From Terriglobia bacterium (GTDB lineage Bacteria; Acidobacteriota; Terriglobia; Bryobacterales; Bryobacteraceae): a stretch of 64,000 bases of DNA. Positions 1-64,000 of the stretch are shown piece by piece (position 1 is the stretch's first letter; every line of letters begins with the position of its first letter). The stretch lies in NCBI GenBank assembly GCA_021324185.1, contig JAJPJN010000011.1, positions 1 through 64,000 of the forward strand, in the 5' to 3' direction. The position numbers were made by a program, and so were the translations under genes. A model generated the notes under the pieces. It did not search any database. It was not told the origin of the DNA and saw only the letters and a list, made by a program, of their open reading frames with translations.

Positions 1-105
1 GCCAGCACCAGGATAGACGAGAAATTGGTTTTGGAAAAGCTTGTAGTTGTCGTCGATCGGGAGAAATAGTTGTCGTTGAACGGGAAAAGTAGTTGACGCC
101 GAACA
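1..105. mobile_element. Terminal end of an IS21-like (or other DDE-type, TnsB/IstA-like) mobile element
   Basis: These bases do not belong to the peptidase gene that follows. They carry three 23-bp-periodic copies of a TAGTTGTCG-like motif (starts 44, 67, 90) and end in CA at 104-105, so that read from the other strand the element begins with TG. Serial transposase-binding repeats behind a 5'-TG...CA-3' tip are known for IS21-type and Tn7/Mu-type elements. The peptidase reading frame breaks exactly at this point. No transposase gene is inside the window, so the family is inferred from end architecture only. The element body must lie before base 1. Confidence 0.55.
44..105. repeat. 23-bp-period direct repeats at the element end
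   Basis: Three successive units start at 44, 67 and 90. Units one and two share TAGTTGTCGT, then GA, CGGGA and an A-run; unit three starts TAGTTGACG and is cut short at 105 by the junction. The spacing is exactly 23 bases each time. They look like repeated transposase-binding sites at the tip of a transposon. Confidence 0.6.
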
Positions 106-483
106 CTGGCGCTTCACTTTCACATCCGTTCCGGCCGGGAAGACGGTATCCAGGTGAGCTGCGACTACGAGTACGCGCGGCGATGCGCCTTTTCGTAATG
201 CCAACACATTCCCAGCCCCGTCGATTTCGACACTGTCCAGATGGACGCGGCGAAATTCCGCGGCGATGGCTGCGGCGCGCTGTTCTTCGTGAAACGGAGG
301 CGCGGGAATCTCAGCGATTTTCACCTGAAGATCGACCTGAGCGGTCTCGTGCTGCGCAAGATATTGCAAGGCCTGATGAACTTCGGGGCGATTGGCAATG
401 TCATCAGCCGCAATCACGGCGCCAGTTACCGCCATAGCTATGGTCAGAATGAGTCGTAATAATCGCGTAAAGCTTTTCTTCAT
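106..483 (-). pseudogene. Secreted M20-family peptidase, 5' part only (interrupted)
   Basis: The start codon is ATG at 483. The first 126 codons encode an N-terminal signal sequence (MKKSFTRLLRLILTIAMAV, then an Ala-rich cleavage region) and the opening of an M20 metallopeptidase: a PPFHEEQRA stretch and a VVAAHLDTVFPAG segment containing the H-x-D metal ligands (AHLDT). After codon 126 (CAG, 108-106) the family sequence stops and element-end repeats begin; downstream translation (CSASTTFPVQ...) has no M20 character. It sits 18 bases downstream of the ornithine-cyclodeaminase-like gene, so the two probably formed an operon for amino-acid or peptide breakdown. The rest of the gene may lie beyond the element, left of base 1. 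Without it the product lacks most of its catalytic and dimerisation domains. Confidence 0.7.
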
Positions 484-501
484 ATCGATCCGTCCACGGG
501 T

Positions 502-1479
502 TTAGGCAGGAGTCCATTCAACTCCCGCACCCGCAGTGCGGGCCCGTTCGTAGACGGCAGCGGCGGCAGCTACATCCTGAAGCGCCGTTCCAGTGGAATC
601 GAACACGATGACTTCGCCGGCGCAGGTACGGCCGGTACGCTTCCCAGCGATGATCTCACCCAACTCCGCGTGGATTCGGCCGGGATCCAATAAGCCCTGC
701 GCCACAGCGTGATGAGTTTCTCCCACACGTACGGCTTGCGCGCGCAAATCGGTGACAAGTTTCGCATTGGCCACCAACTCGGGCTCGAGTTCCTGTTTAT
801 CAGGACTATCAGCACCTACAGCCGCGATAAACATACCGCGTGGAATGTGCTCGCGGCGAACGAAGAAAGCCTTAGCGGGCGTGCAGGTCACACAGATGTC
901 GCTGTGTTGCAAAGCGGCGGCTATATCGCTCACCGGCGTGACGGGAATACCCAATTCGCCGGCCATTTCTGTGGCAAAGCTCTGCGCACGATCGCGCTGC
1001 CGCGACCAGACGAAGACTTGCTCCAGAGGCAGCACGCGCTGTAACGCTTTGAGCTGCACGCGCGCCTGTGTGCCACATCCGCATACAGTGCAGACCTGTG
1101 AATCCGAGCGCGCCAGGTATTTTGCGGCAATTGCGGTGGCAGCTCCGGTCCGCTGTATTGTGATTTCGATGGAATCCATTGCGGCGACAGGCACGCCATT
1201 ATCGGCGCGGCAGAGAATAATCAGGCCCTGAATATTGGGTAACCCGAAACGGGTCCGGTTCTGAAAAAAACCACCGTTCACCTTCAAGGCGAAATAGGGC
1301 GGGCTACCACGCAAACCACCCGCTTTGATGTGAAATTCGCCTTCGCCGGCATCGACGTGGGATAAAGCGGGTTCCAGAGACTGGCCTTCGGCGTGTAGGC
1401 GGAATGCTTCTTCAACGGCGTTCACGTAATCGGGAAAGGCCAAGAGCGAGGAAATTTCAGAACGTGAGAGCAATAGCAT
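502..1479 (-). CDS. Ornithine cyclodeaminase / mu-crystallin family dehydrogenase
   Basis: This 325-aa protein has the usual length of the family. It shows the typical N-terminal substrate part (AFRLHAEGQSLEPALSHV, then a FHIKAGG segment holding the lysine used in substrate binding) and a Rossmann domain whose nucleotide loop reads CTVCGCGTQARVQ. A later VGADSPDKQELEPEL stretch is also characteristic. Family members are NAD(P)-dependent enzymes acting on imines or amino acids (ornithine cyclodeaminase, alanine or opine dehydrogenase, ketimine reductase). The exact substrate cannot be read from sequence. The interrupted M20 peptidase follows on the same strand, and a TonB receptor diverges from it, so a role in amino-acid catabolism is the reasonable inference. 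Confidence 0.85.
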   Translation of the reverse strand: MLLLSRSEISSLLAFPDYVNAVEEAFRLHAEGQSLEPALSHVDAGEGEFHIKAGGLRGSPPYFALKVNGGFFQNRTRFGLPNIQGLIILCRADNGVPVAAMDSIEITIQRTGAATAIAAKYLARSDSQVCTVCGCGTQARVQLKALQRVLPLEQVFVWSRQRDRAQSFATEMAGELGIPVTPVSDIAAALQHSDICVTCTPAKAFFVRREHIPRGMFIAAVGADSPDKQELEPELVANAKLVTDLRAQAVRVGETHHAVAQGLLDPGRIHAELGEIIAGKRTGRTCAGEVIVFDSTGTALQDVAAAAAVYERARTAGAGVEWTPA

Positions 1480-1578
1480 CCGAGTGTGTTGGCGACAAGC
1501 GAGACTTGTCCGGGGACCATCGTATCGCGGGTGTGCATATATCGGTAAAATCTATATTTCCTTGACGACATTACTGAT

Positions 1579-1607
1579 TTGACGAATGTCGAGGTGAGCA
1601 GTACTAT
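1579..1607 (+). promoter_or_regulatory. Sigma70-like promoter of the first TonB-dependent receptor
   Basis: TTGACG (1579-1584) and TACTAT (1602-1607) are separated by exactly 17 bases. Transcription would begin near 1614, leaving about 30 bases before the GTG start at 1645, which is preceded by GGAGGGG (1634-1640). This makes the upstream in-frame TTG at 1579 an unlikely start, since it would be part of the -35 box. Confidence 0.55.
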
Positions 1608-1644
1608 TGTTCACAAGTTCGGGCTGCTAAATGGGAGGGGTTTC

Positions 1645-4600
1645 GTGCGCGTTGCTCTGCTTGCCTCGATTTGCTTGTTTTCTATTTTCACCGTTTGGGG
1701 CCAGACCGATATTGCTTCACTATCAGGCCGGGTAACGGACCCTTCAGGCGGCGCTATTGTGGGCGCCCAAGTGACCGTTACGAATACAGGCACTGGCGCT
1801 TCAAATCAGATGAAGACGAATGAAGCCGGTCTTTACAACTTTTCTGCTCTTGCGCCTGGCTCCTATGACCTATCCGTGCGGGCCAAAGGATTTCAGAATG
1901 TAGAGCACCGCGGCATTGTTCTGCACGTGGAAGATCGCGCTACGCAGGATGTGTCGCTGCCGGTCGGATCCAGTATTCAAACCGTCGTCGTACAGGCTGA
2001 AGCCACTGAAATCAATACTCAATCCGCCGCAGTGGGAACCGTGGTGTCGCGTGATTTTGTCGCAAATCTTCCGTTGAATGGGCGCAGCATCCAATCCCTG
2101 GTCACACTGACGCCGACAGTTGTGGTAACCCCGGTGAGTTCCGGCAGCCCGGGGCAGTTCAGCATGAACGGCCAGCGGCCCGATGCAAACTACTTCACCG
2201 TGGATGGAGTAAGTGCAAATATCAGCGTGGGTGCGGGGGCAAGCGTGTTGGCCGGTGCATCAGGATCGGGAGTTCAGCCCAGTTCGAGCGGGGGCTTCAA
2301 TAATCTGGCCTCGATCGATGCCATCCAGGAATTCAAAATACAGACTTCCACATTCGCTCCTGAATTTGGCCGCACGCCGGGTGGACAGGTTTCGATTATC
2401 ACGCGCAGCGGAACCAATCAGTTTCATGGGGATGCATTCGATTATCTTCGCAACAATGTGCTGGACGCGAATGACTGGTTTTTGAACAGCATTCCGCCGA
2501 GGACCGGAATTCCCGTGCATCCGCCCGAGCGACAAAACGATTTTGGGGGTGTACTGGGCGGCCCCATCTGGAAAAACAAGCTTTTCTTTTTTGCGTCATA
2601 TGAAGGCGTCCGTTTGGTGCAGCCGACTCCACTGCTCAAACAAGTGCCATCACTATGCGCTCGCGGGGACGGGCCATGCCCGGCAGGCGCCAAGCCGGCC
2701 GTGCCTGCTATTCAACCTGTGCTTCATGCTTATCCACTTCCTACCGCTGGTGGGTGCGGCAGCGCGCTCCCTCCCACGTCCGATCCGTTGCTGAGCCCAT
2801 TCTGCCAAGGTTATTCATCAACGGTGAATATGGATACCGGCAGCATTCGCGCCGACTACTATCTGAACAGCAGATTCAATGTGTTCTTCCGCTGGGTTGA
2901 TTCCCCGTCAATTTCGAAAGCACGGAGCGCAAACGCTACCTCGCTTTTTGTAACAGAACCGGGATGGACTTCGACCACAGCCCGAGGAGTCTATATCATT
3001 AATCCCGCTCTGGTCAACGATTTTCGTTTTAATTACAGCGTGGCGACGGGTTACGCGTACAGCATTCTTGACGCCTTCGGAGGAGCCGTACCGATCCCGA
3101 CAACCAACACGGCTATTTTTCCGCAGCTCACGCTGCCAAATGTTGGAACGCTCACTCCATCCGATACGCGGTTCTTTATCACTTACACACCGGGGTCATC
3201 GTGGCGGGACGGCGAGGAGACTAATAACCAGGCAAAGCAATGGAATTATGTGGACAGCTTGAGTTGGACGGCCGGAACACATGAAATGAAGTTCGGTGTC
3301 GATTTCCGGCGGTTGGCGCCCGTCCAGGCGCGCGCCCCGTATCAACAAAGTTATACCTTCAACAACTCCGCCGCGATGAACAATGGCATCGCCAATACGT
3401 ATCTCTCATTGATCAACCCGTACACAGTTTCGCTTCTATACAACTTGAGCTTGTACGCGCAAGATACGTGGAAAGTTAGGCCGCGCTTGACTATGACGTA
3501 TGGATTACGCTGGGAATTCAATCCGGCGCCTGGAACGCTCGATAACGTTCCCGACCTTGGATTTACGCAGGTGAGCTATTCCAACTTAGCAGCGACGCAA
3601 GTGGCTCCGATCGGCTCGCCGATTTACAAGACACAATGGAATGCATTCGCACCGCGAATAGGAATTGCGTATCAGCTTTCGAACAATCCCGCGCGAGCCA
3701 CGGTAGTTCGCGCCGGATTCGGAATTTTTTACGACACGACCGGCTATTACTCCAATATTTCAGCGTTGAACGGATCGAGTGCTTCTCTGTCCAACGTGAC
3801 CTTCCCGGCGACGCCATTTCAGCAGGACCCGCGTAATATCAATCCAAATCCAAACACCGCTCCGTGGCCCAATGTTGAAAGCACTATCCCGAACCTGCGC
3901 TTGCCAAAGGTTTATCAGATGAATGTCGCGCTCGAACAATCGTTCGGCGCCGCCAATCTGTTTACGGTGACATATGCGGGCGCCGTGGGGAGGAACCTGT
4001 TTGTCACTCAGGCGTTTGCTGCTCCAAACGCCAACCTGCCACAGGGCTTTTTAGCCATCACGAACGCCGGCACATCAGACTACCATTCGCTGCAAGCGCT
4101 TTATCAGCGGCGTTTGTCTAAAGGCCTGCAGGCGATGGCGTCATACACCTGGTCTCATGCCATCGATAACGGCTCGAGTTCCAACTACACTCTGCCGAAT
4201 AATACGATTGAATCGCCCTCCAACGAGCGCGCCAGTTCGGATTTCGACGTCCGCCATTCCTTCCAGGCTGCGATCACCTACAGCGTGCCCAATCACAGCC
4301 AGAACCGTTTTCTGCATGCAGTCGCAAGCGGCTGGGGGACGGATTTTATGTTCCGCACACGCACTGCTCCGCCGATCAACATCACCGACAACGCTGTCTA
4401 TTTCTCGCAACTGTTGCCCGGCAACCAAATTGTGGAGCGGCCGAATATTGTGCCCGGCCAACCACTCTTGCTGTATGGCGCGGCTTGCGCTGCTGCATAT
4501 AAAATTGCGGCCTGTCCGGGCGGAAAGGGAATCAACAAAGCCGGGTTGACCGCTCCGATTCCGGGCGTTCAAGGAGACCTGCCGCGCAATGCGCTGAGAG

Positions 4601-4878
4601 GTTTCGGCTGGAGTGAACTGGATTTCACCTTGCGGCGGCAATTCCCAATTTATGAGCGGGTAGCGTTGCAATTTCGCGCGGACATTTTCAACGTGACTAA
4701 TACTCCGTATTTTGCTTTGACAGGAAACTCATTGAATTTCGCAAATGCAGCTTTTGGCGTCTCATCGGCAATGTTGAACAATGCGTTGTTTGCCTCCGGC
4801 ACGGTTGCCGGGTTCAACCCGCTATACCAAATCGGGGGACCGCGCTCAATCCAGCTTTCTCTAAAGCTGGTGTTTTAA
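1645..4878 (+). CDS. Oar-like TonB-dependent outer-membrane receptor with carboxypeptidase-regulatory domain
   Basis: The GTG start at 1645 has a strong upstream GGAGGGG and gives a clean signal peptide (MRVALLASICLFSIFTVWGQ). After it come a carboxypeptidase-regulatory-like beta fold (SLSGRVTDPSGGAIVGAQVTV, then the YNFSALAPGSYDL turn) and a plug domain (DFVANLPLNGRSIQSLV, QFSMNGQRPDANYFTVDG). A long outer-membrane beta-barrel ends in a terminal phenylalanine (LSLKLVF). The family imports or binds large substrates at the outer membrane using TonB energy, and it is strongly expanded in Acidobacteriota. The ligand is unknown. The gene diverges from the cyclodeaminase/peptidase pair, which hints at peptides, but weakly. 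Length is about 1077 aa from the preferred start. Confidence 0.9.
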   Translation: MRVALLASICLFSIFTVWGQTDIASLSGRVTDPSGGAIVGAQVTVTNTGTGASNQMKTNEAGLYNFSALAPGSYDLSVRAKGFQNVEHRGIVLHVEDRATQDVSLPVGSSIQTVVVQAEATEINTQSAAVGTVVSRDFVANLPLNGRSIQSLVTLTPTVVVTPVSSGSPGQFSMNGQRPDANYFTVDGVSANISVGAGASVLAGASGSGVQPSSSGGFNNLASIDAIQEFKIQTSTFAPEFGRTPGGQVSIITRSGTNQFHGDAFDYLRNNVLDANDWFLNSIPPRTGIPVHPPERQNDFGGVLGGPIWKNKLFFFASYEGVRLVQPTPLLKQVPSLCARGDGPCPAGAKPAVPAIQPVLHAYPLPTAGGCGSALPPTSDPLLSPFCQGYSSTVNMDTGSIRADYYLNSRFNVFFRWVDSPSISKARSANATSLFVTEPGWTSTTARGVYIINPALVNDFRFNYSVATGYAYSILDAFGGAVPIPTTNTAIFPQLTLPNVGTLTPSDTRFFITYTPGSSWRDGEETNNQAKQWNYVDSLSWTAGTHEMKFGVDFRRLAPVQARAPYQQSYTFNNSAAMNNGIANTYLSLINPYTVSLLYNLSLYAQDTWKVRPRLTMTYGLRWEFNPAPGTLDNVPDLGFTQVSYSNLAATQVAPIGSPIYKTQWNAFAPRIGIAYQLSNNPARATVVRAGFGIFYDTTGYYSNISALNGSSASLSNVTFPATPFQQDPRNINPNPNTAPWPNVESTIPNLRLPKVYQMNVALEQSFGAANLFTVTYAGAVGRNLFVTQAFAAPNANLPQGFLAITNAGTSDYHSLQALYQRRLSKGLQAMASYTWSHAIDNGSSSNYTLPNNTIESPSNERASSDFDVRHSFQAAITYSVPNHSQNRFLHAVASGWGTDFMFRTRTAPPINITDNAVYFSQLLPGNQIVERPNIVPGQPLLLYGAACAAAYKIAACPGGKGINKAGLTAPIPGVQGDLPRNALRGFGWSELDFTLRRQFPIYERVALQFRADIFNVTNTPYFALTGNSLNFANAAFGVSSAMLNNALFASGTVAGFNPLYQIGGPRSIQLSLKLVF

Positions 4879-4907
4879 GTTCATAGTTTTCTATGGAAAC
4901 GTGGCAG

Positions 4908-5369
4908 CTATAGCTCCTTGGCCATGCGCCAATGGACGAGAGAATCGAACAACGTACTTGTTTGGCCAAGGAGTTGATAATTGTGAGTCTTGTAGAAGGG
5001 GATAGCCTCTTCGCGGGCGTTTAGAACAATTCGCCTGGCGCCGTGGCTGCGAGCGTTTGCTTCAAGCTCTCGCAAGATCAGGCTACCGATGCCACGCCGG
5101 GCGTAAGCTTTCTCAACAGCCATATAGCGGATCTGAGCCTCTTCCGGCGAGTTGTAATGGAGGCGCCCAACGCCAACCAGAAGCGCGCCGTCTTGCCAAG
5201 CCATGATATGGAAGGCATTTTGTTCATGCTCGTCTTGTCCACTTTCGCGCGCCCGGGTCCAAGGTTCGCGAAGAATACGCCAGCGAAGGTCGTAATAGAG
5301 CTGAAAATCCTGCTCCGTTACCGGCTGGCGCAATTCAATTTTCACCGAACAGTCCATTTTACGCTGCAA
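4908..5369 (-). CDS. GNAT-family N-acetyltransferase
   Basis: A 153-aa single-domain GNAT protein. The acetyl-CoA-binding motif A is visible as IRYMAVEKAYARRGIGSLILREL (the R-x-x-G-I/G core reads RRGIGS), followed by motif B (RIVLNAREEAIPFYKTHNYQLLG), with the Tyr typical of the proton donor in FYKTHNY. The N-terminal FQLYYDLRWRILREPW resembles ElaA-like and related small acetyltransferases. The acceptor is unknown. It lies 23 bases downstream of the PLP-dependent lyase on the same strand, so the two are probably cotranscribed; it converges with the TonB receptor gene. Confidence 0.85.
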   Translation of the reverse strand: MQRKMDCSVKIELRQPVTEQDFQLYYDLRWRILREPWTRARESGQDEHEQNAFHIMAWQDGALLVGVGRLHYNSPEEAQIRYMAVEKAYARRGIGSLILRELEANARSHGARRIVLNAREEAIPFYKTHNYQLLGQTSTLFDSLVHWRMAKEL

Positions 5370-5392
5370 TCCCGGAATGGGACGCGTTGTGC

Positions 5393-6574
5393 CTACGCCC
5401 GCCCGGCCCCGTTTGCGGCAAAGTGCTCTACTACCTTATCGGTGGCTTTGAGCCCGCTACCCGTTAGCATTATCGCGACGCGATCACCGCATTCAATGAC
5501 GCCTGCTTCACGAAGCCTCGTGAGTCCAGCCGGAGCGGCAGCGGCTGTTGGCTCTACGTAGACGCCATGCTTGCCAAGCTTCTCGACCGTGTTCCAGACG
5601 GCGTCGTCGTTCACGGTGACAACGACTCCTCTCGATTCGCGAATTGCCTTCAGAATCGTTGCGCCGCGCACCGGCTTCGCAACCGAGATTCCCTCGGCAG
5701 CAGTTGGTTTCTTTTCAGTTTCCGATACATCCATGGAACCCGTTTTCCAGGCGCGATAAATGGGGTCGCAACTGGCGGATTGGACGGCAGCCAGGCGGGG
5801 CATCTTTTGGATAAATCCGGCATTGAGAAGATCGGTAAAGCCAAAGTGTAAGCCCACAAGCAAACTCCCGCCGCCTGCTGGAGTCAGAATCCAATCGGGA
5901 GGTTCCCAAAAGTACTGCTCCGCTAACTCGTACGCTGCAGTTTTCATGCCCACGAGAAAGTAGGGACTCCAGTTATGGCTTGCATAAAAAATGTCACTGG
6001 CGGCTTGCCGGGCGGCCTGGGCCGTGTTCTCTCGAGTGCCGGGGATCTTGATGAGATTCGCCCCGTACAACTGAATTTGTGCGGCTTTTCCGGGCGAGGT
6101 GCTTTCGGGAATGTAGATGTTGGCGCGAATACCTGCAAAGGCTGCATATGCCGCGATAGAAGCTCCGGCATTTCCGGAAGAGTCCTCAATTATTTCAGTG
6201 ATGCGCCATTCCTTCAGTTTGCTCAACATTACGGAACTGCCGCGATCCTTGTACGACCCCGTCGGGCATAAATAATCCAGTTTCAGGGAGGTAAAGCAAC
6301 CATCGAACGGCACGTCGAGAAGCGGCGTGGCGCCCTCACCCAGAGAAATGATGTTTGCCGGATCCTGTATTCCGAGCGCCTCGCAATAGCGCCACACCCC
6401 GCCCGGACGCTGTGCTAAATCTTCGCGCCGAAACATCGCGGGGGAGTTCAGCAGCAGATATCCGCCGCAATTGCATTGCCAGCGAGGTTCAGTTGCTGAA
6501 AACGCACGGGCACAGGTCGAGCAAACCAGCATAGGCGCAGATCCCATTATGTGGAACGAGAACCTTTTGTACAA
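5393..6574 (-). CDS. Threonine synthase-like PLP-dependent enzyme with N-terminal zinc ribbon
   Basis: The N-terminus has a zinc-ribbon-like cysteine set (VCSTCARAF ... WQCNCGG). The fold-type II PLP domain shows the Schiff-base lysine in PTGSYKDRGSS, the SSGNAGASIAAYAA phosphate/substrate loop, and a Gly-rich phosphate-binding TPAGGGSLLVG. That architecture fits threonine synthase or related cysteate/diaminopropionate-type lyases. At 393 aa the length is normal. The start could also be the in-frame ATG at 6547 or 6532; none has a convincing ribosome-binding site. A LysR gene lies directly upstream, and an ATCGGTTA half-site matching the LysR promoter dyad lies between them, suggesting regulation. 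A role in threonine biosynthesis is not supported by neighbours. Confidence 0.8.
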   Translation of the reverse strand: MYKRFSFHIMGSAPMLVCSTCARAFSATEPRWQCNCGGYLLLNSPAMFRREDLAQRPGGVWRYCEALGIQDPANIISLGEGATPLLDVPFDGCFTSLKLDYLCPTGSYKDRGSSVMLSKLKEWRITEIIEDSSGNAGASIAAYAAFAGIRANIYIPESTSPGKAAQIQLYGANLIKIPGTRENTAQAARQAASDIFYASHNWSPYFLVGMKTAAYELAEQYFWEPPDWILTPAGGGSLLVGLHFGFTDLLNAGFIQKMPRLAAVQSASCDPIYRAWKTGSMDVSETEKKPTAAEGISVAKPVRGATILKAIRESRGVVVTVNDDAVWNTVEKLGKHGVYVEPTAAAAPAGLTRLREAGVIECGDRVAIMLTGSGLKATDKVVEHFAANGAGRA

Positions 6575-6597
6575 ATGCGCAGTTGCAGCCTCGAGTT

Positions 6598-6605
6598 ATC
6601 GGTTA
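6598..6605. promoter_or_regulatory. ATCGGTTA half-site between LysR gene and PLP-enzyme gene
   Basis: This octamer is identical to one arm of the inverted repeat over the LysR start codon (7543-7550). It sits 24 bases upstream of the first possible start codon of the PLP enzyme. It is a candidate binding half-site for the LysR protein; an eight-base match alone is weak evidence. Confidence 0.3.
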
Positions 6606-6623
6606 TGCTTATAAAAGGCGCCG

Positions 6624-7544
6624 TCAGGCCAGCGCCGGTTGTGCGATGCGGCTAGCTCGGAAGTGCTGCTGCAAAATATCAACCATAGCCTGCGCTGCCG
6701 GCCGAAGCTCGCGAGGACGCGGGTAGACGACCGCCAATGACCGGCTTAGCTCTTTCCGTGGAATTGGAAAAACACGCAGCCCTTGCATCGCGCCGGAGTT
6801 TCGAAATGCACTTTGCGGTAGTACGGAAACGCCCAGACCGCGCGCAACCATGGCCTTGATCGCCTCCGTTTCCGCCAGCTCAATTGCCACGGTGGGAGTC
6901 AGATGTTGTTTGAACAGATAGCGGTCCACCAGCTTTCGGGTATTTTGCCCTTGGCGGTGCAAGATGAATCGTTCCTTGGCGAGATCGGAAATTCGCAAAT
7001 GGGGCTTTCGCGCGAGCGTGTGATTGGCAGGTAGAACACCGACGAACGATTCCTCAAAAAGAGTAATCTTTTCTAAACCCGGCGAACTCAGCGGCAGAAC
7101 TACCAATGCCAGATCCAATGCGCCGGACAACATGCTGGCTGAAATGTCTTGAATGGTTCCACCGACAATGTTTAACTCGACGTTCGGATACTTAGTCGCG
7201 TATTCCATCAGAATTTCCGGGAGCTGATAGAGGAGTGTAGTGGAAGCACATCCGAAAGAGAGCTTTCCGCTATATGGATCGCGGACCGTCTGCACCGCGG
7301 ATTCGGCCTCTTCCAGCATTTGGAAAATGTTGCAGCCATATTCCAAAAGGCTTTCGCCCGCCGCTGTCAAAGCGACCTTGCGCCTGTTGCGGCTGAATAG
7401 CTGAACGTTCAGCGAGTTCTCAAGCTCACGTATGTGCTGGCTTACGGTGGATTGCGAGATGAATAGCGTATGGCTTGCGCGGGTGAAGCTTTTGGTCTGA
7501 GCCACCGCCCGAAACACTTCCAACTGGCGAAAGTTGATCGGCAT
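6624..7544 (-). CDS. LysR-family transcriptional regulator
   Basis: A 306-aa protein, the standard LysR length. The N-terminal winged helix-turn-helix is canonical (FRQLEVFRAVAQTKSFTRAS, SQSTVSQHIRELE, LFSRNRRKVALTAAGE), joined to a periplasmic-binding-like effector domain (LSFGCASTTLLYQLPEIL ... VARGLGVSVLPQSAF). It is followed after 49 bases by the PLP-dependent lyase and the GNAT gene on the same strand, which are its most likely targets. An inverted repeat overlaps its own start codon, consistent with autoregulation. The effector is unknown. Confidence 0.93.
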   Translation of the reverse strand: MPINFRQLEVFRAVAQTKSFTRASHTLFISQSTVSQHIRELENSLNVQLFSRNRRKVALTAAGESLLEYGCNIFQMLEEAESAVQTVRDPYSGKLSFGCASTTLLYQLPEILMEYATKYPNVELNIVGGTIQDISASMLSGALDLALVVLPLSSPGLEKITLFEESFVGVLPANHTLARKPHLRISDLAKERFILHRQGQNTRKLVDRYLFKQHLTPTVAIELAETEAIKAMVARGLGVSVLPQSAFRNSGAMQGLRVFPIPRKELSRSLAVVYPRPRELRPAAQAMVDILQQHFRASRIAQPALA

Positions 7545-7564
7545 CGGTTAGCATTGTAACCGAT
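7543..7564. promoter_or_regulatory. Inverted repeat over the LysR start: candidate autoregulatory operator
   Basis: Perfect 8-bp arms ATCGGTTA (7543-7550) and TAACCGAT (7557-7564) are separated by six bases. The left arm overlaps the LysR start codon (7542-7544). A dyad at this position would let the regulator block its own transcription or translation start. The same octamer recurs at 6598-6605 before the next gene. Confidence 0.45.
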
Positions 7565-7595
7565 AAGTCACACGCATATATATAGATCTATGCCC

Positions 7596-9650
7596 CTATT
7601 CGACGGCATCAGGCTTGATTGCACCTGCATTACCGCAAACGTACCGGTCAAACCAGTAGATCTGCCATTTCAGCACTTCCACCGCGTGCTTCGGCTCAGT
7701 GCGCAAGCTGTGCGGCTCGCGCGGGAAGATCACAAGTTCGGTTGGGACGCCGAAATGGTACAGGGCGCGAAAGAACTCTTCGCCTTGCCCGAGGGGCACG
7801 CGTTGATCCACGTCGCCATGCAAGATGAGCGTGGGAGTCTTCACGCGCGGAGCGTTGCGGATGGGTGAATATTTCCAGTACAGAGCAAAATTCTTCCAGA
7901 GGTCGCCGCCGAAATCGCGTGCATGACCGTAGAATCCATCGCGCGTTCCCTCCACGCTGATGAAATCGGAAATGCCACTCAGAGTAACCGCGCCTTTGAA
8001 ACGGTTCGTTTGCCCGACGATCCAGTCCGTCATAAACCCGCCAAAACTCTGGCCGGTGACGCCCAACCGGTTGGCGTCTATCCACGGGTATTTGCGAATG
8101 GCCGCATCAACACCAGCCATGATGTCCTGGTAAGCCTTGCCGCCCCACTCCTGATCGACACCGCGCTGAAAGGCCTCACCGTATCCAGATGAACCGCGCG
8201 GATTGGTCATCAACACGGCCCAACCGTGTGCCGCGTAGGATTCGGCCTCGAGGTTCCAATTGATGCCCCACATCCCATTCGGGCCACCATGGATCATCAA
8301 GATCATTGGATAACTTTGGCCGGGCTGCCAGTCCACGGGCTTCAGGAAAAATCCTTCGATATCCCAACCATCGGGCGCTTTGAAAGGCAAACGTTCGACC
8401 GGCTGCAGATCAAGCGAGGAAAGCAGCTTGTCATTGAGGTTCGTGAGCTGTGCGAGCTGTTTACCATCCAGGCCGGCGATAAACAGATCAGCCGGATGCC
8501 GATAATCGGCGGCAGTGTAAGCGATCTTTCCGGCAGTTTCATCCATATCCATGGCCGTTATGACAAATCCCGGCGCCAGCTCCGTTGCCTTGCCGCTTGC
8601 TACATCGAGCCGAAAGAGCGGATGTTCGCCACGGTACGCGCCAGTGAAATACAATGCACTGCTGTCTTTGGTCCACTCGATCTCATTGGGGTATGTGACT
8701 GTGTTGCTGACGAGCCGATACTTGCCCCCATCGACCGGAGAGATCCAGATCTTCGGAATGGCAACTTCGTCAATGCTGCCGATATAGGCGAGACTTCGCC
8801 CGTCTGGTGACCAGCGCAACGCACTGAGAGCCGTCTCGGGAGCAGACAACCGAACGGGAGTGCCTCCATTGGCAGGGATAACATTGAGCTCACTATTACG
8901 TAATAGAGACATGTCAGTCCGCTCGGTCAGATATGCGATTCGTGTCCCGTCGGACGACCATTGCGGCGTGGAGTCATTCCGCTGATCGCCGAAAGTAATC
9001 TGGTTGGCTGCACCGGTGGCAACGTCTACGACCCAGATGTGGTCCCGGCGGTCGTCATAAAAGCCTTTGCCGTCCACTTTGTATTCAGGGTTCGTGTAAT
9101 CGCGAACATCACTGCGCTCCTTGCCTGCAGGAAGAGAATCGCTGGGCCCGATCTTAGCCGTGCACGCAATATGTTTGCCGTCGGGGGACCACTGAAACGC
9201 GGTTACACCGTTCTTTAAATCCGTGATGCGGCGGGCTTCGCCTCCGCTCATAGAAAGCAGATAGATTTGCGTTCTTTGGAGCGCACCCGTGCGTGGATCG
9301 TGACGGGCGGAAAGGAAAGCGAGTGAGTGGCCGTCGGGGCTCCAACGTGGAGAGGTTGCACTTTCCGCGTCTGTGAGTGCCCATGGTTTATGCGATGCGT
9401 CAGTTGGCGCAATCCAAATCTGCGATATCTTGCGATTTAGTTTGCGATCGATAGCGGTGATGGTGAAAGCAACGAGTTTTCCGTCAGGCGAGATGTGTGG
9501 GTCGCCCGCGACCTGGAAAGAAAAATAATCTTCCGGCGCGATACCGCGTTTGGCTTCGCCATTTGCGGCGAAAAGCGAAATGCCAAATGCGATGCACAGC
9601 GCAGATGCTGCGGCCCATCGCCTTGCCGGGCGGCGTGCAGGACAGATCAT
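7596..9650 (-). CDS. Secreted S9-family prolyl oligopeptidase / acylaminoacyl peptidase
   Basis: The start is placed at ATG 9650 because it forms an ATGA overlap with the stop of the upstream amidohydrolase and gives a proper signal peptide (MICPARRPARRW then AAASALCIAFGISLFAA); the 11 residues added by starting at 9683 look non-native. The N-terminal half is a WD40-like/TolB-type beta-propeller with repeated SPDG/SSDG turns (HISPDGKLVAF, RWSPDGHSLAF, QWSPDGKHIA). The C-terminal alpha/beta hydrolase has the nucleophile in GQSFGG, the acid in HGDVDQRVP and the histidine in REPHSLR. Such enzymes trim short peptides in the periplasm. Translational coupling with a predicted metal-dependent amidohydrolase suggests joint peptide processing. 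About 684 aa. Confidence 0.92.
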   Translation of the reverse strand: MICPARRPARRWAAASALCIAFGISLFAANGEAKRGIAPEDYFSFQVAGDPHISPDGKLVAFTITAIDRKLNRKISQIWIAPTDASHKPWALTDAESATSPRWSPDGHSLAFLSARHDPRTGALQRTQIYLLSMSGGEARRITDLKNGVTAFQWSPDGKHIACTAKIGPSDSLPAGKERSDVRDYTNPEYKVDGKGFYDDRRDHIWVVDVATGAANQITFGDQRNDSTPQWSSDGTRIAYLTERTDMSLLRNSELNVIPANGGTPVRLSAPETALSALRWSPDGRSLAYIGSIDEVAIPKIWISPVDGGKYRLVSNTVTYPNEIEWTKDSSALYFTGAYRGEHPLFRLDVASGKATELAPGFVITAMDMDETAGKIAYTAADYRHPADLFIAGLDGKQLAQLTNLNDKLLSSLDLQPVERLPFKAPDGWDIEGFFLKPVDWQPGQSYPMILMIHGGPNGMWGINWNLEAESYAAHGWAVLMTNPRGSSGYGEAFQRGVDQEWGGKAYQDIMAGVDAAIRKYPWIDANRLGVTGQSFGGFMTDWIVGQTNRFKGAVTLSGISDFISVEGTRDGFYGHARDFGGDLWKNFALYWKYSPIRNAPRVKTPTLILHGDVDQRVPLGQGEEFFRALYHFGVPTELVIFPREPHSLRTEPKHAVEVLKWQIYWFDRYVCGNAGAIKPDAVE

Positions 9651-10882
9651 GGAATGGCCATGGGGGCGGGACGAGTATCGCAAACAACTTCTCCTTCTTT
9701 GAAGACAAGCAAGGGGTCGCGAAGATAATTCAGGTTTTCCAGTGGATTACCGCTTAGAAATACAAGATCTGCGAAGCAATTTGTTTCCAGGCGGCCCAGT
9801 AACGGCTGGCCCAGGTAGCGGGCGCTATCGCTTGTCGCACTGCGCAACGCAGAGGCTGGGGACATCCCCGCGTTGACGTATTCCAAAAGCTCGTCGACAA
9901 TTGAATTGAAAGGTGTGCTGGCGACGCCGCAATCAGTGCCGGCTAGTATTGGTACGTCGAACTCAAGGAATTTGGCCGTATGCCGCCTGCGTGATTCCAG
10001 CCGCGCAACCGCATCATGATCATGGCCGTTCTGGCTTCCGGATTCGCGGATTGTCTGGGCAATGCGAACACCGGAGATGGCGGTAGGACTTACGATTACG
10101 CCTTGGTCCTTCATGCGGACTGCGATTTCGGGATCGAACTTCGGCGGCCCGTGTGGCCGGACGAAGCTGGCGTGCTCAATGATGTCGACTCCAGCATCGA
10201 GCGCGCGGACAATGCTTTCCACAGCGTGACAATGCGCTGATATGTGTACGCCGTTCGCCTTCGCGGACGCGACCGCCTCGCGCATGATGGAAAGCGCGAG
10301 ATCTGCTTCGCTCGGGCGAGTACCCGGCGTTAATCCACCACCCGAGGCGATCAGTTTCACGAATGCCGCGCCACTGCGCACTTGACTGTCCACGGCGCGC
10401 CGGGCCTCGGCGGGCGTAGTAACCTCAATCCCGAAGAAATGACAATGACCCTGGGGGCGTGTCAGAGGGCATCCCGCCGCCAATATGCGCGGCCCCAAGA
10501 TGTCTCCGTACTGAACTGCTTTTTGAAAGCGAAAAACGAGGTCAGCCGGACCGCCGCAATCGCGAACTGTTGTGATGCCGGCGGAGATAGCCAGTGCCGC
10601 ATTGCGCGCCGCGATTTGGAGTTTGGCGTCATCACCCGTATTCAAAAAGCTGGCCCGCGGCGCTGATCCGGCGTCGAGAAAAAGGTGGACATGGCCGTCA
10701 ATTAACCCCGGGCAAACATATGCGCCATCCGCATCAATACGGAAATCGTCAGGGGTGACGGGCAGAGCCGGCGATACGGAGGCAATCCGGCCGTCCTGGA
10801 CCAGAATGTTCATGCCTTCGCGAGCAACCCCAGCGGGAGCGTCGATCAGGGTGGCATTAGTGATCAACGTGGATTTCTTCAT
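9647..10882 (-). CDS. Metal-dependent amidohydrolase (imidazolonepropionase / Xaa-Pro dipeptidase-like)
   Basis: At 411 aa this is a typical TIM-barrel amidohydrolase. Metal-binding residues are visible: the H-x-H pair in CPGLIDGHVHLF, later histidines in HISAHCHA and DIIEHASF, and the catalytic aspartate in ILAGTDCG. The small beta-sandwich flanks the barrel at both ends (ITNATLIDAPAG ... DLVFLSGNPLENL). Close relatives act on carboxy-terminal dipeptides, aryl phosphates or imidazolonepropionate. No signal peptide is seen, so it is probably cytoplasmic. Its stop overlaps the start of the S9 peptidase gene (ATGA). The upstream intergenic region holds nested inverted repeats shared with the divergent BNR-propeller gene. 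Confidence 0.85.
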   Translation of the reverse strand: MKKSTLITNATLIDAPAGVAREGMNILVQDGRIASVSPALPVTPDDFRIDADGAYVCPGLIDGHVHLFLDAGSAPRASFLNTGDDAKLQIAARNAALAISAGITTVRDCGGPADLVFRFQKAVQYGDILGPRILAAGCPLTRPQGHCHFFGIEVTTPAEARRAVDSQVRSGAAFVKLIASGGGLTPGTRPSEADLALSIMREAVASAKANGVHISAHCHAVESIVRALDAGVDIIEHASFVRPHGPPKFDPEIAVRMKDQGVIVSPTAISGVRIAQTIRESGSQNGHDHDAVARLESRRRHTAKFLEFDVPILAGTDCGVASTPFNSIVDELLEYVNAGMSPASALRSATSDSARYLGQPLLGRLETNCFADLVFLSGNPLENLNYLRDPLLVFKEGEVVCDTRPAPMAIP

Positions 10883-10940
10883 TCCCGCAGTGCCGACGAA
10901 TAACTCAACAGCTATTGTACGGAGAAGGGTAAATAGAAGA

Positions 10941-11042
10941 CAAATCGATATTTTTGACTCGATTGATCGGCAGCATCGATAAATGCCTTAAATCCCGGCG
11001 AATCGCCATTATCGATGACTGTCATAGGCCAATATCGATTTG
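10941..11042. promoter_or_regulatory. Two nested inverted repeats in a divergent promoter region
   Basis: The outer pair CAAATCGATATT (10941-10952) and its exact complement AATATCGATTTG (11031-11042) flank an inner exact pair CATCGATAA (10974-10982) and TTATCGATG (11009-11017). All four arms contain ATCGAT. They lie between the divergent amidohydrolase and BNR-propeller genes. A shared operator for a dimeric or looping regulator is the simplest reading; a cruciform is possible. The regulator is not identified. Confidence 0.45.
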
Positions 11043-11084
11043 ACAACACCTATGTATCCTCGACAATACTGGCCCTTGAAAGCT

Positions 11085-14000
11085 ATGTGGAAACAACTCG
11101 CATGCGGGCTCCTCGCGGCCGTGCTGGCCATGGCGGCAAGCGTGAATCCGCGGGATTTAAACGCGCTGAAGTGGCGTAACATCGGGCCGAACCGTGGAGG
11201 CCGCTCGCAGGCGGCGGCCGGCAGTTCGCGGCGGCCCGCAGAATACTACTTTGGCGCTACTGGCGGAGGCTTATGGAAGACGACTAACGGCGGCATAACA
11301 TGGATGCCCGTGACAGACGGCCAGATTCACAGCTCATCGGTTGGCGCTGTTGCAGTTTCGGAATCGAACCCTGACGTCGTGTACATCGGCATGGGCGAAA
11401 CAGAACTGCGCAGCAGCGTCATGCAAGGCGATGGCGTGTACAAGAGCACTGATGCAGGGAAGACCTGGAAGCACATGGGCCTGGCCGAAACACAAGCTAT
11501 CTCACGCATTCGCATCGATCCGGCGAATCCCGATATTGTATATGTCGCTGCGCTTGGACATCCATTCGGACGCAATGAAGAGAGAGGCGTTTTCCGGTCC
11601 ACCGATGGCGGAGCAACATGGAAACGCGTGCTGTACCGCAATAATCGTTCCGGCGCCATTGACCTGGCGATGGACTCGCACAATCCGCGAGTGCTTTTTG
11701 CAGCCATTTGGGATGTTTATCGCACTCCCTGGCTGCTTTCTAGTGGGGGCCCCGGAAGCGGCTTATTCAAATCCACGGACGGTGGCGACAGGTGGACCGA
11801 GATTACGCGCAATCCGGGGCTCCCGAAGGGCATCATCGGCAAGATTAACGTCAGCATTTCGGGTGCGGACTCCGACCGTGTTTACGCAATGGTGGAGGCA
11901 GACGATGGTGGTCTGTTCCAATCGAACGACGCAGGACAATCCTGGACATTGGTGAACTCGGACCGCACCATTCGCCAGCGCGCGTTTTATTTTTCACGCA
12001 TCCTTGCCGACCCGAATAAACGCGACACGATCTATGCGCTGAACGTGGAATTCTATCGCTCAGATGACGGAGGCAAGACGTTTGAATTGATGCACACGCC
12101 GCACGCCGATCACCACGACCTCTGGATCGCACCGAATGATTCCCGGCGCATGATCAGCAGCGACGATGGCGGCGGGTCGGTCTCGATTGATGGTGGAAAG
12201 ACGTGGACGGCCGAGCAGTATCCAACCGGGCAGTTCTACCATGTGGCGACCACAGTAGACATTCCATATAACGTCTGCGGATCGCAGCAGGATGACGGAA
12301 CTGCGTGCGTGCCCAGCGGCCCAGCTTCGAACATGCACAATCCGGCTGCCGCACCGGGTGACTGGTTCTACAGCGTGGCTGGCGGCGAGGCCGGTTACGT
12401 GGCAACAGATCCGAAAAACGCAAACATTTTTTACGGCGGGGATCAAGCCGGTTTGATCACGCGTTACGACCGCCGCACGGGAGAAACGAGATCCATTCCT
12501 GTGTATCCCGTCTTCTTCTCAGGCATGCCCGCAAGCGCGCTGAAAGAACGATGGCAATGGACATTCCCGATCGTGTTTTCGCCAGTGGATGCCAACGTGC
12601 TCTATACGTCTTCACAACATCTCTGGAAGACAACTACACAGGGACAGCGCTGGGAAATGATCAGCGCTGATCTCACTCGAAACAACCCGGCAACGTTAGG
12701 CGATTCGGGCGGCCCGATTACGAAAGATCAAAATGGGCCCGAAATTTACGCGACCATCTTTTCGATTGCGCCTTCCAGACACGACGTAAATACGATCTGG
12801 ACCGGCTCGGACGATGGCCTTGTGCAAATCACGCAAGACGGCGGAAAGACATGGCATAACGTCACTCCACCTGAACTGAAAGAATTTACGCGGATCAGTC
12901 TGATTGAAGCATCTACGCATGATCCGGGCGGCGCGTATATAGCTGCACGACGCAACCAGCTTGATGACCGCGCGCCTTATATATACAAAACTCACGATTA
13001 TGGAAAGAGCTGGACCAAAATCGTCAACGGCATTCCCGCTGATGATTTTGCGCAAGCTATTCGCGAAGACACAGAGCGGAGCGGTCTGCTGTATTTAGGG
13101 ACAGAGCACGGCGTTTACTATTCCTTTGATGACGGCGCTAACTGGCAACCCCTGTCGCTGAACTTGCCGGATACGCAAGTGGCGGATATCGCGGTCGAGA
13201 AGAACGATCTGGTTATCGCAACTCACGGACGATCTTTTTACGTGCTTGATGACATTGATGTCCTGCGCCAACTGAGTGATGAGATCACCAGCAGCAACGC
13301 CTATCTATTTGCACCAGAGCCCGCCATACGGCCATTGCGGCCGGCAACGATCGACTACTATCTGGGACAGCCGGCGGCCAAGGCAGTTCTAGAAATACTT
13401 GACGCTCAAGGCCAAGTGGTGCGGACGTTTGACAGTACGGCCGCTGATAAGAGCCAACGGTTGCCGGCCACCGCTGGAACGAACAGGGTGGAGTGGGATC
13501 TACGCTATCCAGGAGCAACGGTATTTCCGGGCATGGTTCTTCGCTACGCAGTTCCAGGGGAGGGCCCTGTGGCGCCGCCCGGCAAATACACTGTTCGCCT
13601 GATTGCAAATGGCACGATGCGGGAACAGCCGCTGGTTATCCAGCGGGATCCGAGACTAACTGACGTGACGGATGCGGAGCTTCAGGAACAGTTCAAGTTA
13701 GCCATGCAGATTCGCGATGAACTAAGCCGGGCGCATGAAGCCGTGATTCGGATTCGGGCACTCGATAATCAACTCAAAAAAAGCACGGCGGATGCGGCGA
13801 ATGCTGATATCTCCCGACGCGCGGCGTCGATCAAATCCAAGCTGGATGAGATCGAATCCGATCTATATCAGGTTAAGAATCGCAGCCCGCGTGACACGTT
13901 GAATTATCCAATCAAGCTGAACAACCAATTAGCAGTTCTGCAGCGAATCGTAGATACGGGTGATTATCCACCGACGGATCAAGACTATGCGGTCTTTCGG

Positions 14001-14120
14001 GAGCTGACTGCAAAATTGAACGGAATTCTCGGTCGCCTCGACCAAGTTGTCGCGACTGATTTGAAGCAACTGAACGGGCAACTTGCCGCACACAAGTTGC
14101 CGCCGGTTGGCGTGAATTGA
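11085..14120 (+). CDS. Exported sortilin/VPS10-like BNR-repeat propeller protein
   Basis: I prefer the ATG at 11085, since it starts a compact signal peptide (MWKQLACGLLAAVLAMAASV); ATG 11052 and TTG 11040 are in frame, but the TTG lies inside the outer inverted repeat. The mature part is a large beta-propeller with many Asp-box/BNR signatures (TTNGGITW, STDAGKTW, STDGGATW, SNDAGQSW, TQDGGKTW, SFDDGANW), each next to a strand ending in a hydrophobic run. A coiled-coil-prone helical tail follows from about residue 880 (LSRAHEAVIRIRALDNQLKKS). Such 1000-aa proteins are common in Acidobacteriota and Bacteroidota and are often called glycosyl hydrolases, but no catalytic residues are evident. Function unknown; likely periplasmic or surface-bound. 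Confidence 0.85.
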   Translation: MWKQLACGLLAAVLAMAASVNPRDLNALKWRNIGPNRGGRSQAAAGSSRRPAEYYFGATGGGLWKTTNGGITWMPVTDGQIHSSSVGAVAVSESNPDVVYIGMGETELRSSVMQGDGVYKSTDAGKTWKHMGLAETQAISRIRIDPANPDIVYVAALGHPFGRNEERGVFRSTDGGATWKRVLYRNNRSGAIDLAMDSHNPRVLFAAIWDVYRTPWLLSSGGPGSGLFKSTDGGDRWTEITRNPGLPKGIIGKINVSISGADSDRVYAMVEADDGGLFQSNDAGQSWTLVNSDRTIRQRAFYFSRILADPNKRDTIYALNVEFYRSDDGGKTFELMHTPHADHHDLWIAPNDSRRMISSDDGGGSVSIDGGKTWTAEQYPTGQFYHVATTVDIPYNVCGSQQDDGTACVPSGPASNMHNPAAAPGDWFYSVAGGEAGYVATDPKNANIFYGGDQAGLITRYDRRTGETRSIPVYPVFFSGMPASALKERWQWTFPIVFSPVDANVLYTSSQHLWKTTTQGQRWEMISADLTRNNPATLGDSGGPITKDQNGPEIYATIFSIAPSRHDVNTIWTGSDDGLVQITQDGGKTWHNVTPPELKEFTRISLIEASTHDPGGAYIAARRNQLDDRAPYIYKTHDYGKSWTKIVNGIPADDFAQAIREDTERSGLLYLGTEHGVYYSFDDGANWQPLSLNLPDTQVADIAVEKNDLVIATHGRSFYVLDDIDVLRQLSDEITSSNAYLFAPEPAIRPLRPATIDYYLGQPAAKAVLEILDAQGQVVRTFDSTAADKSQRLPATAGTNRVEWDLRYPGATVFPGMVLRYAVPGEGPVAPPGKYTVRLIANGTMREQPLVIQRDPRLTDVTDAELQEQFKLAMQIRDELSRAHEAVIRIRALDNQLKKSTADAANADISRRAASIKSKLDEIESDLYQVKNRSPRDTLNYPIKLNNQLAVLQRIVDTGDYPPTDQDYAVFRELTAKLNGILGRLDQVVATDLKQLNGQLAAHKLPPVGVN

Positions 14121-14125
14121 GGCGG

Positions 14126-15574
14126 TTACGGTTTCCTGATTCGGTAGTAACTGCCAGCAATAAATTTGGTCGCCTTGCCGGAAAGATCAAGCTCGAATTT
14201 GATCAACTCGCCATCTTGCGATCCGCCGTGCATTTTGAAGGTATTCGGACCCGCGGGCGTCAATCGCACTCTTGAATCCCATGGATTGGCAGATTCAGGA
14301 GAGATCATGATCAGCTCGCCATCGGCGATGAGGATTTGAGCGTCAACGTGCTTCCAGGTGTAAATGCCAACATAGTTGGTCCACGCTGGGTCAGCAACAG
14401 CGGGCGGCTTTGGTCGTGCGGTTGCTTTCGCAACCGCAGGCGCCATTATACTTAGTGCCTCATTAACGTAATAAGTGGGATCGGCGTCGTACCCATTGAT
14501 TAGCACAATTACTCCGAATTTCTCAGCCGGAACCCATTCCATCAAGCTCTTATAGCCAGGCGCCGCGCCATCTTTGCCTACCCGGGTTTGCTGGCCAACG
14601 TGGCGAATTGCGAACCCGAGTCCCTCGGCCGATTGCCAGTCCGGACGTAACCACTGCACACGCTGCATCTCGCGCAGCGTTGATCCTTTTAGAATTTGAG
14701 ATCCGCCAGCGGGGCCATCTCGAAATTGGAGCGACATAAACTTTGCCAAATCCTCAACATTCGACGCCAAGCCGGCGGATGGCGTCAAAGCGCGCGCATC
14801 GATAAAGTCTTCCGCTTCCCTGGGAACGCCCGGCTCATGCTTGCGGTAGCCGACGGCCAGATTTGTTGCTTCTACAGTAGGTTCGATCAAAGTAGATGTC
14901 ATACCGAGTGGCCGTAAAATGTGCTTTTCAACATACTGCGGGTACGGCTCGCCGGCTACAGAGGTTACTACTTCGCCTGCAACGGCCAAAGCTAAATTCG
15001 AATATTTATACTCAGTCTCGGGCGGAAAAACAGCCGGCTCTTCCGGAATCAGCCGCATCATCTCTTCGCGGCTCGGAAATTTAAGATCGTTCCAATAGGA
15101 GAGCGGAAGTTCTCTCGCAAGGCCTGATGTGTGGGTCAACAAGGTCCAGACTGTGATTGGCGGTGCATCCGGTTTGGGTTCCTGCACGTGAAACCACGTG
15201 AGATGTTTCGATACCGGGTCGTCAAGCTGGAGTTTTCCGGCATCGCGGAGCTGCATAATCGCGGTCGCGGTGAATACTTTGGAAATCGATGCTATCCGGT
15301 ACAGCGTAGTGGGACTGGCCGGGATGCGCTTCTCGATGTTGGCGAAACTGTAGCCTTTCGACCAGATGAGGTTCTGGTCATAAACAATACCAATGGACAA
15401 ACCGGGCTCCTGGCGCGAGGCTACGGCTGCTTCAATCCAGGCGTCCAATACTTTCAGTGGCCCGGCAACTTCGGGCTTTTGGGCGAGCCCTGTAGCTTCC
15501 GCGCTGCATTGCAACGCGATCAGTAAAGAACAAATGAAAATTCCAGCAATACGTCTAGAGCTTGGCAATTGCAA
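14126..15574 (-). CDS. Exported serine beta-lactamase-like hydrolase (class C / D-aminopeptidase type)
   Basis: The start is placed at TTG 15574, nine bases after AGGAG, giving MQLPSSRRIAGIF and a signal peptide ending near CSAEA; the longer TTG at 15592 lacks a ribosome-binding site. The catalytic S-x-x-K appears in YRIASISKVFTATA and the Y-x-N motif in YKYSNLALAV. The third motif is a degenerate KDGAAPGY in place of K/H-T-G. A C-terminal beta domain follows (WTNYVGIYTWKHVDAQILIADGE). Such proteins are usually esterases, D-amino-acid peptidases or peptidoglycan-related hydrolases; resistance to antibiotics cannot be inferred. Its 5' end overlaps the upstream GH43-like gene, so it is translated from the same message. 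Confidence 0.85.
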   Translation of the reverse strand: MQLPSSRRIAGIFICSLLIALQCSAEATGLAQKPEVAGPLKVLDAWIEAAVASRQEPGLSIGIVYDQNLIWSKGYSFANIEKRIPASPTTLYRIASISKVFTATAIMQLRDAGKLQLDDPVSKHLTWFHVQEPKPDAPPITVWTLLTHTSGLARELPLSYWNDLKFPSREEMMRLIPEEPAVFPPETEYKYSNLALAVAGEVVTSVAGEPYPQYVEKHILRPLGMTSTLIEPTVEATNLAVGYRKHEPGVPREAEDFIDARALTPSAGLASNVEDLAKFMSLQFRDGPAGGSQILKGSTLREMQRVQWLRPDWQSAEGLGFAIRHVGQQTRVGKDGAAPGYKSLMEWVPAEKFGVIVLINGYDADPTYYVNEALSIMAPAVAKATARPKPPAVADPAWTNYVGIYTWKHVDAQILIADGELIMISPESANPWDSRVRLTPAGPNTFKMHGGSQDGELIKFELDLSGKATKFIAGSYYRIRKP

Positions 15575-16475
15575 TTCCACTCTCTCCTGCAATCGAATAC
15601 AACAAATAAGTTTGACCGCCCTCCCGATAAATCGCTGGATCTCTGAGTTGCCGCACTTTTCCCGGCGCTAAATCTATCTTGGAAGGTTCCAAAGGTCTAT
15701 CGACCCCTTCGTAATTCGTTTCCGGCGCGAGCACTGTAACTGGCGGTGAAGCCTTCCACTTAATCCAGTCCGGCGTCAGATCGATATAAGAGACCAGAAT
15801 TCGCTCCGGACAGTCTCCAATTCTCGAATAATAAACGGCCAGGCGATTACCTTGGAGGTCAACGGCTGCGTGTCGCAAAACCAGAGTTGGGTTTTCATTG
15901 AAGAGCGTAGGACCCTGCTCGAACGGGCTGACGCCGTCACGCGAGCGTAAAAAGACGCCTGCCCTGGCGATTGCGTAATAGTACCCATTCCAATGGAACA
16001 CACGGAAATACGCTGGACCTAATGCCACCGAGCGCGCGCTGAAGTGAAGTCCGTCGGTAGAAACTGCGAGTAAGGTCTTCTGCGACTCGATTTTTTTGCC
16101 CGTACCTTCTGCAGGGCAGTGGAAATACATGAGTATTTGCCGTTTCTCAGAGTCCGCATGGACATCCGGAGAGGCTATATGGTCGTGACAAAGGCTGACC
16201 TCACCTAAATGCAGAGTACCCGGGTCGTATATCTTCCAGGGGCCATCGAGTTGGTCGGCATACGCGAGGCGAATAAACTTACCTTGGTGGTGCGCGAAGT
16301 ACAAGTAATATTTTCCCAGTGGCTTTTGTACCCAATCCGGCACGCGAATTAGCGACGGTCCGTTGATGTTGTCGCCAAGTGTTGCGCTGAGTTGCGGGGT
16401 AATGATCGGATTATGGGGCAGCCGCACTGGATGCAACGCTGCGGTTGCAAAGAAAAGAGCTAGCAGGATTCGCAT
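15555..16475 (-). CDS. Exported five-bladed-propeller glycosidase-like protein (GH43-like)
   Basis: The 306-aa product begins with a signal peptide (MRILLALFFATAAL). It has propeller features seen in GH43/GH32-like proteins: NPIITPQL, GKYYLYFAHHQG, DGPWKIYDPG, HIASPDVHADSEKRQILMYF and a repeating pattern of aromatic strands (YYYAIARAG, LAVYYSRIG). An acidic residue near the first blade (D in SPDVH) fits, but I cannot assign the catalytic triad with certainty, so activity is unproven. It overlaps the upstream cystathionine gamma-synthase-like gene by 16 bases and the downstream serine hydrolase by about 20, making a coupled three-gene unit of unrelated functions. Confidence 0.7.
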   Translation of the reverse strand: MRILLALFFATAALHPVRLPHNPIITPQLSATLGDNINGPSLIRVPDWVQKPLGKYYLYFAHHQGKFIRLAYADQLDGPWKIYDPGTLHLGEVSLCHDHIASPDVHADSEKRQILMYFHCPAEGTGKKIESQKTLLAVSTDGLHFSARSVALGPAYFRVFHWNGYYYAIARAGVFLRSRDGVSPFEQGPTLFNENPTLVLRHAAVDLQGNRLAVYYSRIGDCPERILVSYIDLTPDWIKWKASPPVTVLAPETNYEGVDRPLEPSKIDLAPGKVRQLRDPAIYREGGQTYLLYSIAGESGIAIAKL

Positions 16476-17800
16476 GGAGAATCTCCAGTTGAATGCGCAT
16501 GTGCGGGTTTCGTAAATGGTTCCAACGCTTGTTTCAGATCAGCGATTAGGTCTTGTACGTTTTCGATTCCGGTGGAGTATCGGACCAGCGCTTCGGGAAT
16601 ACCCATGGCGGCGCGATCCGGGGCGCTGACTTCTACATGGCTCGTGGTCGCGGGGGGCCCTACAATCGTTTCGACCGACCCGAGATTTGCCGCCCGATGC
16701 GCCAACCGCAGTCGCGGTAGAAATGCCCTCACGGCATCGTAGCCGCCGCGCAAAACGAAGCTCATCATTCCGCCGAAGCCGCCGGTCATCTGTTTTTGCG
16801 CGATCTCGTGTTGCGGGTGCGAAGGCAACCCGGGGTAATAGACGCGCTCAATAGCCGGATGCCGTTCCAGAAATTGCGCAATCTCACCTGCGTTTGCATT
16901 TTGCCGTGCCACGCGGACTTCCAGCGTCTTCATTCCACGTAGCAACAGATAGGCAGCGAACGGATCAAGCGCCGCGCCGGTAATTTCCCGGTAATGATAG
17001 ATCTGCTTCACCAGATGTTGGGGGCCGCATACGACTCCGCCCAAAGCATCCGCGTGCCCACCCAAAAACTTGGACGCACTATGCAAGACCAGATCAGAGC
17101 CAAGCTCCAGCGGCCGCTGATTAACTGGGGTGGCAAACGTATTGTCTGTCACTACGACCGCGCCTGCTTCATGACCCGCCTGTGCCGCCCGCTCTATATC
17201 GATAATTTTCAGCGTCGGGTTGGTCGGTGTCTCCAGATACAGCACGCGACAACCTTTTCGGACCTCGCGCCCAATTTCCTCAGCATCGGTTGTGTTGCAC
17301 AAACAAACCTCTACTTGAATCCTGGGAAGAAACTCACGAAATAATTGATTCGTGCCGCCGTAAGTGTCCTTGACCGTAATGATCCGGTCACCCGGCTGAA
17401 CGAGCGCAAAAATCGTGTTACTGACGGCGGCCATACCGGAAGCAAAGCTCGTCGCCGCTTCGGCGCCTTCGAGGATCCGCAGTTTCTCTTCGAAGACAGC
17501 AACGGTCGGATTGGTATTTCGGCTATAAATGTGACCGGACTGCTGGCCCAACGCCACTGCTTGCCAGTCGTCCAGATCGCCGTAACCAAACGAGACGCTC
17601 TGTACAATTGAGGCTTGCGTCGGGGCTCCCGAAATAGGCTGTTCCTCTCCACCCCAAACAGCGCGTGTGCCAATCTTTAAACCCGTGCCTTTGTTTTTCG
17701 GGACCACTTCAGTTCCAGATATTTTGGAAGTGCGGCGAAGATTGGCCGCGGCTCCGATCGTATACTCTTTCTTATCAGCCCGCCGGAAGGGAAATGTCAA
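16460..17800 (-). CDS. Cystathionine gamma-synthase / trans-sulfuration family PLP enzyme
   Basis: A fold-type I PLP enzyme of the Cys/Met metabolism family. It shows YSRNTNPTVAVFEEKLRILEG, the cofactor-stacking region ASGMAAVSNTIFAL, the LYLETPTNPTLKIIDI strand, the aspartate in VVVTDNTFATP, and the Schiff-base lysine in HSASKFLGGHAD. At 446 aa it is about 45 residues longer than usual; the first 40 are not family-like, so the true start may be internal (the conserved part begins at IGTRAVWGGEEQ). Activity could be cystathionine synthase, cystathionine lyase, methionine gamma-lyase or homocysteine synthase; these cannot be separated by eye. It overlaps the GH43-like gene downstream and diverges from the serine/threonine dehydratase-like gene. 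Confidence 0.88.
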   Translation of the reverse strand: MTFPFRRADKKEYTIGAAANLRRTSKISGTEVVPKNKGTGLKIGTRAVWGGEEQPISGAPTQASIVQSVSFGYGDLDDWQAVALGQQSGHIYSRNTNPTVAVFEEKLRILEGAEAATSFASGMAAVSNTIFALVQPGDRIITVKDTYGGTNQLFREFLPRIQVEVCLCNTTDAEEIGREVRKGCRVLYLETPTNPTLKIIDIERAAQAGHEAGAVVVTDNTFATPVNQRPLELGSDLVLHSASKFLGGHADALGGVVCGPQHLVKQIYHYREITGAALDPFAAYLLLRGMKTLEVRVARQNANAGEIAQFLERHPAIERVYYPGLPSHPQHEIAQKQMTGGFGGMMSFVLRGGYDAVRAFLPRLRLAHRAANLGSVETIVGPPATTSHVEVSAPDRAAMGIPEALVRYSTGIENVQDLIADLKQALEPFTKPAHAHSTGDSPCESC

Positions 17801-17858
17801 ATCGAAAAGTCATGGGATGGCTGATCGGTTTTGACGATTATGCCACGGTCGCCTCATC

Positions 17859-18824
17859 ATGACTTTGCCTCGACTTGACGAGATCAAGAATGCAGCCGCG
17901 CTTGTTTACAGAACAATATCGCCCACACCGCTGATTCGCTGGCCGCTAGTATGCGAGCGAACAGGAGCCGAGGTCTGGATTAAACATGAGAACCATAGCC
18001 CGGTAGGCGCGTTTAAGCTGCGCGGCGGCTTGGTGTATATGGACACGCTGAGGCGCACGGAACCGAATATTTCCGGGGTGATTGCAGCCACGCGGGGCAA
18101 CCACGGTCAAAGCATTGCGTTTGCAGCAGCGCGTTCGGGCTTGCGTTCAGTCATTGTTGTGCCATACGGGAACAGTCGGGAAAAGAACGCGGCGATGCGG
18201 GCGCTCGGTGCTGAGTTGCGGGAATTCGGCAGTGATTTTCAGGAAGCATACGAAGAAACCACGCGAATGGCGGAAGCAGAACGGCTGCATATGATCCCTT
18301 CGTTCGACCGCGTTTTAGTTTGCGGAGTCGCGACGTACGCACTTGAGCTGTTTGAAACTGCGCCGGATCTGGACGCTGTCTATGTTCCCATCGGCATGGG
18401 CTCTGGAATTTGCGGCGTTATCGCGGCGCGTGACGCCCTCGGGCTGAAAACGAAAATCGTGGGTGTCGTAGCGGCTGGCGCGCCGGCCTATGCCCAATCG
18501 TTCGCCGCCGGGCGCGTAGTCCCAACCGGAACCGCAGATACAGTCGCCGATGGTATGGCATGTCGCACACCGGATGCCGATGCTGTGCGCATCATCCACC
18601 AAGGCGCAGAGCGAATCGTGATTGTCAGTGAAGACGAGATTCGCTCCGCTATGCGATACCTATTTTCAGATACCCACAACACGGCCGAAGGTGCTGGCGC
18701 ATCTGCTCTCGCGGCGCTGTTGCAAGAATCCCAATCCATGCGGAACCGGCGCGTAGGTTTGATCCTGACCGGCGGCAACGTGGATCGGGACGTATTTGCC
18801 CGCATTCTGGCGGAGCACGACTGA
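17859..18824 (+). CDS. Serine/threonine dehydratase-like PLP enzyme
   Basis: The 321-aa protein has the catalytic form of the fold-type II family without a regulatory ACT domain. The Schiff-base lysine is in HENHSPVGAFKLRGG, followed by the AATRGNHGQSIAFAA substrate loop and a phosphate-binding PIGMGSGICGV. The length and missing ACT region fit catabolic threonine/serine dehydratase or a serine/aspartate racemase. Start codons of this gene and the divergent cystathionine gamma-synthase-like gene are only 58 bases apart, so the two share a promoter region. Together they suggest sulfur amino-acid and threonine/serine metabolism. Confidence 0.88.
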   Translation: MTLPRLDEIKNAAALVYRTISPTPLIRWPLVCERTGAEVWIKHENHSPVGAFKLRGGLVYMDTLRRTEPNISGVIAATRGNHGQSIAFAAARSGLRSVIVVPYGNSREKNAAMRALGAELREFGSDFQEAYEETTRMAEAERLHMIPSFDRVLVCGVATYALELFETAPDLDAVYVPIGMGSGICGVIAARDALGLKTKIVGVVAAGAPAYAQSFAAGRVVPTGTADTVADGMACRTPDADAVRIIHQGAERIVIVSEDEIRSAMRYLFSDTHNTAEGAGASALAALLQESQSMRNRRVGLILTGGNVDRDVFARILAEHD

Positions 18825-18949
18825 AAACACCAGAGTTAGGGATTTTCTCGTGGAGGGTGACTTGACTGTGGGTAACGACGAGCACGGCAGATATTGGCGG
18901 AGGTTTTGCCAGCACACGAGGCTGGGTGTCGGGGTGAAAATGATCGATT

Positions 18950-19516
18950 ATGGCTGCACCCGCAATTGGAAGCCTCGAAGTCTTAACCGATTCCTTTACA
19001 GGGCCAAACGATGATGCATTCGAGGCACTCGGACCAACGACTTTGCTCGACATCATTCAGGCCTGTTTTCACGCCAGAGCGTCGGAGTGGATCTTCCTTC
19101 GCGAACTGAGGGTCGGAACCGGATTCCGCAATAGCGCCGCGCAGCGGCTGGATGCGTTCGCGCTGAATTGCTTTGCCCACACTTCCATGAAGCGAGTATG
19201 TTACGAAGTCAAGACTTCGCGTGCGGACTTTCTCTGCGAGATAAAACAGCCGTTAAAACGCCGTATCGGTTTGCGCTACTCGAATGAGTTCTATTTCGTT
19301 ACACCTGCCGGGCTGCTGAATACTTCCGAAATCCCGATTGAATGCGGGCTGGTGGAAGTCGGGACCTATTGTCGAATTACCGTACCGGCGCCATGGCGCG
19401 ACACGCCGGGCCCAACCTGGCAGTTCGTTGCAGGCATGCTGCGCAACCAGCAGAAGAGCTTTCAGGGCACACCCGTGAAGCAGCCGAACCAGCAGCGGCT
19501 TCCGTTTAACGATTGA
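18950..19516 (+). CDS. PD-(D/E)XK-nuclease-like protein, MmcB-like
   Basis: This 188-aa protein is not immediately nameable. It shows the ordered acidic/lysine signature of the PD-(D/E)XK fold: a glutamate in WIFLRELRVG, an aspartate in QRLDAFAL, then YEVKTSRADFLCEIKQPLK with the E-x-K core. Spacing and the following EFYFVTPAGLL ... IECGLVEVG pattern resemble the MmcB-type DNA-repair-linked family, in which similar text precedes a C-terminal variable tail. It has no signal peptide. The tail (QPNQQRLPFND) is hydrophilic. It stands between a PLP enzyme and a membrane protein on the same strand, with no other repair or restriction genes near, so its role is inferred from the fold pattern only. 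Confidence 0.5.
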   Translation: MAAPAIGSLEVLTDSFTGPNDDAFEALGPTTLLDIIQACFHARASEWIFLRELRVGTGFRNSAAQRLDAFALNCFAHTSMKRVCYEVKTSRADFLCEIKQPLKRRIGLRYSNEFYFVTPAGLLNTSEIPIECGLVEVGTYCRITVPAPWRDTPGPTWQFVAGMLRNQQKSFQGTPVKQPNQQRLPFND

Positions 19517-19556
19517 TTATCATCGGTGGCGATGGCCCGATTGGTATGAAGCGATA

Positions 19557-21731
19557 ATGCCCGCCCCGTCAAGTTCCGCTTCTATGGCGTCCAGAGTTCG
19601 CCACCCGGTGACTCAATTTTCGCGCCGCTACCGAGTGCAGATCCTGACGCTTGTCTTCGGATCGCTCGCGGTCTGGGTTTGCTGGAGCTGGGCTCTCACG
19701 TTTGAACGCGTTGTTCGTAATTACTGTCCGTTACCTACCTGGGATTACTGGCGAATCCCTTACGACGCGTTCTTTTACAAGGTGCGGGGGATTCAGAGTT
19801 TTTTCGAGCCGCACAACGAGCATCGGATTATTTTTCCAGAGATTGTTTTTCAACTCGATCTCTTGCTGCACGGGCGTCTGATAGTCCCGATCGTATTTAG
19901 CTTTGCCTGTTATGCCGCGAGCTGGCTTGTGCTTGCCTGGATCTTTTGTCGCGATCACACAATCGGGGTGTTGTCTCGCCTGTTTGCAGTTCTCCTCTCA
20001 GGCATCATTTTTGGATGGCAAGGATCGGCCATCGTCATTGCGGATCCCTTTTTGCTGCAGTGGACGCTCTCTACCTTATGTGCAATCAGTTCCATTGTTT
20101 TGTTAGAGCGCGCCAGATCCGTTGTGTTGCCAATGATCGCTGCTGTTGTGGCCACCTATTCGTCAGGCAATTGTCTGCTGCTCTGGCCTGTCTTGCTGCT
20201 CGAGTGTTGGATTTTGCGCCTTCCGCGCCGGCGAATTACCGCAGTAGCTGTTATCGGGGCGGTCGCAATTGCAGCTTACTTCATCGATTATCACGCGACG
20301 GGTAATGTGCACTCGAAAGACCTTGTGCTGCACCCGCTATTCGCTGCCGGATTTTTCGCAACGTATATGGCCATGCCCTTTGGCCTTGGCAAGTCAGATA
20401 CTGTGGCGATTTGTCTGGGCCTCGCTAACATATTGGTCGCTGCTGTTTTGTTCCTTTATGCCCGCCGAAAGCACGTGCGGGTCTCGGGCACGTTGCTCTT
20501 TTTATTTTGTATTTATTTGTTTACTTTGCTGACGGACGTACTCACCACGGCCGGGAGAATCAATTGGGCTGGTGGATACGGCGAGGCAAAAGCAAACCGT
20601 TACTGGATTATTCATCTCGTCAACTGGGGCGTTCTTGCGCTGATCTGCGTTTATCTCAACGCCAGAGCTCATACGAAACCCAAGACCAAAATCGCGATCG
20701 CCGTCCTGCTGGCAGGCGCGGCAGCTTACGGCACGCTAAAAGTACGATCGAGCCTGAGTTACGACGATAACCAATTCGCGAACCGGCAGCTTGCGGCGCT
20801 CGGATTTGAAGCAGGGATCGAAGATACCGGCCTGGCCAGAAGAATATTCCCGGATGCGAATTTTGTTCTGTCACTAACTCCTTTTCTTCGCGAGCATCAT
20901 CTTTCGGTCTATTCGTTGCCCGATTTCAATTTGCTTGGACGGCCAGCTCGAGTAGTGGGAAAGATAATAGACGAGCCGAGGGCGGGAGGCGTAAGCTTGA
21001 CCCTTCCGGTAATTGGCGGAATTGAGTTTGTTGGCTGGGCAGAGCCTGAACGGAACGGCGTTGAAAAAATTATTTTCTTGAATCAGACAGGAGACATTGC
21101 GGGCTTCGGCAAAAGACTGCCTGCGGGGTTTCCTTTTGACCTGCGCTCGCTCCTCACTCCCACTATGGAGGCGTGGGTGGGTTTTGTGAATCTAAGATAC
21201 AGCGGAGAAGCCGTGAGGCCGTTCTTTTTAACCCACGGGCGGCTGGAACCAATCGATCAGGCAATCCCCATCCGGAACGATCTCGAACGCGTCCGCGGCG
21301 ATGGTAAAACTCCGCTGGCCGGCGTGGAGTGGCAGATGGATAGCGCCTGGACGAAGAATGGTGTGCCGAAGATAGCATTCCCCAGTAATTTGCCGCGAGG
21401 CGCAATTTACGGGAGCTGGAGCGGCGATGACCGCAATACCGGCAAAATCGTATCGGCGCCATTCAGCACTCCGGCGAATCGCTGCCTGGTACTGCCAGTC
21501 GAGCACGGCCTGATAGTGCAAGGGCTTTCCGTTGCATTTGCAAACGCCGATACCGGCCAAGTGGTTCGAACGATTCCTATGCAGAACGGCGATTCCGGAT
21601 GGCAGTTCTGGAAGGTCAGGTTCGATCAACCGGTGTCCCGCTTGCGCATTCTTGCGCAAGACCAGGGCGCCGGTTCGGGTGAGTGGATAGCTATCGCAGA
21701 GCCATCGCAGTGCGATGATGCCGGCCGGTAG
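19557..21731 (+). CDS. Large multispanning membrane protein, possibly GT-C-like
   Basis: The 724-aa product starts with a cytoplasmic Ser/Arg-rich tail and then has about a dozen hydrophobic segments up to about residue 390 (such as ILTLVFGSLAVWVCWSW, IVPIVFSFACYAASWLVL, FAVLLSGIIFGW, VLALICVYL), followed by a soluble C-terminal half of some 330 residues. Between the first and second spans lies a conserved-looking acidic/aromatic loop, WDYWRIPYDAFFY ... FEPHNEHRIIFPE. An acidic first loop in a multispan protein with a large soluble tail recalls GT-C lipid-linked sugar transferases, but I recognise no specific family, so this is only a possibility. The gene is not obviously cotranscribed with a sugar-metabolism operon. 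Confidence 0.6.
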   Translation: MPAPSSSASMASRVRHPVTQFSRRYRVQILTLVFGSLAVWVCWSWALTFERVVRNYCPLPTWDYWRIPYDAFFYKVRGIQSFFEPHNEHRIIFPEIVFQLDLLLHGRLIVPIVFSFACYAASWLVLAWIFCRDHTIGVLSRLFAVLLSGIIFGWQGSAIVIADPFLLQWTLSTLCAISSIVLLERARSVVLPMIAAVVATYSSGNCLLLWPVLLLECWILRLPRRRITAVAVIGAVAIAAYFIDYHATGNVHSKDLVLHPLFAAGFFATYMAMPFGLGKSDTVAICLGLANILVAAVLFLYARRKHVRVSGTLLFLFCIYLFTLLTDVLTTAGRINWAGGYGEAKANRYWIIHLVNWGVLALICVYLNARAHTKPKTKIAIAVLLAGAAAYGTLKVRSSLSYDDNQFANRQLAALGFEAGIEDTGLARRIFPDANFVLSLTPFLREHHLSVYSLPDFNLLGRPARVVGKIIDEPRAGGVSLTLPVIGGIEFVGWAEPERNGVEKIIFLNQTGDIAGFGKRLPAGFPFDLRSLLTPTMEAWVGFVNLRYSGEAVRPFFLTHGRLEPIDQAIPIRNDLERVRGDGKTPLAGVEWQMDSAWTKNGVPKIAFPSNLPRGAIYGSWSGDDRNTGKIVSAPFSTPANRCLVLPVEHGLIVQGLSVAFANADTGQVVRTIPMQNGDSGWQFWKVRFDQPVSRLRILAQDQGAGSGEWIAIAEPSQCDDAGR

Positions 21732-21764
21732 ATCTCTCGCCCTTACAGGCGATTTGAGCTGTAG

Positions 21765-22799
21765 TTACTTGCCGACTTCGAGAATGCTGAAAGAGCCCGG
21801 TACCATGGGCCCGCGCCGCGGCCGCCCGCCGGGTGTTTCGGAAGGCGTTGTGGGACCAAATTCAGCCGCGATCAAGAAGATGTGGTTCGTCTTGCTATCG
21901 ATGGTCATGGTTTTGGCCGACGGCATGGTTTTTAAGTTCTGCTCAACCGAGAAAGATGAGGGGCTGTTCTCTTTAATGACGGTGAGGGTTCCATCACCTT
22001 GCGAGCTGAACGCCTCCATGGTTGCCGGCATGAACCCGGCGCCATCCACGCCTGTGCCGATCGGTAGAGTGGTGAGAATTTTTCCGTCTTTTGCGCTCAT
22101 GATGACGCTGACGGCGGGATTCCTACAGTCCACGAACAGGATGCCGTTCTTGGCGTCGAAAGCCAATCCCGCGGGGCCCTTGTTATCGCCCAGGTCATAG
22201 TGCGCGGTGACCTGCAGCGACTTGGCATCTACTACGGCGACCTGACCTTTGTCTTCGATGTCGATGTAGAGATGACCCGCGCCATCGGTGGCTGCCTGTT
22301 CGGGCGCTCCGCCCAGATCGATTGTGCCCACGACGGAGCCGTCTTTGGCATCAATGACGGTTGCATTTGGCGCGGCGTGGCTCAAGATATAGACGCGCTC
22401 ATTGAACGGATCGAACAGCAGACCATCCGGATTACCTTGCACATCGATCGTTTTAATTACCTTCAGCGTGGTACTATCCCACATCACGACCGGCTTGCTG
22501 GTAGCAAAGCCATGATGCGATTTCGGATCGACGGCGGCGCCATGCGCGCCTACATCCGGAATTTCGCCCACCGGCTGCAGCGTGTCTAAGTTGAAGACGG
22601 AAATTCGCTTCGACGGTCCCATGCGGGGCACGTACAATCGCCGTCCGTCCGAGTCGGCGTAGACGTAGTCAAAGCCGCCTTCGCCGCCGACCTTCACGGT
22701 CCTCAATACGTGATAAGGCCCGTCGCTCGCGCTCTGGGCAGGGAGCCGGCATGCGACTCCTGCTGCTACTGCAATCAAAACAAAACCTCGTATTGTCAT
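21765..22799 (-). CDS. Exported YncE-like beta-propeller protein
   Basis: The start is placed at ATG 22799, eight bases after GGAG, giving the signal peptide MTIRGFVLIAVAAGVACRL; the upstream in-frame ATG at 22820 would add seven residues without benefit. The mature chain is a seven-blade propeller of about 40-residue repeats: GGFDYVYADSDGRRLYVP, GAAVDPKSHHGFATS, GNPDGLLFDPFNERVYIL, GAPEQAATDGAGHLYID. This is the YncE-type surface or periplasmic propeller family with no catalytic residues. It is the last gene of a run behind a sugar-binding lipoprotein and a dehydrogenase. It may bind metal, heme or protein, but its role is unknown. Confidence 0.8.
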   Translation of the reverse strand: MTIRGFVLIAVAAGVACRLPAQSASDGPYHVLRTVKVGGEGGFDYVYADSDGRRLYVPRMGPSKRISVFNLDTLQPVGEIPDVGAHGAAVDPKSHHGFATSKPVVMWDSTTLKVIKTIDVQGNPDGLLFDPFNERVYILSHAAPNATVIDAKDGSVVGTIDLGGAPEQAATDGAGHLYIDIEDKGQVAVVDAKSLQVTAHYDLGDNKGPAGLAFDAKNGILFVDCRNPAVSVIMSAKDGKILTTLPIGTGVDGAGFMPATMEAFSSQGDGTLTVIKENSPSSFSVEQNLKTMPSAKTMTIDSKTNHIFLIAAEFGPTTPSETPGGRPRRGPMVPGSFSILEVGK

Positions 22800-22833
22800 A
22801 GCTGCCACTCCTGGATTCAAGTCTAAACGTCTG

Positions 22834-23793
22834 TTACTGTCCCTTCAACCATTCCGGCTCGACCAGCGCCCGCACGTCGGGTTTGTCCAGATCGGCTTTG
22901 AGAATCACGCGTACCGGCAGTTCCAGTTTTTTGGGCGGTGTCTGCCCATTTAGCTTATCTGCCAGCGACTTCACCGCTTGATAGCCGAGCTGGAATGGAT
23001 TCTGCACCAGCATCGCATTGATGGTGCCGTCTTGCAGCGCCTCGACATGGGCCTTAGTGAAGTCGAACGTGACCAGCTTGATCTTGCCGGAGAGATTGCG
23101 ATTTTTAACTGCTTGAATCGTTCCGAGCGATGCCGCTTCGCTGGATGCGAAAATGCCGGCGAGATCGGGGTGGGCGGTGAGAATATCTTCTGCTGCGGCG
23201 CGGGATTTTGCGGGATCGGCCATGCCGTACTGGCGCGCGACGACCTGAATGTTGGGAAATTCTTTTGCGATGGTGGCGTCGAAACCCTGCTCGCGCAGGA
23301 CGGTGGAGGTGCCGCCGGGTTTCTGCATCACCATGCCCACTTTGCCGCGTTGATTAATGAAGCCGGCGAGCGTGCGGGCGGCGATGCAGCCGGCGCCGTA
23401 ATTGTCGGTTGCGATGAAACTGACGTAGTTGCCGATATTCACCGCCGAATCGAAAACAGTAACCGGAATTCCCGCGCGAATGGCGCGCTCGACGGGAGCC
23501 ACCAGTGCCTCCTGATCAGTTGCCGAAATAGCAATGGCTGAGACTTGGCGGGTAATCATGGAGTCGACGATTTCGATCTGACGGGCATAATCGGTCTCAT
23601 TCTGAGGGCCGTTCCATAGCACGTTCACGTGAAAATCGCGCGCCGCGGCATCGACGCCGGCATGCACGGAAACAAAGAAGAGATGCGAAGTTGCCTTGGG
23701 AACCACGCCGATGACCTTCGCTCCGGAGCGGCCGCAAGAGGAAAGCAGCGCGAGACCGGCTCCCGTTACAAAGCCGCGGCGGGTGGAATTCAT
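22834..23793 (-). CDS. Sugar-type ABC substrate-binding lipoprotein (RbsB/LacI fold)
   Basis: The N-terminus carries a twin-arginine-like start (MNSTRRGFVTGAG) and a lipobox (LALLSSC, then GRSG), so it is probably a lipoprotein anchored at residue 20. The rest is a periplasmic binding protein of the ribose/xylose type: VIGVVPKATSHLFFVSVHAGVDAAARDF, then QIEIVDSMITRQVSAIAISATD, and the domain-hinge VSFIATDNYGAGCIAARTLAG. No ATPase or permease for this binding protein is in the window, so it may act as a sensor or use unlinked components. Its start codon overlaps the stop of the Gfo/Idh/MocA dehydrogenase gene (ATGA), which indicates linked sugar/inositol metabolism. Confidence 0.85.
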   Translation of the reverse strand: MNSTRRGFVTGAGLALLSSCGRSGAKVIGVVPKATSHLFFVSVHAGVDAAARDFHVNVLWNGPQNETDYARQIEIVDSMITRQVSAIAISATDQEALVAPVERAIRAGIPVTVFDSAVNIGNYVSFIATDNYGAGCIAARTLAGFINQRGKVGMVMQKPGGTSTVLREQGFDATIAKEFPNIQVVARQYGMADPAKSRAAAEDILTAHPDLAGIFASSEAASLGTIQAVKNRNLSGKIKLVTFDFTKAHVEALQDGTINAMLVQNPFQLGYQAVKSLADKLNGQTPPKKLELPVRVILKADLDKPDVRALVEPEWLKGQ

Positions 23794-24866
23794 AGCGGCT
23801 GGACCGGGGCGGCGTGCTCAGGGCCGAGCACGGCCTTCATGCCCGCAGAGATCACTTGCTGCGCGCGCAAGCCGTCGCGATGACAGGTAGGAAAGGGCCT
23901 GGCCGCGCCGCAGCAATCGATGAATGCCGCCAGTTCGGCTTTATAGGCCGCGCCGAAACGGTCGACAAATTCGGGCAGAGGACGGCCGTAATCGCGCATA
24001 GCGAAGCATTTGTAATCGAGCGGCTCGGCGCGCCCGCGGCGGCCATAGGCCTCGACGACAACCTCGAATGGCTTACCTTCGAAGCGCCCGATACGGATCT
24101 GGCCCTCTTCGCCGAACAGGACCGTTTCGACGCGATAGCCGGAAACATGATTGCGGCTCACCTGCACTTGAGCGACAAGCTCATGCGGAAACCAGATATA
24201 GAGCAGCGCATCGTCGAAGTCTTCTTCGGAAGTCGTCAAGCGATGGCTGTAAATGCGCGATCCGATGGCGAGCGCGGCCCGAGGCATGCGCCCTGTCAAC
24301 CACAGGATTTCGTCGACGTTATGGACGGACATGTCCGGCAAGATGCCGCCGCTCGCGTAGCCGTTGGGCGCCGGGTTCGAATCTTCCAAAGCAGAGTAGA
24401 TCTTGAAGACGCGCCCGATCAACCCGTCTTGCATCAGCCGCTTTGCATACGCGAGGGGCGGATCAAAACGCCTCTGAAATGCCAGCATCAGAGCATTGGG
24501 GTAATCGCGATCCAACTCGGAGGCGAATTCCTGATCGCCGTCGAGCGTGCCGGTCAACGGCTTTTCGAGCAGTACGCGCTGGCCGGCCGCGATCAGAATA
24601 GCGGCGTGCTCGCGGTGCATATCGGTGGGGGTGACGATTACCGTGGCCTCACAAACGCCTGCGCGCGCCAGCTCTTCTATGGAAGAAAAAACGGGAACGT
24701 TGTGCCCAATCTGGTTGAGGAAGCAGGCGGCCCGATCCGGATTGATCTCAGCGACAGCAGCAAGCTCGCAGGTTTCGGTATCATGCATCAGCTCATGGAC
24801 GTGCAGGCCATGAATCTGGCCCATGCGGCCGAGCCCGGCGACCGCGATTTTTAGCGGTTGTGACAT
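23790..24866 (-). CDS. Gfo/Idh/MocA-family NAD(P)-dependent sugar or inositol dehydrogenase
   Basis: ATG 24866 is preferred because it gives MSQPLKIAVAGLGRMGQIHG, a classic Rossmann start, and because the upstream extension to 24920 would overlap the end of the gamma-glutamyltransferase frame. The family signature is the EKPLTG motif (VLLEKPLTGTLDG), the lysine of which contacts the nicotinamide, and a later GGILPDMSVHNVDEILWL that holds the catalytic histidine. Substrates of the family include myo-inositol, glucose, and other cyclic polyols. The overlap with the sugar-binding lipoprotein gene downstream supports a polyol role. About 358 aa, normal for the family. Confidence 0.88.
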   Translation of the reverse strand: MSQPLKIAVAGLGRMGQIHGLHVHELMHDTETCELAAVAEINPDRAACFLNQIGHNVPVFSSIEELARAGVCEATVIVTPTDMHREHAAILIAAGQRVLLEKPLTGTLDGDQEFASELDRDYPNALMLAFQRRFDPPLAYAKRLMQDGLIGRVFKIYSALEDSNPAPNGYASGGILPDMSVHNVDEILWLTGRMPRAALAIGSRIYSHRLTTSEEDFDDALLYIWFPHELVAQVQVSRNHVSGYRVETVLFGEEGQIRIGRFEGKPFEVVVEAYGRRGRAEPLDYKCFAMRDYGRPLPEFVDRFGAAYKAELAAFIDCCGAARPFPTCHRDGLRAQQVISAGMKAVLGPEHAAPVQPL

Positions 24867-24882
24867 GAGTGGAAGGAAGCGG

Positions 24883-26573
24883 TCAGAAGGGGACGGGCGG
24901 GTTCTGCGGTATCGCTTCACCGTCCGAGCGCGGATCGGCGCCCGCGAAATTCACAGAGCGTTTCGGATCGCGCATTACCGCCTCGCCCTGGCCAACGGTA
25001 AATGAGAACGGCTCGAGCACCGAAATGACGTGCCCGCGGCGAGCCAGTTCATCGCGTACTGATGCCGGAATTCTGGATTCCATTTGCACATCGCAGCCTT
25101 CAAAAGTGGCTTTGGTGAAGCGCGCGGCTTCCATGGCGGCTTGCACGTTCATTCCAAAATCCACTATATTGGCGACAAATTGCGCATCGCCTGCGCCTGA
25201 TTCCATCCGCCCATGATGCCGAAGCCGATCTTGATGTCACCCTTTTCCATGAACGCCGGAATGATGGTGTGCAGCGGGCGCTTATGCGGCGCGAGTGAAT
25301 TCGGGAGTCCGGGAGTAAGCTGAAAACCTTGCCCGCGATTCTGAAACGAAAATCCGGCGCCAGGGGCAACCATGCCAGTTCCGTAGCCGCTGTAGTTGCT
25401 CTGGATCAGGGAAACGATATTGCCGTCTTTATCGATAGTGGAAAGAAAGATAGTGGAATTGCCGTGCGCGTTCAATTGCGCAGTAATTTCCGAAGGCACC
25501 ACCTGGCAGGCGGCGTGATCCATGTTGATTAATCTGGCCCGTTGCGCTGCCAGCTCCTTCGAGAGCATTTCTTTGACCGGAACGGGCCCAAACCGCGGAT
25601 CGCCGACGTAGTGAATCATGTCGGCATAGGCCAGCTTCTTGGCCTCAATCATCACGTGCAACGCGTCGACAGAATTATGCCCGTATTGCGCCAGCGGAAA
25701 ATGCTCCATGATGTTGAGCATCGAGAGCGCCGCGATGCCTTGCCCATTGGGCGGCAGTTCATAGACCGTCCAGCCGCGGTATGTCGTTGAAATCGGTTCG
25801 ACCCATTCCGGCTGAAAGTCCCGAAAATCTTCTAAGGAGTGCGTGCCGCCTTGCGATTGCAGGAATTTCACCATGACTTCGGTGAGCTTTCCGTTGTAGA
25901 AAGCGTCGCGGCCATGCGCGGCTACCTGGCGCAAGGATTCGCCCAACGCCGGATTTTTGAAGGTATCGCCGAGACCTGGCGCGACGCCGCCCGGCATATA
26001 GGTCTGCTTCCAACCGGGCTGATTCAGCATTGATTTGCTCACCCAATAGCGCGCGTTCCTCTCGGCTAAGGGAAAGCCGTTTTCTGCGTAGAAAATTGCC
26101 GGTTGCAGAAGTTTTTGAAAAGGCAGCGTGCCGAAGCGCCGGCTCAGCGCATCCCAACCCGCGACACAACCGGGGACGGTGATGCTGTGGACGCTGGTCT
26201 GCGTCAGCTTGGTGACGCCATGCGCTTTCAAATAATCGATGGTGAGTGCTTTGGGGGCCCAGCCGCTCGAATTGAGGCCATATAGTTTGCCTTCTTTGGC
26301 GATGTATACGATGGCGAACAGGTCGCCTCCCATGCCGTTCACGTAGGGCTGTACGACGCCCATGACGGCATTGGCGGCGATGGCCGCATCCACCGCGTTG
26401 CCGCCTGCCTCGAGGACCTGCGCGCCCGCTTGCGAGGCAAGGAATTGCGGCGCAGCCACGATGCCGAATTTGGACACCACCATGGAGCGGCCCTGATCGG
26501 GCGAGGAGGAAAATTGTTGCGCAGTAAGGACCGACATTGCGGTTGCGAACACAACGGCGAGTCTGGATTTCAT
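24883..26573 (-). pseudogene. Gamma-glutamyltransferase, split by a one-base frameshift near 25187
   Basis: The first frame (26573 to 25164) has a signal peptide, the N-terminal SKFGIVAAPQFLASQAGAQVLEAGGNAVDAAIAAN motif, and the autoprocessing threonine in HGNSTIFLSTIDKDGN, the nucleophile of GGT maturation. It then reaches GGWNQAQA, where the family continues with QFV-VDFGMN. Here it runs out of frame and stops, while the adjacent frame carries the missing tail (QFVANIVDFGMNVQAAMEA ... GRDPRS-like end) down to 24883. Adding one base near 25187 restores a continuous protein of about 563 residues, close to the normal size. GGT hydrolyses gamma-glutamyl peptides such as glutathione in the periplasm. 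It may be a true inactivating mutation or a sequencing error. Confidence 0.75.
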
Positions 26574-26594
26574 AGGCCGGCGACGCCAGTATAA

Positions 26595-27563
26595 CTAAAT
26601 GCGAATCCAGCCCGATCGAATCAGCAGCAAGCTTGTGGCCGCAACGACGACCCACAGTGAGATGCCGAGAGCAAGGGGCCGCCATCCTAAATTTCTGAGG
26701 CCGGATCGCGATAGCCCCGCGCCGATCAGAAACAGCGTCAAACAAAATCCGATGCGTGCGAGCGATGCAAGGCCGTCCCAGAGCCGGTCTGCCGCCGGAA
26801 ACAGCGAGCGTGCCCAGGCGGCCAGCAAAAAGAAGAGGATGAACCAGGGCCATTTTGTTTTGACCGTTTCGGTTCCGCGGCGCAGCAGCATAGCTGCAAG
26901 CAGGGTTACGGGAACAATCCAAAGCGCTCGCACCAGCTTGACCGTTGTTCCGACAACCAGCGCCCCCGGTCCGTACTTTATGCCCGCGCCCACGACGGAA
27001 CTGGTGTCATGAATTGCGAGCGCGGCCCACAACCCGAACTGCCGCTGCGAAAGACCAAAGGAGTGTCCAATCAGCGGAAATACCAGCAGTGCGATGGAGT
27101 TCAGAACGAAAATCGTGGTCAGCGAGACGGCTGTCTCTTCTTCGCCGGCATCGAGCACAGACCGGACCGCTGCAATCGCGCTCCCGCCGCAGATTGAGGT
27201 GCCAGCCGCAATGAGGAACGTCGCATTGCGGGAAACGCTCAGGCGTTTGCCGAGAAAAAATCCCAGCGCCAATGCGCCGGCGATTCCGAGCGCGGTGTAA
27301 ACGAAGCTGATCTCGCCCGTGTGGAGCACGCTGCGCAGGTCCATGCCGAAGCCGAGGCCGATGACGCTTAGCTTCAACAACTCGCGAGACACAAGGTGCG
27401 TCTTCGCCGGCCAGGCATTCGCGCCAAGTAAGCCGAAAATCAACCCCAGGGCGAGAGCGACCGGTGGCGAACAAAAGGGCAAACAGGAAAACAGCGCTGC
27501 CACGAGGAAGAGCGCCTTCTTGGTCACCTCTTCAGCGTGGCCGAGGCCGGCGGCGCTGTCCAA
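26595..27563 (-). CDS. YeiH-family putative sulfate/anion exporter (UPF0324)
   Basis: A 322-aa membrane protein with about nine or ten hydrophobic segments. It carries the family signatures FGLLGANAW, the LLKLSVIGLGFGMDL segment, the conserved ICGGSAIAAVRSVL, and IHDTSSVVGAGIKYG. The start at TTG 27563 could also be GTG 27527 (VTKKALFLVAALF), which would remove 12 hydrophilic residues. Family members have been proposed to move sulfate or sulfonates; the substrate here is inferred from that only. The gene sits between the ggt pseudogene and an ABC exporter on the same strand; regulation by the adjacent LysR is possible since YeiH-type genes often lie beside LysR genes. Confidence 0.85.
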   Translation of the reverse strand: MDSAAGLGHAEEVTKKALFLVAALFSCLPFCSPPVALALGLIFGLLGANAWPAKTHLVSRELLKLSVIGLGFGMDLRSVLHTGEISFVYTALGIAGALALGFFLGKRLSVSRNATFLIAAGTSICGGSAIAAVRSVLDAGEEETAVSLTTIFVLNSIALLVFPLIGHSFGLSQRQFGLWAALAIHDTSSVVGAGIKYGPGALVVGTTVKLVRALWIVPVTLLAAMLLRRGTETVKTKWPWFILFFLLAAWARSLFPAADRLWDGLASLARIGFCLTLFLIGAGLSRSGLRNLGWRPLALGISLWVVVAATSLLLIRSGWIRI

Positions 27564-27613
27564 TTGTGATTTCCAATGCCGGATCGGCTGCGTGTATGAG
27601 CCGTACTGGCTAG

Positions 27614-28462
27614 CTAGGTAACTACCCGTTTATAGAATGTCTTCCGCCCCACCCAAAACAGGATCAGGACCGAAGTACATAGCGCCAGCAGAATCCAGGC
27701 CAACCCGAGCGTCGGAAAGTCATGCCCGCGGACCGGCGGGACCATGGAATAGCGGAGGCCCTCGGAGGCGTAGGTCAGCGGGTTAAAGAGCGTGAGGACC
27801 TGGAACCAGCGAATGTTCTGCAGCGCGCCCCACGGATAGTATGTGCAGCCGGTGAACAGCAGCGGTGTAAAGATCAGTGTGAACATGAGGCTGATGTGTT
27901 CGGGCTTGATGATAGTGCCCATCAGGAGCCCAATCACCGAACCGACAAAACCGGTAAGAATCACCATTCCGATTAAAGTGCCGATTCGGTCGCCGCGCAC
28001 GGCGAACCCGTTTCCCAGGATCAAATAGCCTAACGGAAAAATGACGGAGCTTGCGACGGCGCCGCGCATGGCGCCGAAGATCACTTTCTCCAAAGCAACC
28101 CACCAGACAGGTAAGGGGGAGAGCAGCCGGTCATCGATTTCGCGCGCGTAGCCGAGATCCAAAACCAGCGGCAGCGTTACTCCCTGCATGGCGGCGATCA
28201 TGCCGGTCAGGGCGACGATACCGGGCAGCATCAGCTCAGCATAGTTGCCGGAAGCCAATCCCATGCCGGGCAGTACTTTGCCGAAGATGAACAGGAAGAA
28301 CAGCGGATTCATCAGCGCCTGCAGCAGAAATGGAACGAACTCGCGGCCGGTGACCTTCAAATCGCGCCGCAGGATGGCAAGAAAAGCGCCAATTGCGAGC
28401 TGCGCTCGATTCGTGGTGCGGACGGCGTGAATATCGGCCAGGGGAAAGGTCAGGTCCGACAT
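27614..28462 (-). CDS. ABC-2-type exporter permease
   Basis: A 282-aa integral membrane protein of the ABC-2 (DrrB/NodJ-like) class. It has six predicted spans and the ABC-2 pattern with a FLLQALMNPLFFLFIFGKVLPGM start, the LVLDLGYAREIDDRLLSPLPV coupling region, and the GALQNIRWFQVLTLFNPLTYASEGLRY end typical of daunorubicin/polysaccharide exporters. The start codon overlaps the ATPase stop by one base (TAATG), so the two are translated together and form one transporter. The substrate is unknown. Confidence 0.9.
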   Translation of the reverse strand: MSDLTFPLADIHAVRTTNRAQLAIGAFLAILRRDLKVTGREFVPFLLQALMNPLFFLFIFGKVLPGMGLASGNYAELMLPGIVALTGMIAAMQGVTLPLVLDLGYAREIDDRLLSPLPVWWVALEKVIFGAMRGAVASSVIFPLGYLILGNGFAVRGDRIGTLIGMVILTGFVGSVIGLLMGTIIKPEHISLMFTLIFTPLLFTGCTYYPWGALQNIRWFQVLTLFNPLTYASEGLRYSMVPPVRGHDFPTLGLAWILLALCTSVLILFWVGRKTFYKRVVT

Positions 28463-29481
28463 TATCGAAGATGCCTCCCAGTCAAAAAGATAAATACTTC
28501 TTCGAGTGACGGCTGTTTCACGCTGAGGTCGCGAACTTGCGCGCCCGCGCCAAAGACCGCCTGCGCGGCTGAACCGATCAGGGTGTTCGCCGATTCCGAA
28601 TACACGCGATAGGTCAGCGCGCCGGGCTCGGCATTCTGTGATGCTTCATCGCGCAGCTCATCTACCTTGGCGACTCCGGGGGTGGCTTCGAGCGCTGCCT
28701 TAACCTTCGCCGAGGCGGCGCCATTTTCCGAAGGTGGAGCAAAGGCGCGTACCTCCAGCGAAGTGCCGCCGGGAATCATTTTCTTCAACTGGGCAGGCGT
28801 GTCGTTCACGAGAATCTTACCGTGATCCATGATGGCGATGCGATCGCACAACCGGTCCGCTTCGTCCATGTCGTGGGTCGTGAGCAGGATAGTGAGCCCA
28901 TTCGAATTGAGGGCGCGGATGCGTTCCCACAAAAACAGGCGCGATTGGGGATCCAGATTGTTGGTCGGCTCATCCAGGAACAGAACGTCCGGCGCGTGCA
29001 TCAGAGCGCGGGCAATCATCAACCGCTGCGCCATGCCGCCCGAATAGCGATTCACTTTCTCGTTCTTTCGCTGGCCGAGGCCCAGCTCTTCGAGCAGCTT
29101 GTCGGCCAGCGCCTCACGGGTTTTGCGCGGCACACCGTGATAGGCCGCATGAAAGGTCAGGATTTCCCGGACCTTGAGGCTGCGATCGAGGTTGCTCTGT
29201 TGCGGAACCACTGCGATGCGCTGCTTAATCCCGATCGGATCACGGCTGACATCGGCCTCCATAATGGCCGCCGAGCCTTCCGTCGGGACGATGGCGGTGG
29301 TGAGAACGCCGATGGTTGTCGTTTTGCCGGCGCCGTTCGGCCCAAGAAGGCCGAAGATCTCCCCCCGCGATACTTCGAATGAAACGCCATCGACCGCGTT
29401 CGTTTTGGACTTGGGATATCGCTTTATCAAGTTGCGAACTGCAATGGCAGGGGGCGCCGCTACCCCGGTTTCGGCGAGCAT
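28462..29481 (-). CDS. ABC exporter ATP-binding subunit
   Basis: The 339-aa chain has a complete nucleotide-binding domain: Walker A GPNGAGKTT, the Q-loop, the signature motif in RYSGGMAQRL, Walker B DVLFLDEPTNNLD and the switch histidine in LLTTHDMDEA. The extra C-terminal region (about residues 245-339) is typical of DrrA-like exporters. It works with the ABC-2 permease whose start it overlaps. The CDS is preceded by a 170-base gap after the LysR gene, which may hold its promoter; I saw no convincing -35/-10 pair. The role could be export of a lipid, polymer or toxic compound. Confidence 0.92.
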   Translation of the reverse strand: MLAETGVAAPPAIAVRNLIKRYPKSKTNAVDGVSFEVSRGEIFGLLGPNGAGKTTTIGVLTTAIVPTEGSAAIMEADVSRDPIGIKQRIAVVPQQSNLDRSLKVREILTFHAAYHGVPRKTREALADKLLEELGLGQRKNEKVNRYSGGMAQRLMIARALMHAPDVLFLDEPTNNLDPQSRLFLWERIRALNSNGLTILLTTHDMDEADRLCDRIAIMDHGKILVNDTPAQLKKMIPGGTSLEVRAFAPPSENGAASAKVKAALEATPGVAKVDELRDEASQNAEPGALTYRVYSESANTLIGSAAQAVFGAGAQVRDLSVKQPSLEEVFIFLTGRHLR

Positions 29482-29651
29482 AGTGTCTTTCTATCTTGTA
29501 CGAAAAAAGACTTATAATCCAGTGATTGTTGGTCCCGATCCGGCAAGCCATGCTCGTGCAACGCATCATGGGCTCTTGTCCAGGCGCAGGCAGCAACGCT
29601 TGCGCGTAGCCGAGGTGTTTCGACTATCCAATTCCAGTTCTAAGCAGTGAA

Positions 29652-30572
29652 TTATTGCGCCGGCAATTCCGGCCGAACGTCTCTTGCAAAGCGCAGAAAG
29701 GCGCCTGCCGCGCCTTCCGGTTCGGGGCCGTGCGGATACACAAACTGAAAGAGCCGTTTAATACTGAACCTCTCTATCGCGATTACAGCCAATCCGGCCT
29801 GCTGCCCGTTTCGCAATGCCCAACGCGACAGAAAACCAATCCCCAGTCCCGATTCAATTGCCGACTTGATGGCTTCCGTGGAATCAAGTTCCATGCGTAC
29901 ATGCAGGTGGCGCAGAGGGATTCCGGCTTTGCGCAGCGCATCTTCCACCACGCGCCGCGTGCCGGAGCCTGCTTCCCGCATCAGCAAAGGACGTTTCACG
30001 ACTTCGCGCAAGCCGGCCGCCGGTTCACTGGCCAAAGGATCCGAAATCGATGCGACCACCACAATCTCGTCTTCGAGAAACGGCTCAACCTTCAGATCGC
30101 TGGTGCTCACCGGTCCTTCGGTGAGCCCGAGTTGAATATGCCGGTGCAGGAGCTGCCTGACGATCTGCTCCGTATTGCCGCTGGTAACGGCGAGCTCAAT
30201 TTTCGGATGCTGCTCAAGATAGCCTGCCAGAAGCCGCGGCAGAAGGTACTGGGCGATGGTGGTGGAGGCGCCCAATGCCAGACGGTCGCGCAATTCGCCG
30301 CTCAATTGGCCGATGTCGCGCAGTGCTTCCTGCGCGAGTTGGTTCGCCTGAAGCGAATATTCATGCAGGCGTTCGCCAGCCGCAGTAAGCGCCACGCCTG
30401 TAGCAGCGCGTTCAAACAGCCTTACGCCGAGTTCCTCTTCCAATGCCTTGATATGCGAAGTGACGGAAGGCTGGGCGAGGTGCAGCACCTCAGCAGCTTG
30501 TGTAAAGCTCAAACGCTCCGCGACGGCGCGGAACACTGTGAGACGAAAATTTTCGAGCGGCGAGATCAGCAA
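29652..30572 (-). CDS. LysR-family transcriptional regulator (CysB/CbbR-like effector domain)
   Basis: The start is placed at TTG 30572 because it gives MLISPLENFRLTVFRAVAERLSF and a total of 306 residues, the standard LysR length. The open frame upstream to 31007 has no LysR character and overlaps the divergent epimerase gene. The winged helix reads SFTQAAEVLHLAQPSVTSHIKALEEELGVRLFERA. The effector domain contains STTIAQYLLPRLLAGYLEQHPKIEL and GIGFLSRWAL. It diverges from the aldose epimerase gene with start codons only 27 bases apart. It precedes the ABC exporter and YeiH genes, its other possible targets. Confidence 0.88.
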   Translation of the reverse strand: MLISPLENFRLTVFRAVAERLSFTQAAEVLHLAQPSVTSHIKALEEELGVRLFERAATGVALTAAGERLHEYSLQANQLAQEALRDIGQLSGELRDRLALGASTTIAQYLLPRLLAGYLEQHPKIELAVTSGNTEQIVRQLLHRHIQLGLTEGPVSTSDLKVEPFLEDEIVVVASISDPLASEPAAGLREVVKRPLLMREAGSGTRRVVEDALRKAGIPLRHLHVRMELDSTEAIKSAIESGLGIGFLSRWALRNGQQAGLAVIAIERFSIKRLFQFVYPHGPEPEGAAGAFLRFARDVRPELPAQ

Positions 30573-30599
30573 CGTTCTGGACGATTGTAAGCTGTCAGA

Positions 30600-31745
30600 G
30601 TGGAGAAAGGGATCAGCCGCCGCAAATTTGGAGCCGTGCTGGCTGCTTCCGGGGCTGCCGCCTGCATCTCCTGCGCGACCGGTAGATCGACCAGAATGAA
30701 CAAACAAAATTGGGGCAAAGGCCCGAACGGCGAAGAAGTAGACCTTTATACGCTCGCGAACGGGCACGGAATCCGGACGACGATTACCACATACGGCGGC
30801 CGGATTGTCACCCTGACGGTTCCCGACCGCAACGGCAAAGTGGCGGATGTTGTGCTCGGGTTCGACAACCTGCCTCAATACCTGGAGAAGAATCCGTTCT
30901 TCGGAGCCTTGGTGGGCCGCTACGCGAATCGCATCGCCAACGGAGAATTTAAACTCAACGGCCACACTTACACGCTGGCCAGGAATAACGGTCCAAACAC
31001 GTTGCACGGCGGCTTAATCGGTTTCGACAAGAAAGTCTGGACTGTTCAGGGCGCCATGGGAGCGAACCCTGCGTTGCGCCTGCAGTACGTGAGCAGAGAC
31101 GGGGAAGAAGGTTTTCCAGGTACGCTAACGACCACGGTCACGTATGAACTCTCCGATAACAACGAGCTGAAGATCGATTACGAAGCAACGACGGACAAAG
31201 ACACGGTTCTCAATCTAACCAACCATTCCTATTTCGATCTATCGGGCGCGGGTGCAGGCGAGATCCTCGACCATGTAGTTACCATCAATGCCGATCGTTT
31301 TACTCCCGTGGACGCAAATCTGATCCCTACTGGCGAACTGAAGAGCGTCGATGGAACTCCGTTCGACTTTCGGAAGCCCATGCCCATCGGAGCCCGCATT
31401 AACGACAAGGACCAGCAGCTCGCATACGGAGGCGGCTACGATCATAATTTCGTTTTGAATGGCAATGGCGGTGCGCCTTCATTCGCGGCGCGCGCAATGG
31501 ACACGAAATCCGGGCGCGTGCTGGAAGTGTTCACGACGCAACCGGGCGTCCAGTTTTATACAGGTAACCACCTGCCCAATGGCATCAAAGGCAAGAATGG
31601 AGCGACTTATAACTATCGCTACGGCCTGTGCTTTGAGACGCAGCACTTTCCGAATTCGCCCAATCAGCCCAATTTTCCGTCGACTGAATTGAGCCCGGGG
31701 CAGCAATTTCACCAGACCACGATTTTCAAGTTCTCTGTCGCCTGA
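30600..31745 (+). CDS. Exported aldose 1-epimerase (mutarotase), probable lipoprotein
   Basis: At 381 aa it has a twin-arginine-like start (ISRRKFGAVLAASG) and a lipobox (AACISC). The GTG start at 30600 is kept for this reason, as the next ATG (30696) would lose the signal. The mature part is a galactose mutarotase: GGRIVTLTVPDRNGKVADVVLG, then VGRYANRIANGEF, the NNGPNTLHGG motif with its catalytic histidine, LTNHSYFDLSG with the second histidine and GGGYDHNFVL. It interconverts alpha and beta anomers of hexoses, here likely in the periplasm. It diverges from a LysR gene, which may control it. Confidence 0.92.
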   Translation: MEKGISRRKFGAVLAASGAAACISCATGRSTRMNKQNWGKGPNGEEVDLYTLANGHGIRTTITTYGGRIVTLTVPDRNGKVADVVLGFDNLPQYLEKNPFFGALVGRYANRIANGEFKLNGHTYTLARNNGPNTLHGGLIGFDKKVWTVQGAMGANPALRLQYVSRDGEEGFPGTLTTTVTYELSDNNELKIDYEATTDKDTVLNLTNHSYFDLSGAGAGEILDHVVTINADRFTPVDANLIPTGELKSVDGTPFDFRKPMPIGARINDKDQQLAYGGGYDHNFVLNGNGGAPSFAARAMDTKSGRVLEVFTTQPGVQFYTGNHLPNGIKGKNGATYNYRYGLCFETQHFPNSPNQPNFPSTELSPGQQFHQTTIFKFSVA

Positions 31746-31777
31746 AACGTCCATCTGACGGCGTACTTCTACAAGAT

Positions 31778-31957
31778 ATGGGTGATCAGAACAAGACATC
31801 GCAGAATAAACCCGCGCCGAATAAACCGTCGCAGCCTGATAAAAACCTGGCCGCGGAAGAGCGTCCTGTACCTTCACAGGCAGAAGGCGATCTTGAAACT
31901 GTCGAGGAAGATCTCGAATCGAAGAGCAAAGCCGGAGACCGCGGCTCGAAGAAATAG
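31778..31957 (+). CDS. Small disordered hydrophilic protein (59 aa)
   Basis: The frame opens with ATG at 31778 and closes with TAG at 31955-31957. The product is rich in N, K, P, Q, E and S, has no hydrophobic core, and runs MGDQNKTSQNKPAPNK ... EGDLETVEEDLESKSK. It would be an intrinsically disordered polypeptide with a basic-polar front and an acidic middle. No ribosome-binding site is clear, so expression is unproven. It lies between the epimerase gene and a membrane protein gene on the same strand; it could be a real small gene or a chance frame. Confidence 0.4.
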   Translation: MGDQNKTSQNKPAPNKPSQPDKNLAAEERPVPSQAEGDLETVEEDLESKSKAGDRGSKK

Positions 31958-31983
31958 AAAGTAGCGAAGCTACAATCTGACGA

Positions 31984-32649
31984 GTGCGCCTCTTCGGCCC
32001 GCTCCACGTTTCGCTGCTGCTGGCGATAGCGGGTGTCGCACTGGTTCTTGTTCGACTGGGCCGCAGCGCCGCTATTCCAACCCGAACAACTCGTCTTGTG
32101 CTTGCCTATGCGCTGGCGGTAAACGAGATCATCTGGTGGATTTTTCGGTACTCGAAGGAAGGCCTTCGTTTCCCATTCAACCTGCCGCTGCAGTTGTGCG
32201 ATATTACCGTCTGGACCACAGTTTTCGCGTGTATCACGCTTGTTCCATGGCTGGTGGAGTTCTCGTATTTTGCCGGGCTGGCGGGTGCCGGAATGGCGGT
32301 AATTACTCCCGACTTATGGTCGCCTTGGCCATCGTATCCGGCGATCTATTTTTTCCTCGCACACGGCGGAATCATCATTGCGATGGCTTTTCTGGTGTTT
32401 GGCAGGGTGGTGCTGCTGCGACCGGGTGCGCTCCAGCGCGGATTTTTGATGTTGCTATGCTACGCCGCGCTGGTAGGGGCGTTCGATCGAATCTTTGGCG
32501 CCAATTACATGTACCTCCGGGCGAAGCCAAAGGGCGAGACAGTGCTTTCAATTTTCGGGCCTTGGCCTGTTTACCTGATTCCGGCGCTGGTGCTGGCGTT
32601 TTTGCTGTTCTGGCTGTTCTGGCTGGTGGCGCGCCAGTTGCAGCGCTAA
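31984..32649 (+). CDS. YwaF/TIGR02206-family membrane protein
   Basis: The 221-aa product starts with GTG at 31984 and has about six or seven transmembrane segments. It matches the TIGR02206/YwaF pattern: RFPFNLPLQLCDI near the second span, FAGLAGAGMAVITPDLW, and a region FDRIFGANYMYLRAKPKGE before the last span. The biochemical role of this family is unknown. It runs on the plus strand behind the small disordered ORF and converges with the cytidylate-kinase-like gene. Confidence 0.75.
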   Translation: MRLFGPLHVSLLLAIAGVALVLVRLGRSAAIPTRTTRLVLAYALAVNEIIWWIFRYSKEGLRFPFNLPLQLCDITVWTTVFACITLVPWLVEFSYFAGLAGAGMAVITPDLWSPWPSYPAIYFFLAHGGIIIAMAFLVFGRVVLLRPGALQRGFLMLLCYAALVGAFDRIFGANYMYLRAKPKGETVLSIFGPWPVYLIPALVLAFLLFWLFWLVARQLQR

Positions 32650-32660
32650 GCCGCCTTGCT

Positions 32661-33302
32661 TTATGCCGAGTGGGGTTTACTCAGGGCTCGGTCCAGCATG
32701 TTCATTTCGCTCAAAATCATATCCATGACGACGCGGTCTCCCACTTTTGAGTTGATCATCAGGTGGTAAAGATCGCGCTGGGGCCAGCTCTTGTTGTAGT
32801 AGCGCTTGATAAAGGCGGCCCGTTCCTGATCGACGGTTTCGAGCATGTGTTCGGCGGCCTCTCTGGTGTGCCCCAGAGCCATCAGGCGACGTAGCTTCTC
32901 TTCGTATGGCGCGAATATGAAAACGTGAAAGGTGTCGGGGCGGTCGCGCAAAAACCACGGTGCCGCTCGGCCCACAATCACGCAGTTTCCTTTGGAGGCG
33001 ATGTCTTTGATGACATGCTCGAAATTATGCGAGAGGCTTTCGGCATCGAGCAGCTCGAGCCCGCCGCCGGTATAACTCTCCTCAAAGCTGCCGCGCATAA
33101 AGATCTTGGCCAGCCGGTAAAAGGTTGAATCAAGCTTTTCTTCCCGCTGCTCCACCGCCTTCACGTCGCATTTGAGTCGCCGGGCGATTTCGCACGTGAT
33201 CTGCCGGTCCCAAAGCGACCAGCCGAGGCGGTCGGCCAGCTTCTGAGCGATTGTACCGGCTCCAGAACCGAATTCGCGCTCAATAGTGAGTACGTCGATC
33301 AC
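32661..33302 (-). CDS. Cytidylate kinase-like protein
   Basis: A 213-aa protein of the cytidylate-kinase-like family. A degenerate P-loop is visible at the N-terminus (IEREFGSGAGTIAQKLADRLGW), followed by LWDRQITCEIARRL and the strand GNCVIVGRAAPWFLRDRPDTFHVFIF. The later stretch RRLMALGHTREAAEHMLETVDQERAAFIKRYY is typical of these proteins. It lacks the full CMP-binding insert of Cmk, so a nucleotide-monophosphate role is uncertain. GTG start. It is followed in the same direction by no gene and converges with the YwaF-like gene; DoxX lies upstream. Confidence 0.75.
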   Translation of the reverse strand: MIDVLTIEREFGSGAGTIAQKLADRLGWSLWDRQITCEIARRLKCDVKAVEQREEKLDSTFYRLAKIFMRGSFEESYTGGGLELLDAESLSHNFEHVIKDIASKGNCVIVGRAAPWFLRDRPDTFHVFIFAPYEEKLRRLMALGHTREAAEHMLETVDQERAAFIKRYYNKSWPQRDLYHLMINSKVGDRVVMDMILSEMNMLDRALSKPHSA

Positions 33303-33381
33303 CCGCGCCCCCCTCTGGAAGGCATCTTAGTTCACCACTTAATTCACTTATCGGAACGTAGTGCAGTTTACTGAAGAGGAA

Positions 33382-33768
33382 TTAGCCGAGGCTAAGCGGC
33401 CACGGCTCCTCCAGGCCGGCCAGGGCGAGCGCCGCGCCTAACAACGCCATATTCTTTGAAAAGTGAATCATATCCTGCTGCTTGGCTTGCGGATCGGTTG
33501 CATTCCAGAAATCGTGTATGGCAGGCGAGACGGTAGATAGAAAACCGATAATCGCCAGCGCGCCCAACTTGGGCTTCATGCCAAGGATTAAACTAGCGCC
33601 CCCGGCCGCGAGCATGGCGCCGGAGACAAGCACGGCCATTTCGGGGTTGGGGACGTTTTTGGCGCCCGCATATTGGGCGAGCGCCTGTTTTTGCTTGAAA
33701 TGATTGATCCCGTTGTATACAAAAAAGCCTCCCAAGACGAGGCGTCCGACTAAGAACAAAGCTTTCAT
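33382..33768 (-). CDS. DoxX-family membrane protein
   Basis: The start at ATG 33768 (MKALFLVGRLVLGGFFVYNG) follows GGAG with eight-base spacing and yields 128 aa; the longer frame to 33798 adds ten residues with no ribosome-binding site. Four hydrophobic segments and the family pattern GRLVLGGFFVYNGINHFKQ are visible. DoxX proteins are small four-helix membrane proteins of unclear role, sometimes linked with oxidoreductases. It lies between the cytidylate-kinase-like gene and the divergent RND system. Confidence 0.85.
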   Translation of the reverse strand: MKALFLVGRLVLGGFFVYNGINHFKQKQALAQYAGAKNVPNPEMAVLVSGAMLAAGGASLILGMKPKLGALAIIGFLSTVSPAIHDFWNATDPQAKQQDMIHFSKNMALLGAALALAGLEEPWPLSLG

Positions 33769-33965
33769 GCGATCACTCCAGCCAACGATTTGACCCACAG
33801 GCGGCTACAAATTTACACACTTTTTCTTTGCTGATCCGCGGGTGCGCCCGGCGGCGCTTAAATGGCTGAATCCGCCGATGTTCCATAATCAAGATTCGCC
33901 CCGGTTTCCTGCGGGTAACTTTTGTCAAACAGTGCTGCCATTTTCGGGCGGTTTAGGAGCAATGC

Positions 33966-36900
33966 ATGTGGATCGTTCGCCTGGCTTTGCGGCGACCGTA
34001 CACCTTTGTCGTTCTATCGTTGATGTTGTTTATTCTGGCGCCGGTAGTAATTTCCCGGACGCCGGCCGACATTTTTCCCAACATCGACATCCCGGTTGTC
34101 AGCGTTGTTTGGCAATATTCCGGCCTTTCGGCCCTGGACCTTTCCGAGCGCCTGGTTTACATCAACGAGCGCTCGCTGACAACTACGGTCAACAACATCG
34201 AGCACATCGAATCGCAATCGATGAACGGCATCGGCGTGATCAAGATATTTTTCCAGCCCCATGCCAACCTGCCTTCGGCGATCGCGCAAGTCACGGCCAT
34301 CTGCCAGACCCAGCTTAAACAGCTTCCGCCCGGCACGACGCCGCCGCTGATCATCACGTATAACGCCTCCACCGTGCCCATCCTCATGCTGGGGCTTTCC
34401 GGGCTTGGTTTGAGCGAACAGCAGTTGAACGACCTCGGCCAGAACTTTATCCGCCCCGCGCTAGTGACGGTTCCGGGAGTGGCCATTCCGAACTCATACG
34501 GCGGCAAACAGCGCGAGATTATGGTCGATCTGAACCGGCAGGCGCTGCAGGCCAAGCACCTGAGCCCATCTGACGTGGTGAACGCGATTGGCAATCAGAA
34601 CCTGATTCTTCCCGGCGGGACATCGAAGATCGGCTCGCTCGAATATGACGTGGAGATCAAGGGCAGTCCGGAGCGCGTGCAGGAGTTGAACGATCTGCCG
34701 ATTAAAACGCAGAACGGCGCCACCATTTATGTGCGTGACGTGGCGCATGTTCGCGACGGCTATCCGCCGCAGACGAATATCGTCCGTTCAGACGGCATGC
34801 GCGGCTCCATGATGGCCATCTACAAGAATGGCGACGTGTCGACGCTGGACATCATTGCGGGCGTTCGGAAGACGCTGCCGCTGGTGGAAGCGACGCTACC
34901 GCCGAATTTAAAGGTGACGCCCATTGCCGATCAATCCGTCTTCGTCCGCGCCTCTATTGCGGCCGTTATCCGGGAAGCCGTTATCGCCGCCTGCCTGACG
35001 GCGATCATGATTCTGGTGTTTTTGGGAAGCTGGCGCAGCACATTAATCATTGCCATTTCGATTCCACTGTCCATCCTGTGCTCGCTTTTTGCGCTGAGCG
35101 CGCTGGGCGAAACCATCAACATCATGACGCTGGGCGGTTTGGCGCTGGCGGTCGGCATCCTGGTGGACGATGCGACGGTCGAGATCGAAAACATTAATCG
35201 CAACTTCGAAATGGGTAAGGAAATTGAACAGGCCATTTTAGACGGTGCGGCGCAGATCGCGGTCCCGGCGTTCGTTTCGACACTCAGCATCTGTATCGTC
35301 TTCGTGCCGATGTTCTTTTTGACGGGCGTTGCGCGCTACCTTTTTGTGCCCCTGGCCGAAGCGGTTTCGTTCGCCATGCTCGCATCCTACGTTCTGTCGA
35401 GAACGATTGTTCCGACGCTTGCGAAGTATTTATTGAAGGGCCATTCGCATCACGAAGCCGTAGCCCACGCCGACCGCCGAAATCCGTTTGTCCGGCTGCA
35501 ATTGCTGTTTGAGAACGGGTTTGAGCGTTTGCGAGCGGGATACCGGGGAGTGCTGCAGAAGTGTATCCTCCACCGGGGGCTGTTTGTCACGGTGTTTTTG
35601 CTGGCGTGCGCGGCGTCTTTCGCGCTTGCGCCCTGGCTGGGGCAGGATTTCTTTCCGTCTTCCGATAGCGGCCAATTCCGGCTGCATATCCGGGCACGCA
35701 CGGGAACACGCATTGAAGAGACGGCGAAGCTATGCGACGTAGTAGAAAACAGGATCCGGCGGCAGATTCCGCCGCGCGAAGTCGTTAACATTCTGGACAA
35801 CATCGGCCTGCCTTACAGCGGTTTGAATACGTCTTACGGCAACAATGGAACGATCGGTCCCGCCGATGCCGACATTATCGTTTCGCTATCGCAGGATCAC
35901 AGGCCAACGGCGCAGTATGTGAACGCGCTTAGAGCAAGTCTGCCGGCCGAGTTTCCCGGCGTGCTGTTCTATTTCCTGCCTTCGGATCTTGTCAGCCAGA
36001 TTCTGAACTTCGGGCTGCCTGCGCCCATCGACATTCAGATTATCGGCCGTGATCTGGCCGCCAATCGCGCCTTCGCTGACAGGCTGTTGCAGCAGGTCAA
36101 GTTGATACCGGGGGCAACCGATCTGCGCATCCAGCAACCGTTCAATCAGCCGAAAATGTTTGTGAACATAGACCGCACGAAGGCCCAACAAGTCGGTTAT
36201 ACGGCGCGCGATGTCGCCGGTGACATTCTGGTTTCTCTCAGTGGGAGTTTTCAGACCAGCCCCACGTTCTGGCTGAATCCCCGTTCGGGCGTCAGCTACA
36301 GTATTGCGGCGGAGATGCCGCAATACACGATGAATTCGCTACAGGATTTGCGCAACATCCCGGTCGACAATCCAACAAGTGCTTCGGAGATTCTGACCAG
36401 CCTCGCTTCTCTGCAACGCGGTACCGGACCCGCTACTGTGTCTCACTACGACATCGCTCCCGTTATCGACATCTACGGTTCGGTGCAAGGAACGGATCTC
36501 GGTAGCGTCGCGAGCGAAATCGACAATCTGGTAGCAAAAAACGCCCGATATCTGGTGCGCGGGTCGCGCGTTGTGGTGCGCGGCCAGATTGACACGATGC
36601 GTTCGTCTTTTCGCGGGCTGATCGCCGGGCTGGCTTTCTCCATCATCCTGGTCTACATGTTGATTGTGATCAATTTCCAATCGTGGCTTGATCCGTTCAT
36701 CATTATTTCGGCGCTTCCCGCTGCGCTCGCCGGTATTGTCTGGTTTCTCTTCGTCACTCACACTACGGTCAGCGTTCCGGCTCTTACGGGCTCTATTATG
36801 TGCATGGGCGTAGCGACGGCAAACAGCATTCTGGTAGTGAGTTTTGCGAAGGAACAACTGCCGGATGTGAATAGCGCGGGCGATGCCGCTGTGCTCGCCG

Positions 36901-37109
36901 GCTTCACTCGTTTTCGGCCGGTTCTGATGACAGCTTTGGCCATGATGATCGGTATGCTACCAATGGCGCTGGGGCTGGGAGAAGGGAGCGAACAGAACGC
37001 GCCCCTGGGCCGCGCAGTAATCGGAGGCTTGCTGTTTGCGACGATCGCTACATTGTTTTTCGTTCCCAGCCTCTTCACGCTGCTGCACAGCAGACGGAGA
37101 GGCGCGTAG
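33966..37109 (+). CDS. RND efflux pump inner-membrane protein (AcrB/MMPL-like HAE class)
   Basis: The 1047-aa chain has the usual twelve-span RND plan: one N-terminal span, a large periplasmic loop, a second cluster of spans, and a repeat. The transport core in span 4 carries the two adjacent aspartates (AVGILVDDATVEIENINRN), needed for proton coupling. The start ATG is preceded by AGGAG seven bases upstream. The loop has drug-binding-pump patterns such as TPADIFPNIDIPVVSVVW and GRAVIGGLLFATIATLFFVPSLF. The membrane-fusion protein gene follows after five bases, but no outer-membrane channel gene is adjacent. Substrate may be a lipophilic compound or metal; the DD core fits the HAE rather than HME class. 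Confidence 0.93.
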   Translation: MWIVRLALRRPYTFVVLSLMLFILAPVVISRTPADIFPNIDIPVVSVVWQYSGLSALDLSERLVYINERSLTTTVNNIEHIESQSMNGIGVIKIFFQPHANLPSAIAQVTAICQTQLKQLPPGTTPPLIITYNASTVPILMLGLSGLGLSEQQLNDLGQNFIRPALVTVPGVAIPNSYGGKQREIMVDLNRQALQAKHLSPSDVVNAIGNQNLILPGGTSKIGSLEYDVEIKGSPERVQELNDLPIKTQNGATIYVRDVAHVRDGYPPQTNIVRSDGMRGSMMAIYKNGDVSTLDIIAGVRKTLPLVEATLPPNLKVTPIADQSVFVRASIAAVIREAVIAACLTAIMILVFLGSWRSTLIIAISIPLSILCSLFALSALGETINIMTLGGLALAVGILVDDATVEIENINRNFEMGKEIEQAILDGAAQIAVPAFVSTLSICIVFVPMFFLTGVARYLFVPLAEAVSFAMLASYVLSRTIVPTLAKYLLKGHSHHEAVAHADRRNPFVRLQLLFENGFERLRAGYRGVLQKCILHRGLFVTVFLLACAASFALAPWLGQDFFPSSDSGQFRLHIRARTGTRIEETAKLCDVVENRIRRQIPPREVVNILDNIGLPYSGLNTSYGNNGTIGPADADIIVSLSQDHRPTAQYVNALRASLPAEFPGVLFYFLPSDLVSQILNFGLPAPIDIQIIGRDLAANRAFADRLLQQVKLIPGATDLRIQQPFNQPKMFVNIDRTKAQQVGYTARDVAGDILVSLSGSFQTSPTFWLNPRSGVSYSIAAEMPQYTMNSLQDLRNIPVDNPTSASEILTSLASLQRGTGPATVSHYDIAPVIDIYGSVQGTDLGSVASEIDNLVAKNARYLVRGSRVVVRGQIDTMRSSFRGLIAGLAFSIILVYMLIVINFQSWLDPFIIISALPAALAGIVWFLFVTHTTVSVPALTGSIMCMGVATANSILVVSFAKEQLPDVNSAGDAAVLAGFTRFRPVLMTALAMMIGMLPMALGLGEGSEQNAPLGRAVIGGLLFATIATLFFVPSLFTLLHSRRRGA

Positions 37110-37114
37110 GCCGG

Positions 37115-38296
37115 ATGAAGATTTTTCGAGTTGCTGTCGGCGCGATCCTGGTGCTCGCCGTAGTCGCATTTGTTGTCGCAGCCGGCATTATTCCCCGCCT
37201 GCGGCGGCAGGAAGTCTTAAAGCAACAGACAATTGTTGCGGCTGAACCGGCCGTTACTGTCACGCACCCGAAGCTCGGCAATCCGGCCGAAGAAGTGATT
37301 CTGCCCGGTAACATCCAGGCGTTCATCGATACGCCGATTTACGCCCGAACCAGCGGCTATCTCAAGGCCTGGTACTTCGATATCGGGGCTCATGTGAAGC
37401 AAGGGCAACTGCTCGCGGTGATTGAGAGTCCGGAGGTGGATCAGCAGCTACAACAAGCCCGCGAGGATCTCAACACAGCGCAGGCGAACCTGAAATTGGC
37501 CCAGATCACTGCGGAGCGGTATCTCGATCTGTTTAAGACGGATTCGGTAGCAAAGCAGGATGTCGATAACGCCGTGCAGGACGCTGCGGCCAAGAGCGCC
37601 ACCGTAAAAGCTGCCCAAGCCAATGTTGCGCGGCTGGAGCAACTGGTTGCGTTCGAAAAAGTATATGCGCCGTTTAGCGGGGTGATCACGACGCGTAATA
37701 CCGATATCGGGCAGCTCATTCAAGCCGGAGCGGAATCCGGAGGCAGTTCCAGCAGCGGTACGGGCCGGGAACTGTTTCACGAAGCAGCCGTCGATAAGCT
37801 GCGCGTCTTCGTCAACGTCCCGCAAGTCTATTCGCATACGGCCAAGCCGGGCATCAAAGCTGACTTAACTTTGCCTGAACTGCCGGGCCGCCGTTTTCAA
37901 GGCACGCTGGTGCGCACCAGTGACGCGATGGATCCCGCCACGCGAACGCTTACGGTGGAAGTTGATGTGGTGAACAACACCGGATTACTCTATCCCGGCG
38001 CTTACACCGAGGTGCATTTCAGAGTCAGAGCGGATCATCCGGCCCTCATCGTCCCTGCGAGCTCGCTGCTGTTCCGTTCGGAAGGGCTGCGCCTGCCGAC
38101 GGTAGTCAACGGCAACCGAATCGCGCTGGTTCCGGTGGTGCTGGGACGTGATTTTGGCGATAACGTCGAAGTGCTGTCGGGATTATCGGAAAACGCTGCG
38201 ATTGTAGAGAATCCGCCGGACTCTCTCGTAGAGGGTGAAATCGTCCGCGTTGTTCATGCGGCTGCGAGTCCGAATGCGGAAGACGAAAAATCATGA
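37115..38296 (+). CDS. RND membrane-fusion (periplasmic adaptor) protein
   Basis: A 393-aa adaptor with one N-terminal membrane anchor (FRVAVGAILVLAVVAFVVAA). It has a biotinyl-lipoyl half (TPIYARTSGYLKAWYFDIGAHVKQGQLLAVIE), a coiled-coil hairpin (EVDQQLQQAREDLNTAQANLKLAQITAERYLDL), the second lipoyl half (APFSGVITTRNTDIGQLIQAG), a beta-barrel domain and a membrane-proximal domain. Pumps of this family need an outer-membrane TolC-like channel, which is not in the window. It starts five bases after the pump stop codon, so both are cotranslated. Confidence 0.93.
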   Translation: MKIFRVAVGAILVLAVVAFVVAAGIIPRLRRQEVLKQQTIVAAEPAVTVTHPKLGNPAEEVILPGNIQAFIDTPIYARTSGYLKAWYFDIGAHVKQGQLLAVIESPEVDQQLQQAREDLNTAQANLKLAQITAERYLDLFKTDSVAKQDVDNAVQDAAAKSATVKAAQANVARLEQLVAFEKVYAPFSGVITTRNTDIGQLIQAGAESGGSSSSGTGRELFHEAAVDKLRVFVNVPQVYSHTAKPGIKADLTLPELPGRRFQGTLVRTSDAMDPATRTLTVEVDVVNNTGLLYPGAYTEVHFRVRADHPALIVPASSLLFRSEGLRLPTVVNGNRIALVPVVLGRDFGDNVEVLSGLSENAAIVENPPDSLVEGEIVRVVHAAASPNAEDEKS

Positions 38297-38325
38297 GCAT
38301 AAAATGCAAGGACGAGAGCTAAACC

Positions 38326-40113
38326 ATGCTGCTGCAATTTCCGGCGAGTAATTTTTCCGACATCGATTTCCATACGACGTACGACGCGGTGGTGGTGGGG
38401 TCAGGGGCGGCGGGCGGCATGGCGGCGCATGCGCTGACTCAGCACGGAATGAAAGTACTGCTGCTCGAAGCGGGGAAAAACCAGGACACGACAAAAATTC
38501 TGCATTCCATGGAATGGCCGTATGAGCATCCGCGCCGCGGCAAGATGCCGCCGGATTATCATGCGCTGACAAGGAACGAGTACAACATTCGACAACCGCC
38601 TTACGCGCAGGGCTCGCCTTACACCAACGTGGTGAGCTATATCCAGGGCTGGGGCGGTTCCGATTACAGCAAAACGCTAGTCGTCAACGAGAAAGAGCAC
38701 CCTTATACAGGCACGCGCTACGCCTGGGTACGAGCCAGAACAGTCGGCGGTAAAACGACCATCTGGGGCCGGTTGGCGCTACGGCTCTCCGATTACGATT
38801 TCAAAGCCAAGAGCCGCGACGGGCATGGCGAAGACTGGCCGATTTCTTACGCCGACATCGCGCCGTATTACGACAAAGTGGACGAATACCTGGGCGTTTC
38901 CGGGCATCCGGAGAACCTTCCCTGGCTGCCCGATGGCAAATTTCAGCGGGCGGTCAAGTTGAACGATGCCGAAGTTCATCTGCGAAACACGCTCAAAGGC
39001 ATGGGCCGGGTGCTGACACCGTATCGCGCCGGTGTGACAACGGATGGTTTAAAGCACAACAAATATCGAATGCGCTGTTATGGGCGCGGCGCCTGTAACC
39101 GCCACGTGGGCGGCTGCGACATTCATGCAGCTTTCGACTCGCCCACAGGCCTGATCCGGCCGGCGATGGATACAGGCAATCTGGTGATGCGGCCGAATTC
39201 CACGGTCTATGAAGTTACGGTCGACAAAGATACCGGAAAAGCGACGGGCGTGTCGTTTCTCGATAGCGATTCGAAGAAGAGCTATCAGGTGAAAGCGAAG
39301 GTCGTCATTCTGGCGGCCTCCACGCTGGAATCGGCTCGCCTGATGCTGCTTTCGAAATCGAGTCTGTACCCGAACGGCATCGGGAATTCCAGCGGGCATG
39401 TCGGGCACAATTTCTGCGAGCATGTCATGGGTCCATCCGTGGCCGGAATCAAAACCGATCTGATCGGGAAACCACGCACGCTCGATGACGGCAGGCCGGG
39501 TGGCTTTTATGTCGCGCGCTTCCGCAACCTGAAAGACAAATCGGACTTCGTGCGCGGTTATGGCTTTGAGGGCGGCAGCGGTTGCGGCATGATTCCCGGC
39601 GCCGCGTATACAACTCCGGGGTTCGGTGAAGAATACAAGAAGAACGTGCGCGATTACGCGGGCGCGACGATTGAAATGGGCGCCTTCGGGGAGGTCCTGG
39701 CGCGTTATGAAAATGCTGTAGACATCGATCCCGCAGTAAAGGACGCGTGGGGTATTCCGGTTTTGCGCTTCAGCTATCATTTCGGCGAGAACGAAAAGAA
39801 AATGGCTGCGGATATGGCGGAGAGCGCGCGCGAAATGTTTGCCGCCGCCGGATTTGAGATCGTATCTGTGACGAAATCGATTCTGCCCGAAGGCTGGTCG
39901 ATTCACGAGCTCGGAACGGCGCGCATGGGCAACGACCCGAAGACGTCGGTGCTCAATCAGTACCAGCAATCGCACGATGTCAAGAATCTCTTCGTAGTGG
40001 ATGGCAGCGGATTCGTTTCCGCCTCCTGCCAAAATCCAACCTGGACAATCATGGCTTTGTGCTGGCGCTCCTGTGACTACCTGGCGGATCAGTTCAGGAA
40101 GGGCGAGGTGTGA
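38326..40113 (+). CDS. GMC-family FAD oxidoreductase (glucose/choline dehydrogenase type)
   Basis: The 595-aa flavoprotein begins with the FAD-binding Rossmann loop YDAVVVGSGAAGGMAAHAL, followed by the GMC signature where FAD stacks (RTVGGKTTIWGRLALRL). The C-terminal catalytic part has LGTARMGNDPKTSVLNQY and the NPTWTIMALCWRS segment with the conserved Asn near the active site. The small Tat-type subunit follows after one base, which is the arrangement of membrane-bound gluconate/glucoside 3-dehydrogenases that pass electrons to cytochrome c. No cytochrome gene is adjacent. The start (38326) is not a strong SD site. Confidence 0.92.
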   Translation: MLLQFPASNFSDIDFHTTYDAVVVGSGAAGGMAAHALTQHGMKVLLLEAGKNQDTTKILHSMEWPYEHPRRGKMPPDYHALTRNEYNIRQPPYAQGSPYTNVVSYIQGWGGSDYSKTLVVNEKEHPYTGTRYAWVRARTVGGKTTIWGRLALRLSDYDFKAKSRDGHGEDWPISYADIAPYYDKVDEYLGVSGHPENLPWLPDGKFQRAVKLNDAEVHLRNTLKGMGRVLTPYRAGVTTDGLKHNKYRMRCYGRGACNRHVGGCDIHAAFDSPTGLIRPAMDTGNLVMRPNSTVYEVTVDKDTGKATGVSFLDSDSKKSYQVKAKVVILAASTLESARLMLLSKSSLYPNGIGNSSGHVGHNFCEHVMGPSVAGIKTDLIGKPRTLDDGRPGGFYVARFRNLKDKSDFVRGYGFEGGSGCGMIPGAAYTTPGFGEEYKKNVRDYAGATIEMGAFGEVLARYENAVDIDPAVKDAWGIPVLRFSYHFGENEKKMAADMAESAREMFAAAGFEIVSVTKSILPEGWSIHELGTARMGNDPKTSVLNQYQQSHDVKNLFVVDGSGFVSASCQNPTWTIMALCWRSCDYLADQFRKGEV

Positions 40114-40114
40114 G

Positions 40115-40636
40115 ATGGAGACGGCACTGAACCGGCGCGATGTCTTCAAATTTTTCGGCGTCGCAGCATTTACGGCGCTGCAACTACCCGCGGCGGATCC
40201 GACTGCTCCTCTGTTCTTCTCGCGCGATGAATTCGCACTGCTCGATGCCTTAACGGAATTGATCATTCCCAGCGACGATCATTCTCCAGGTGCACATGAG
40301 GCTGGTGTTGCGGCTTATATAGATCGAACGGCCGCGGAGGCCTATCTGCCTGAGGACAAGACTTCCTGGCGGCAAGGTCTGGCTGCCATCAATGAGCTCT
40401 CTCAGAACATGAGCGGAAGCGTGTTTCTGAAAGCGGCGAAGGCGCAGCAGATGGTACTGCTGAAGCAAATTGCCGCCGCCGAGAAAGCGCCAAAGACGGA
40501 GGCTGAAAGATTTTTTACGCAGTTGAAGCAGACAACCGCCTTTGCCTACTACTCCTCGTCGATCGGCATTCACAAGGACATCAACTACAAAGGAAACGTC
40601 ATGCTCGATAAATTCGTTGGTTATGAAGCGACTTAG
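40115..40636 (+). CDS. Gluconate 2-dehydrogenase subunit 3-like protein (Tat-exported partner of GMC enzyme)
   Basis: The ATG start at 40115 follows GAGGTG by six bases and is one base after the GMC stop. The 173-aa chain begins with a twin-arginine signal (NRRDVFKFFGVAAF) and then the subunit-3 pattern (FFSRDEFALLDALTELIIPSDDHSPGAHEAGV ... YFYSSSIGIHKDINY-like end). Family members form a complex with the FAD subunit and deliver it through the Tat pathway. The last 14 bases overlap the M28 peptidase gene. Confidence 0.9.
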   Translation: METALNRRDVFKFFGVAAFTALQLPAADPTAPLFFSRDEFALLDALTELIIPSDDHSPGAHEAGVAAYIDRTAAEAYLPEDKTSWRQGLAAINELSQNMSGSVFLKAAKAQQMVLLKQIAAAEKAPKTEAERFFTQLKQTTAFAYYSSSIGIHKDINYKGNVMLDKFVGYEAT

Positions 40637-42182
40637 GCTGCCGGTCTTCTGCGCGCCGATCTTCTGTGCAGTTGTGCTGTTCAGCCAGACGCGGGCCACC
40701 ATTGCGCCAAGTGTGCGGCGCGCGCTCAATAGCATCACGGCGGCGAATCTCAAAGGCGATCTTTCGTTTCTTGCGTCGGACACGCTCGAAGGCAGGTACA
40801 CGCCTTCGCCGGGTTTGGACGTAGCGGCGGAATTTATTGCCTCGCAATTCCGAGAGGCCGGCCTTCAACCTGGTGGTGATCAGGACTATTTTCAGATGGC
40901 GCACATGGTCGACCGGCGCATGCCGGCGGCGCAGTCTGCGATGACGCTGCAGGAAGGCGCGCAAACGACTACTGTTCCGCCGCAGTTCATCACAATTGCG
41001 GATGCCGATGCCGCGGCGAAAGTCGAGCGCGCGCCGGTTTTAGTTCTGAAGGCGAAAGACCCGGCTTTGTTGAACGGCGTGGATCTTTCCGGAAAAGCCA
41101 TTGTTGTGCCAGGACCAACTCCAGCCGAGCGCCGCGACATCGATGCATTTCGAAAGAGCCGTGCCTTTGATCAGGAAGTAAGCCGGTCCAGTGCGGCACT
41201 TGAAGTAACAACCAGCCAGATGCGGGCTGCGGGCGCGCCGGCAGCCAGGCTTATCGAAGCCGATGAGGCGAAACAACGCCGGGTTCCAAGCGTGATAGTC
41301 ACGAGCGACGAGCTGCAGAAGTGGATCGATCATGCCGGCGAAAACAATGCGGCACGCACGATCAGCATGGAGATTCCGGGCCCCGAAGACAAAAACGTCG
41401 TTGTCAGGAACGTGATTGGCGTATTGCCGGGCTCGGATCCCACACTGAAGGCGACGTACGTGATGTTGACCGCGCATTACGATCACATCGGCACGACCGA
41501 GACCGCGGGCCGCTCGGGTTTGAATCGGAAAGCTGCGGGCAACGATCACATCTATAACGGCGCAAACGATGATGGCAGCGGCACTGTCTCTGTTATCGAA
41601 ATTGCCAAAGCATTGGCGAATATCAGCCCTCATCCCAAGCGCTCCCTGATCTTCATGACCTTCTTCGGCGAAGAGCGAGGTCTGCTGGGCTCGCAATTTT
41701 ATGGGCGGCATCCGCGTTTTCCGGTCGCGCAAACCGTTGCCGACCTGAACCTGGAGCAAGTCGGGCGGACCGACTCGATGGAAGGACCGCAGGTCAATAC
41801 GGCGAGTCTGACCGGCTATGACTACTCAGATATCACCAAGTACCTGGAGGCGGCCGGACGCGCGCTTGGGATCAAGGTTTATTTAGATGCCAAAGCGAGT
41901 GATCCGTACTTCACTCGCAGTGACAACGCGGCTCTGGCGCTGCTGGGTGTTCCGGCGGAGACGCTAACCGTCGCCTTCGATTATCCCGATTACCACGGCC
42001 TGGGCGATGAGTGGCAAAAAATCGACTACGACAATATGGCGCGAGTGGATCGAATGGTGGCTCTAGGTCTACTGAATATGGCCAACAATCCCAAGCCTCC
42101 GCAATGGAACGCGGAAAACCCGAAAACTCTGCCCTTCCGGGAAGCGCAGAAGAAGTTGCTCGGCGAAGCCCACACTCAGTAG
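40623..42182 (+). CDS. Exported M28-family aminopeptidase with PA domain
   Basis: ATG 40623 begins a short signal peptide (MKRLRLPVFCAPIFCAVVLFS) and overlaps the previous gene by 14 bases; 519 aa. The metal-binding residues of M28 are present: the first histidine in LTAHYDHIG, then GANDDGSGT with its aspartate, the glutamates in EERGLLGS, and DLNLEQVGR. Before the catalytic domain is a protease-associated insert (GVDLSGKAIVVPGPTPAERRDI). The catalytic zinc ligands are therefore complete. It releases N-terminal amino acids from peptides in the periplasm. Its place after a GMC dehydrogenase has no obvious functional logic, though several peptidases lie in this window. Confidence 0.9.
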   Translation: MKRLRLPVFCAPIFCAVVLFSQTRATIAPSVRRALNSITAANLKGDLSFLASDTLEGRYTPSPGLDVAAEFIASQFREAGLQPGGDQDYFQMAHMVDRRMPAAQSAMTLQEGAQTTTVPPQFITIADADAAAKVERAPVLVLKAKDPALLNGVDLSGKAIVVPGPTPAERRDIDAFRKSRAFDQEVSRSSAALEVTTSQMRAAGAPAARLIEADEAKQRRVPSVIVTSDELQKWIDHAGENNAARTISMEIPGPEDKNVVVRNVIGVLPGSDPTLKATYVMLTAHYDHIGTTETAGRSGLNRKAAGNDHIYNGANDDGSGTVSVIEIAKALANISPHPKRSLIFMTFFGEERGLLGSQFYGRHPRFPVAQTVADLNLEQVGRTDSMEGPQVNTASLTGYDYSDITKYLEAAGRALGIKVYLDAKASDPYFTRSDNAALALLGVPAETLTVAFDYPDYHGLGDEWQKIDYDNMARVDRMVALGLLNMANNPKPPQWNAENPKTLPFREAQKKLLGEAHTQ

Positions 42183-42231
42183 GGAACAAACGGCGGGAAA
42201 TATTCGTTATGGCTTTCAGGTGAGCTAAAGA

Positions 42232-42423
42232 ATGCTGGTTTTTGTGCTGTGGTGCCTCTTATTCATCCTGTGCTGGCCCTTGGCATTGGCGGCGCTGCTC
42301 TTGTATCCCATCGTCTGGATATTACTGCTGCCGTTCCGGATTCTGGGAATTGCTGTCCATGGAGTATTGGCGCTCGTGAGCGCGATTATTTTGCTGCCGT
42401 TTCGCGTTCTGAAAGCTATTTAG
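42232..42423 (+). CDS. 63-aa hydrophobic membrane protein
   Basis: The product has two or three hydrophobic stretches and no charged core: LVFVLWCLLFILCWPLALAA, LLYPIVWILLLPFRILGIA, then a near-repeat LLPFRVLKAI at the end. The two LLPFR motifs suggest an internal duplication of an amphipathic turn. I recognise no family. It lies between the M28 gene and an aminotransferase on the same strand. Confidence 0.6.
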   Translation: MLVFVLWCLLFILCWPLALAALLLYPIVWILLLPFRILGIAVHGVLALVSAIILLPFRVLKAI

Positions 42424-42457
42424 TGTAGAGGGCGGCATCCCGCTACACTGAAAACGA

Positions 42458-43687
42458 ATGCCATTGCCGAGCTGCGAAGAGTTTTACCGTATCCGGAAGC
42501 TGCCGCCTTACGTTTTTGCGGTTATTAATGAACTGCGAGATAAAGCACGTGCTGCCGGCATAGACATCATTGACATGGGAATGGGTAACCCCGACGGGGC
42601 AACGCCAACGCCAATCGTCGATGAACTGATCCGGACGGCCCCAAACCCGGCCAATCACCGCTACAGCATGTCGCGCGGGATTCCGGCGCTCCGGCAGGCA
42701 ATCGTCGAAAAATACAGCCGGCAATATGGCGTAGATCTCGATCCCGAAGCCGAGGCGATCGCTACCATCGGCGCCAAGGATGCCCTGGCGCATCTGCTGT
42801 TTGCGATCATCGGCCCGGGGGATGTCGTTGTCTCTCCCAATCCGGCCTATCCCATTCACCAATACGGCGTCGTAATGGCGGAAGGAGAGGCTTGCATGCT
42901 GCCGATGCCCGATGCGGCTACGTTTCTCTCTGCCTTGAAGGATCTCTATCGCAGTGCGGCCAGGAAGCCGAAGGTGATTCTCATCTCGTTCCCGCACAAT
43001 CCCACCACTATTTCGGTCGATAGCGCTTTTTTGCAAGAGATCGTGGATCTCGCGCGCGAGCACGGCAGCTTCATTGTTCACGATTTCGCATACGCGGAGC
43101 TTGGTTTCGATGGGTATAAGCCGCCGAGCATTTTGCAGATCCGCGGTGCAACCGACTATGCCGTCGAAATCTATTCGATGACCAAGAGCTACAACATGGC
43201 GGGATGGCGCGTGGGCTTTTGCCTGGGCAACCGCCGGCTCATTGCCGCGCTGGCGCGCATCAAGAGCTATCTTGATTACGGCATCTTTCAGCCAATACAA
43301 ATTGCTGCCGTCACTGCACTGAACGAATGCCAGGACGCTCCGGCGCAAATCTGCGCGATTTATCAGGCGCGTCGCGATGTTTTGATTGAGGGTTTGCGGG
43401 AAGCCGGCTGGATCGTAGATCCGCCCAAGGCTTCCATGTTTGTCTGGGCGCGCATTCCGGAAGCGTTCGCCGAAATGGGTTCACTCGAATTTGCCAAGCA
43501 GTTGATGCGGGAAGCCCGTGTGGCTGTTTCGCCGGGAATTGGGTTCGGGCCCATGGGCGAGGGTTTCGTCCGTTTCAGCCTGATCGAAAATCCGGACCGA
43601 ACGCGTGAGGCCACCCGGAATATCGGGAGATTCCTCGCCAGCTCGGGCGTTTTCGCACAGGCCGGTTCCGCTCCCGTACACGTATAA
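42458..43687 (+). CDS. Class I/II aminotransferase (alanine/AlaC-like)
   Basis: A 409-aa fold-type I PLP enzyme with the Schiff-base lysine in YSMTKSYNMAGWRVGF. It also has the IDMGMGNPDGATPTPIVDEL substrate region, the cofactor stack around SPNPAYPIHQYGVV and the FPHNPTTISVDSAFL pattern. The pattern matches the AlaC/LL-diaminopimelate-aminotransferase-like class, which moves the amino group between glutamate and pyruvate or 2-oxobutyrate. Ten bases separate its stop from the next start, a GNAT gene, so both are likely expressed together. Confidence 0.9.
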   Translation: MPLPSCEEFYRIRKLPPYVFAVINELRDKARAAGIDIIDMGMGNPDGATPTPIVDELIRTAPNPANHRYSMSRGIPALRQAIVEKYSRQYGVDLDPEAEAIATIGAKDALAHLLFAIIGPGDVVVSPNPAYPIHQYGVVMAEGEACMLPMPDAATFLSALKDLYRSAARKPKVILISFPHNPTTISVDSAFLQEIVDLAREHGSFIVHDFAYAELGFDGYKPPSILQIRGATDYAVEIYSMTKSYNMAGWRVGFCLGNRRLIAALARIKSYLDYGIFQPIQIAAVTALNECQDAPAQICAIYQARRDVLIEGLREAGWIVDPPKASMFVWARIPEAFAEMGSLEFAKQLMREARVAVSPGIGFGPMGEGFVRFSLIENPDRTREATRNIGRFLASSGVFAQAGSAPVHV

Positions 43688-43697
43688 TTTCATCTGC

Positions 43698-44663
43698 ATG
43701 GCGGCTCTTCCGGATGCCCCTTTCTATGAACTCATTGAGCTGCCGCAGCTAAACGTTACGGATCTGGATCCTCTTCTCAACGAAGAGATTTCCGTTTGGG
43801 AAAGGCGCTTCTGCTGGAACTTCCGGCCTTCTGCGGATCTGTTGCGGCGCTTCCTGCAGATGCGTTCTCTCTACGGTTACGCTCTGCGCATTCACGGCGA
43901 AGTGGTTGGATATTCCTATTACGTTTGCGAAGGACGCAAAGGGCTGATTGGCGATTTCTATGTTCGTATGCAGCACTGTACGCCGCCGGCTGAGATCGAA
44001 TTATTAGCAACGGTAGTGCAAGGTCTCATGCGGACGAGCGGCATCCGGCGCGTCGAGTCGCAATTGATGCTGTTACGCGACCCTTTGCAAATAGCGCCGT
44101 TCAGCAGCTATGTAACGCGCCATGACCGATACTTCATGGTCATCCGGGAGCAGCAGGCCGCCGCCTTGCAGCCCGTCTCAACGGGATTACGAACGAAATT
44201 TGTGGGTTGGGCCGACCGCTATCACGAAGAGACCGCGCATTTGGTGTCGGCGGCTTACAAAGGCCACGTAGATAGCGACATCAACGATCAGTACCGCACA
44301 ATTCCCGGCGCACGCCAGTTTCTGACGAACATTATTCGTTATCCGGGCTGTGGCCAGTTTTCGCCGGCATCTTCCGTATTAGCGCTGGACGAACGCACGG
44401 GACGCGTTTGCGGCGCCTGCCTGACGAGCCTGGTTTCGGCCGAGTCGGGGCATATCACGCAGCTCTGCGTTTTACCCGCCTTGCGCGGCGCGCGCCTGGG
44501 CTATGAACTCTTGCGCCAATCGCTTGAGCGGCTCAGGCAGCTCGGCTGCACGATGGCCAGCCTGACTGTGACCTGCTCGAATGTGGATGCAATTCGTCTG
44601 TATGAGGCGATGGGCTTCCGCACCGAGGCAAGCTTTCCTGCATTGGTCTGGCAGGGCTGGTAA
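43698..44663 (+). CDS. GNAT-family acetyltransferase with two GNAT-like halves
   Basis: The start is ATG 43698 (MAALPDAPFYELIELPQLN); the open frame that runs back to 43605 overlaps the aminotransferase and is not needed. The 321-aa product has an N-terminal GNAT-like half of low conservation and a C-terminal canonical GNAT domain with ITQLCVLPALRGARLGYELLRQSL, which carries the acetyl-CoA loop R-x-x-R-L-G-Y, then TVTCSNVDAIRLYEAMGF. Substrate is unknown. It converges with the amino-acid permease gene, whose stop lies eight bases away. Confidence 0.8.
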   Translation: MAALPDAPFYELIELPQLNVTDLDPLLNEEISVWERRFCWNFRPSADLLRRFLQMRSLYGYALRIHGEVVGYSYYVCEGRKGLIGDFYVRMQHCTPPAEIELLATVVQGLMRTSGIRRVESQLMLLRDPLQIAPFSSYVTRHDRYFMVIREQQAAALQPVSTGLRTKFVGWADRYHEETAHLVSAAYKGHVDSDINDQYRTIPGARQFLTNIIRYPGCGQFSPASSVLALDERTGRVCGACLTSLVSAESGHITQLCVLPALRGARLGYELLRQSLERLRQLGCTMASLTVTCSNVDAIRLYEAMGFRTEASFPALVWQGW

Positions 44664-44671
44664 GAGCAGCT

Positions 44672-46192
44672 TCAGCGTTGCGCCGGTACACTCGCCTGGG
44701 GCTCGCGTAACGGGCTGCGCGCGCGGCTGTAGGCGAAGTAGATGACCAACCCGATGATCAGCCATACAACGAAACGGACCCATGTTTCGAGCGGTAAGCC
44801 CAGCATCAGGCCCAGACAGGCCAAAATAGAGATCGCCGGAGTAACGGGTGAAAACGGAACCCTGAAGGCCCGCCTGCGCTCCGGTTGCGCCCGGCGCAAA
44901 ATGACAACGCCGGCCGACACGATGATGAAAGCGAACAGAGTGCCGATGTTCGAGAGATCCGCCAGGGTACCGATGTCCCAGATGCCTGCCGGTATCCCCA
45001 CGGCCAGCCCCGCCAACCAGGTGCTGACATGAGGCGTGCGGTAGCGCTTATGTACGCTCGAGAACACGTCGGGCAGCAAGCGGTCGCGCGACATGGCGAA
45101 CCAGATACGCGCCTGACCGTATTGATAAACGAGCAACGATGACAGCATCCCGAGCAACGCGCCCACGGTGACGGTGAAGCGCAGTTTATCCATTCCGATT
45201 GCCGCCAGCGCATTCGCCACCGGTGAAGCATTATCCAGAGTTTTCCAGTTCACGATTCCGGTGAGCACGAATGCGACTGAGGTGTAAAGCAGCCCGCAAA
45301 TCACCAGTGTGCCGATGATCCCGATGGGCATGTTGCGCTGCGGGTCCCGGCATTCTTCGGCGGCGGTGGATACCGAATCGAAGCCGATAAAGGTGAAGAA
45401 CACGATTGCGGCGCCGCTGATTACACCCCCAAAGCCATTCGGCAAAAACGGATGCAGGTTCGACATCTGAACCGCTCGGGCCGCCCCGAAGACGAAGAGC
45501 AGCACGGCAGCAAGCTTAATGGCGACCATGATGTTGTTGGCGCCCGCGCTTTCTTTTACACCCCGCACCAGAATCCAGCTCAGCAACATCACAATCAGAA
45601 ATGACGGTAAATTGAACAGACTACCGGTTCGGTGCCCTTCGATCAGCGCCGGCTCGGAGAGCCATTTCGGCAGATGCACGCCGAACATGTAATCGCACAT
45701 GACGTTGAAATAGGCAGAAAACCCGACGGCTACCGACATGTTGGATACGGCGTATTCGAGGATCAGGTCCCAACCGATAATCCAGGCGAAAATCTCACCC
45801 AGCGTCGTATAGGCGTACGTATAGGCGCTGCCGGCAATGGGAATCATGGAGGCGAGTTCGGCATAGCAGAGGGCCGCAAAACCGCAGGTAATCGCCACCA
45901 GAATGAAAGAAAGCGTCAATCCCGGGCCGGCGCCCGGCCTGCCGATTACGGACGCCGCCGCGCCTCCGTGCAGGATCAGATCCAGCAGCGGGGCATTTAA
46001 AATGGAAGGCACCGCCATGTGCTGGCCGGCTGCGGCCGTTCCCGTTACCGTGAAGATGCCCCCGCCAATCACCGCGCCAATCCCAAAAGCGATCAGGCTC
46101 CAAGGTCCGAGCGAACGCTTCAATTGTTTGCTTTCAATGTGCGTTTCTGCGCACAGCGTATCGATGTCCTTGGTGGCGAGGAGCTGATTCAT
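44672..46192 (-). CDS. APC-superfamily amino-acid permease (cationic amino-acid transporter type)
   Basis: The start is placed at ATG 46192 (MNQLLATKDIDTLCAE); the frame upstream to 46267 reads into the promoter of the TonB receptor and has no family character. The 506-aa protein has about twelve or fourteen spans with the APC pattern SLIAFGIGAVIGGGIFTVTG, then GFAALCYAELASMIPIAGSAYTYAYTTLGE, and a conserved GFDSVSTAAEECRDPQRNMP. It matches the CAT (cationic amino-acid) subgroup. It imports amino acids from the periplasm. It diverges from the second TonB receptor. Confidence 0.92.
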   Translation of the reverse strand: MNQLLATKDIDTLCAETHIESKQLKRSLGPWSLIAFGIGAVIGGGIFTVTGTAAAGQHMAVPSILNAPLLDLILHGGAAASVIGRPGAGPGLTLSFILVAITCGFAALCYAELASMIPIAGSAYTYAYTTLGEIFAWIIGWDLILEYAVSNMSVAVGFSAYFNVMCDYMFGVHLPKWLSEPALIEGHRTGSLFNLPSFLIVMLLSWILVRGVKESAGANNIMVAIKLAAVLLFVFGAARAVQMSNLHPFLPNGFGGVISGAAIVFFTFIGFDSVSTAAEECRDPQRNMPIGIIGTLVICGLLYTSVAFVLTGIVNWKTLDNASPVANALAAIGMDKLRFTVTVGALLGMLSSLLVYQYGQARIWFAMSRDRLLPDVFSSVHKRYRTPHVSTWLAGLAVGIPAGIWDIGTLADLSNIGTLFAFIIVSAGVVILRRAQPERRRAFRVPFSPVTPAISILACLGLMLGLPLETWVRFVVWLIIGLVIYFAYSRARSPLREPQASVPAQR

Positions 46193-46297
46193 CGGGTAAA
46201 CGCGCGTAACGGCCGCTAAACGACCGGCGTGCTTGTCGCAGTATAGCGGGACTCCTTCCAAACGCAACCAATTACGACCCTGGGAGTCTATTGGGAT

Positions 46298-49200
46298 ATG
46301 TTGCTTCGATCCAGGGTGTCCCGCGTCTTGACGCTGATAGGTCTGATGTCTCTGCCGGTTTTGGCGCAGGTGAATGCGAGTCTATCCGGCGTAGTCACAG
46401 ACCCCACAGGTGGAGTCATTCCAGGCGCCACCGTCCAACTGACGAATAATGGCACCAACGCCACACAGACCACAACGGCCAACGATCAGGGTTTTTACCG
46501 TTTTAACCAACTGCCCGCCGGGACGTACACGCTGAAGATCAGCGCGCCCAATTTTCAAACTAACAATGTCACGAACCTCAATATTGCTGCGGACCTGCCG
46601 CAGACGGCGAATGTGACTTTACAGCCGGGCACGATTCAGTCGACCGTTACTGTGACCGCTTCCGCCATCCCGACGCTGCAGACTGCGGATGCCAGTGTGA
46701 GTGGAACCATCAGCCATCAGTCCATAGAAGATCTACCGTCATTTGGACGCGACCCGTACGAGCTGATCCGCACCATGCCCGGAATCGATAGCACGGGCGG
46801 CCGGAGCGGTAACGGGAACACTGTATTTCTCGGAAACACGACCGGGCCGGGTCAATCGAATACAGGCATTTTCCAAACCGAAAATCAGGTTCAGGTGAGT
46901 TCGGCGGGCCAAAGGGTCGAGCAGAATGTGTTCTACATCGATGGCGTAAACGTCAACAGCCTGGGTTGGGGCGGCGCTGCAGTGGTAACGCCCAACACAG
47001 AGTCGGTTCAAGACATGACCGTCATCACAGCCGACTACGATGCCGCCGATGGCCGCGGTAGCGGCGCGCACATCAAAACGACGACCAAGAGTGGCACGAA
47101 CCAGTTCCACGGCAGCGGCGTGTTTCTGTACCAGGATCCGAATTTCAATGCGTACAACAAGTACGGCGGCCCCAATAATGCTCCACCGGTGCGCGTGCAA
47201 AACAACTACCGTCAATACGCCGGCAGCCTGGGTGGCCCGATCGCAAAAAATAAGCTCTTCTTCTTCCTCTCCTACGAGGGCCTGAAAAACAGGACTACCA
47301 ATTACGCACAAGGCTGGGTGACAACACAGCAATATCGCAATCTCGTCGTTGCCGCCCGGCCTGGCACGAACGCGGCCAAAATCTTTCAACAGGCGAATGC
47401 GAATCCGCGCATATTAGCCGTCTTGGGAGGCCCCTCGACCACCTGTGCGGCGGTATTTAAATCCAATGCGGCCGCCACCTGCCGCGATGTCGCGGGCGGC
47501 CTCGATTTAGGTTCTCCGGGACCGGGCGTGGCGAACACTCCTTATTATCCGATCTATCCGAATCCGCTATCGATTGGCGGCGGCTTCGACGGCGTTCCCG
47601 ACATACAGGACGTCGAATACTATATCCCCGGAGAGCAGGTCGGGAACCAGTTCAACGCCCGGTTCGATTATGACTTGACCTCGAAAGACCTGTTGTTTGG
47701 CTCGTTTTATCTAACGCATTTGAATTCGGTTTCGGCGGGTGCGGTCAGCCCATCTTCGGACGTCTTTTTCAAGCCGACTAATACGGCCGTCACCCTCGGC
47801 TACATCCGTAACTGGAGCCCTACCGTCATCAATGAATTGCGTGGAAATTTCACGCGTTTTGCCGATAACCAGATCAGCGACAACCCGGGCACCAATTTCG
47901 GGATACCCCAAATCCAGGTGGAATCGTACCCGTTCGGCAATATGCAAGTTGCCGGCGTTCTTCAGGCCACCACCACTCCCGGTATCCTGGCGCAGAACAC
48001 CTATGAGTTGCGCGATACGCTCACGAAAGTTGCGGGCAATCATACGTTCCGCTTCGGTGGCGAATTCCGTTGGGAGCAGGACAACAACAATTTGAGCGGG
48101 CAGGCGCGGCCTCTATATTCTTTTTCGGGACTGTGGAATCTCGCCAATGGCGCTCCCATTTTCGAGCAGATCGCGGTGAACGCATTTAACGGCGGCCCGG
48201 GCAATGGATCGCTCGCGTTGCGCGATCACATTGTCGGGCTATTCGCGCAGGACGATTGGCATGTCACTCCGAGCTTAACGTTGAACCTCGGCCTGCGATG
48301 GGAGGTATTTAGTCCGCTAACGGAGAAGTACGGAAATCTGGTAAATATTTTCCTCGGCAGCGGTGCATTCGGCCTGGTCAATGCGCAACTGCGAAAAACA
48401 AGCCAATTGTGGAATACGAACTGGCACGACTTCGAACCCCGAATCGGCTTCGCCTATTCGCCAGTGGCAGCGCATGAAAAGTTTGTGCTGCGCGGCGGTG
48501 CAGGTATTCTTTACAACCGCCAAAACGACGCGGCCTACACAAACATTCGCCAGGATCTTCCAACCAACTATTTTTACGGGCTGTGCTGCGGGACAGCGCC
48601 ACCGCCCTTTAGTTTCGGATCGCCTTTCGCAGGTGGTGAGATCACGTTCGTTACGGGCGCAAACAGCTCACCCTTTAGCTATCCGGCGAATCCCGCCCTC
48701 GCAACCGGAGTGAACCCAACCACCGGCACGCCCAACGGCTTAAACGGCGCGCCGCCGCCCGCCATTCAGGTCTATGGCGCTTGGCCGCACACTCCGGATG
48801 CCTATACGGACATATATTCTTTGGAGACCCAAACGCAGATTGCGAAGAACGTCGCATTCATCCTGGGCTATCAAGGCGCGCTGAGTCGGCACTTAATCAG
48901 ACTGGTGAACCAGAACTTTTTCTATAACCAGACGATCGGAAATCAATCGAGCTTTTTCAACGGCGTATTCACTCCCACGCCGGACGTAAATGCCTCGTAT
49001 AACGCCATGTACGCGCGCGTGACGAAACAGTTCTCGATGGGCTTTTCCTTGGATGCGACCTACACCTGGAGCAAGAGCATTGACATGCTCTCGGCGGAAG
49101 GCCCGGGTGCCCAAACGAATCAGACGGACCCGGTGCATGCGCAAACAGACGAATATGGACCGTCGGATTACGACACCCGGCATCGCTTCGTCATCAGCGG

Positions 49201-49777
49201 CCTTTGGACGTTGCCTATATTTCCGCATAGCAACGGCATACTGCATGCCATTCTGGGCGGCTGGCAGTTGGGCGGTGTCACCACCGCCTATTCCGGATTC
49301 CCGTGGACCCCGGTAACCGGGCAGCAGAGTTCCGTAGCGGTGCTGCCCACTGCCGCGACGATCCGTCCTATCCGGCCGGTGATCTATTACAACAATGCCA
49401 ACCCCAATGACAACTCCAATCAGTGCTTCATCAATGGATGTGAGTTCGGGGGCATCAATCCAACCTCGCCGATTGTTGGCACGAACTACTTCAACATCGC
49501 TATTACCGGTCCTCCCGGAATTGGCCGCAACTCTTTCCGCGGGCCCGGGTTCTTTTCCACCGACGCGACATTATCGAAACGCTTCGCGGTGCCTATCATC
49601 AGCGATGCCGCAGGTATAGATCTCCGGTTATTCGCATTCAACGTGTTTAACCAGCTAAACCTGATCCCGTTGTCGTTCGTACAGAACACGGCGCATGTGG
49701 AAGACCCGAATTTCGGACGCCCTGTTGGCGCGCTGGCGGGACGTTCGATTGAATTACAGGTTCGCATTACCTTTTAG
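46298..49777 (+). CDS. Oar-like TonB-dependent outer-membrane receptor
   Basis: The 1159-aa receptor begins with a signal peptide (VLTLIGLMSLPVLAQ), a carboxypeptidase-regulatory-like fold (SLSGVVTDPTGGVIPGATVQL, YRFNQLPAGTYTLKI), a plug domain (IEDLPSFGRDPYELIRTMPGI) and a large barrel ending in an aromatic residue (QVRITF). The ligand is unknown. The gene that follows encodes a Tat-exported GH144-like protein, so a polysaccharide-derived substrate is plausible. The upstream region of 105 bases before the divergent permease start shows no strong promoter to me. Confidence 0.92.
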   Translation: MLLRSRVSRVLTLIGLMSLPVLAQVNASLSGVVTDPTGGVIPGATVQLTNNGTNATQTTTANDQGFYRFNQLPAGTYTLKISAPNFQTNNVTNLNIAADLPQTANVTLQPGTIQSTVTVTASAIPTLQTADASVSGTISHQSIEDLPSFGRDPYELIRTMPGIDSTGGRSGNGNTVFLGNTTGPGQSNTGIFQTENQVQVSSAGQRVEQNVFYIDGVNVNSLGWGGAAVVTPNTESVQDMTVITADYDAADGRGSGAHIKTTTKSGTNQFHGSGVFLYQDPNFNAYNKYGGPNNAPPVRVQNNYRQYAGSLGGPIAKNKLFFFLSYEGLKNRTTNYAQGWVTTQQYRNLVVAARPGTNAAKIFQQANANPRILAVLGGPSTTCAAVFKSNAAATCRDVAGGLDLGSPGPGVANTPYYPIYPNPLSIGGGFDGVPDIQDVEYYIPGEQVGNQFNARFDYDLTSKDLLFGSFYLTHLNSVSAGAVSPSSDVFFKPTNTAVTLGYIRNWSPTVINELRGNFTRFADNQISDNPGTNFGIPQIQVESYPFGNMQVAGVLQATTTPGILAQNTYELRDTLTKVAGNHTFRFGGEFRWEQDNNNLSGQARPLYSFSGLWNLANGAPIFEQIAVNAFNGGPGNGSLALRDHIVGLFAQDDWHVTPSLTLNLGLRWEVFSPLTEKYGNLVNIFLGSGAFGLVNAQLRKTSQLWNTNWHDFEPRIGFAYSPVAAHEKFVLRGGAGILYNRQNDAAYTNIRQDLPTNYFYGLCCGTAPPPFSFGSPFAGGEITFVTGANSSPFSYPANPALATGVNPTTGTPNGLNGAPPPAIQVYGAWPHTPDAYTDIYSLETQTQIAKNVAFILGYQGALSRHLIRLVNQNFFYNQTIGNQSSFFNGVFTPTPDVNASYNAMYARVTKQFSMGFSLDATYTWSKSIDMLSAEGPGAQTNQTDPVHAQTDEYGPSDYDTRHRFVISGLWTLPIFPHSNGILHAILGGWQLGGVTTAYSGFPWTPVTGQQSSVAVLPTAATIRPIRPVIYYNNANPNDNSNQCFINGCEFGGINPTSPIVGTNYFNIAITGPPGIGRNSFRGPGFFSTDATLSKRFAVPIISDAAGIDLRLFAFNVFNQLNLIPLSFVQNTAHVEDPNFGRPVGALAGRSIELQVRITF

Positions 49778-49917
49778 TCTTACTGCACACGCCCTGACCG
49801 CTCACCGCGTAACATGGTTACAGGGCGCCCCGGTACTAGTGCAGCTACGTACGCCGAGTGGCGCATCCAAAGAACAGGGACGCTCTTTTCCCAATTCTCT
49901 GGCATTGATCGCCCGCT

Positions 49918-51291
49918 GTGAGACGTAATGATTTTCGCCCATCGCGCCGCGAGTTCCTTGTTTCGGCCGCAGGCGCTGCTCTGGCCGCCCGGAGCCTCAG
50001 GGCAGCTACGCCCACAGAAACTCAGCAGCCTCTCGCGCCGGCTGATCGCCTCTTCTTAGAGGATTTCGCGCGCCGCTGCGTTCGCTATTTCTGGGAGCAG
50101 GCCGATCCTCGCACCGGGATCATTATGGATCGTGCCCGGAACGATGGAGCGCGCTCGGGTAATAACGTCGGCAGCACCGCTGCAACCGGTTTCGGATTAA
50201 CCGCCTTGTGCATTGCGGCCAGCCACGGGTGGCTTCCGCGCGATCAAGTGCGGGCCCGCATCCTCACCACCATGCGCTTCTATTGGGCGCACGCCTTTCA
50301 CGATCATGGCTGGTACTATCACTTTCTGGATGCCAGCAGCGGCGCACGCCGGCTTGGTTCCGAAATCTCCAGCATTGATACGGCGCTGTTTCTCTGTGGA
50401 GTTCTTACCGCGTCCGGGTACTTCTCAACGGATAAAGAAATTCACACTCTCTCGAGGCAAATCTTTGACCGCGTCGATTTTCCCTGGATGCTGGCGGGAA
50501 ATCCGCTGCTTCTGTCGATGGGGGTGCATCCCGGTTCCGGTTTTCTGAAGTCGCGCTGGAGCGTTTACAGCGAAGCCTCCGTGCTCTATCTGCTCGGGAT
50601 CGGGTCGACGAAACACGCCATTCCAGCCGATAGCTGGTATGCCTGGCTGCGGCCCGAAGTTCATTACGATCAGTGGACGTTTATCAGCGGCGGCCCGCTT
50701 TTTACCCATCAGTTTTCGCATGCCTGGGTGGATTTCCGGCATCAGCAGGATGGCGACCCCTCGTATCGGAACTATTTTCTAAACTCCATCATTGCGACAT
50801 ACGCTCACCGCGATTTCTGCGTCAGCCTGCAATCCCAATATTCTGATTACCGCCCCAACATGTGGGGCATTACAGCCTCCGACAGTCCGAGCGGTTATGT
50901 CGTGTGGGGCGGCCCGCCATATGCCGGGCCAATCAACGGCACGCTGGTCCCGTGCGCGCCGGCCGGATCTTTGATGTTTGTGCACGAAATCTGCCTGCCG
51001 GTGCTGCTTGAAATGCGCAGCGTCTACGGCGACAGGATTTATCAGCGCTACGGATTTACTGATGCCTTCAATCCAAACTGGAAAGACCGCACCTTCTGGG
51101 TGAACCAGGACGTTGTCGGCATCGATGTCGGCATTTCGCTGCTGAGCATCGAAAACCTGCTGACGGGTAATGTCTGGCGCTGGTTCATGAAGAACGAGTA
51201 CATCCGCAGCGCAATGGAGCGGGTCGGTTTCCGCATCGCAACGCCCGGAGTCAGGCTGCGGGAAGCCCATACGGGCGCGCGGCGGGGTTGA
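49918..51291 (+). CDS. Tat-exported glucoamylase-domain protein (GH144-like beta-glucanase)
   Basis: The GTG start at 49918 gives a twin-arginine signal (SRREFLVSAAGAALAARS). The 457-aa product carries the glycoamylase-like domain (PF10091 class) with LEDFARRCVRYFWEQADPRTG, SSIDTALFLCGVL, the GGPLFTHQFSHAWVDF segment and WGITASDSPSGYVVWGGPP near the active site. GH144 enzymes hydrolyse beta-1,2-glucans; the acidic catalytic residue could be one of the DS/DP aspartates here, but I cannot verify it. It follows the second TonB receptor after a 140-base gap, suggesting a simple polysaccharide-use locus. Confidence 0.8.
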   Translation: MRRNDFRPSRREFLVSAAGAALAARSLRAATPTETQQPLAPADRLFLEDFARRCVRYFWEQADPRTGIIMDRARNDGARSGNNVGSTAATGFGLTALCIAASHGWLPRDQVRARILTTMRFYWAHAFHDHGWYYHFLDASSGARRLGSEISSIDTALFLCGVLTASGYFSTDKEIHTLSRQIFDRVDFPWMLAGNPLLLSMGVHPGSGFLKSRWSVYSEASVLYLLGIGSTKHAIPADSWYAWLRPEVHYDQWTFISGGPLFTHQFSHAWVDFRHQQDGDPSYRNYFLNSIIATYAHRDFCVSLQSQYSDYRPNMWGITASDSPSGYVVWGGPPYAGPINGTLVPCAPAGSLMFVHEICLPVLLEMRSVYGDRIYQRYGFTDAFNPNWKDRTFWVNQDVVGIDVGISLLSIENLLTGNVWRWFMKNEYIRSAMERVGFRIATPGVRLREAHTGARRG

Positions 51292-51309
51292 GTGCCGCGC
51301 GCCCGCCGG

Positions 51310-51468
51310 TCACCGTTTCCGCTGGCCTTTGGCCATCTTCTTCACTTTTCGCTTATTCGATCCGCGCGCCACACCCGCTGCGCGTTTTGCCTTCGGCGCC
51401 GCTTTTTTGCGCGCCGCCCGTTTCAATTTCTTGCGTTCTTCTCTGTCCTGAACGTGCTTTGTATTCAT
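51310..51468 (-). CDS. 52-aa very basic protein coupled to pcrA by an ATGA overlap
   Basis: The start codon ATG (51468-51466) overlaps the helicase stop TGA (51467-51465). The frame ends with TGA at 51312-51310. The 52 residues contain 14 lysines and 9 arginines against three acids: MNTKHVQDREERKKLK, then repeated RKK/KA/KR runs, and a tail ending KGQRKR. It has a short N-terminal amphipathic section followed by an H1-tail-like region rich in Ala, Lys and Arg. It could bind nucleic acids or be a stabilised tail lost from a bigger protein; no family is recognised. The exact overlap supports that it is a real gene. Confidence 0.55.
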   Translation of the reverse strand: MNTKHVQDREERKKLKRAARKKAAPKAKRAAGVARGSNKRKVKKMAKGQRKR

Positions 51469-53840
51469 TCGTCGACTTTGATTCCTGCGTACTTCTCTAT
51501 GATTTTTTTCAACCCGTGGCTCGGGAAACTTATAGTTAGTTTCGCATCCTCTCCATCGCCTTCGCGCCTAAGGACAGTTCCACGGCCGTAAACAGGGTGT
51601 TTGATAACGGTTCCGGCTCGAATAACGGCAGGCTTGGCCGCGGGTTTGGCGGCTTGTACGCGCGGGGGAGCTGCTCCATTCGGCTTCTCGGCGGCCGCCG
51701 GTTTCTCGCTGGCTGGATTGCTCGTCTGCTGCGGCCGCCGCGTCAACCCCGAAGGCGGGGTCAGGCCGCGTTCGGCAAAGTACTGCGCGATGTTGTCCAC
51801 GGAATTGTAAGTGCGGCCAGTGTACAGATTGCGCTTTACCGACTCGCGCACGTCATGCTGCTCCGCGAACAGATCCACTTCTTCCTCGTAGCGGTTGCGC
51901 TTCGGAGAAAGCCTTTCGCGCAAACTCGGCGGGACTTCGTTCAAAAAGCGCGATGGCAGGCAGGCCTCCGGCTGTGAGTTGCCGTATCTGCGCCGGTAAC
52001 GAGCCCAGCTCAGGTACAACCGCTTCTCAGCGCGCGTCATTCCGACGTAGCAAAGCCGCCGCTCTTCTTCCATTGCGGCTTCTGAAGCAAACGAGCGGCT
52101 ATGCGGGAAAATGCCTTCTTCGAGGCCGGCAATAAAGACGTTGGGAAACTCCAGGCCTTTCGCGTTGTGAATGGTAAGCAGCGAAACAGGCGCCTTTTCA
52201 TCCACCGAATCGGCATCCGATACCAGCGCGGCATGGTCCAGAAAGTCAGCCGCTGTTTCACCGCGCTCGGCTGCTTCCGCCGCGGCATTGACCAGTTCTT
52301 CCAGATTCCCTAAGCGCGATTCCGAATCTTGCGATGTATCGGCTTTTAACATCGCGTGGTAACCGGTCTTCTCGAGAATTTCTCGCAAGACTTCCGGAAC
52401 CGGCTTTGTCTCCAGCGCTTCGCGCAACTCCCTCATCAAAGCAAGAAAGCCCTTGATGGCCGCTTCCGCCCGAGCAGGAAACAATTTCGCGTCCAGCATA
52501 CGTGGCAGCGCGTTCCATAAAGCGATTGCGTTTTCGAGCGCGTACTGCTCAATCTGCTCAATGGTGCCGCGTCCGATCCCGCGCGCGGGCGTGTTGATAA
52601 TGCGCAATAGACTGATGGAATCCTGCGGGCTAAGCAACACTTTGAGATAAGCCAGCAGATCCTTGACCTCTGCCCGCTGGTAGAAACTGAATCCCCCCAC
52701 TACCAGGTACTTGCGGCCATAGCGCCGGAGCGCTTCTTCTATCTGGCGTGACTGGAAATTCGTTCGATAAAGGACAGCCACGCGTTCCAGAGGATTACGG
52801 CGCAGCAGCTTTTCAATCGTATCGGCGATGAAAAGCGCTTCGTTCTCGCCGTCCGGCGCTTCGTAATAACCGATCTTTGCGCCGGCATCCGAGTCCGTCC
52901 AAAGCCACTTGCCTTTCCGCTCTTTATTGTTGGCCACCACCGCGCTAGCCGCTTCCAGGATGTTCTTCGTTGAGCGGTAATTCTGTTCCAAGCGGATCAC
53001 AACCGCGTCCGGATAGTCACGTTCGAAATCCAAAATGTTGCGGATATCGGCGCCGCGCCAGCCGTAAATCGATTGGTCTTCATCGCCGACGACAGCAACA
53101 TTGTGCCGCTGTTGCGTGAGCAAGCGCATCAGCTCGTACTGGCTGCGGTTGGTGTCCTGATACTCATCGATCATGACGAACTCATAGCGCCGGTTATACA
53201 GCGCCCGCAGCGCGTCATCATGCTGCAGCAGGCGAACGGATTCGAGCAGCAGATCATCGAAATCCAACGCATTCGCCTGCCTCAGACGCTCTTCATAGAG
53301 TTCGTAAATCTTCGCCAGCCTGGTGAGCTTGGGATCGGTGGCAGCCTTGTGCCAATCCAGCGGATCCTCATTGTGACTTTTCGCATGGCTGATGCGCGAT
53401 AACGTCGCCCGGTACGGCATGAATTTCTCATCCAGCCCGAGCTGCTTATAAATCGATTTCATCAGCGCAAGCTGATCGTCATCGTCGTAGATAGTGAATT
53501 GCCGCGTGAAGGCAGGGCGAAGATCGGCCAGCGCATCGCCGTCCCGCCGCAACATTCGTACGCAGAAGGAATGGAATGTGGAGAGCACCGGAGTGCTTGC
53601 GGCCGTTGTCCCGCTCAGCAGGCTGGTAACCCGCTGGCGCATCTCGTCAGCCGCTTTGTTGGTGAAAGTGACAGCCAGAATGGCCGGGCCGGGTACGTGA
53701 TGATGGGCCACCAGATGCGCGATCCGATGCGTAATTACCCTGGTTTTGCCGCTACCCGCGCCTGCAAGCAGCAAGAGCGGTCCTTCGACGTGCTGAACAG
53801 CGTCGCGTTGTTGCGGATTTAGCCCTGCAAGAAAATCCAT
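51465..53840 (-). CDS. PcrA/UvrD-type superfamily 1 DNA helicase
   Basis: The start at ATG 53840 (MDFLAGLNPQQRDAVQHVEG) is preferred, since the frame above it has no helicase character. The 791-aa protein has Walker A in LLLLAGAGSGKTRVITHR, motif Ia, the motif II DEXX in FVMIDEYQDTNRSQ, motif III in VVGDEDQSIYGWRGAD, the motif V region in SLLTIHNAKGLEFPNVFIAGLE, and motif VI VGMTRAEKRL. The C-terminal part ends with a PcrA-like basic/Tudor region (IKHPVYGRGTVLRREGDG), an RNA-polymerase-binding site in PcrA. It removes or unwinds DNA in repair and replication. Its stop codon overlaps the start of the 52-aa basic protein. Confidence 0.95.
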   Translation of the reverse strand: MDFLAGLNPQQRDAVQHVEGPLLLLAGAGSGKTRVITHRIAHLVAHHHVPGPAILAVTFTNKAADEMRQRVTSLLSGTTAASTPVLSTFHSFCVRMLRRDGDALADLRPAFTRQFTIYDDDDQLALMKSIYKQLGLDEKFMPYRATLSRISHAKSHNEDPLDWHKAATDPKLTRLAKIYELYEERLRQANALDFDDLLLESVRLLQHDDALRALYNRRYEFVMIDEYQDTNRSQYELMRLLTQQRHNVAVVGDEDQSIYGWRGADIRNILDFERDYPDAVVIRLEQNYRSTKNILEAASAVVANNKERKGKWLWTDSDAGAKIGYYEAPDGENEALFIADTIEKLLRRNPLERVAVLYRTNFQSRQIEEALRRYGRKYLVVGGFSFYQRAEVKDLLAYLKVLLSPQDSISLLRIINTPARGIGRGTIEQIEQYALENAIALWNALPRMLDAKLFPARAEAAIKGFLALMRELREALETKPVPEVLREILEKTGYHAMLKADTSQDSESRLGNLEELVNAAAEAAERGETAADFLDHAALVSDADSVDEKAPVSLLTIHNAKGLEFPNVFIAGLEEGIFPHSRSFASEAAMEEERRLCYVGMTRAEKRLYLSWARYRRRYGNSQPEACLPSRFLNEVPPSLRERLSPKRNRYEEEVDLFAEQHDVRESVKRNLYTGRTYNSVDNIAQYFAERGLTPPSGLTRRPQQTSNPASEKPAAAEKPNGAAPPRVQAAKPAAKPAVIRAGTVIKHPVYGRGTVLRREGDGEDAKLTISFPSHGLKKIIEKYAGIKVDE

Positions 53841-54032
53841 TGAAAAAAGAGGCGGGGGAGGCCATACCAGGCGCACAGGGAGTTTTGCTGAACCTTGTGC
53901 GCGCCTCTCTGAGAATAGCATCAGCTAAAGCCCGTAACCTGTTGCTGTTGGGAGACGCCATCCGTTTTAAATCGCCAAAAAATTGGGGTAGGCGCTTCGC
54001 CCGCCAATGTTCCCTAGGGGAGACAGAATTTT

Positions 54033-55706
54033 ATGAAAATGGATCGCATTGCCGCAGTAGGTTTCGCGGTGTTGTTAGCTGCTTCGCTTGCACCGGCGCA
54101 ACGGAGCCGGGGCGCGGAAACGCAAGGCGAACAACAGGCGCCGAGTTCGCAGATGACCACTCCGCCGGCGCAAGCCCCGCAACGCGGCCAATTTTCGCAA
54201 ACGCAGCGCACGCAGATGCCGCAGGAGAGTCAGCCGCAGCTATCGGAAACCGGCCGCACGCAGGGCCCGGCGCGGTCCGCCGCACCACCGGTAGAGAAAA
54301 GTTCAGTGACTCACCACCATGCGCGCATCGGCGGCCAGGATATTCCGTATACCGCGACAGCCGCAACCTACGTGATCAAAGCCGATGACGGCACTCCGAA
54401 AGCAACGTTCTTCTTTGTCGCGTACACGCGCGACGGTGTGCAGGACATCGCGCACCGGCCTGTTTCTTTCATCTATAACGGTGGGCCCGGCTCGGCCTCG
54501 TTGTTCACCCACATGGGCCTCGGTCCACGCCGCGTAGTCCTCACTCCCGACGGCCATGGAATGCCCGCCCCATACGAGGTAGAGGACAATCGCGACTCGT
54601 TCCTGGATGCCACCGATATGGTCTTTGTCGACGCCATTTCCACCGGCTACAGCCGTCCAGCACCGGGCGAGAATCCGGCGCAGTTCCACGGCGTCATCGA
54701 GGATGCAAACTGGTTTGCCGATTTTATTTATGAATACATCACGCGCAATGCGCGTTGGGCCTCGCCGAAGTTTCTGATAGGTGAAAGCTACGGTACCACT
54801 CGGTCGGCTGAACTTTCCGGTGTTTTACAGAATCGCCACCAGATCTATTTGAACGGCATCGTTTTACTTTCGGCTGTTGCTTTCTCAAACTTCGGCGCCG
54901 ATGACCGCAGCATTTTCTTCCTGCCGACCTACGTTACCTCTGCCTGGTATCATCACCTGCTTGCGCCCGACCTGCAGAAGCTGAGTGTTGATGAGATCGC
55001 GCAAAAAGCACGCGAGTTCGCGCACGGCGAATACGCTCAGGCACTCGATAAAGGCGATCGCTTGTCGAAAGAGGAATATCAGAAGGTTGTAGCCGATATG
55101 GCGCGCTATACCGCTCTGTCTCCGAAATTCATTGAGGAGTGCAATCTGCGTGTCAGCCCGTTCCGCTGGTTCAGAGAACTGGAACGTGACAAGCGCCGCA
55201 CAGTGGGCCGGCTCGATTCGCGCTTTGAAGGCATGGAGGCCGATGCCGCTGGCGAGCGGGCGGAATACGATCCCAGCGAAGCCTCCTATGAGGGCGCGTA
55301 CGTTGCTGCCTTCCAGGATTACGTCCGCCGCGAGCTGAAGTGGGACAGCGATATGTACTACATCGTCACTGCCCGTGTACAGCCGTGGGATCAGACCGGC
55401 AATACCGCCGTCGCTGAAGTGTTGCGCGCCGCCATGACGCAGCAGACCTATTTGAAAGTGCTTGTGCTGTGTGGTTATTACGATCTGGCCACGCCCTTCA
55501 ACGGCATCGAGCACACGGTCAGTCACATGGGCCTCGAGCCGCCGATTCGCAAGAACATCAGCTTCGCTTACTACGAATCCGGGCACATGGTCTATATCGA
55601 TCAGAAAGCGGACGACAAGCTACGGCGCGACGTAGTTGGATTTATCAATTCCAGCTACAAGCACAACGGCGAAGAGCCGGTCTCGGCGGCACAGCAACAG
55701 CAGTAA
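54033..55706 (+). CDS. Exported S10 serine carboxypeptidase
   Basis: The 557-aa protein has a signal peptide and a Gln/Pro-rich linker, then the S10 hydrolase. The oxyanion region YNGGPGSASLFTHMGLGP, the nucleophile in IGESYGTTRSAEL, the acid in LCGYYDLATPFNG and the catalytic histidine in YYESGHMVYID are all present. S10 enzymes remove C-terminal amino acids at acid pH, which fits an acid-tolerant soil organism. A purine-rich GGGGAGA lies upstream of the ATG at a suitable spacing. It converges with the FHA/RodA operon. Confidence 0.93.
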   Translation: MKMDRIAAVGFAVLLAASLAPAQRSRGAETQGEQQAPSSQMTTPPAQAPQRGQFSQTQRTQMPQESQPQLSETGRTQGPARSAAPPVEKSSVTHHHARIGGQDIPYTATAATYVIKADDGTPKATFFFVAYTRDGVQDIAHRPVSFIYNGGPGSASLFTHMGLGPRRVVLTPDGHGMPAPYEVEDNRDSFLDATDMVFVDAISTGYSRPAPGENPAQFHGVIEDANWFADFIYEYITRNARWASPKFLIGESYGTTRSAELSGVLQNRHQIYLNGIVLLSAVAFSNFGADDRSIFFLPTYVTSAWYHHLLAPDLQKLSVDEIAQKAREFAHGEYAQALDKGDRLSKEEYQKVVADMARYTALSPKFIEECNLRVSPFRWFRELERDKRRTVGRLDSRFEGMEADAAGERAEYDPSEASYEGAYVAAFQDYVRRELKWDSDMYYIVTARVQPWDQTGNTAVAEVLRAAMTQQTYLKVLVLCGYYDLATPFNGIEHTVSHMGLEPPIRKNISFAYYESGHMVYIDQKADDKLRRDVVGFINSSYKHNGEEPVSAAQQQQ

Positions 55707-55730
55707 GAACCCGTGTTCGCGCGCCGGAGT

Positions 55731-56540
55731 TCAGATCAATTCACTTCCCGCTTCAAACCGAATCACGGTTCTGCCGAGGTGAATTTCATCGCCCGAACGC
55801 AGCAGCGTCCCGCGCGTGCCGCGATGCACAGGTTGACTCAGGCCGTCGCGAACAATCCAGATGCCGCAGTTTGCCTCGCCTTTGTAGTTGCGGTCATTGA
55901 AAATGCGGCACTCACCCGTTCTCGACGACCGGAGGATATGCGCGTGCTCGCGGGAGACCGTTGCGTTGCGCTCGTTGTCTTCCGTAAACGCCAGATCGTT
56001 GCGGCGCGACGGGCCCCCGGCTCGAAAAACCTCCACTGTGCGGCCGATGTTCAATCTCGCCTTATTGATCGGCAGCTCCTGCACATTCGCCACGCCTTCT
56101 ATCACGACCAGCCTCGCGGCGCGGGCTTGCTCGCCGGCATTTTGCGGCTCCGGCTTTTGCTGCGCCGTCTCAACGACAATCCACGGTTCGCGCTCGAGCG
56201 GCAGGACAGACGTCGTTTGAATCTCCACCTGCAGATCGGCGGGAAAGCGATAGTGCGAGCGGCTTAAAGAGGTCTTGATTTCCTGTGCGAAGTAGGCGGC
56301 GAGAAAATCGCCTTCGAAAACATCGGCCTGATTCTCAGGCACGCCGCGTAGTTGAATGCGAATCAGGTTGAACGGGAATACGTGCTTGCCGCCGGCGCGG
56401 TGACTCTTTGCTTTCACTGCATCCAGCACCGCAATCCGAATCTCGGCCATTTCCGGGGCATCTTTCGACAGCCGGTTTGCGCCAAACGGCGTCTCAAAAA
56501 TCGCTTTGCCGAGTTTTTCAAAGACGGTGGAGATGGCCAT
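55731..56540 (-). CDS. FHA-domain protein (second of the operon)
   Basis: The 269-aa protein starts two bases after the RodA-PBP2 stop, preceded by GGAGG ten bases upstream. The N-terminal 130 residues form an alpha/beta part related to that of the first FHA protein of this operon (FPFNLIRIQLRGVPENQADVF). The C-terminal FHA domain has LNIGRTVEVF and the phosphothreonine-binding SREHAHI, but the usual N-G that follows the core is replaced by a longer loop (NYKGEANCGIW). FHA proteins bind phosphothreonine, so the likely ligand is a target or form of the operon kinase. It lies last in the operon. Confidence 0.82.
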   Translation of the reverse strand: MAISTVFEKLGKAIFETPFGANRLSKDAPEMAEIRIAVLDAVKAKSHRAGGKHVFPFNLIRIQLRGVPENQADVFEGDFLAAYFAQEIKTSLSRSHYRFPADLQVEIQTTSVLPLEREPWIVVETAQQKPEPQNAGEQARAARLVVIEGVANVQELPINKARLNIGRTVEVFRAGGPSRRNDLAFTEDNERNATVSREHAHILRSSRTGECRIFNDRNYKGEANCGIWIVRDGLSQPVHRGTRGTLLRSGDEIHLGRTVIRFEAGSELI

Positions 56541-56542
56541 TG

Positions 56543-59500
56543 CTACTGAGCCTCCGAGGAATTTGCTTTAATTATCCCCAATTGCTGCGCGGTCTCCACG
56601 ATTTGACGTGCAATCGGCGCTGCAAACCGGGCGCCGTAGCCGCCGTGCTCCACTATCACAGCAAACGCAATCTGCCGGTCCGGTGGTGCGCCATAGGGCG
56701 CGAAGCCGGCAAACCAGGAATGCGGATCGCCTGCGTCCAACTGGGCCGTTCCGGTTTTCCCGGCGACATCAATGCTTATGCCGGCCATCGCACTGCGAGC
56801 CGTTCCGCTTGTCACCACGGATCGCATGGCGCGTTGCAGAAACTCCGCGGAATCCGGAGCCAGAATCGATAGCGGCCGGTCCGTTCGCGTGTTGCTCGCA
56901 TCCATCACCCACCGGCCTTCCGCCATTGTGCCTCCATCGGCGATGGTTGCCGCAACGCGCGCCATCTTAAACGGGGTTGCCAGCAGCGGGCCTTGTCCGT
57001 AGGCGGCGAAGGGCATCATCTTTTTCAGATCCTTCAGCTCGCCTGATGGGATGCCCAACAATTCCGTTGTGTCGCGCAGCGCCTGCGCGCCGACATTGTA
57101 AACGCCGAGTTGCGCAAAATACGCATTGCATGAAACAGTGATCGCCTGTGCCATGTTCAGCGTGCCGTGCGCATGATCCTGAATATCGTCCCGAATCGGG
57201 CGCCTCCAACCCGGGATGATCGTGCCGGCTCTGCCATCGCCCAAGCCGTGGCAGTTGTACGTTTTCTGCGTCGCCCTGGGGTCCAGCCTCAGTGCAGCCA
57301 TGGCCGTAACTAATTTGAATGTCGATCCCGGCGGGTATTGCCCGTAGCGCGCACGGTCCAGCAATTCGTCAGGAGTTGGCGTGCCCGATAGCGGCGCAGG
57401 CCAGCCCACGAGGGCGAGCACATCACCACTGGCCGGGTTCATCACCACCAGCGCGCCTTTCTTGCCGGCGGCTTGTAATTGGTTCCGCAGAATTCCGGTC
57501 GCCTTCAATTGCAGCCGGATATCGATGGTCGTGTGAACGTCGCGATCTCGATTCATCAGCGCTTTGAGAAGCGGATTGCTCTTCTGATGCCGGTAGCGGA
57601 CCACGGGCGCCAAATCCGCATAATCCTTGTAGCCCTGCAACCGCGCATTGGAATCATGCTCGATAAGTGACGAGTTGGTGGCGTGAAAATTCTCACCCGT
57701 GCGCAGATCGCCTAAGAACAACACCAGCGCCGATCCGAACGGATATAGTCTGCTGTCCAGCCGCGGGCAGGCGGCATCGATGTTGATGCCCAATTTTTCA
57801 TATTCGGCGCGGTGCTTTTCCAGTTCCGCCCAGTTGCTTGTGGCAAGCAGTATCCCGTTACGATCGAAAATGTTGCCGCGTGGAATGGAAGCGGCAAGCA
57901 GGTTCAGGCGCGGGTTATGCTGTGGCCGCTTCACTCCATCTTGCGTGAACACATGAGCATCTTTGATCAGCAATGCCTCGTCTTGAACAGCTTCTAACGT
58001 GACTGCACGATAAACCAATGTCACTCCGCAGATGCCCAGCGCGCACGCCAATACAGTTGCGGGTATCTTAAAGAACGTCTTGAGCTCTTCTTCGCCCTCG
58101 CGCTCCTCCGGTTCATCAACCGCTTCGAGCTTAGCGGTCTGATGGGAAATGCCCGCTAGCACGGCGAAGATGAAGAAGTTCGCAAGCATCGCCGTGTTGC
58201 CGGAGCTCAAGAACGGCGACACGACGCCGGAGAGGGGAATCGCGCCCAGGACCCCGCCGGAGATCAACAGCATTTCAGACGAGAGCAGTGATGCGAGTCC
58301 AAGCCCCAAAAACATCGCGTACTCATCCGGCGCGCGCAGCGCGATCCGGAAGCTACGCCGCACCAGCAATGCGAACAACAAAAAGATCGTAAGCACGCCC
58401 GGTAAGCCCCACTCTTCGGCGATTGCGGGCAGCACTAAATCGGTGTGGCCGGCGGGAATTACGCTCGGGTCTCCCCAACCAGGACCAGATCCCCAAGGCC
58501 CTCCCGTAGCAAAGGCCCACAAAGAATGTGCGAGCTGGTCGCCGCCATGCACATTGTTGTCCCACGGCGAGAGCCACATGGCGACGCGGTCCACCACCGT
58601 ATGGGGAGTTCCCAACCGGTAACCGATTGAAACTCCCGCGACCAGCGCTGCAACGCCTAAAAGCGCCAGCCCCGCTCGCCCACGCGCAACGGCAAAGAGG
58701 CTCAAGAACACGAAACCCATCACCAGCGCGGGGCCCATGTCCTTCAGCACGAAAAACAACACCAGCGCGCAGGCTACGCCGCACATCACCGGCAGAGCAT
58801 CGCTGAATCGCGGGATGCGCAGCCAGCGCAGCAATGTGATCCGGGGATAAAGATCGCGCAATCGCTCCCAGTTCTGCGCGAAATATCCTGCCATAAAAAA
58901 GACCAGCAGGATCTTGACCGCTTCCACTGGCTGAAATGGTCCAAGATTCACCTTGGCGTCGCTGCCCGTAGGTCCGGAACCCAAAGCGAGCAGCGCGATA
59001 AACAGCGCGAGCGCCGCTAACAGCGGTGTGTAAACCCAGCGCGAATAGCGGCGGTAGTGAAATGCCCGGAAAAGCGGGAATAGAAGCGTGGCGCAGCCGG
59101 CCACAACTCCCCAGGCGAATTTCTGAAATTCGAGTGTGTCGCGCAGCGGGTCGCGCAGACTAATCATCAGAATCAAGCCCAAGCCCGTGAGCACGTGCAG
59201 CGCGGGTAAGATGGCGCCGTCGCCGCGAAAGCGGAACAAGCGCCAGGCGAAGTGAACAAACCAGAAGGCCGCTAGATAAGCTCCAGCCCAAATGGCGAAT
59301 CTCTTCGTAAATTCTCGCGGTGTCCGAACGATCAGCAGCGGCTTGAGCCTGGCTAACGGCATCAGCCGGGTATGTGCATCGGAATTGGGCAGACGAACAT
59401 GCGCTAGCGCCCCGACGTTCGGCAACGGCTTGTGCCGCAGCGAATAGTCATAGATCTGTTGCGCCAGCGCTGCCCGCTCATTTCCGTCAGCCACCATTTG

Positions 59501-59752
59501 TAAGGCAGGCAGTAGCTGATCCGGGTTTTGGAGTGTGTTTACATTCAGCAATTCGCCGCGCTGTAAGCGCTCTTGCAGTTCCGGAAAGTCTTGCGTCTTG
59601 GCAAAAAAAACAGCCACAAGCCCGCAAGCGACGACGAGCGAAGCTCCGCTTAGCCAAAAGAACTCACGTCTCCGCTCAATAGGCTTGGCCGGTGATTGAG
59701 CGCCGGCCAGCTTCGCCGTAAGCGCGCTCTCCCACGTTCTGGTTACAGCCAT
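56543..59752 (-). CDS. RodA/FtsW-PBP2 fusion: SEDS glycosyltransferase joined to class B PBP transpeptidase
   Basis: The 1069-aa protein combines both halves of a peptidoglycan synthase. An N-terminal span (about 32-50) is followed by an extracytoplasmic stretch of about 100 residues. The SEDS domain follows (about 150-535): FQPVEAVK at 273-280, KDMGPALV with Asp338, the GHTD loop near 435-438 and IPLSGVVSPFLSSG near 505-518. An acidic linker (about 540-556) and a single span (about 564-585) lead to the PBP domain with SxxK (GSTFK, Ser810/Lys813), SxN (Ser874-Cys-Asn876) and KTG (999-1001). All catalytic motifs of the transpeptidase are present. In most bacteria these halves are two proteins that form a complex. 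It is preceded by the kinase gene (six-base gap) and followed by the FHA gene (two bases). Confidence 0.93.
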   Translation of the reverse strand: MAVTRTWESALTAKLAGAQSPAKPIERRREFFWLSGASLVVACGLVAVFFAKTQDFPELQERLQRGELLNVNTLQNPDQLLPALQMVADGNERAALAQQIYDYSLRHKPLPNVGALAHVRLPNSDAHTRLMPLARLKPLLIVRTPREFTKRFAIWAGAYLAAFWFVHFAWRLFRFRGDGAILPALHVLTGLGLILMISLRDPLRDTLEFQKFAWGVVAGCATLLFPLFRAFHYRRYSRWVYTPLLAALALFIALLALGSGPTGSDAKVNLGPFQPVEAVKILLVFFMAGYFAQNWERLRDLYPRITLLRWLRIPRFSDALPVMCGVACALVLFFVLKDMGPALVMGFVFLSLFAVARGRAGLALLGVAALVAGVSIGYRLGTPHTVVDRVAMWLSPWDNNVHGGDQLAHSLWAFATGGPWGSGPGWGDPSVIPAGHTDLVLPAIAEEWGLPGVLTIFLLFALLVRRSFRIALRAPDEYAMFLGLGLASLLSSEMLLISGGVLGAIPLSGVVSPFLSSGNTAMLANFFIFAVLAGISHQTAKLEAVDEPEEREGEEELKTFFKIPATVLACALGICGVTLVYRAVTLEAVQDEALLIKDAHVFTQDGVKRPQHNPRLNLLAASIPRGNIFDRNGILLATSNWAELEKHRAEYEKLGINIDAACPRLDSRLYPFGSALVLFLGDLRTGENFHATNSSLIEHDSNARLQGYKDYADLAPVVRYRHQKSNPLLKALMNRDRDVHTTIDIRLQLKATGILRNQLQAAGKKGALVVMNPASGDVLALVGWPAPLSGTPTPDELLDRARYGQYPPGSTFKLVTAMAALRLDPRATQKTYNCHGLGDGRAGTIIPGWRRPIRDDIQDHAHGTLNMAQAITVSCNAYFAQLGVYNVGAQALRDTTELLGIPSGELKDLKKMMPFAAYGQGPLLATPFKMARVAATIADGGTMAEGRWVMDASNTRTDRPLSILAPDSAEFLQRAMRSVVTSGTARSAMAGISIDVAGKTGTAQLDAGDPHSWFAGFAPYGAPPDRQIAFAVIVEHGGYGARFAAPIARQIVETAQQLGIIKANSSEAQ

Positions 59753-59758
59753 CTGACG

Positions 59759-61738
59759 CTACCTATAAACTCGCCAGTGAATGCTGAGGTGCTTGGGGCG
59801 CGCATGAGGCGTTGGGCCGATGTGCAAAACCGCGGTTTCCAATTTCACTTGCTCTGCTTGATCTTCCTGCAGCTTTTCAAGCGCCTCGCTGACGTTCGAA
59901 AAGCCGGCAATCGGTTCGTAGAGGTTGCGCGCGCGGTCCATGTCATCGCGCGCCATAGTCAGCCATTTAGCCCGCTCGGCCGTTGCCGAAGCCTGCAGTT
60001 TTTTTACTTTCGCTAGCTCAGTCTCGGCGCGGAACAGGTAGCCGTCGCCTTCCTCGGCCGCTTCTCTCGGGCCTAATTTGTAACCCAATCGCTCTGCCTG
60101 ATGCAACTCCGCAACGGCCTTACCCACGTTGTGGAAATAAGTAACGTAGGCGCGAGCCAGCGCCAGATGCGGATCCGGGGATTGCGGGATGTACGAGACG
60201 GCCTGATCGAAATATTGCATGCCTGCCTGCCCGCCATTCCGCGCCAGCGCAATATAGCCGTTCACGAGCGCGAGTTTCCCCTTGCTTGTCGTGTCGTCCG
60301 GATTAATATTCAAGGCTCTCTCGAGGCAGAGCCTCGCCTTGGCCCAACCAAAATCTTTCAGGCGCGCATCGGTGCTGCCGCGGAACTGATCCAGAATGTT
60401 GTCTGCCGCATTCAGCAGGTTGTTTCGCATGAACACATCCAAATCGGCAACCGGAGCCAATTGCCTCAATATGCCGCCGCGCTCTTTCAGTTGTTTGTAT
60501 AAAGTCCAGTCCGCGTCAATAACGGAGGAATTCTGGTGGGCGTAGTCCTTGCCGATTCGTAACTTCGCGGCAGAAGTCCAGAACCAGTAGTAATAAGTAA
60601 GTGGGATCAGGATCAGAAGTCCGGCCAGAATGCCGGCCAGCAAAGCGATGGCGATGTTATAAAACTCAGTCAACTTCCGCTTTGCTTTGACCGGTACGGA
60701 TTTTGTGGCTGCCTTCACCGTTGCCTTAGTGGGCGCGCCGTTCGATGCGGGCAAACCGTTCTTAACGGCGGTTGCATTCGCATCCCACGCGGGCTGCCGC
60801 TCGCTCTCTGCCGCCGTGGCCTGTCTTTTCAGAAAGGCCTGCAGATCGCTTTCAAATGCCTGTGCGGAGCTGTATCGTCTCTCGATAGCGGCCGCCAATG
60901 ATTTCGCTACAATCGCCTTCAATGCCGCCGGGCAACTTTCTGGGAGCGCTCGCGGTGGGCGCCGCGATTGGATGAGGTTTTCCAGCCTCCGCGTATCCTG
61001 TGCCTGATAAGGCGGCATGCCGGCAAGCATCTCGTAAAGACTTACACCTAGCGCCCATAAGTCGGCGTGCTGATCTACTTGCGACTTGCTAATTCGTTCC
61101 GGCGAGCAGTAACTGGGGCTGCCTAAGTTGTGATGTGTCAGGTTGTGTGTCGAAGTGATAACCTTCGCTATGCCGAAATCGAGCAGCCGTAACTCATCGT
61201 GCGGGCTGATCTGCACGTTAGATGGTTTAATATCGCCATGGACAACTGCGGTTCGGCGCCCATCCAGGTCGGATATAAAGGAATGCAGCGTCCGTAATTG
61301 GCTGCAAATCTCAGCGGCATAGCGCGCCGCCCGCTTTGGCTCGATCCGGCCTTCGGCCTGTAGAAGCTCTGCCAGCGTTCGACCTTCGAAGTATTCCATC
61401 GCGACGAAGAAGCAGCCATTCTGCTCGCCGAATTCGTAGATCTCAAGAATGCGGCGGTCGAGCGCGTGCAATTGCTTCTGCAGCAGAGCGCCGCGCCGCT
61501 CGGCCTCGATGATGGTTTGCGTGTAGTCGTCGCTCGAGTGTTCGATCAGCTTTAAAACAACGGTTCGCCCGGCCTCGGTATCGCGGGCCAGATATACGTC
61601 GGTCATGCTGCGGCTCAGTTTGCGCGTGATCTCATATTTCCCGAATGTCTTCAGGAAGCCGCGCGACCCGGGTGGCGCTGCAGGCGAACCCGGCTGCCCC
61701 ACGTCGCCTAACGCCAAAACCGCTGTATCCCGATGCAT
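59759..61738 (-). CDS. Membrane Ser/Thr protein kinase (Pkn-like) with C-terminal extracytoplasmic domain
   Basis: Starts at ATG 61738 (or GTG 61702, which would avoid the 31-base overlap with the phosphatase). The kinase has the beta-3 lysine (VVLKLIE, Lys63), the catalytic loop as VVHGDIKPSN (HGD in place of HRD, Asp169), DFG (187-189) and the YCSPERIS activation-loop end. The glycine-rich loop is degenerate (KLSRSMTDVYLA), without the usual glycines. A single span (about 370-400, LLAGILAGLLILIPLTYYYWF) leads to a soluble tail with helical repeat-like segments (ARLKDFGWAKARLCLERAL) rather than PASTA domains. It probably signals with the adjacent PP2C and FHA proteins to control cell-wall synthesis. 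Confidence 0.88.
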   Translation of the reverse strand: MHRDTAVLALGDVGQPGSPAAPPGSRGFLKTFGKYEITRKLSRSMTDVYLARDTEAGRTVVLKLIEHSSDDYTQTIIEAERRGALLQKQLHALDRRILEIYEFGEQNGCFFVAMEYFEGRTLAELLQAEGRIEPKRAARYAAEICSQLRTLHSFISDLDGRRTAVVHGDIKPSNVQISPHDELRLLDFGIAKVITSTHNLTHHNLGSPSYCSPERISKSQVDQHADLWALGVSLYEMLAGMPPYQAQDTRRLENLIQSRRPPRALPESCPAALKAIVAKSLAAAIERRYSSAQAFESDLQAFLKRQATAAESERQPAWDANATAVKNGLPASNGAPTKATVKAATKSVPVKAKRKLTEFYNIAIALLAGILAGLLILIPLTYYYWFWTSAAKLRIGKDYAHQNSSVIDADWTLYKQLKERGGILRQLAPVADLDVFMRNNLLNAADNILDQFRGSTDARLKDFGWAKARLCLERALNINPDDTTSKGKLALVNGYIALARNGGQAGMQYFDQAVSYIPQSPDPHLALARAYVTYFHNVGKAVAELHQAERLGYKLGPREAAEEGDGYLFRAETELAKVKKLQASATAERAKWLTMARDDMDRARNLYEPIAGFSNVSEALEKLQEDQAEQVKLETAVLHIGPTPHARPKHLSIHWRVYR

Positions 61739-62634
61739 AACACGATTCCCAAGATGATGCCGATTAACACCAAACACGCATCTTTAAAGATAGATCGCCA
61801 ACGCCGGCCGCCGGTTCGCACCCTGGTCACGGCATGGCGCTGCCGTGCCGCAGTCGCGTTTGCGGCCATGCGCCCTACGAACTCCGGTCCCGGCACGAAC
61901 ACAACGCTGACGTTATCTTTCCCTCCTGCCCGGTTGGCCGCCTCCACCAGTTGCTGCGCTACAGCGTCCGGATCACCATCATAAGATTCGACAATCGAGG
62001 AGATCTGCGCGGAGGTCAGAGAATCGCTCAGCCCATCACTGCACAGCAGCAGCGCCGCATCCGGCCGGAACAGGAAACTCTTGGTCTCGACAAAATCTGG
62101 ATCATCCGCGCTGCGTATCTGCGACCCCACATCCCGGTACACTTCGTTGCGCCGTGGATGGTGCATTGCTTCTTCCTCGGTCAGTTCGTGATGGTCTTCC
62201 TTCTCTCCCACTGGCGAATGGTCCGAAGTTATCTTGCGCAGTTCTCCGTTCCAGGCCAGGTACAACCGGGAATCACCTACGTGTCCCACGATGACGCGAT
62301 CGTCGCGCGCCACCGCCATAGTCAGAACACAGGCCATGCCGTTGCATTCCGCATGTTCCTGTGCCAGTTGATAGATCTCGTTGTTGGCCGCTGAAATTGC
62401 TTCGCGGACCTTATGCTCCAGATCGCCCTCGCCGTCAAAAGCGGCGAGTCGCTCCTGAACTACTTGCACTGCCGTCTCGGCTGCGGTTTCGCCGGCCGCA
62501 TGCCCTCCCAGACCGTCGGCCACGAGAAACACACCATGCGTCTCATCGGCGAACGCGCGGTCTTCATTCACCGATCGCTGCAGCCCCCGATCTGACGCAA
62601 CTCCTGCCCGCCACATCGTGTTTGTCTCCATCAT
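61708..62634 (-). CDS. PP2C-family Ser/Thr phosphatase with C-terminal membrane span (PstP-like)
   Basis: The 308-aa protein carries the PP2C motifs: SDRGLQRSVNEDRAF (first metal-binding acid), VADGLGGHAAGE, the GHVGDSRLYLAWNGEL strand, LLLCSDGLSDSL and KDNVSVVFV. The metal-binding aspartates (VADG, CSDG, KDN) are complete. One transmembrane span (LVLIGIILGIVLCIGIQRF) ends the protein, so the phosphatase faces the cytoplasm. The ATG at 62634 overlaps the stop of the 29-aa microprotein; a further in-frame ATG at 62616 follows GGAGA at eight bases and may be the real start. It presumably reverses phosphorylation by the adjacent kinase. Confidence 0.92.
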   Translation of the reverse strand: MMETNTMWRAGVASDRGLQRSVNEDRAFADETHGVFLVADGLGGHAAGETAAETAVQVVQERLAAFDGEGDLEHKVREAISAANNEIYQLAQEHAECNGMACVLTMAVARDDRVIVGHVGDSRLYLAWNGELRKITSDHSPVGEKEDHHELTEEEAMHHPRRNEVYRDVGSQIRSADDPDFVETKSFLFRPDAALLLCSDGLSDSLTSAQISSIVESYDGDPDAVAQQLVEAANRAGGKDNVSVVFVPGPEFVGRMAANATAARQRHAVTRVRTGGRRWRSIFKDACLVLIGIILGIVLCIGIQRFWR

Positions 62635-62720
62635 TTTGACCCGCGCCAGTTGAAAAGCACAAACGCGGCGACAAACAGCAGCAGCAGAACATGAACCGGA
62701 TGTGCAGCGAGCAGCGTCAT
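62631..62720 (-). CDS. 29-aa single-span microprotein with ATGA overlaps on both sides
   Basis: This short frame starts with ATG at 62720 and stops with TGA at 62633-62631. Its start overlaps the stop of the FHA gene (ATGA), and its stop overlaps the ATG of the PP2C gene (ATGA). The product is a hydrophobic helix (HVLLLLFVAAFVLF, bracketed by MTLLAAHPV before and NWRGSK after), long enough to cross a membrane once. The flanking basic residues suggest the C-terminus stays in the cytoplasm. No family is recognised. The precise double overlap and the operon position argue strongly that it is translated and may assist the kinase/phosphatase/PBP membrane complex. Confidence 0.6.
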   Translation of the reverse strand: MTLLAAHPVHVLLLLFVAAFVLFNWRGSK

Positions 62721-63556
62721 TTGCGTGCTTCGAACACCAGTGTGATCACTTCGCCGACACCGATATTCGCCCGCCCCGGAAGCATCTCGGGCGCTCCCTT
62801 GCGCAGGCGCTTGCCATCGACGGAGGTTCCGTTTGTGCTCAAATCGGTGATGGAAAAGATGCCGCTAGCCGGATCGCGCTGTATGACCAGGTGCTCGCGC
62901 GACACTTCGTCATTGGTGTACAAGGCAAGGTCCACCGGTTGATCATTGCCGCCGCGCCCAATACGTACTCGATTCTGTGTCATCAAGTACACCTGCGGGC
63001 CGGAATCGTCTTCATAACGAATTTCAGCGAAAGTTGTATCCCCCGTGAAGCCACTTGAGCCCTGAGGGCCCGTGGTTCGATGACCGGTGGTTCGATGACC
63101 GGAAACCACCGGCTCGCGGCCCAGCAGCGTCGTCTTAGTACCCCGGTATCCAGGCTCCGCCGTTTCGTTGAGTTCGGAGTGAATCTCAACGTCGCCCTGC
63201 GGCACTTCCGGTTCAGGCAGGAATTCGATACTCCAGTCGCGGCACGCAATTTTAAATTCCTTTGCCGCCTTCGCTCGCCGCTTAATCCCAAGCACGCCGC
63301 TGTCACTGTTCAGTTCCGCAACGCGCGCGCGCAATGCCTTCTTGGCATCTTCGATCACCAGATCAAAGACACCGCGCAGCATGGAATGATCCTGAGGACT
63401 GAGATAGACCGTAAAGACGCACGGAAGCAGCACGGTGTAGGTCATCTCGAAACGGCCCAACTCCATGTTGCGCATGAGTTCGCCGATGATCACGTTGCCG
63501 TTCAGGCGCGCTTCGCCCAGTTTCGTGCCGCCAAGTTTTGGCTTGTGCTGCCCCAA
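62717..63556 (-). CDS. FhaA-like FHA-domain protein (first gene of the operon)
   Basis: The TTG at 63556 gives a 279-aa protein; a later in-frame GTG or ATG is possible. The N-terminal part (about 1-125; YTVLLPCVFTVYLSPQDHSML) resembles the DUF3662-type domain of mycobacterial FhaA. A variable linker contains a GHRTT duplication. The C-terminal FHA domain has VRIGRGGNDQPVDLAL, SREHLVI and DLSTNGTSVDG, all of the phosphothreonine-contacting residues. FhaA binds phosphorylated partners in cell-wall synthesis, which fits this operon. It overlaps the microprotein by four bases. Confidence 0.85.
   Translation of the reverse strand: MGQHKPKLGGTKLGEARLNGNVIIGELMRNMELGRFEMTYTVLLPCVFTVYLSPQDHSMLRGVFDLVIEDAKKALRARVAELNSDSGVLGIKRRAKAAKEFKIACRDWSIEFLPEPEVPQGDVEIHSELNETAEPGYRGTKTTLLGREPVVSGHRTTGHRTTGPQGSSGFTGDTTFAEIRYEDDSGPQVYLMTQNRVRIGRGGNDQPVDLALYTNDEVSREHLVIQRDPASGIFSITDLSTNGTSVDGKRLRKGAPEMLPGRANIGVGEVITLVFEARK
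63073..63102. repeat. 15-bp tandem duplication inside the fhaA-like gene
   Basis: Two exact copies of GTGGTTCGATGACCG (63073-63087 and 63088-63102) lie in the linker region of the FHA protein and encode two copies of a five-residue unit (H-R-T-T-G). The length is a multiple of three, so the frame is kept. Such a duplication could vary in copy number. Confidence 0.7.
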
Positions 63557-63762
63557 GCCGTTGTTTCCCTTTCTCTCTACTGACGTTCGCTCCTTAATGC
63601 GGTTTCGTTACCGAACGCTAACATGCACAATATCAAGAGTTCTTAATGGAATCGGCCCTCGCGTAAGGCGCGCGGCTGCGAACGGCAGCACCCGCGTAGG
63701 CAGCTTAAATAAGGTGAGCTGGAGGAGGGATAATGTGCTGCCCGGTCCGGACAAACGTTTAC

Positions 63763-63840
63763 TGGGGCGGCTGGTGGGATTCGAACCCACGACATCCAGA
63801 ACCACAATCTGGCGCTACTACCAACTGAGCTACAGCCGCC
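63763..63840 (-). tRNA. tRNA-His (GTG)
   Basis: The minus strand folds into a full cloverleaf with anticodon GTG. The acceptor stem GCGGCTG/CAGCCGC is preceded by the extra G(-1) opposite C73, the histidine-specific identity pair. A T-arm with TTCGAAT and an encoded CCA end (63763-63765) are present. It lies between the priA-like gene end and the FHA operon on the same strand. Confidence 0.95.
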
Positions 63841-63902
63841 GCAATGTGCGCTGAAACGCTTGCTGCTCTTACAGCGCTACGCTCATGAGTTTAGCATCCG
63901 TT

Positions 63903-64000
63903 TTACGCAATGCTGATCGGGTCCACATCGATCACCAGCGCCGTCGGATTCCACTTTTGGCGCTCGGCGTAGCTTCGCAAATCATCCAATACCTGCCGCA
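63903..64000 (-). CDS. Primosomal protein N' (PriA)-like helicase, C-terminal end (partial)
   Basis: The last 31 codons before TAA (63905-63903) read LDDLRSYAERQKWNPTALVIDVDPISIA. A PriA C-terminus usually ends with an IDVDP-x-S/N motif just like this. The rest of the gene lies beyond the right edge. PriA reloads the replicative helicase at stalled forks. It is directly upstream of tRNA-His. Confidence 0.65.
   Translation of the reverse strand, partial: RQVLDDLRSYAERQKWNPTALVIDVDPISIA

Follow-up and report, generated by a model that had tools for sequence, protein, structure and literature searches.

Within the 64,000-nucleotide stretch of DNA from a Terriglobia soil bacterium analyzed here (the window), ORF and domain searches placed on the minus strand, in this order, genes for an FHA protein, a 29-residue membrane microprotein, a PP2C phosphatase, a Ser/Thr kinase, a SEDS-transpeptidase fusion and another FHA protein (Table 1). 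All five ORFs listed in an earlier note on this DNA were recovered, at or close to the coordinates it gave. The second FHA gene lies just beyond the interval covered by that note (56543-63556). A promoter and terminator scan of the locus gave signals no more frequent than in shuffles. A tRNA-His adjoining the operon was considered as a conserved insertion site and rejected, as 19 related loci contained no tRNA.

Table 1. Genes, domains and residues of the locus.
Feature	Position	Strand	Evidence
FhaA-like protein (DUF3662/FhaA_N-like N-domain and C-terminal FHA)	62717..63556	-	PF00498, E 2.8e-11
Microprotein, 29 aa, single TM, MTLLAAHPVHVLLLLFVAAFVLFNWRGSK	62631..62720	-	ATGA overlap with FHA stop
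PP2C Ser/Thr phosphatase with C-terminal TM	61708..62634	-	PF00481, E 7.3e-19
Membrane Ser/Thr kinase	59759..61777	-	PF00069, E 1.2e-40
SEDS glycosyltransferase-class B PBP transpeptidase fusion, 1069 aa	56543..59752	-	PF01098 and PF00905
Thr4 of cytoplasmic tail, candidate phospho-acceptor	59741..59743	-	alignment
Periplasmic cap domain, residues 54-144	59321..59593	-	AF2 models
SEDS core, 10 TM, residues 181-544	58121..59212	-	PF01098, AF2, alignment
Second conserved Asp338 (DxG)	58739-58741	-	61/61 fusions
Catalytic Asp438 (HTD motif)	58439-58441	-	61/61 fusions
Long TM helix, residues 548-589, SEDS core to periplasmic transpeptidase	57986..58111	-	AF2
Transpeptidase domain: S810xxK813, S874xN876, K999TG	56594..57457	-	PF00905, alignment
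Second FHA protein, FHA domain in C-terminal half	55731..56540	-	ortholog alignment

The fusion is encoded by one uninterrupted frame that matches PF01098 (SEDS) at residues 187-539 (E 4.7e-47) and PF00905 (transpeptidase) at residues 766-1053 (E 1.7e-39), confirming that both enzymes reside in one intact chain. The full-chain structure prediction that the earlier note had suggested as a check, an AF2 model with pLDDT 89.8 and pTM 0.83, contains both the SEDS core and the transpeptidase. With PF01098, a 10-TM core and an HTD catalytic Asp, the N-terminal half belongs to the SEDS superfamily. That catalytic residue is Asp438, and not Asp338 as first thought, which is the DxG aspartate equivalent to E. 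coli D159. The C-terminal half is a class B PBP by its PF00905 match and by the SxxK, SxN and KTG motifs, all of which are present as had been claimed; SxxK and SxN are kept in 61/61 fusion rows and KTG in 60/61, the exception being one aberrant row. When the whole fusion model was submitted to Foldseek, transpeptidases took up the matches listed, the best being M. tuberculosis PBPA.

N-terminal to the SEDS core, the AF2 model has two extra TM helices (residues 25-53 and 145-172) that flank a periplasmic cap. The cap has no Pfam family and no Foldseek match at E ≤ 0.001. Structural comparison (VIA) returned weak matches with Z of 4.6-6.3, the best being GspK and PsbU-type chains, with KIF22 and Mus81-Eme1 chains among the further weak ones; several of these chains we take to be helix-hairpin-helix folds, and the matches are too weak to call a fold for the modeled cap. 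The cytoplasmic tail begins with MAVTRT in the window and MAVTRS in most other fusions, and Thr4 is found in 42 of the 43 rows having a residue at that position, while the tail is variable elsewhere. In a related locus (L077) the FHA protein seemed to be joined to the fusion as a third part; this was dismissed because an unknown letter (X) sits at the junction in that ORF.

The kinase consists of a kinase domain, a TM helix (residues 375-393) and a C-terminal ectodomain with a weak TPR-like stretch (TPR_19, E 0.0088); the domain search found no PASTA domain, and the PknB family score of 201 bits does not reach the 450-bit cut-off. Its start codon is uncertain, since similarity to kinases sets in only near residue 43. 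In the ortholog alignment the catalytic D182, N187 and DFG are invariant and K76 is present in every row with a residue there, and HGD replaces HRD in 76/80 kinases. The phosphatase, with its TM at residues 285-303, scores 212.9 bits against the Stp1 cut-off of 230 and belongs to a set in which the five metal/active-site aspartates are kept in at least 64/65 proteins; about two thirds of its relatives carry an ectodomain that the window protein lacks. Aligned members of the first FHA family have the FHA domain in 18/18 and FhaA_N in 13/18 cases (best E 2.2e-7), the window protein itself scoring below the cut-off for FhaA_N (E 0.0054). Judged by the FhaA_N matches of its orthologs, this protein is probably homologous to actinobacterial FhaA, beyond mere resemblance. 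The second FHA protein has no Pfam match by itself, but 12/17 of its aligned orthologs match PF00498; GR and VSREHAH motifs appear in the alignment, and there is a weak FhaB match (E 0.0011). At the microprotein position, 40/64 operons have a hydrophobic ORF of 27-39 residues, most of them with the start codon at an offset of -4 nt from the end of the FHA stop codon.

In a comparison of 80 named loci that carry the fusion, the neighbors, where testable, include the kinase in 76/78, PP2C in 69/74, one FHA gene (FHA_N) in 64/66 and the other (FHA_C) in 71/73. The co-occurrence of the fusion with kinase, PP2C and FHA genes is no chance pattern. The earlier note had let its reading hinge on conservation of the fusion and its neighbors in relatives, and it passes that check because both are kept in this comparison. 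Several families of Acidobacteriota show the same gene order, and so does a plasmid of the Bacteroidota genus Spirosoma, where the operon has two kinases. Within the window's own family the operon occurs in 43/120 genomes, now and then in two copies; such patchiness even within a family suggests that its job is conditional.

We then asked where the two halves come from. The fusion reaches neither the RodA equivalog TIGR02210 (121.1 bits, cut-off 336.7) nor the FtsW equivalog (157.7 bits, cut-off 337.5; both NCBIfam). In the SEDS tree, the fusion, the actinobacterial cluster RodA and a Monoglobus protein are separated from all canonical SEDS with support of 100/100, a grouping to be read with the long fusion branch in mind. 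AU tests reject placing the fusion with canonical RodA (E. coli RodA and the genome's own RodA; p 1.25e-4) or with canonical FtsW (p 1.1e-6). This phylogenetic evidence shows that the SEDS half belongs with the RodA of the actinobacterial PknA/PknB cluster and sets it apart from canonical RodA and from FtsW; a canonical RodA identity is ruled out both by the equivalog scores and by the AU tests. Beyond the fusion, the genome has two other SEDS genes and four other transpeptidase-family genes, among which trees and pairing identify a separate RodA/PBP2 pair and a separate FtsW/FtsI pair. The fusion is a third, accessory SEDS-bPBP pair, and the name RodA-PBP2 given to it previously is not supported.

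The transpeptidase half is less sharply placed. Its best-scoring NCBIfam family is pbp2_mrdA, at 184 bits against the cut-off of 455 for the PBP2 equivalog TIGR03423 (MrdA). At E 0.01, neither PBP_dimer (PF03717), carried by the genome's own PBP2 and FtsI, nor PBP_dimer_2 (PF21922), carried by the PbpA of Tsukamurella and Actinomyces oris, was reported in the window fusion. The best tree joins the transpeptidase halves to actinobacterial PbpA on a 96/83 branch, and placement with PBP2 or FtsI is also compatible with the data (AU p ~0.68).

The earlier note had likened the locus to the mycobacterial cluster. The likeness holds for gene content, for homology of the SEDS half and probably for homology of the first FHA protein; it fails for gene order and kinase number. 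Like the window, the actinobacterial fhaA-fhaB-pstP-rodA-pbpA-pknA-pknB loci of Tsukamurella (L160) and Actinomyces oris (L163) bring together an FhaA-like protein, an FHA protein, a PP2C with a TM, a SEDS protein, a class B PBP and a membrane kinase. Their SEDS proteins form one clade with the SEDS half of the fusion and have hydrophobic segments N-terminal to the core, where the fusion has its extra helices. However, those loci encode RodA and PbpA separately and have two kinases, one with PASTA, against a single kinase in the window, and their second FHA gene does not come last as it does in the window. The microprotein and the cap are additions of the window system. The actinobacterial locus governs wall synthesis and division (PMC6554272); as no PASTA was found in the window kinase, the mycobacterial cue is not simply transferable.

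Natural SEDS-PBP fusions have been mentioned in print, with the Rhodococcus RHA1 genome as source (PMC10449877), the only report on such fusions in the open-licence papers searched. Those papers yielded nothing on the Acidobacteriota/Bacteroidota operon, though their scope makes absence weak evidence. The Rhodococcus plasmid fusion (L162) is likewise a single chain that combines a SEDS protein with a class B PBP. Unlike the window fusion, it has PBP_dimer and no kinase or FHA neighbors, and in quick trees its SEDS half goes with canonical RodA and its transpeptidase half with E. coli PBP2. A common origin thus finds no support, and the two fusions appear to be independent. Functional fusions have also been engineered, linking RodA to PBP2 and SpoVE to SpoVD (PMC6207328, PMC10449877), but these join canonical elongation or sporulation enzymes artificially, whereas the window fusion is natural. 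In Monoglobus (L164), an FHA gene adjoins a SEDS gene whose product groups in the tree with the actinobacterial cluster type; this FHA-RodA-PBP trio is unfused and has no kinase or phosphatase within the annotated stretch.

We consider it quite probable that the product of the locus is an accessory peptidoglycan synthase, a fused SEDS polymerase and class B transpeptidase, accompanied by its own signaling module of membrane Ser/Thr kinase, membrane PP2C, two FHA phospho-Thr readers and single-TM microprotein. The fused protein would polymerize lipid II and cross-link the product. The kinase ectodomain would sense an envelope cue, and the kinase would phosphorylate the synthase or a partner, the best candidate site being the conserved Thr4; the FHA proteins may bind the phosphorylated protein and either recruit the synthase or gate it, and PP2C would reset it. 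The fusion would act alongside the separate RodA/PBP2 and FtsW/FtsI pairs, replacing neither. We infer the activity, phosphorylation and role of the fusion, and draw its regulatory link to the kinase module from synteny and homology; the best explanation of the whole is a phospho-regulated peptidoglycan synthase independent of MreC and the divisome.

The strongest competitor, a realistic but clearly less probable one, keeps the synthase but has it steered by membrane partners (microprotein and cap), both of which are conserved, while kinase, PP2C and FHA proteins chiefly control something else, for instance lipid II export, which has been proposed for mycobacterial FhaA and MurJ; phospho-targets tied to the phosphatase of the mycobacterial cluster include MurJ, CwlM and FhaA (PMC6554272). 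The conservation of Thr4 in the fusion's own tail argues against this, as does the tight operon that kinase, PP2C and FHA genes form with the fusion across phyla. That the fusion is a sensor, binding lipid II or beta-lactams and signaling to the kinase module with enzyme activity secondary, would suit the extra cap domain, the dedicated signaling genes and the patchy, at times two-copy distribution; we regard it as unlikely, since glycosyltransferase and transpeptidase residues are essentially invariant in 61 fusions and a pure sensor need not have both.

Slightly less likely again is a canonical elongasome RodA-PBP2 pair that was fused and then placed under mycobacterial-type kinase control. 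The domain content, the pbp2_mrdA score and the transpeptidase tree are compatible with it, but the separate RodA and PBP2 of the genome, the AU rejection of canonical RodA and the missing PF03717 match all count against it. An assembly artefact or decaying gene might be suspected in a draft genome of 184 contigs, and is practically refuted because dozens of independently assembled genomes also encode the fusion as a single ORF, among them one that consists of a single contig (G174) and those of two isolates, Occallatibacter savannae and Spirosoma oryzicola.

Returning to the phospho-regulated accessory synthase, we would venture, tentatively and with slightly more doubt than conviction, that it represents a third SEDS-bPBP class: permanently fused, Mre/Fts-independent, controlled by a self-contained, transferable kinase/phosphatase/FHA module, found in Acidobacteriota and Bacteroidota and sharing ancestry with the mycobacterial growth-control cluster. 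The gene set is a conserved, uncharacterized accessory system in two phyla, related to that cluster. In these outer-membrane phyla, outside Actinobacteria, it would couple the making of peptidoglycan to a Ser/Thr phospho-switch dedicated to the task. Structural and enzymatic studies could use the fusion as a natural single-chain SEDS-bPBP, with 1:1 stoichiometry built in because both enzymes share a chain. As this is an accessory synthase with known catalytic sites, the effects that kinase, phosphatase and FHA proteins have on wall synthesis could be examined in a non-pathogen that survives the experiment, and such work may inform the essential mycobacterial cluster.

The minus-strand genes of the operon claimed in the earlier note were all found in the window. 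Its claim of a single chain also held: the open reading frame 56543-59752 (minus strand) encodes a SEDS domain (PF01098, residues 187-539) and a transpeptidase domain (PF00905, residues 766-1053), is stop-free between them, and contains each of the transpeptidase motifs described, S810xxK, S874xN and K999TGT. Asp338, however, was misassigned as the SEDS catalytic residue. That residue is D438, the counterpart of E. coli RodA D262 (PMC10449877); it lies in an HTD motif, which lines up with the one in Pseudomonas FtsW. D338 is the other conserved Asp, corresponding to E. coli D159, mutation of which lowers activity (PMC10449877). Both are invariant among 61 aligned fusions.

An AlphaFold2 model of the fusion, built with 61 sequences (pLDDT 89.8, pTM 0.83), gave the topology in the table, which is our reading of the helices. 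Modelled alone, the periplasmic cap reached a pLDDT of 85.9, and structure searches returned no confident match for it. Most fusions start with MA-V/I-T-R/K-S; Thr4 is retained in 42 of 43 rows of the fusion alignment, while most of the tail is variable. A domain search reported neither PBP_dimer nor PBP_dimer_2 in the window fusion.

Predicted segments of the window fusion, and related loci on plasmids
Feature	Position	Description	Source
Cytoplasmic tail	N-terminal to the TM helix at residues 25-53		AF2 model
TM helices N-terminal to the SEDS core	residues 25-53 and 145-172		AF2 model
Periplasmic cap	residues 54-144	between both extra TM helices	AF2 model
SEDS core	residues 181-544	10-TM	AF2 model
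Long helix	residues 548-589	followed by periplasmic transpeptidase	AF2 model
Rhodococcus pseudokoreensis plasmid fusion	L162:5477-8317	946-aa single ORF, RodA::PBP2-type	
Spirosoma oryzicola operon	L159:2739-13295	plasmid unnamed7, a 137-kb Bacteroidota plasmid	

Among the neighbours, the kinase retains its catalytic residues, with HGD replacing HRD in 76/80, and the PP2C retains its Asp set. About two-thirds of PP2C orthologs extend past the TM helix at the C-terminus; the window PP2C (61708-62634) stops after it, the 200-300-aa extension of most orthologs being lost or absent. The first FHA protein has a FhaA_N-like domain in 13 of 18 orthologs, and the 29-aa microprotein is a conserved ORF with a single TM.

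A scan of a genome collection recovered 294 loci that encode relatives of the query; the 80 best of them are all labelled Acidobacteriota or a subgroup, except one MAG labelled Opitutaceae (Verrucomicrobiota), which may reflect a mislabel, a misbin or a transfer; its fusion is 54-56% identical to the window fusion. On contigs long enough, the neighbourhood described in the earlier note is conserved (STPK 76/78, PP2C 69/74, FHA_N 64/66, FHA_C 71/73), and 54 loci have all four neighbours. Among the matches listed (E <=1e-170), the fusion occurs in 43 of 120 well-complete genomes of the window's family, apparently in two copies in over a dozen. Some Bryobacterales have paired, diverged operon copies (L083 and L093, L074 and L086, L065 and L108); the fusions of the two copies are about 55-58% and 47-48% identical to the window fusion. 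A phylum-wide draw of 297 genomes had the fusion in the window's genome and seven others. On the Spirosoma plasmid, the gene order matches that of the window operon, running from FHA and PP2C through two kinases to a 1323-aa fusion and a final FHA; this fusion has a weak CarboxypepD_reg match toward its N-terminus. Genome G106 has the operon genes rearranged, and in G113 the recognisable genes are PP2C and a divergent fusion only. G106 also has an additional SEDS gene (L215:6497-8074, a 525-aa open frame on a long branch of the SEDS tree), with no transpeptidase recognised in its vicinity. A fusion apparently continuing into the downstream FHA gene (L077:8001-12185) was rejected, as an unknown letter at the junction probably marks an assembly gap.

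Is the SEDS half a RodA, as the earlier note had it? In the SEDS tree, the SEDS halves of the fusions form one clade (100/100), and a 100/100 branch separates them, together with actinobacterial cluster RodA and Monoglobus, from all canonical FtsW and RodA, although the fusion branch is long and some pull is possible. Placement with canonical RodA was rejected (AU p 1.25e-4), as was placement with FtsW (AU p 1.1e-6), and the identification with canonical RodA does not stand. Cluster RodAs, too, have hydrophobic stretches on the N-terminal side of their SEDS core, where the fusion model shows two extra TM helices. In plasmid records of Tsukamurella and Actinomyces, FhaA, FhaB, RodA, PbpA and two kinases each have a gene of their own. 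The PP2C gene lies between those for FhaB and RodA; it is annotated in the Actinomyces record and was identified by profile in Tsukamurella. The transpeptidase halves likewise form one clade, for which trees give no firm kin; the top Foldseek match of the fusion model is M. tuberculosis PBPA.

PMC10449877 mentions natural SEDS-PBP fusions, with the Rhodococcus RHA1 genome as source. In quick trees, the Rhodococcus plasmid fusion groups with canonical RodA and PBP2; it also has PBP_dimer and lacks kinase neighbours, and so looks like an independent fusion event, as judged on the plasmid copy rather than the RHA1 gene. No paper on the Acidobacteriota/Bacteroidota operon turned up in the literature searched.

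The source genome is 97% complete and comprises 4.7 Mb in 184 contigs; counting the fusion, it encodes three SEDS proteins and five proteins with a transpeptidase domain. Each of the other two SEDS genes shares a contig with a transpeptidase gene, assigned by trees as RodA/PBP2 (contig 106) and FtsW/FtsI (contig 35); the fusion is therefore an extra pair. A peptidase S10 (serine carboxypeptidase) ORF at 54033-55706 adjoins the operon on the opposite strand. Directly upstream lies tRNA-His (63763-63839); no tRNA was found in 19 related loci, so this is not a conserved site.

A SEDS-bPBP pair both polymerises peptidoglycan and cross-links it. Such pairs can be functional when fused (PMC6207328, PMC10449877). 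The actinobacterial locus controls both wall synthesis and division (PMC6554272). The kinase may sense an envelope cue and phosphorylate the synthase tail or a partner; the FHA proteins would read this mark and the PP2C would reverse it. The parts of the operon are present and conserved, and its active sites are intact. It is a real, conserved system: a predicted SEDS-bPBP synthase, accessory and fused, that comes with phospho-signalling genes of its own and is kin to the mycobacterial cluster.

Follow-up and report, generated by a model that had tools for sequence, protein, structure and literature searches.

A conserved gene for a predicted one-helix membrane microprotein between the FhaA-like and PP2C phosphatase genes of an acidobacterial cell-wall signalling operon

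In mycobacteria, fhaA and fhaB lie in one operon with rodA, pbpA, pknA, pknB and a phosphatase gene (PMC11898655, PMC6554272). Small membrane proteins have also been described around this system. CwsA (rv0008c) is a small transmembrane (TM) protein encoded near the pkn/fha cluster (PMC3989709) and is among the membrane proteins co-purified with mycobacterial FhaA (PMC11898655), so that FhaA may plausibly have a membrane partner. CrgA (rv0011c) is described as a membrane protein interacting with PbpA, FtsI and FtsQ (PMC3989709), and the paper on the GMSC microbiome catalogue reports short conserved TM protein families without annotation (PMC11364881). Among the papers listed by our literature searches, none on a microprotein of the kind described below was found. 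We identified FhaB loci in five actinobacterial records. In Actinomyces oris, FhaA (3297-4004), FhaB (4001-4477) and PP2C (4474-5895) follow one another with 4-nt overlaps on both sides of FhaB. The FhaB N-termini open with a few residues that lead into a TM helix, and a basic flank follows; they contain the motif R-x-x-F/Y-L. The housekeeping fhaA-fhaB-pstP-rodA-pbpA region is also held by plasmid-collection records L165-L169, for example Nocardia farcinica 'plasmid 2' and the 11.9-Mb Nonomuraea 'plasmid I', which look chromosomal in whole or in part.

The window, that is, the whole 64,000-nucleotide stretch of Terriglobia DNA analysed, contains the following operon, with a tRNA-His upstream of the FhaA-like gene:

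62717 to 63556, minus strand: FhaA-like FHA-domain protein, 279 aa, TTG start (Pfam FHA, 44.1 bits, cut-off 20.7)
62717 to 62720, minus strand: ATGA overlap of the FhaA-like stop and the microprotein start (sequence; NTGA overlap in 34 of 54 relatives, starts chosen by eye)
62631 to 62720, minus strand: microprotein gene, predicted one-helix membrane protein, 29 aa (reading frame; counterparts, profile, codon and left-out tests)
62631 to 62634, minus strand: ATGA overlap of the microprotein stop and the first possible PP2C start (sequence; NTGA in 32 of 54 relatives, starts chosen by eye)
61708 to 62634, minus strand: PP2C-type Ser/Thr phosphatase, 308 aa, C-terminal transmembrane helix (Pfam PP2C, 68.9 bits; hydropathy)
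59759 to 61777, minus strand: Ser/Thr protein kinase with a TM segment and a TPR-like tail (uncertain start; overlap of the listed GTG with the end of PP2C)
56543 to 59752, minus strand: FtsW/RodA (SEDS) and penicillin-binding protein (PBP) in a single 1069-aa chain (FTSW_RODA_SPOVE 187-539, Transpeptidase 766-1053)
55731 to 56540, minus strand: second FHA-like protein, last in the operon (weak matches to FHA and FhaB models; synteny)

The microprotein frame runs from an ATG at 62720-62718 to a TGA at 62633-62631 and translates to MTLLAAHPVHVLLLLFVAAFVLFNWRGSK, 29 residues that bear out the preliminary description of a single hydrophobic helix with a basic tail. The same description had the frame begin inside the FhaA-like stop and end inside the phosphatase start, each time in ATGA. 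Both overlaps are seen: the ATGA at 62720-62717 includes the stop codon (TGA) of the FHA gene upstream, and the one at 62634-62631 includes the earliest ATG at which PP2C could start. Since the PP2C gene has another in-frame ATG at 62631, this second overlap is likely rather than certain. The label FhaA-like given to the upstream gene is apt, as its FHA match exceeds the cut-off and its FhaA_N match (17.6 bits, cut-off 25) does not. The phosphatase scores 212.9 bits with the Stp1 model, slightly under the cut-off of 230, and its hydropathy peaks at residue 285. Many relatives have a PP2C of about 410-510 aa, with extra sequence after the TM helix, and in L120 the PP2C frame likewise continues beyond the helix. 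FtsW/RodA and PBP form one frame in L093 (1097 aa) as in the window; relatives show the two parts adjacent. Searched against Pfam and NCBIfam, the window peptide gave nothing above cut-off (best 12.9 bits against 27, and 6.5 bits against 24, respectively) and no FHA match. Among 39 microproteins, the same libraries gave scattered weak matches only, the widest in 4 of 39, with no cut-offs listed for these. Identity with a known family was thus rejected, as the Pfam, NCBIfam and PDB searches yielded nothing common to the microproteins.

To survey the locus, FhaA was searched for in 100 relatives (33 matched), 399 genomes of the class (29 at 1e-20), a named genome collection (30 loci) and 396 genomes of the phylum (9 at 1e-15); the plasmid collection gave no FhaA match. 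The gap 3' of FhaA was read in the returned loci. Removal of identical FhaA segments left 67 loci, from which L030 (not FhaA) was taken out and to which L151, L152, L210, L211 and L212 were added, giving 71 non-redundant FhaA loci. L020, whose contig ends within FhaA, and L030 and L031, which are other FHA proteins, were excluded before counting. L120, in which a microprotein adjoins PP2C and FhaA is lost to the contig end, stands outside the 71. The relatives with FhaA comprise Bryobacterales, Bryobacteraceae, Solibacteraceae, 'Acidobacteriaceae' and Terriglobia MAGs (Acidobacteriota; named genome collection). An intact microprotein frame occupies the same place in 56 of the 71 loci (including L023, a doubtful frame that was left out of profile tests); it is interrupted in L129, unreadable in L095, where the contig ends 195 nt past FhaA, and absent from 13 loci (L016, L017, L024, L025, L027, L040, L044, L059, L085, L134, L151, L210 and L211). 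In the named collection, 27 of 30 loci have it. Its length is 27-35 residues in 52 of 54 measured cases, and the outliers, L012 and L130, have longer tails. In L129, an insertion of about 290 bp splits the gene and leaves an open frame of 149 codons.

An absent or broken frame between intact neighbours, which the preliminary description had named as contrary evidence, is therefore a minority state (13 absences and one interruption), most loci being intact. Where FhaA is present and the microprotein is not, the latter is evidently dispensable. PP2C is also present at these 13 loci except L016 and L211, and L085 has the entire operon. On a tree of FhaA from the 71 loci (L129 labelled as present, L095 unlabelled), presence and absence change 6 times, against a mean of 12.2 when labels are shuffled; 8 of the 13 absences group in a single clade (support 99) and the other 5 are isolated. 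This pattern fits an ancestral microprotein gene with six losses, on a tree whose root is not fixed, and the losses show dispensability in those lineages. Six genomes (G017, G044, G046, G055, G365 and G418) have two FhaA-type genes each. One paralogous FhaA clade is without the microprotein throughout, and the second copy in G044 (L152) retains a divergent one. The order FhaA - microprotein - PP2C - kinase - FtsW/RodA+PBP - FHA is conserved, and FhaA - PP2C - (kinase) - FtsW/RodA - PBP - FHA2 is kept both throughout the family and beyond it, in further families of the phylum. The presence of FtsW/PBP was rejected as a condition for having the microprotein, since operons without it have FtsW/PBP too, except L157.

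Profile searches recover the family at this one place. In 60 relatives, a profile built from 21 microproteins matched 15 genomes at E <= 2.3e-8 (next best 0.011), once per genome and always at the FhaA 3' end; because these genomes were already represented in the profile, what the search adds is the lack of a match anywhere else. A 39-member profile gave 6 matches at E <= 0.001 over the 396 phylum genomes: the window's own, L120, L122 and L123, none of these three being in the profile, and 2 chance matches in unrelated genes. The microproteins of L120, L122 and L123 adjoin PP2C, with FhaA also upstream in L122 and L123. With the window peptide left out, the profile scores it at 28.0 bits, a value that none of 1000 shuffles and none of 127 other N-terminal TM segments reached. 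A core-clade profile recognises L022, L029, L049, L127 and L021 (at most 10 of 1000 shuffles as high); it does not recognise L047, L053, L055, L128, L130-L133, L152 and L212 (48-774 of 1000 shuffles), so that the assignment of such distant members draws on their place, length, overlap and topology. A search for relocated copies in genomes without the microprotein, covering 13 genomes, found none, the best match (E 0.0065) lying within a 550-codon frame; the same search missed the G550, G725 and G762 counterparts and gave E 0.65 at the G652 place, indicating that the profile is blind to microproteins of that type.

The protein sequence is under purifying selection, as differences at codon positions 1, 2 and 3 number 81, 61 and 164 (p = 2.6e-13; 12 pairs, anchored at the start without alignment, including the out-of-register pair L054-L057, which counts against the signal). 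Pooled pN/pS is 0.53 over 27 pairs, with synonymous sites near saturation. The Ka/Ks and conservation check proposed in the preliminary description favours it, frame and overlaps alike recurring in relatives, and its claim of a conserved small membrane protein gene draws support from synteny, codon positions and the left-out profile. The commonest residues are L4, Y5, His/Arg 8, P10, F11, V/L12, L/F15, F18 and the basic tail. Hydropathy is at least 2.1 in 54 of 54 microproteins. The C-terminal flank carries more net positive charge than the N-terminal flank in 48 of 54, which predicts a cytoplasmic C-terminus. The basic tail may in part reflect the PP2C ribosome-binding site, through purine-rich codons. 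Conservation along the helix has a periodicity peak at 100 degrees (permutation p = 0.02 in a post hoc test, not significant in subgroups, p = 0.139 and 0.637), which suggests a single packed face, a post hoc reading that fails in the subgroups.

Short frames are common in the window's ORF list, and the 13 FhaA loci without one could be taken as a sign of a chance frame within a spacer. This reading is scarcely credible. As the preliminary description had argued, a random frame is unlikely to be placed in this way: the frame is conserved in most loci, NTGA overlaps occur at both ends in 21 of 54 (34 with the FhaA stop and 32 with the PP2C start, start codons being chosen by eye from ORF lists), and the profile, codon-position, tree and left-out results all contradict chance, which we regard as ruled out by the profile searches, the codon positions and the left-out score. 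The double overlaps also speak for a coupling device, in which the frame hands translation on from FhaA to PP2C while its peptide is inert. Consistent with this, ribosome-binding-like sequence precedes both starts, the mean anti-Shine-Dalgarno duplex energy being -5.60 before the microprotein (shuffled -4.39) and -6.71 before PP2C (shuffled -5.98), with FhaA interior controls at -3.39. Translational coupling of FhaA, microprotein and PP2C is plausible on these grounds. Coupling is insufficient as the whole explanation, however, because amino acids are kept while third codon positions vary and because the window peptide is recognised by a profile made without it. The microprotein sequence is also retained in L018, L089, L052 and L053 despite loss of the FhaA overlap; in L018 and L089, 253 and 84 nt of extra DNA separate the FhaA stop from an intact frame. 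In 53 loci that have the microprotein, the PP2C match lies a median of 111 nt past the FhaA stop; without it, the distance is -2 to 26 nt in 7 of 9 measurable loci, the exceptions being L134 (56 nt) and L027 (129 nt), with the interrupted L129 left out. The interval thus exists because of the gene, and FhaA and PP2C mostly abut in its absence with no need of a linker frame. We consider an inert coupling device distinctly unlikely.

A regulator or membrane partner dedicated to the PP2C phosphatase alone, which we judge unlikely, would account for two genes that adjoin and usually overlap, for a phosphatase that carries its own TM helix, and for the joint loss of PP2C and microprotein in L016/L098. 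L093 points the opposite way. Here the order is FhaA - microprotein - kinase, PP2C has been lost, and the kinase ATG overlaps the microprotein stop, which argues that the microprotein is not simply a phosphatase subunit. PP2C proteins with a TM helix also occur without the microprotein in L017, L040, L085 and L059; since the helix is found both with and without it, the PP2C helix was rejected as a stand-in for a missing microprotein. Retention in L093 together with the microprotein-free operon of L085 suggests an accessory that is not tied to PP2C alone. We likewise give little credence to a relative of actinobacterial FhaB, either cut down to its N-terminal membrane helix or representing a helix later fused to an FHA domain. 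The shared FhaA-PP2C slot, the equal overlaps in A. oris and the build of the FhaB N-termini speak for it, as does an FhaB N-terminal profile that gives the microproteins a median of 2.20 bits against -0.60 for 127 other N-terminal TM segments, a comparison that ignores the relatedness of the sequences; the best scores fall in the deep branches L026, L049, L047, L127 and L022. Against their own shuffles, however, the microproteins do no better than composition: on average 48% of shuffles score as high, with 3 of 53 microproteins at <=5%. The probability from hhalign against FhaB N-termini is 6%, and in the reverse test 1 of 5 FhaB N-termini reaches <=0.05. The microprotein has no FHA domain, and intermediates were not found among the loci examined. 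The slot is the same and the work probably similar to that of FhaB; scoring in both directions did not show homology to the FhaB helix.

The gene is a genuine and conserved one, encoding a tiny membrane protein kept across several Acidobacteriota families. On balance we favour, with some reserve, a translated one-helix microprotein that is an old accessory of the acidobacterial cell-wall phospho-signalling operon, is coupled to its neighbours and packs against an operon partner; that it is translated and coupled, how it lies in the membrane, what it binds and what it does are inferred. Its most probable function is that of an accessory, embedded in the membrane, to the FhaA/kinase/SEDS-PBP assembly, and the earlier suggestion of a subunit of a kinase/phosphatase/peptidoglycan complex can fairly be drawn from the operon context. 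Under the accessory model, ribosomes finishing FhaA would reinitiate at the microprotein gene and again at PP2C, which would yield the three proteins together. The peptide would insert in the membrane with its basic C-terminus on the cytoplasmic side, and its conserved helix side (about positions 4/5, 8 (His/Arg), 11/12, 15, 18/19, 22/23 and 26) may pack against the transmembrane helix of an operon partner. Since the microprotein can outlast the loss of PP2C, FtsW/RodA-PBP or the kinase would be a likelier partner than the phosphatase. The microprotein may thereby help to anchor or position both FhaA and the kinase at the peptidoglycan synthase. With this finding, a central and widespread operon, in which Ser/Thr phospho-signalling is linked to the synthesis of peptidoglycan, gains a small protein family, which also offers a 30-residue handle on a possible link between cytosolic FhaA and the membrane synthase. 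Standard family libraries miss this family; synteny and codon evidence recover it.

Among known proteins, the closest likeness is to FhaB/FipA (Rv0019c; NCBIfam NF049868), whose gene sits in the FhaA-PP2C slot of an operon with SEDS, PBP and kinases. Both proteins begin with one TM helix followed by basic residues, and the 4-nt overlaps of A. oris FhaB match those of the window microprotein on both sides. FhaB extends into an FHA domain (about 155 aa), whereas the microprotein ends after the helix. We attach only a small chance to the idea that a slot FhaA - X - PP2C predates the split of Acidobacteriota and Actinobacteriota, X being a membrane adaptor helix that stands free as a 30-residue microprotein in Acidobacteriota and serves as the FhaB anchor in Actinobacteriota. 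If true, the helix, not the FHA domain, would be the conserved part tying phospho-signalling to the SEDS-PBP synthase; and if the helix is a functional match of the FhaB anchor, the membrane role of FhaB would be separable from its phospho-binding role. CwsA is likened by description and gene place, both being small TM proteins encoded near fha genes. It has one TM helix, is larger than the microprotein and is encoded outside the FhaA-PP2C gap. The microprotein may do a job analogous to that of the FhaB membrane helix or CwsA, as these may act in actinobacteria. CrgA, with two TM helices and a gene at a different place, is likened by description as a membrane protein. The GMSC families resemble the microprotein, again by description, in being short, conserved, transmembrane and uncharacterised. 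By these comparisons, the microprotein would belong with the small TM accessories of cell-wall signalling operons, with its gene in the slot that FhaB occupies in actinobacteria.
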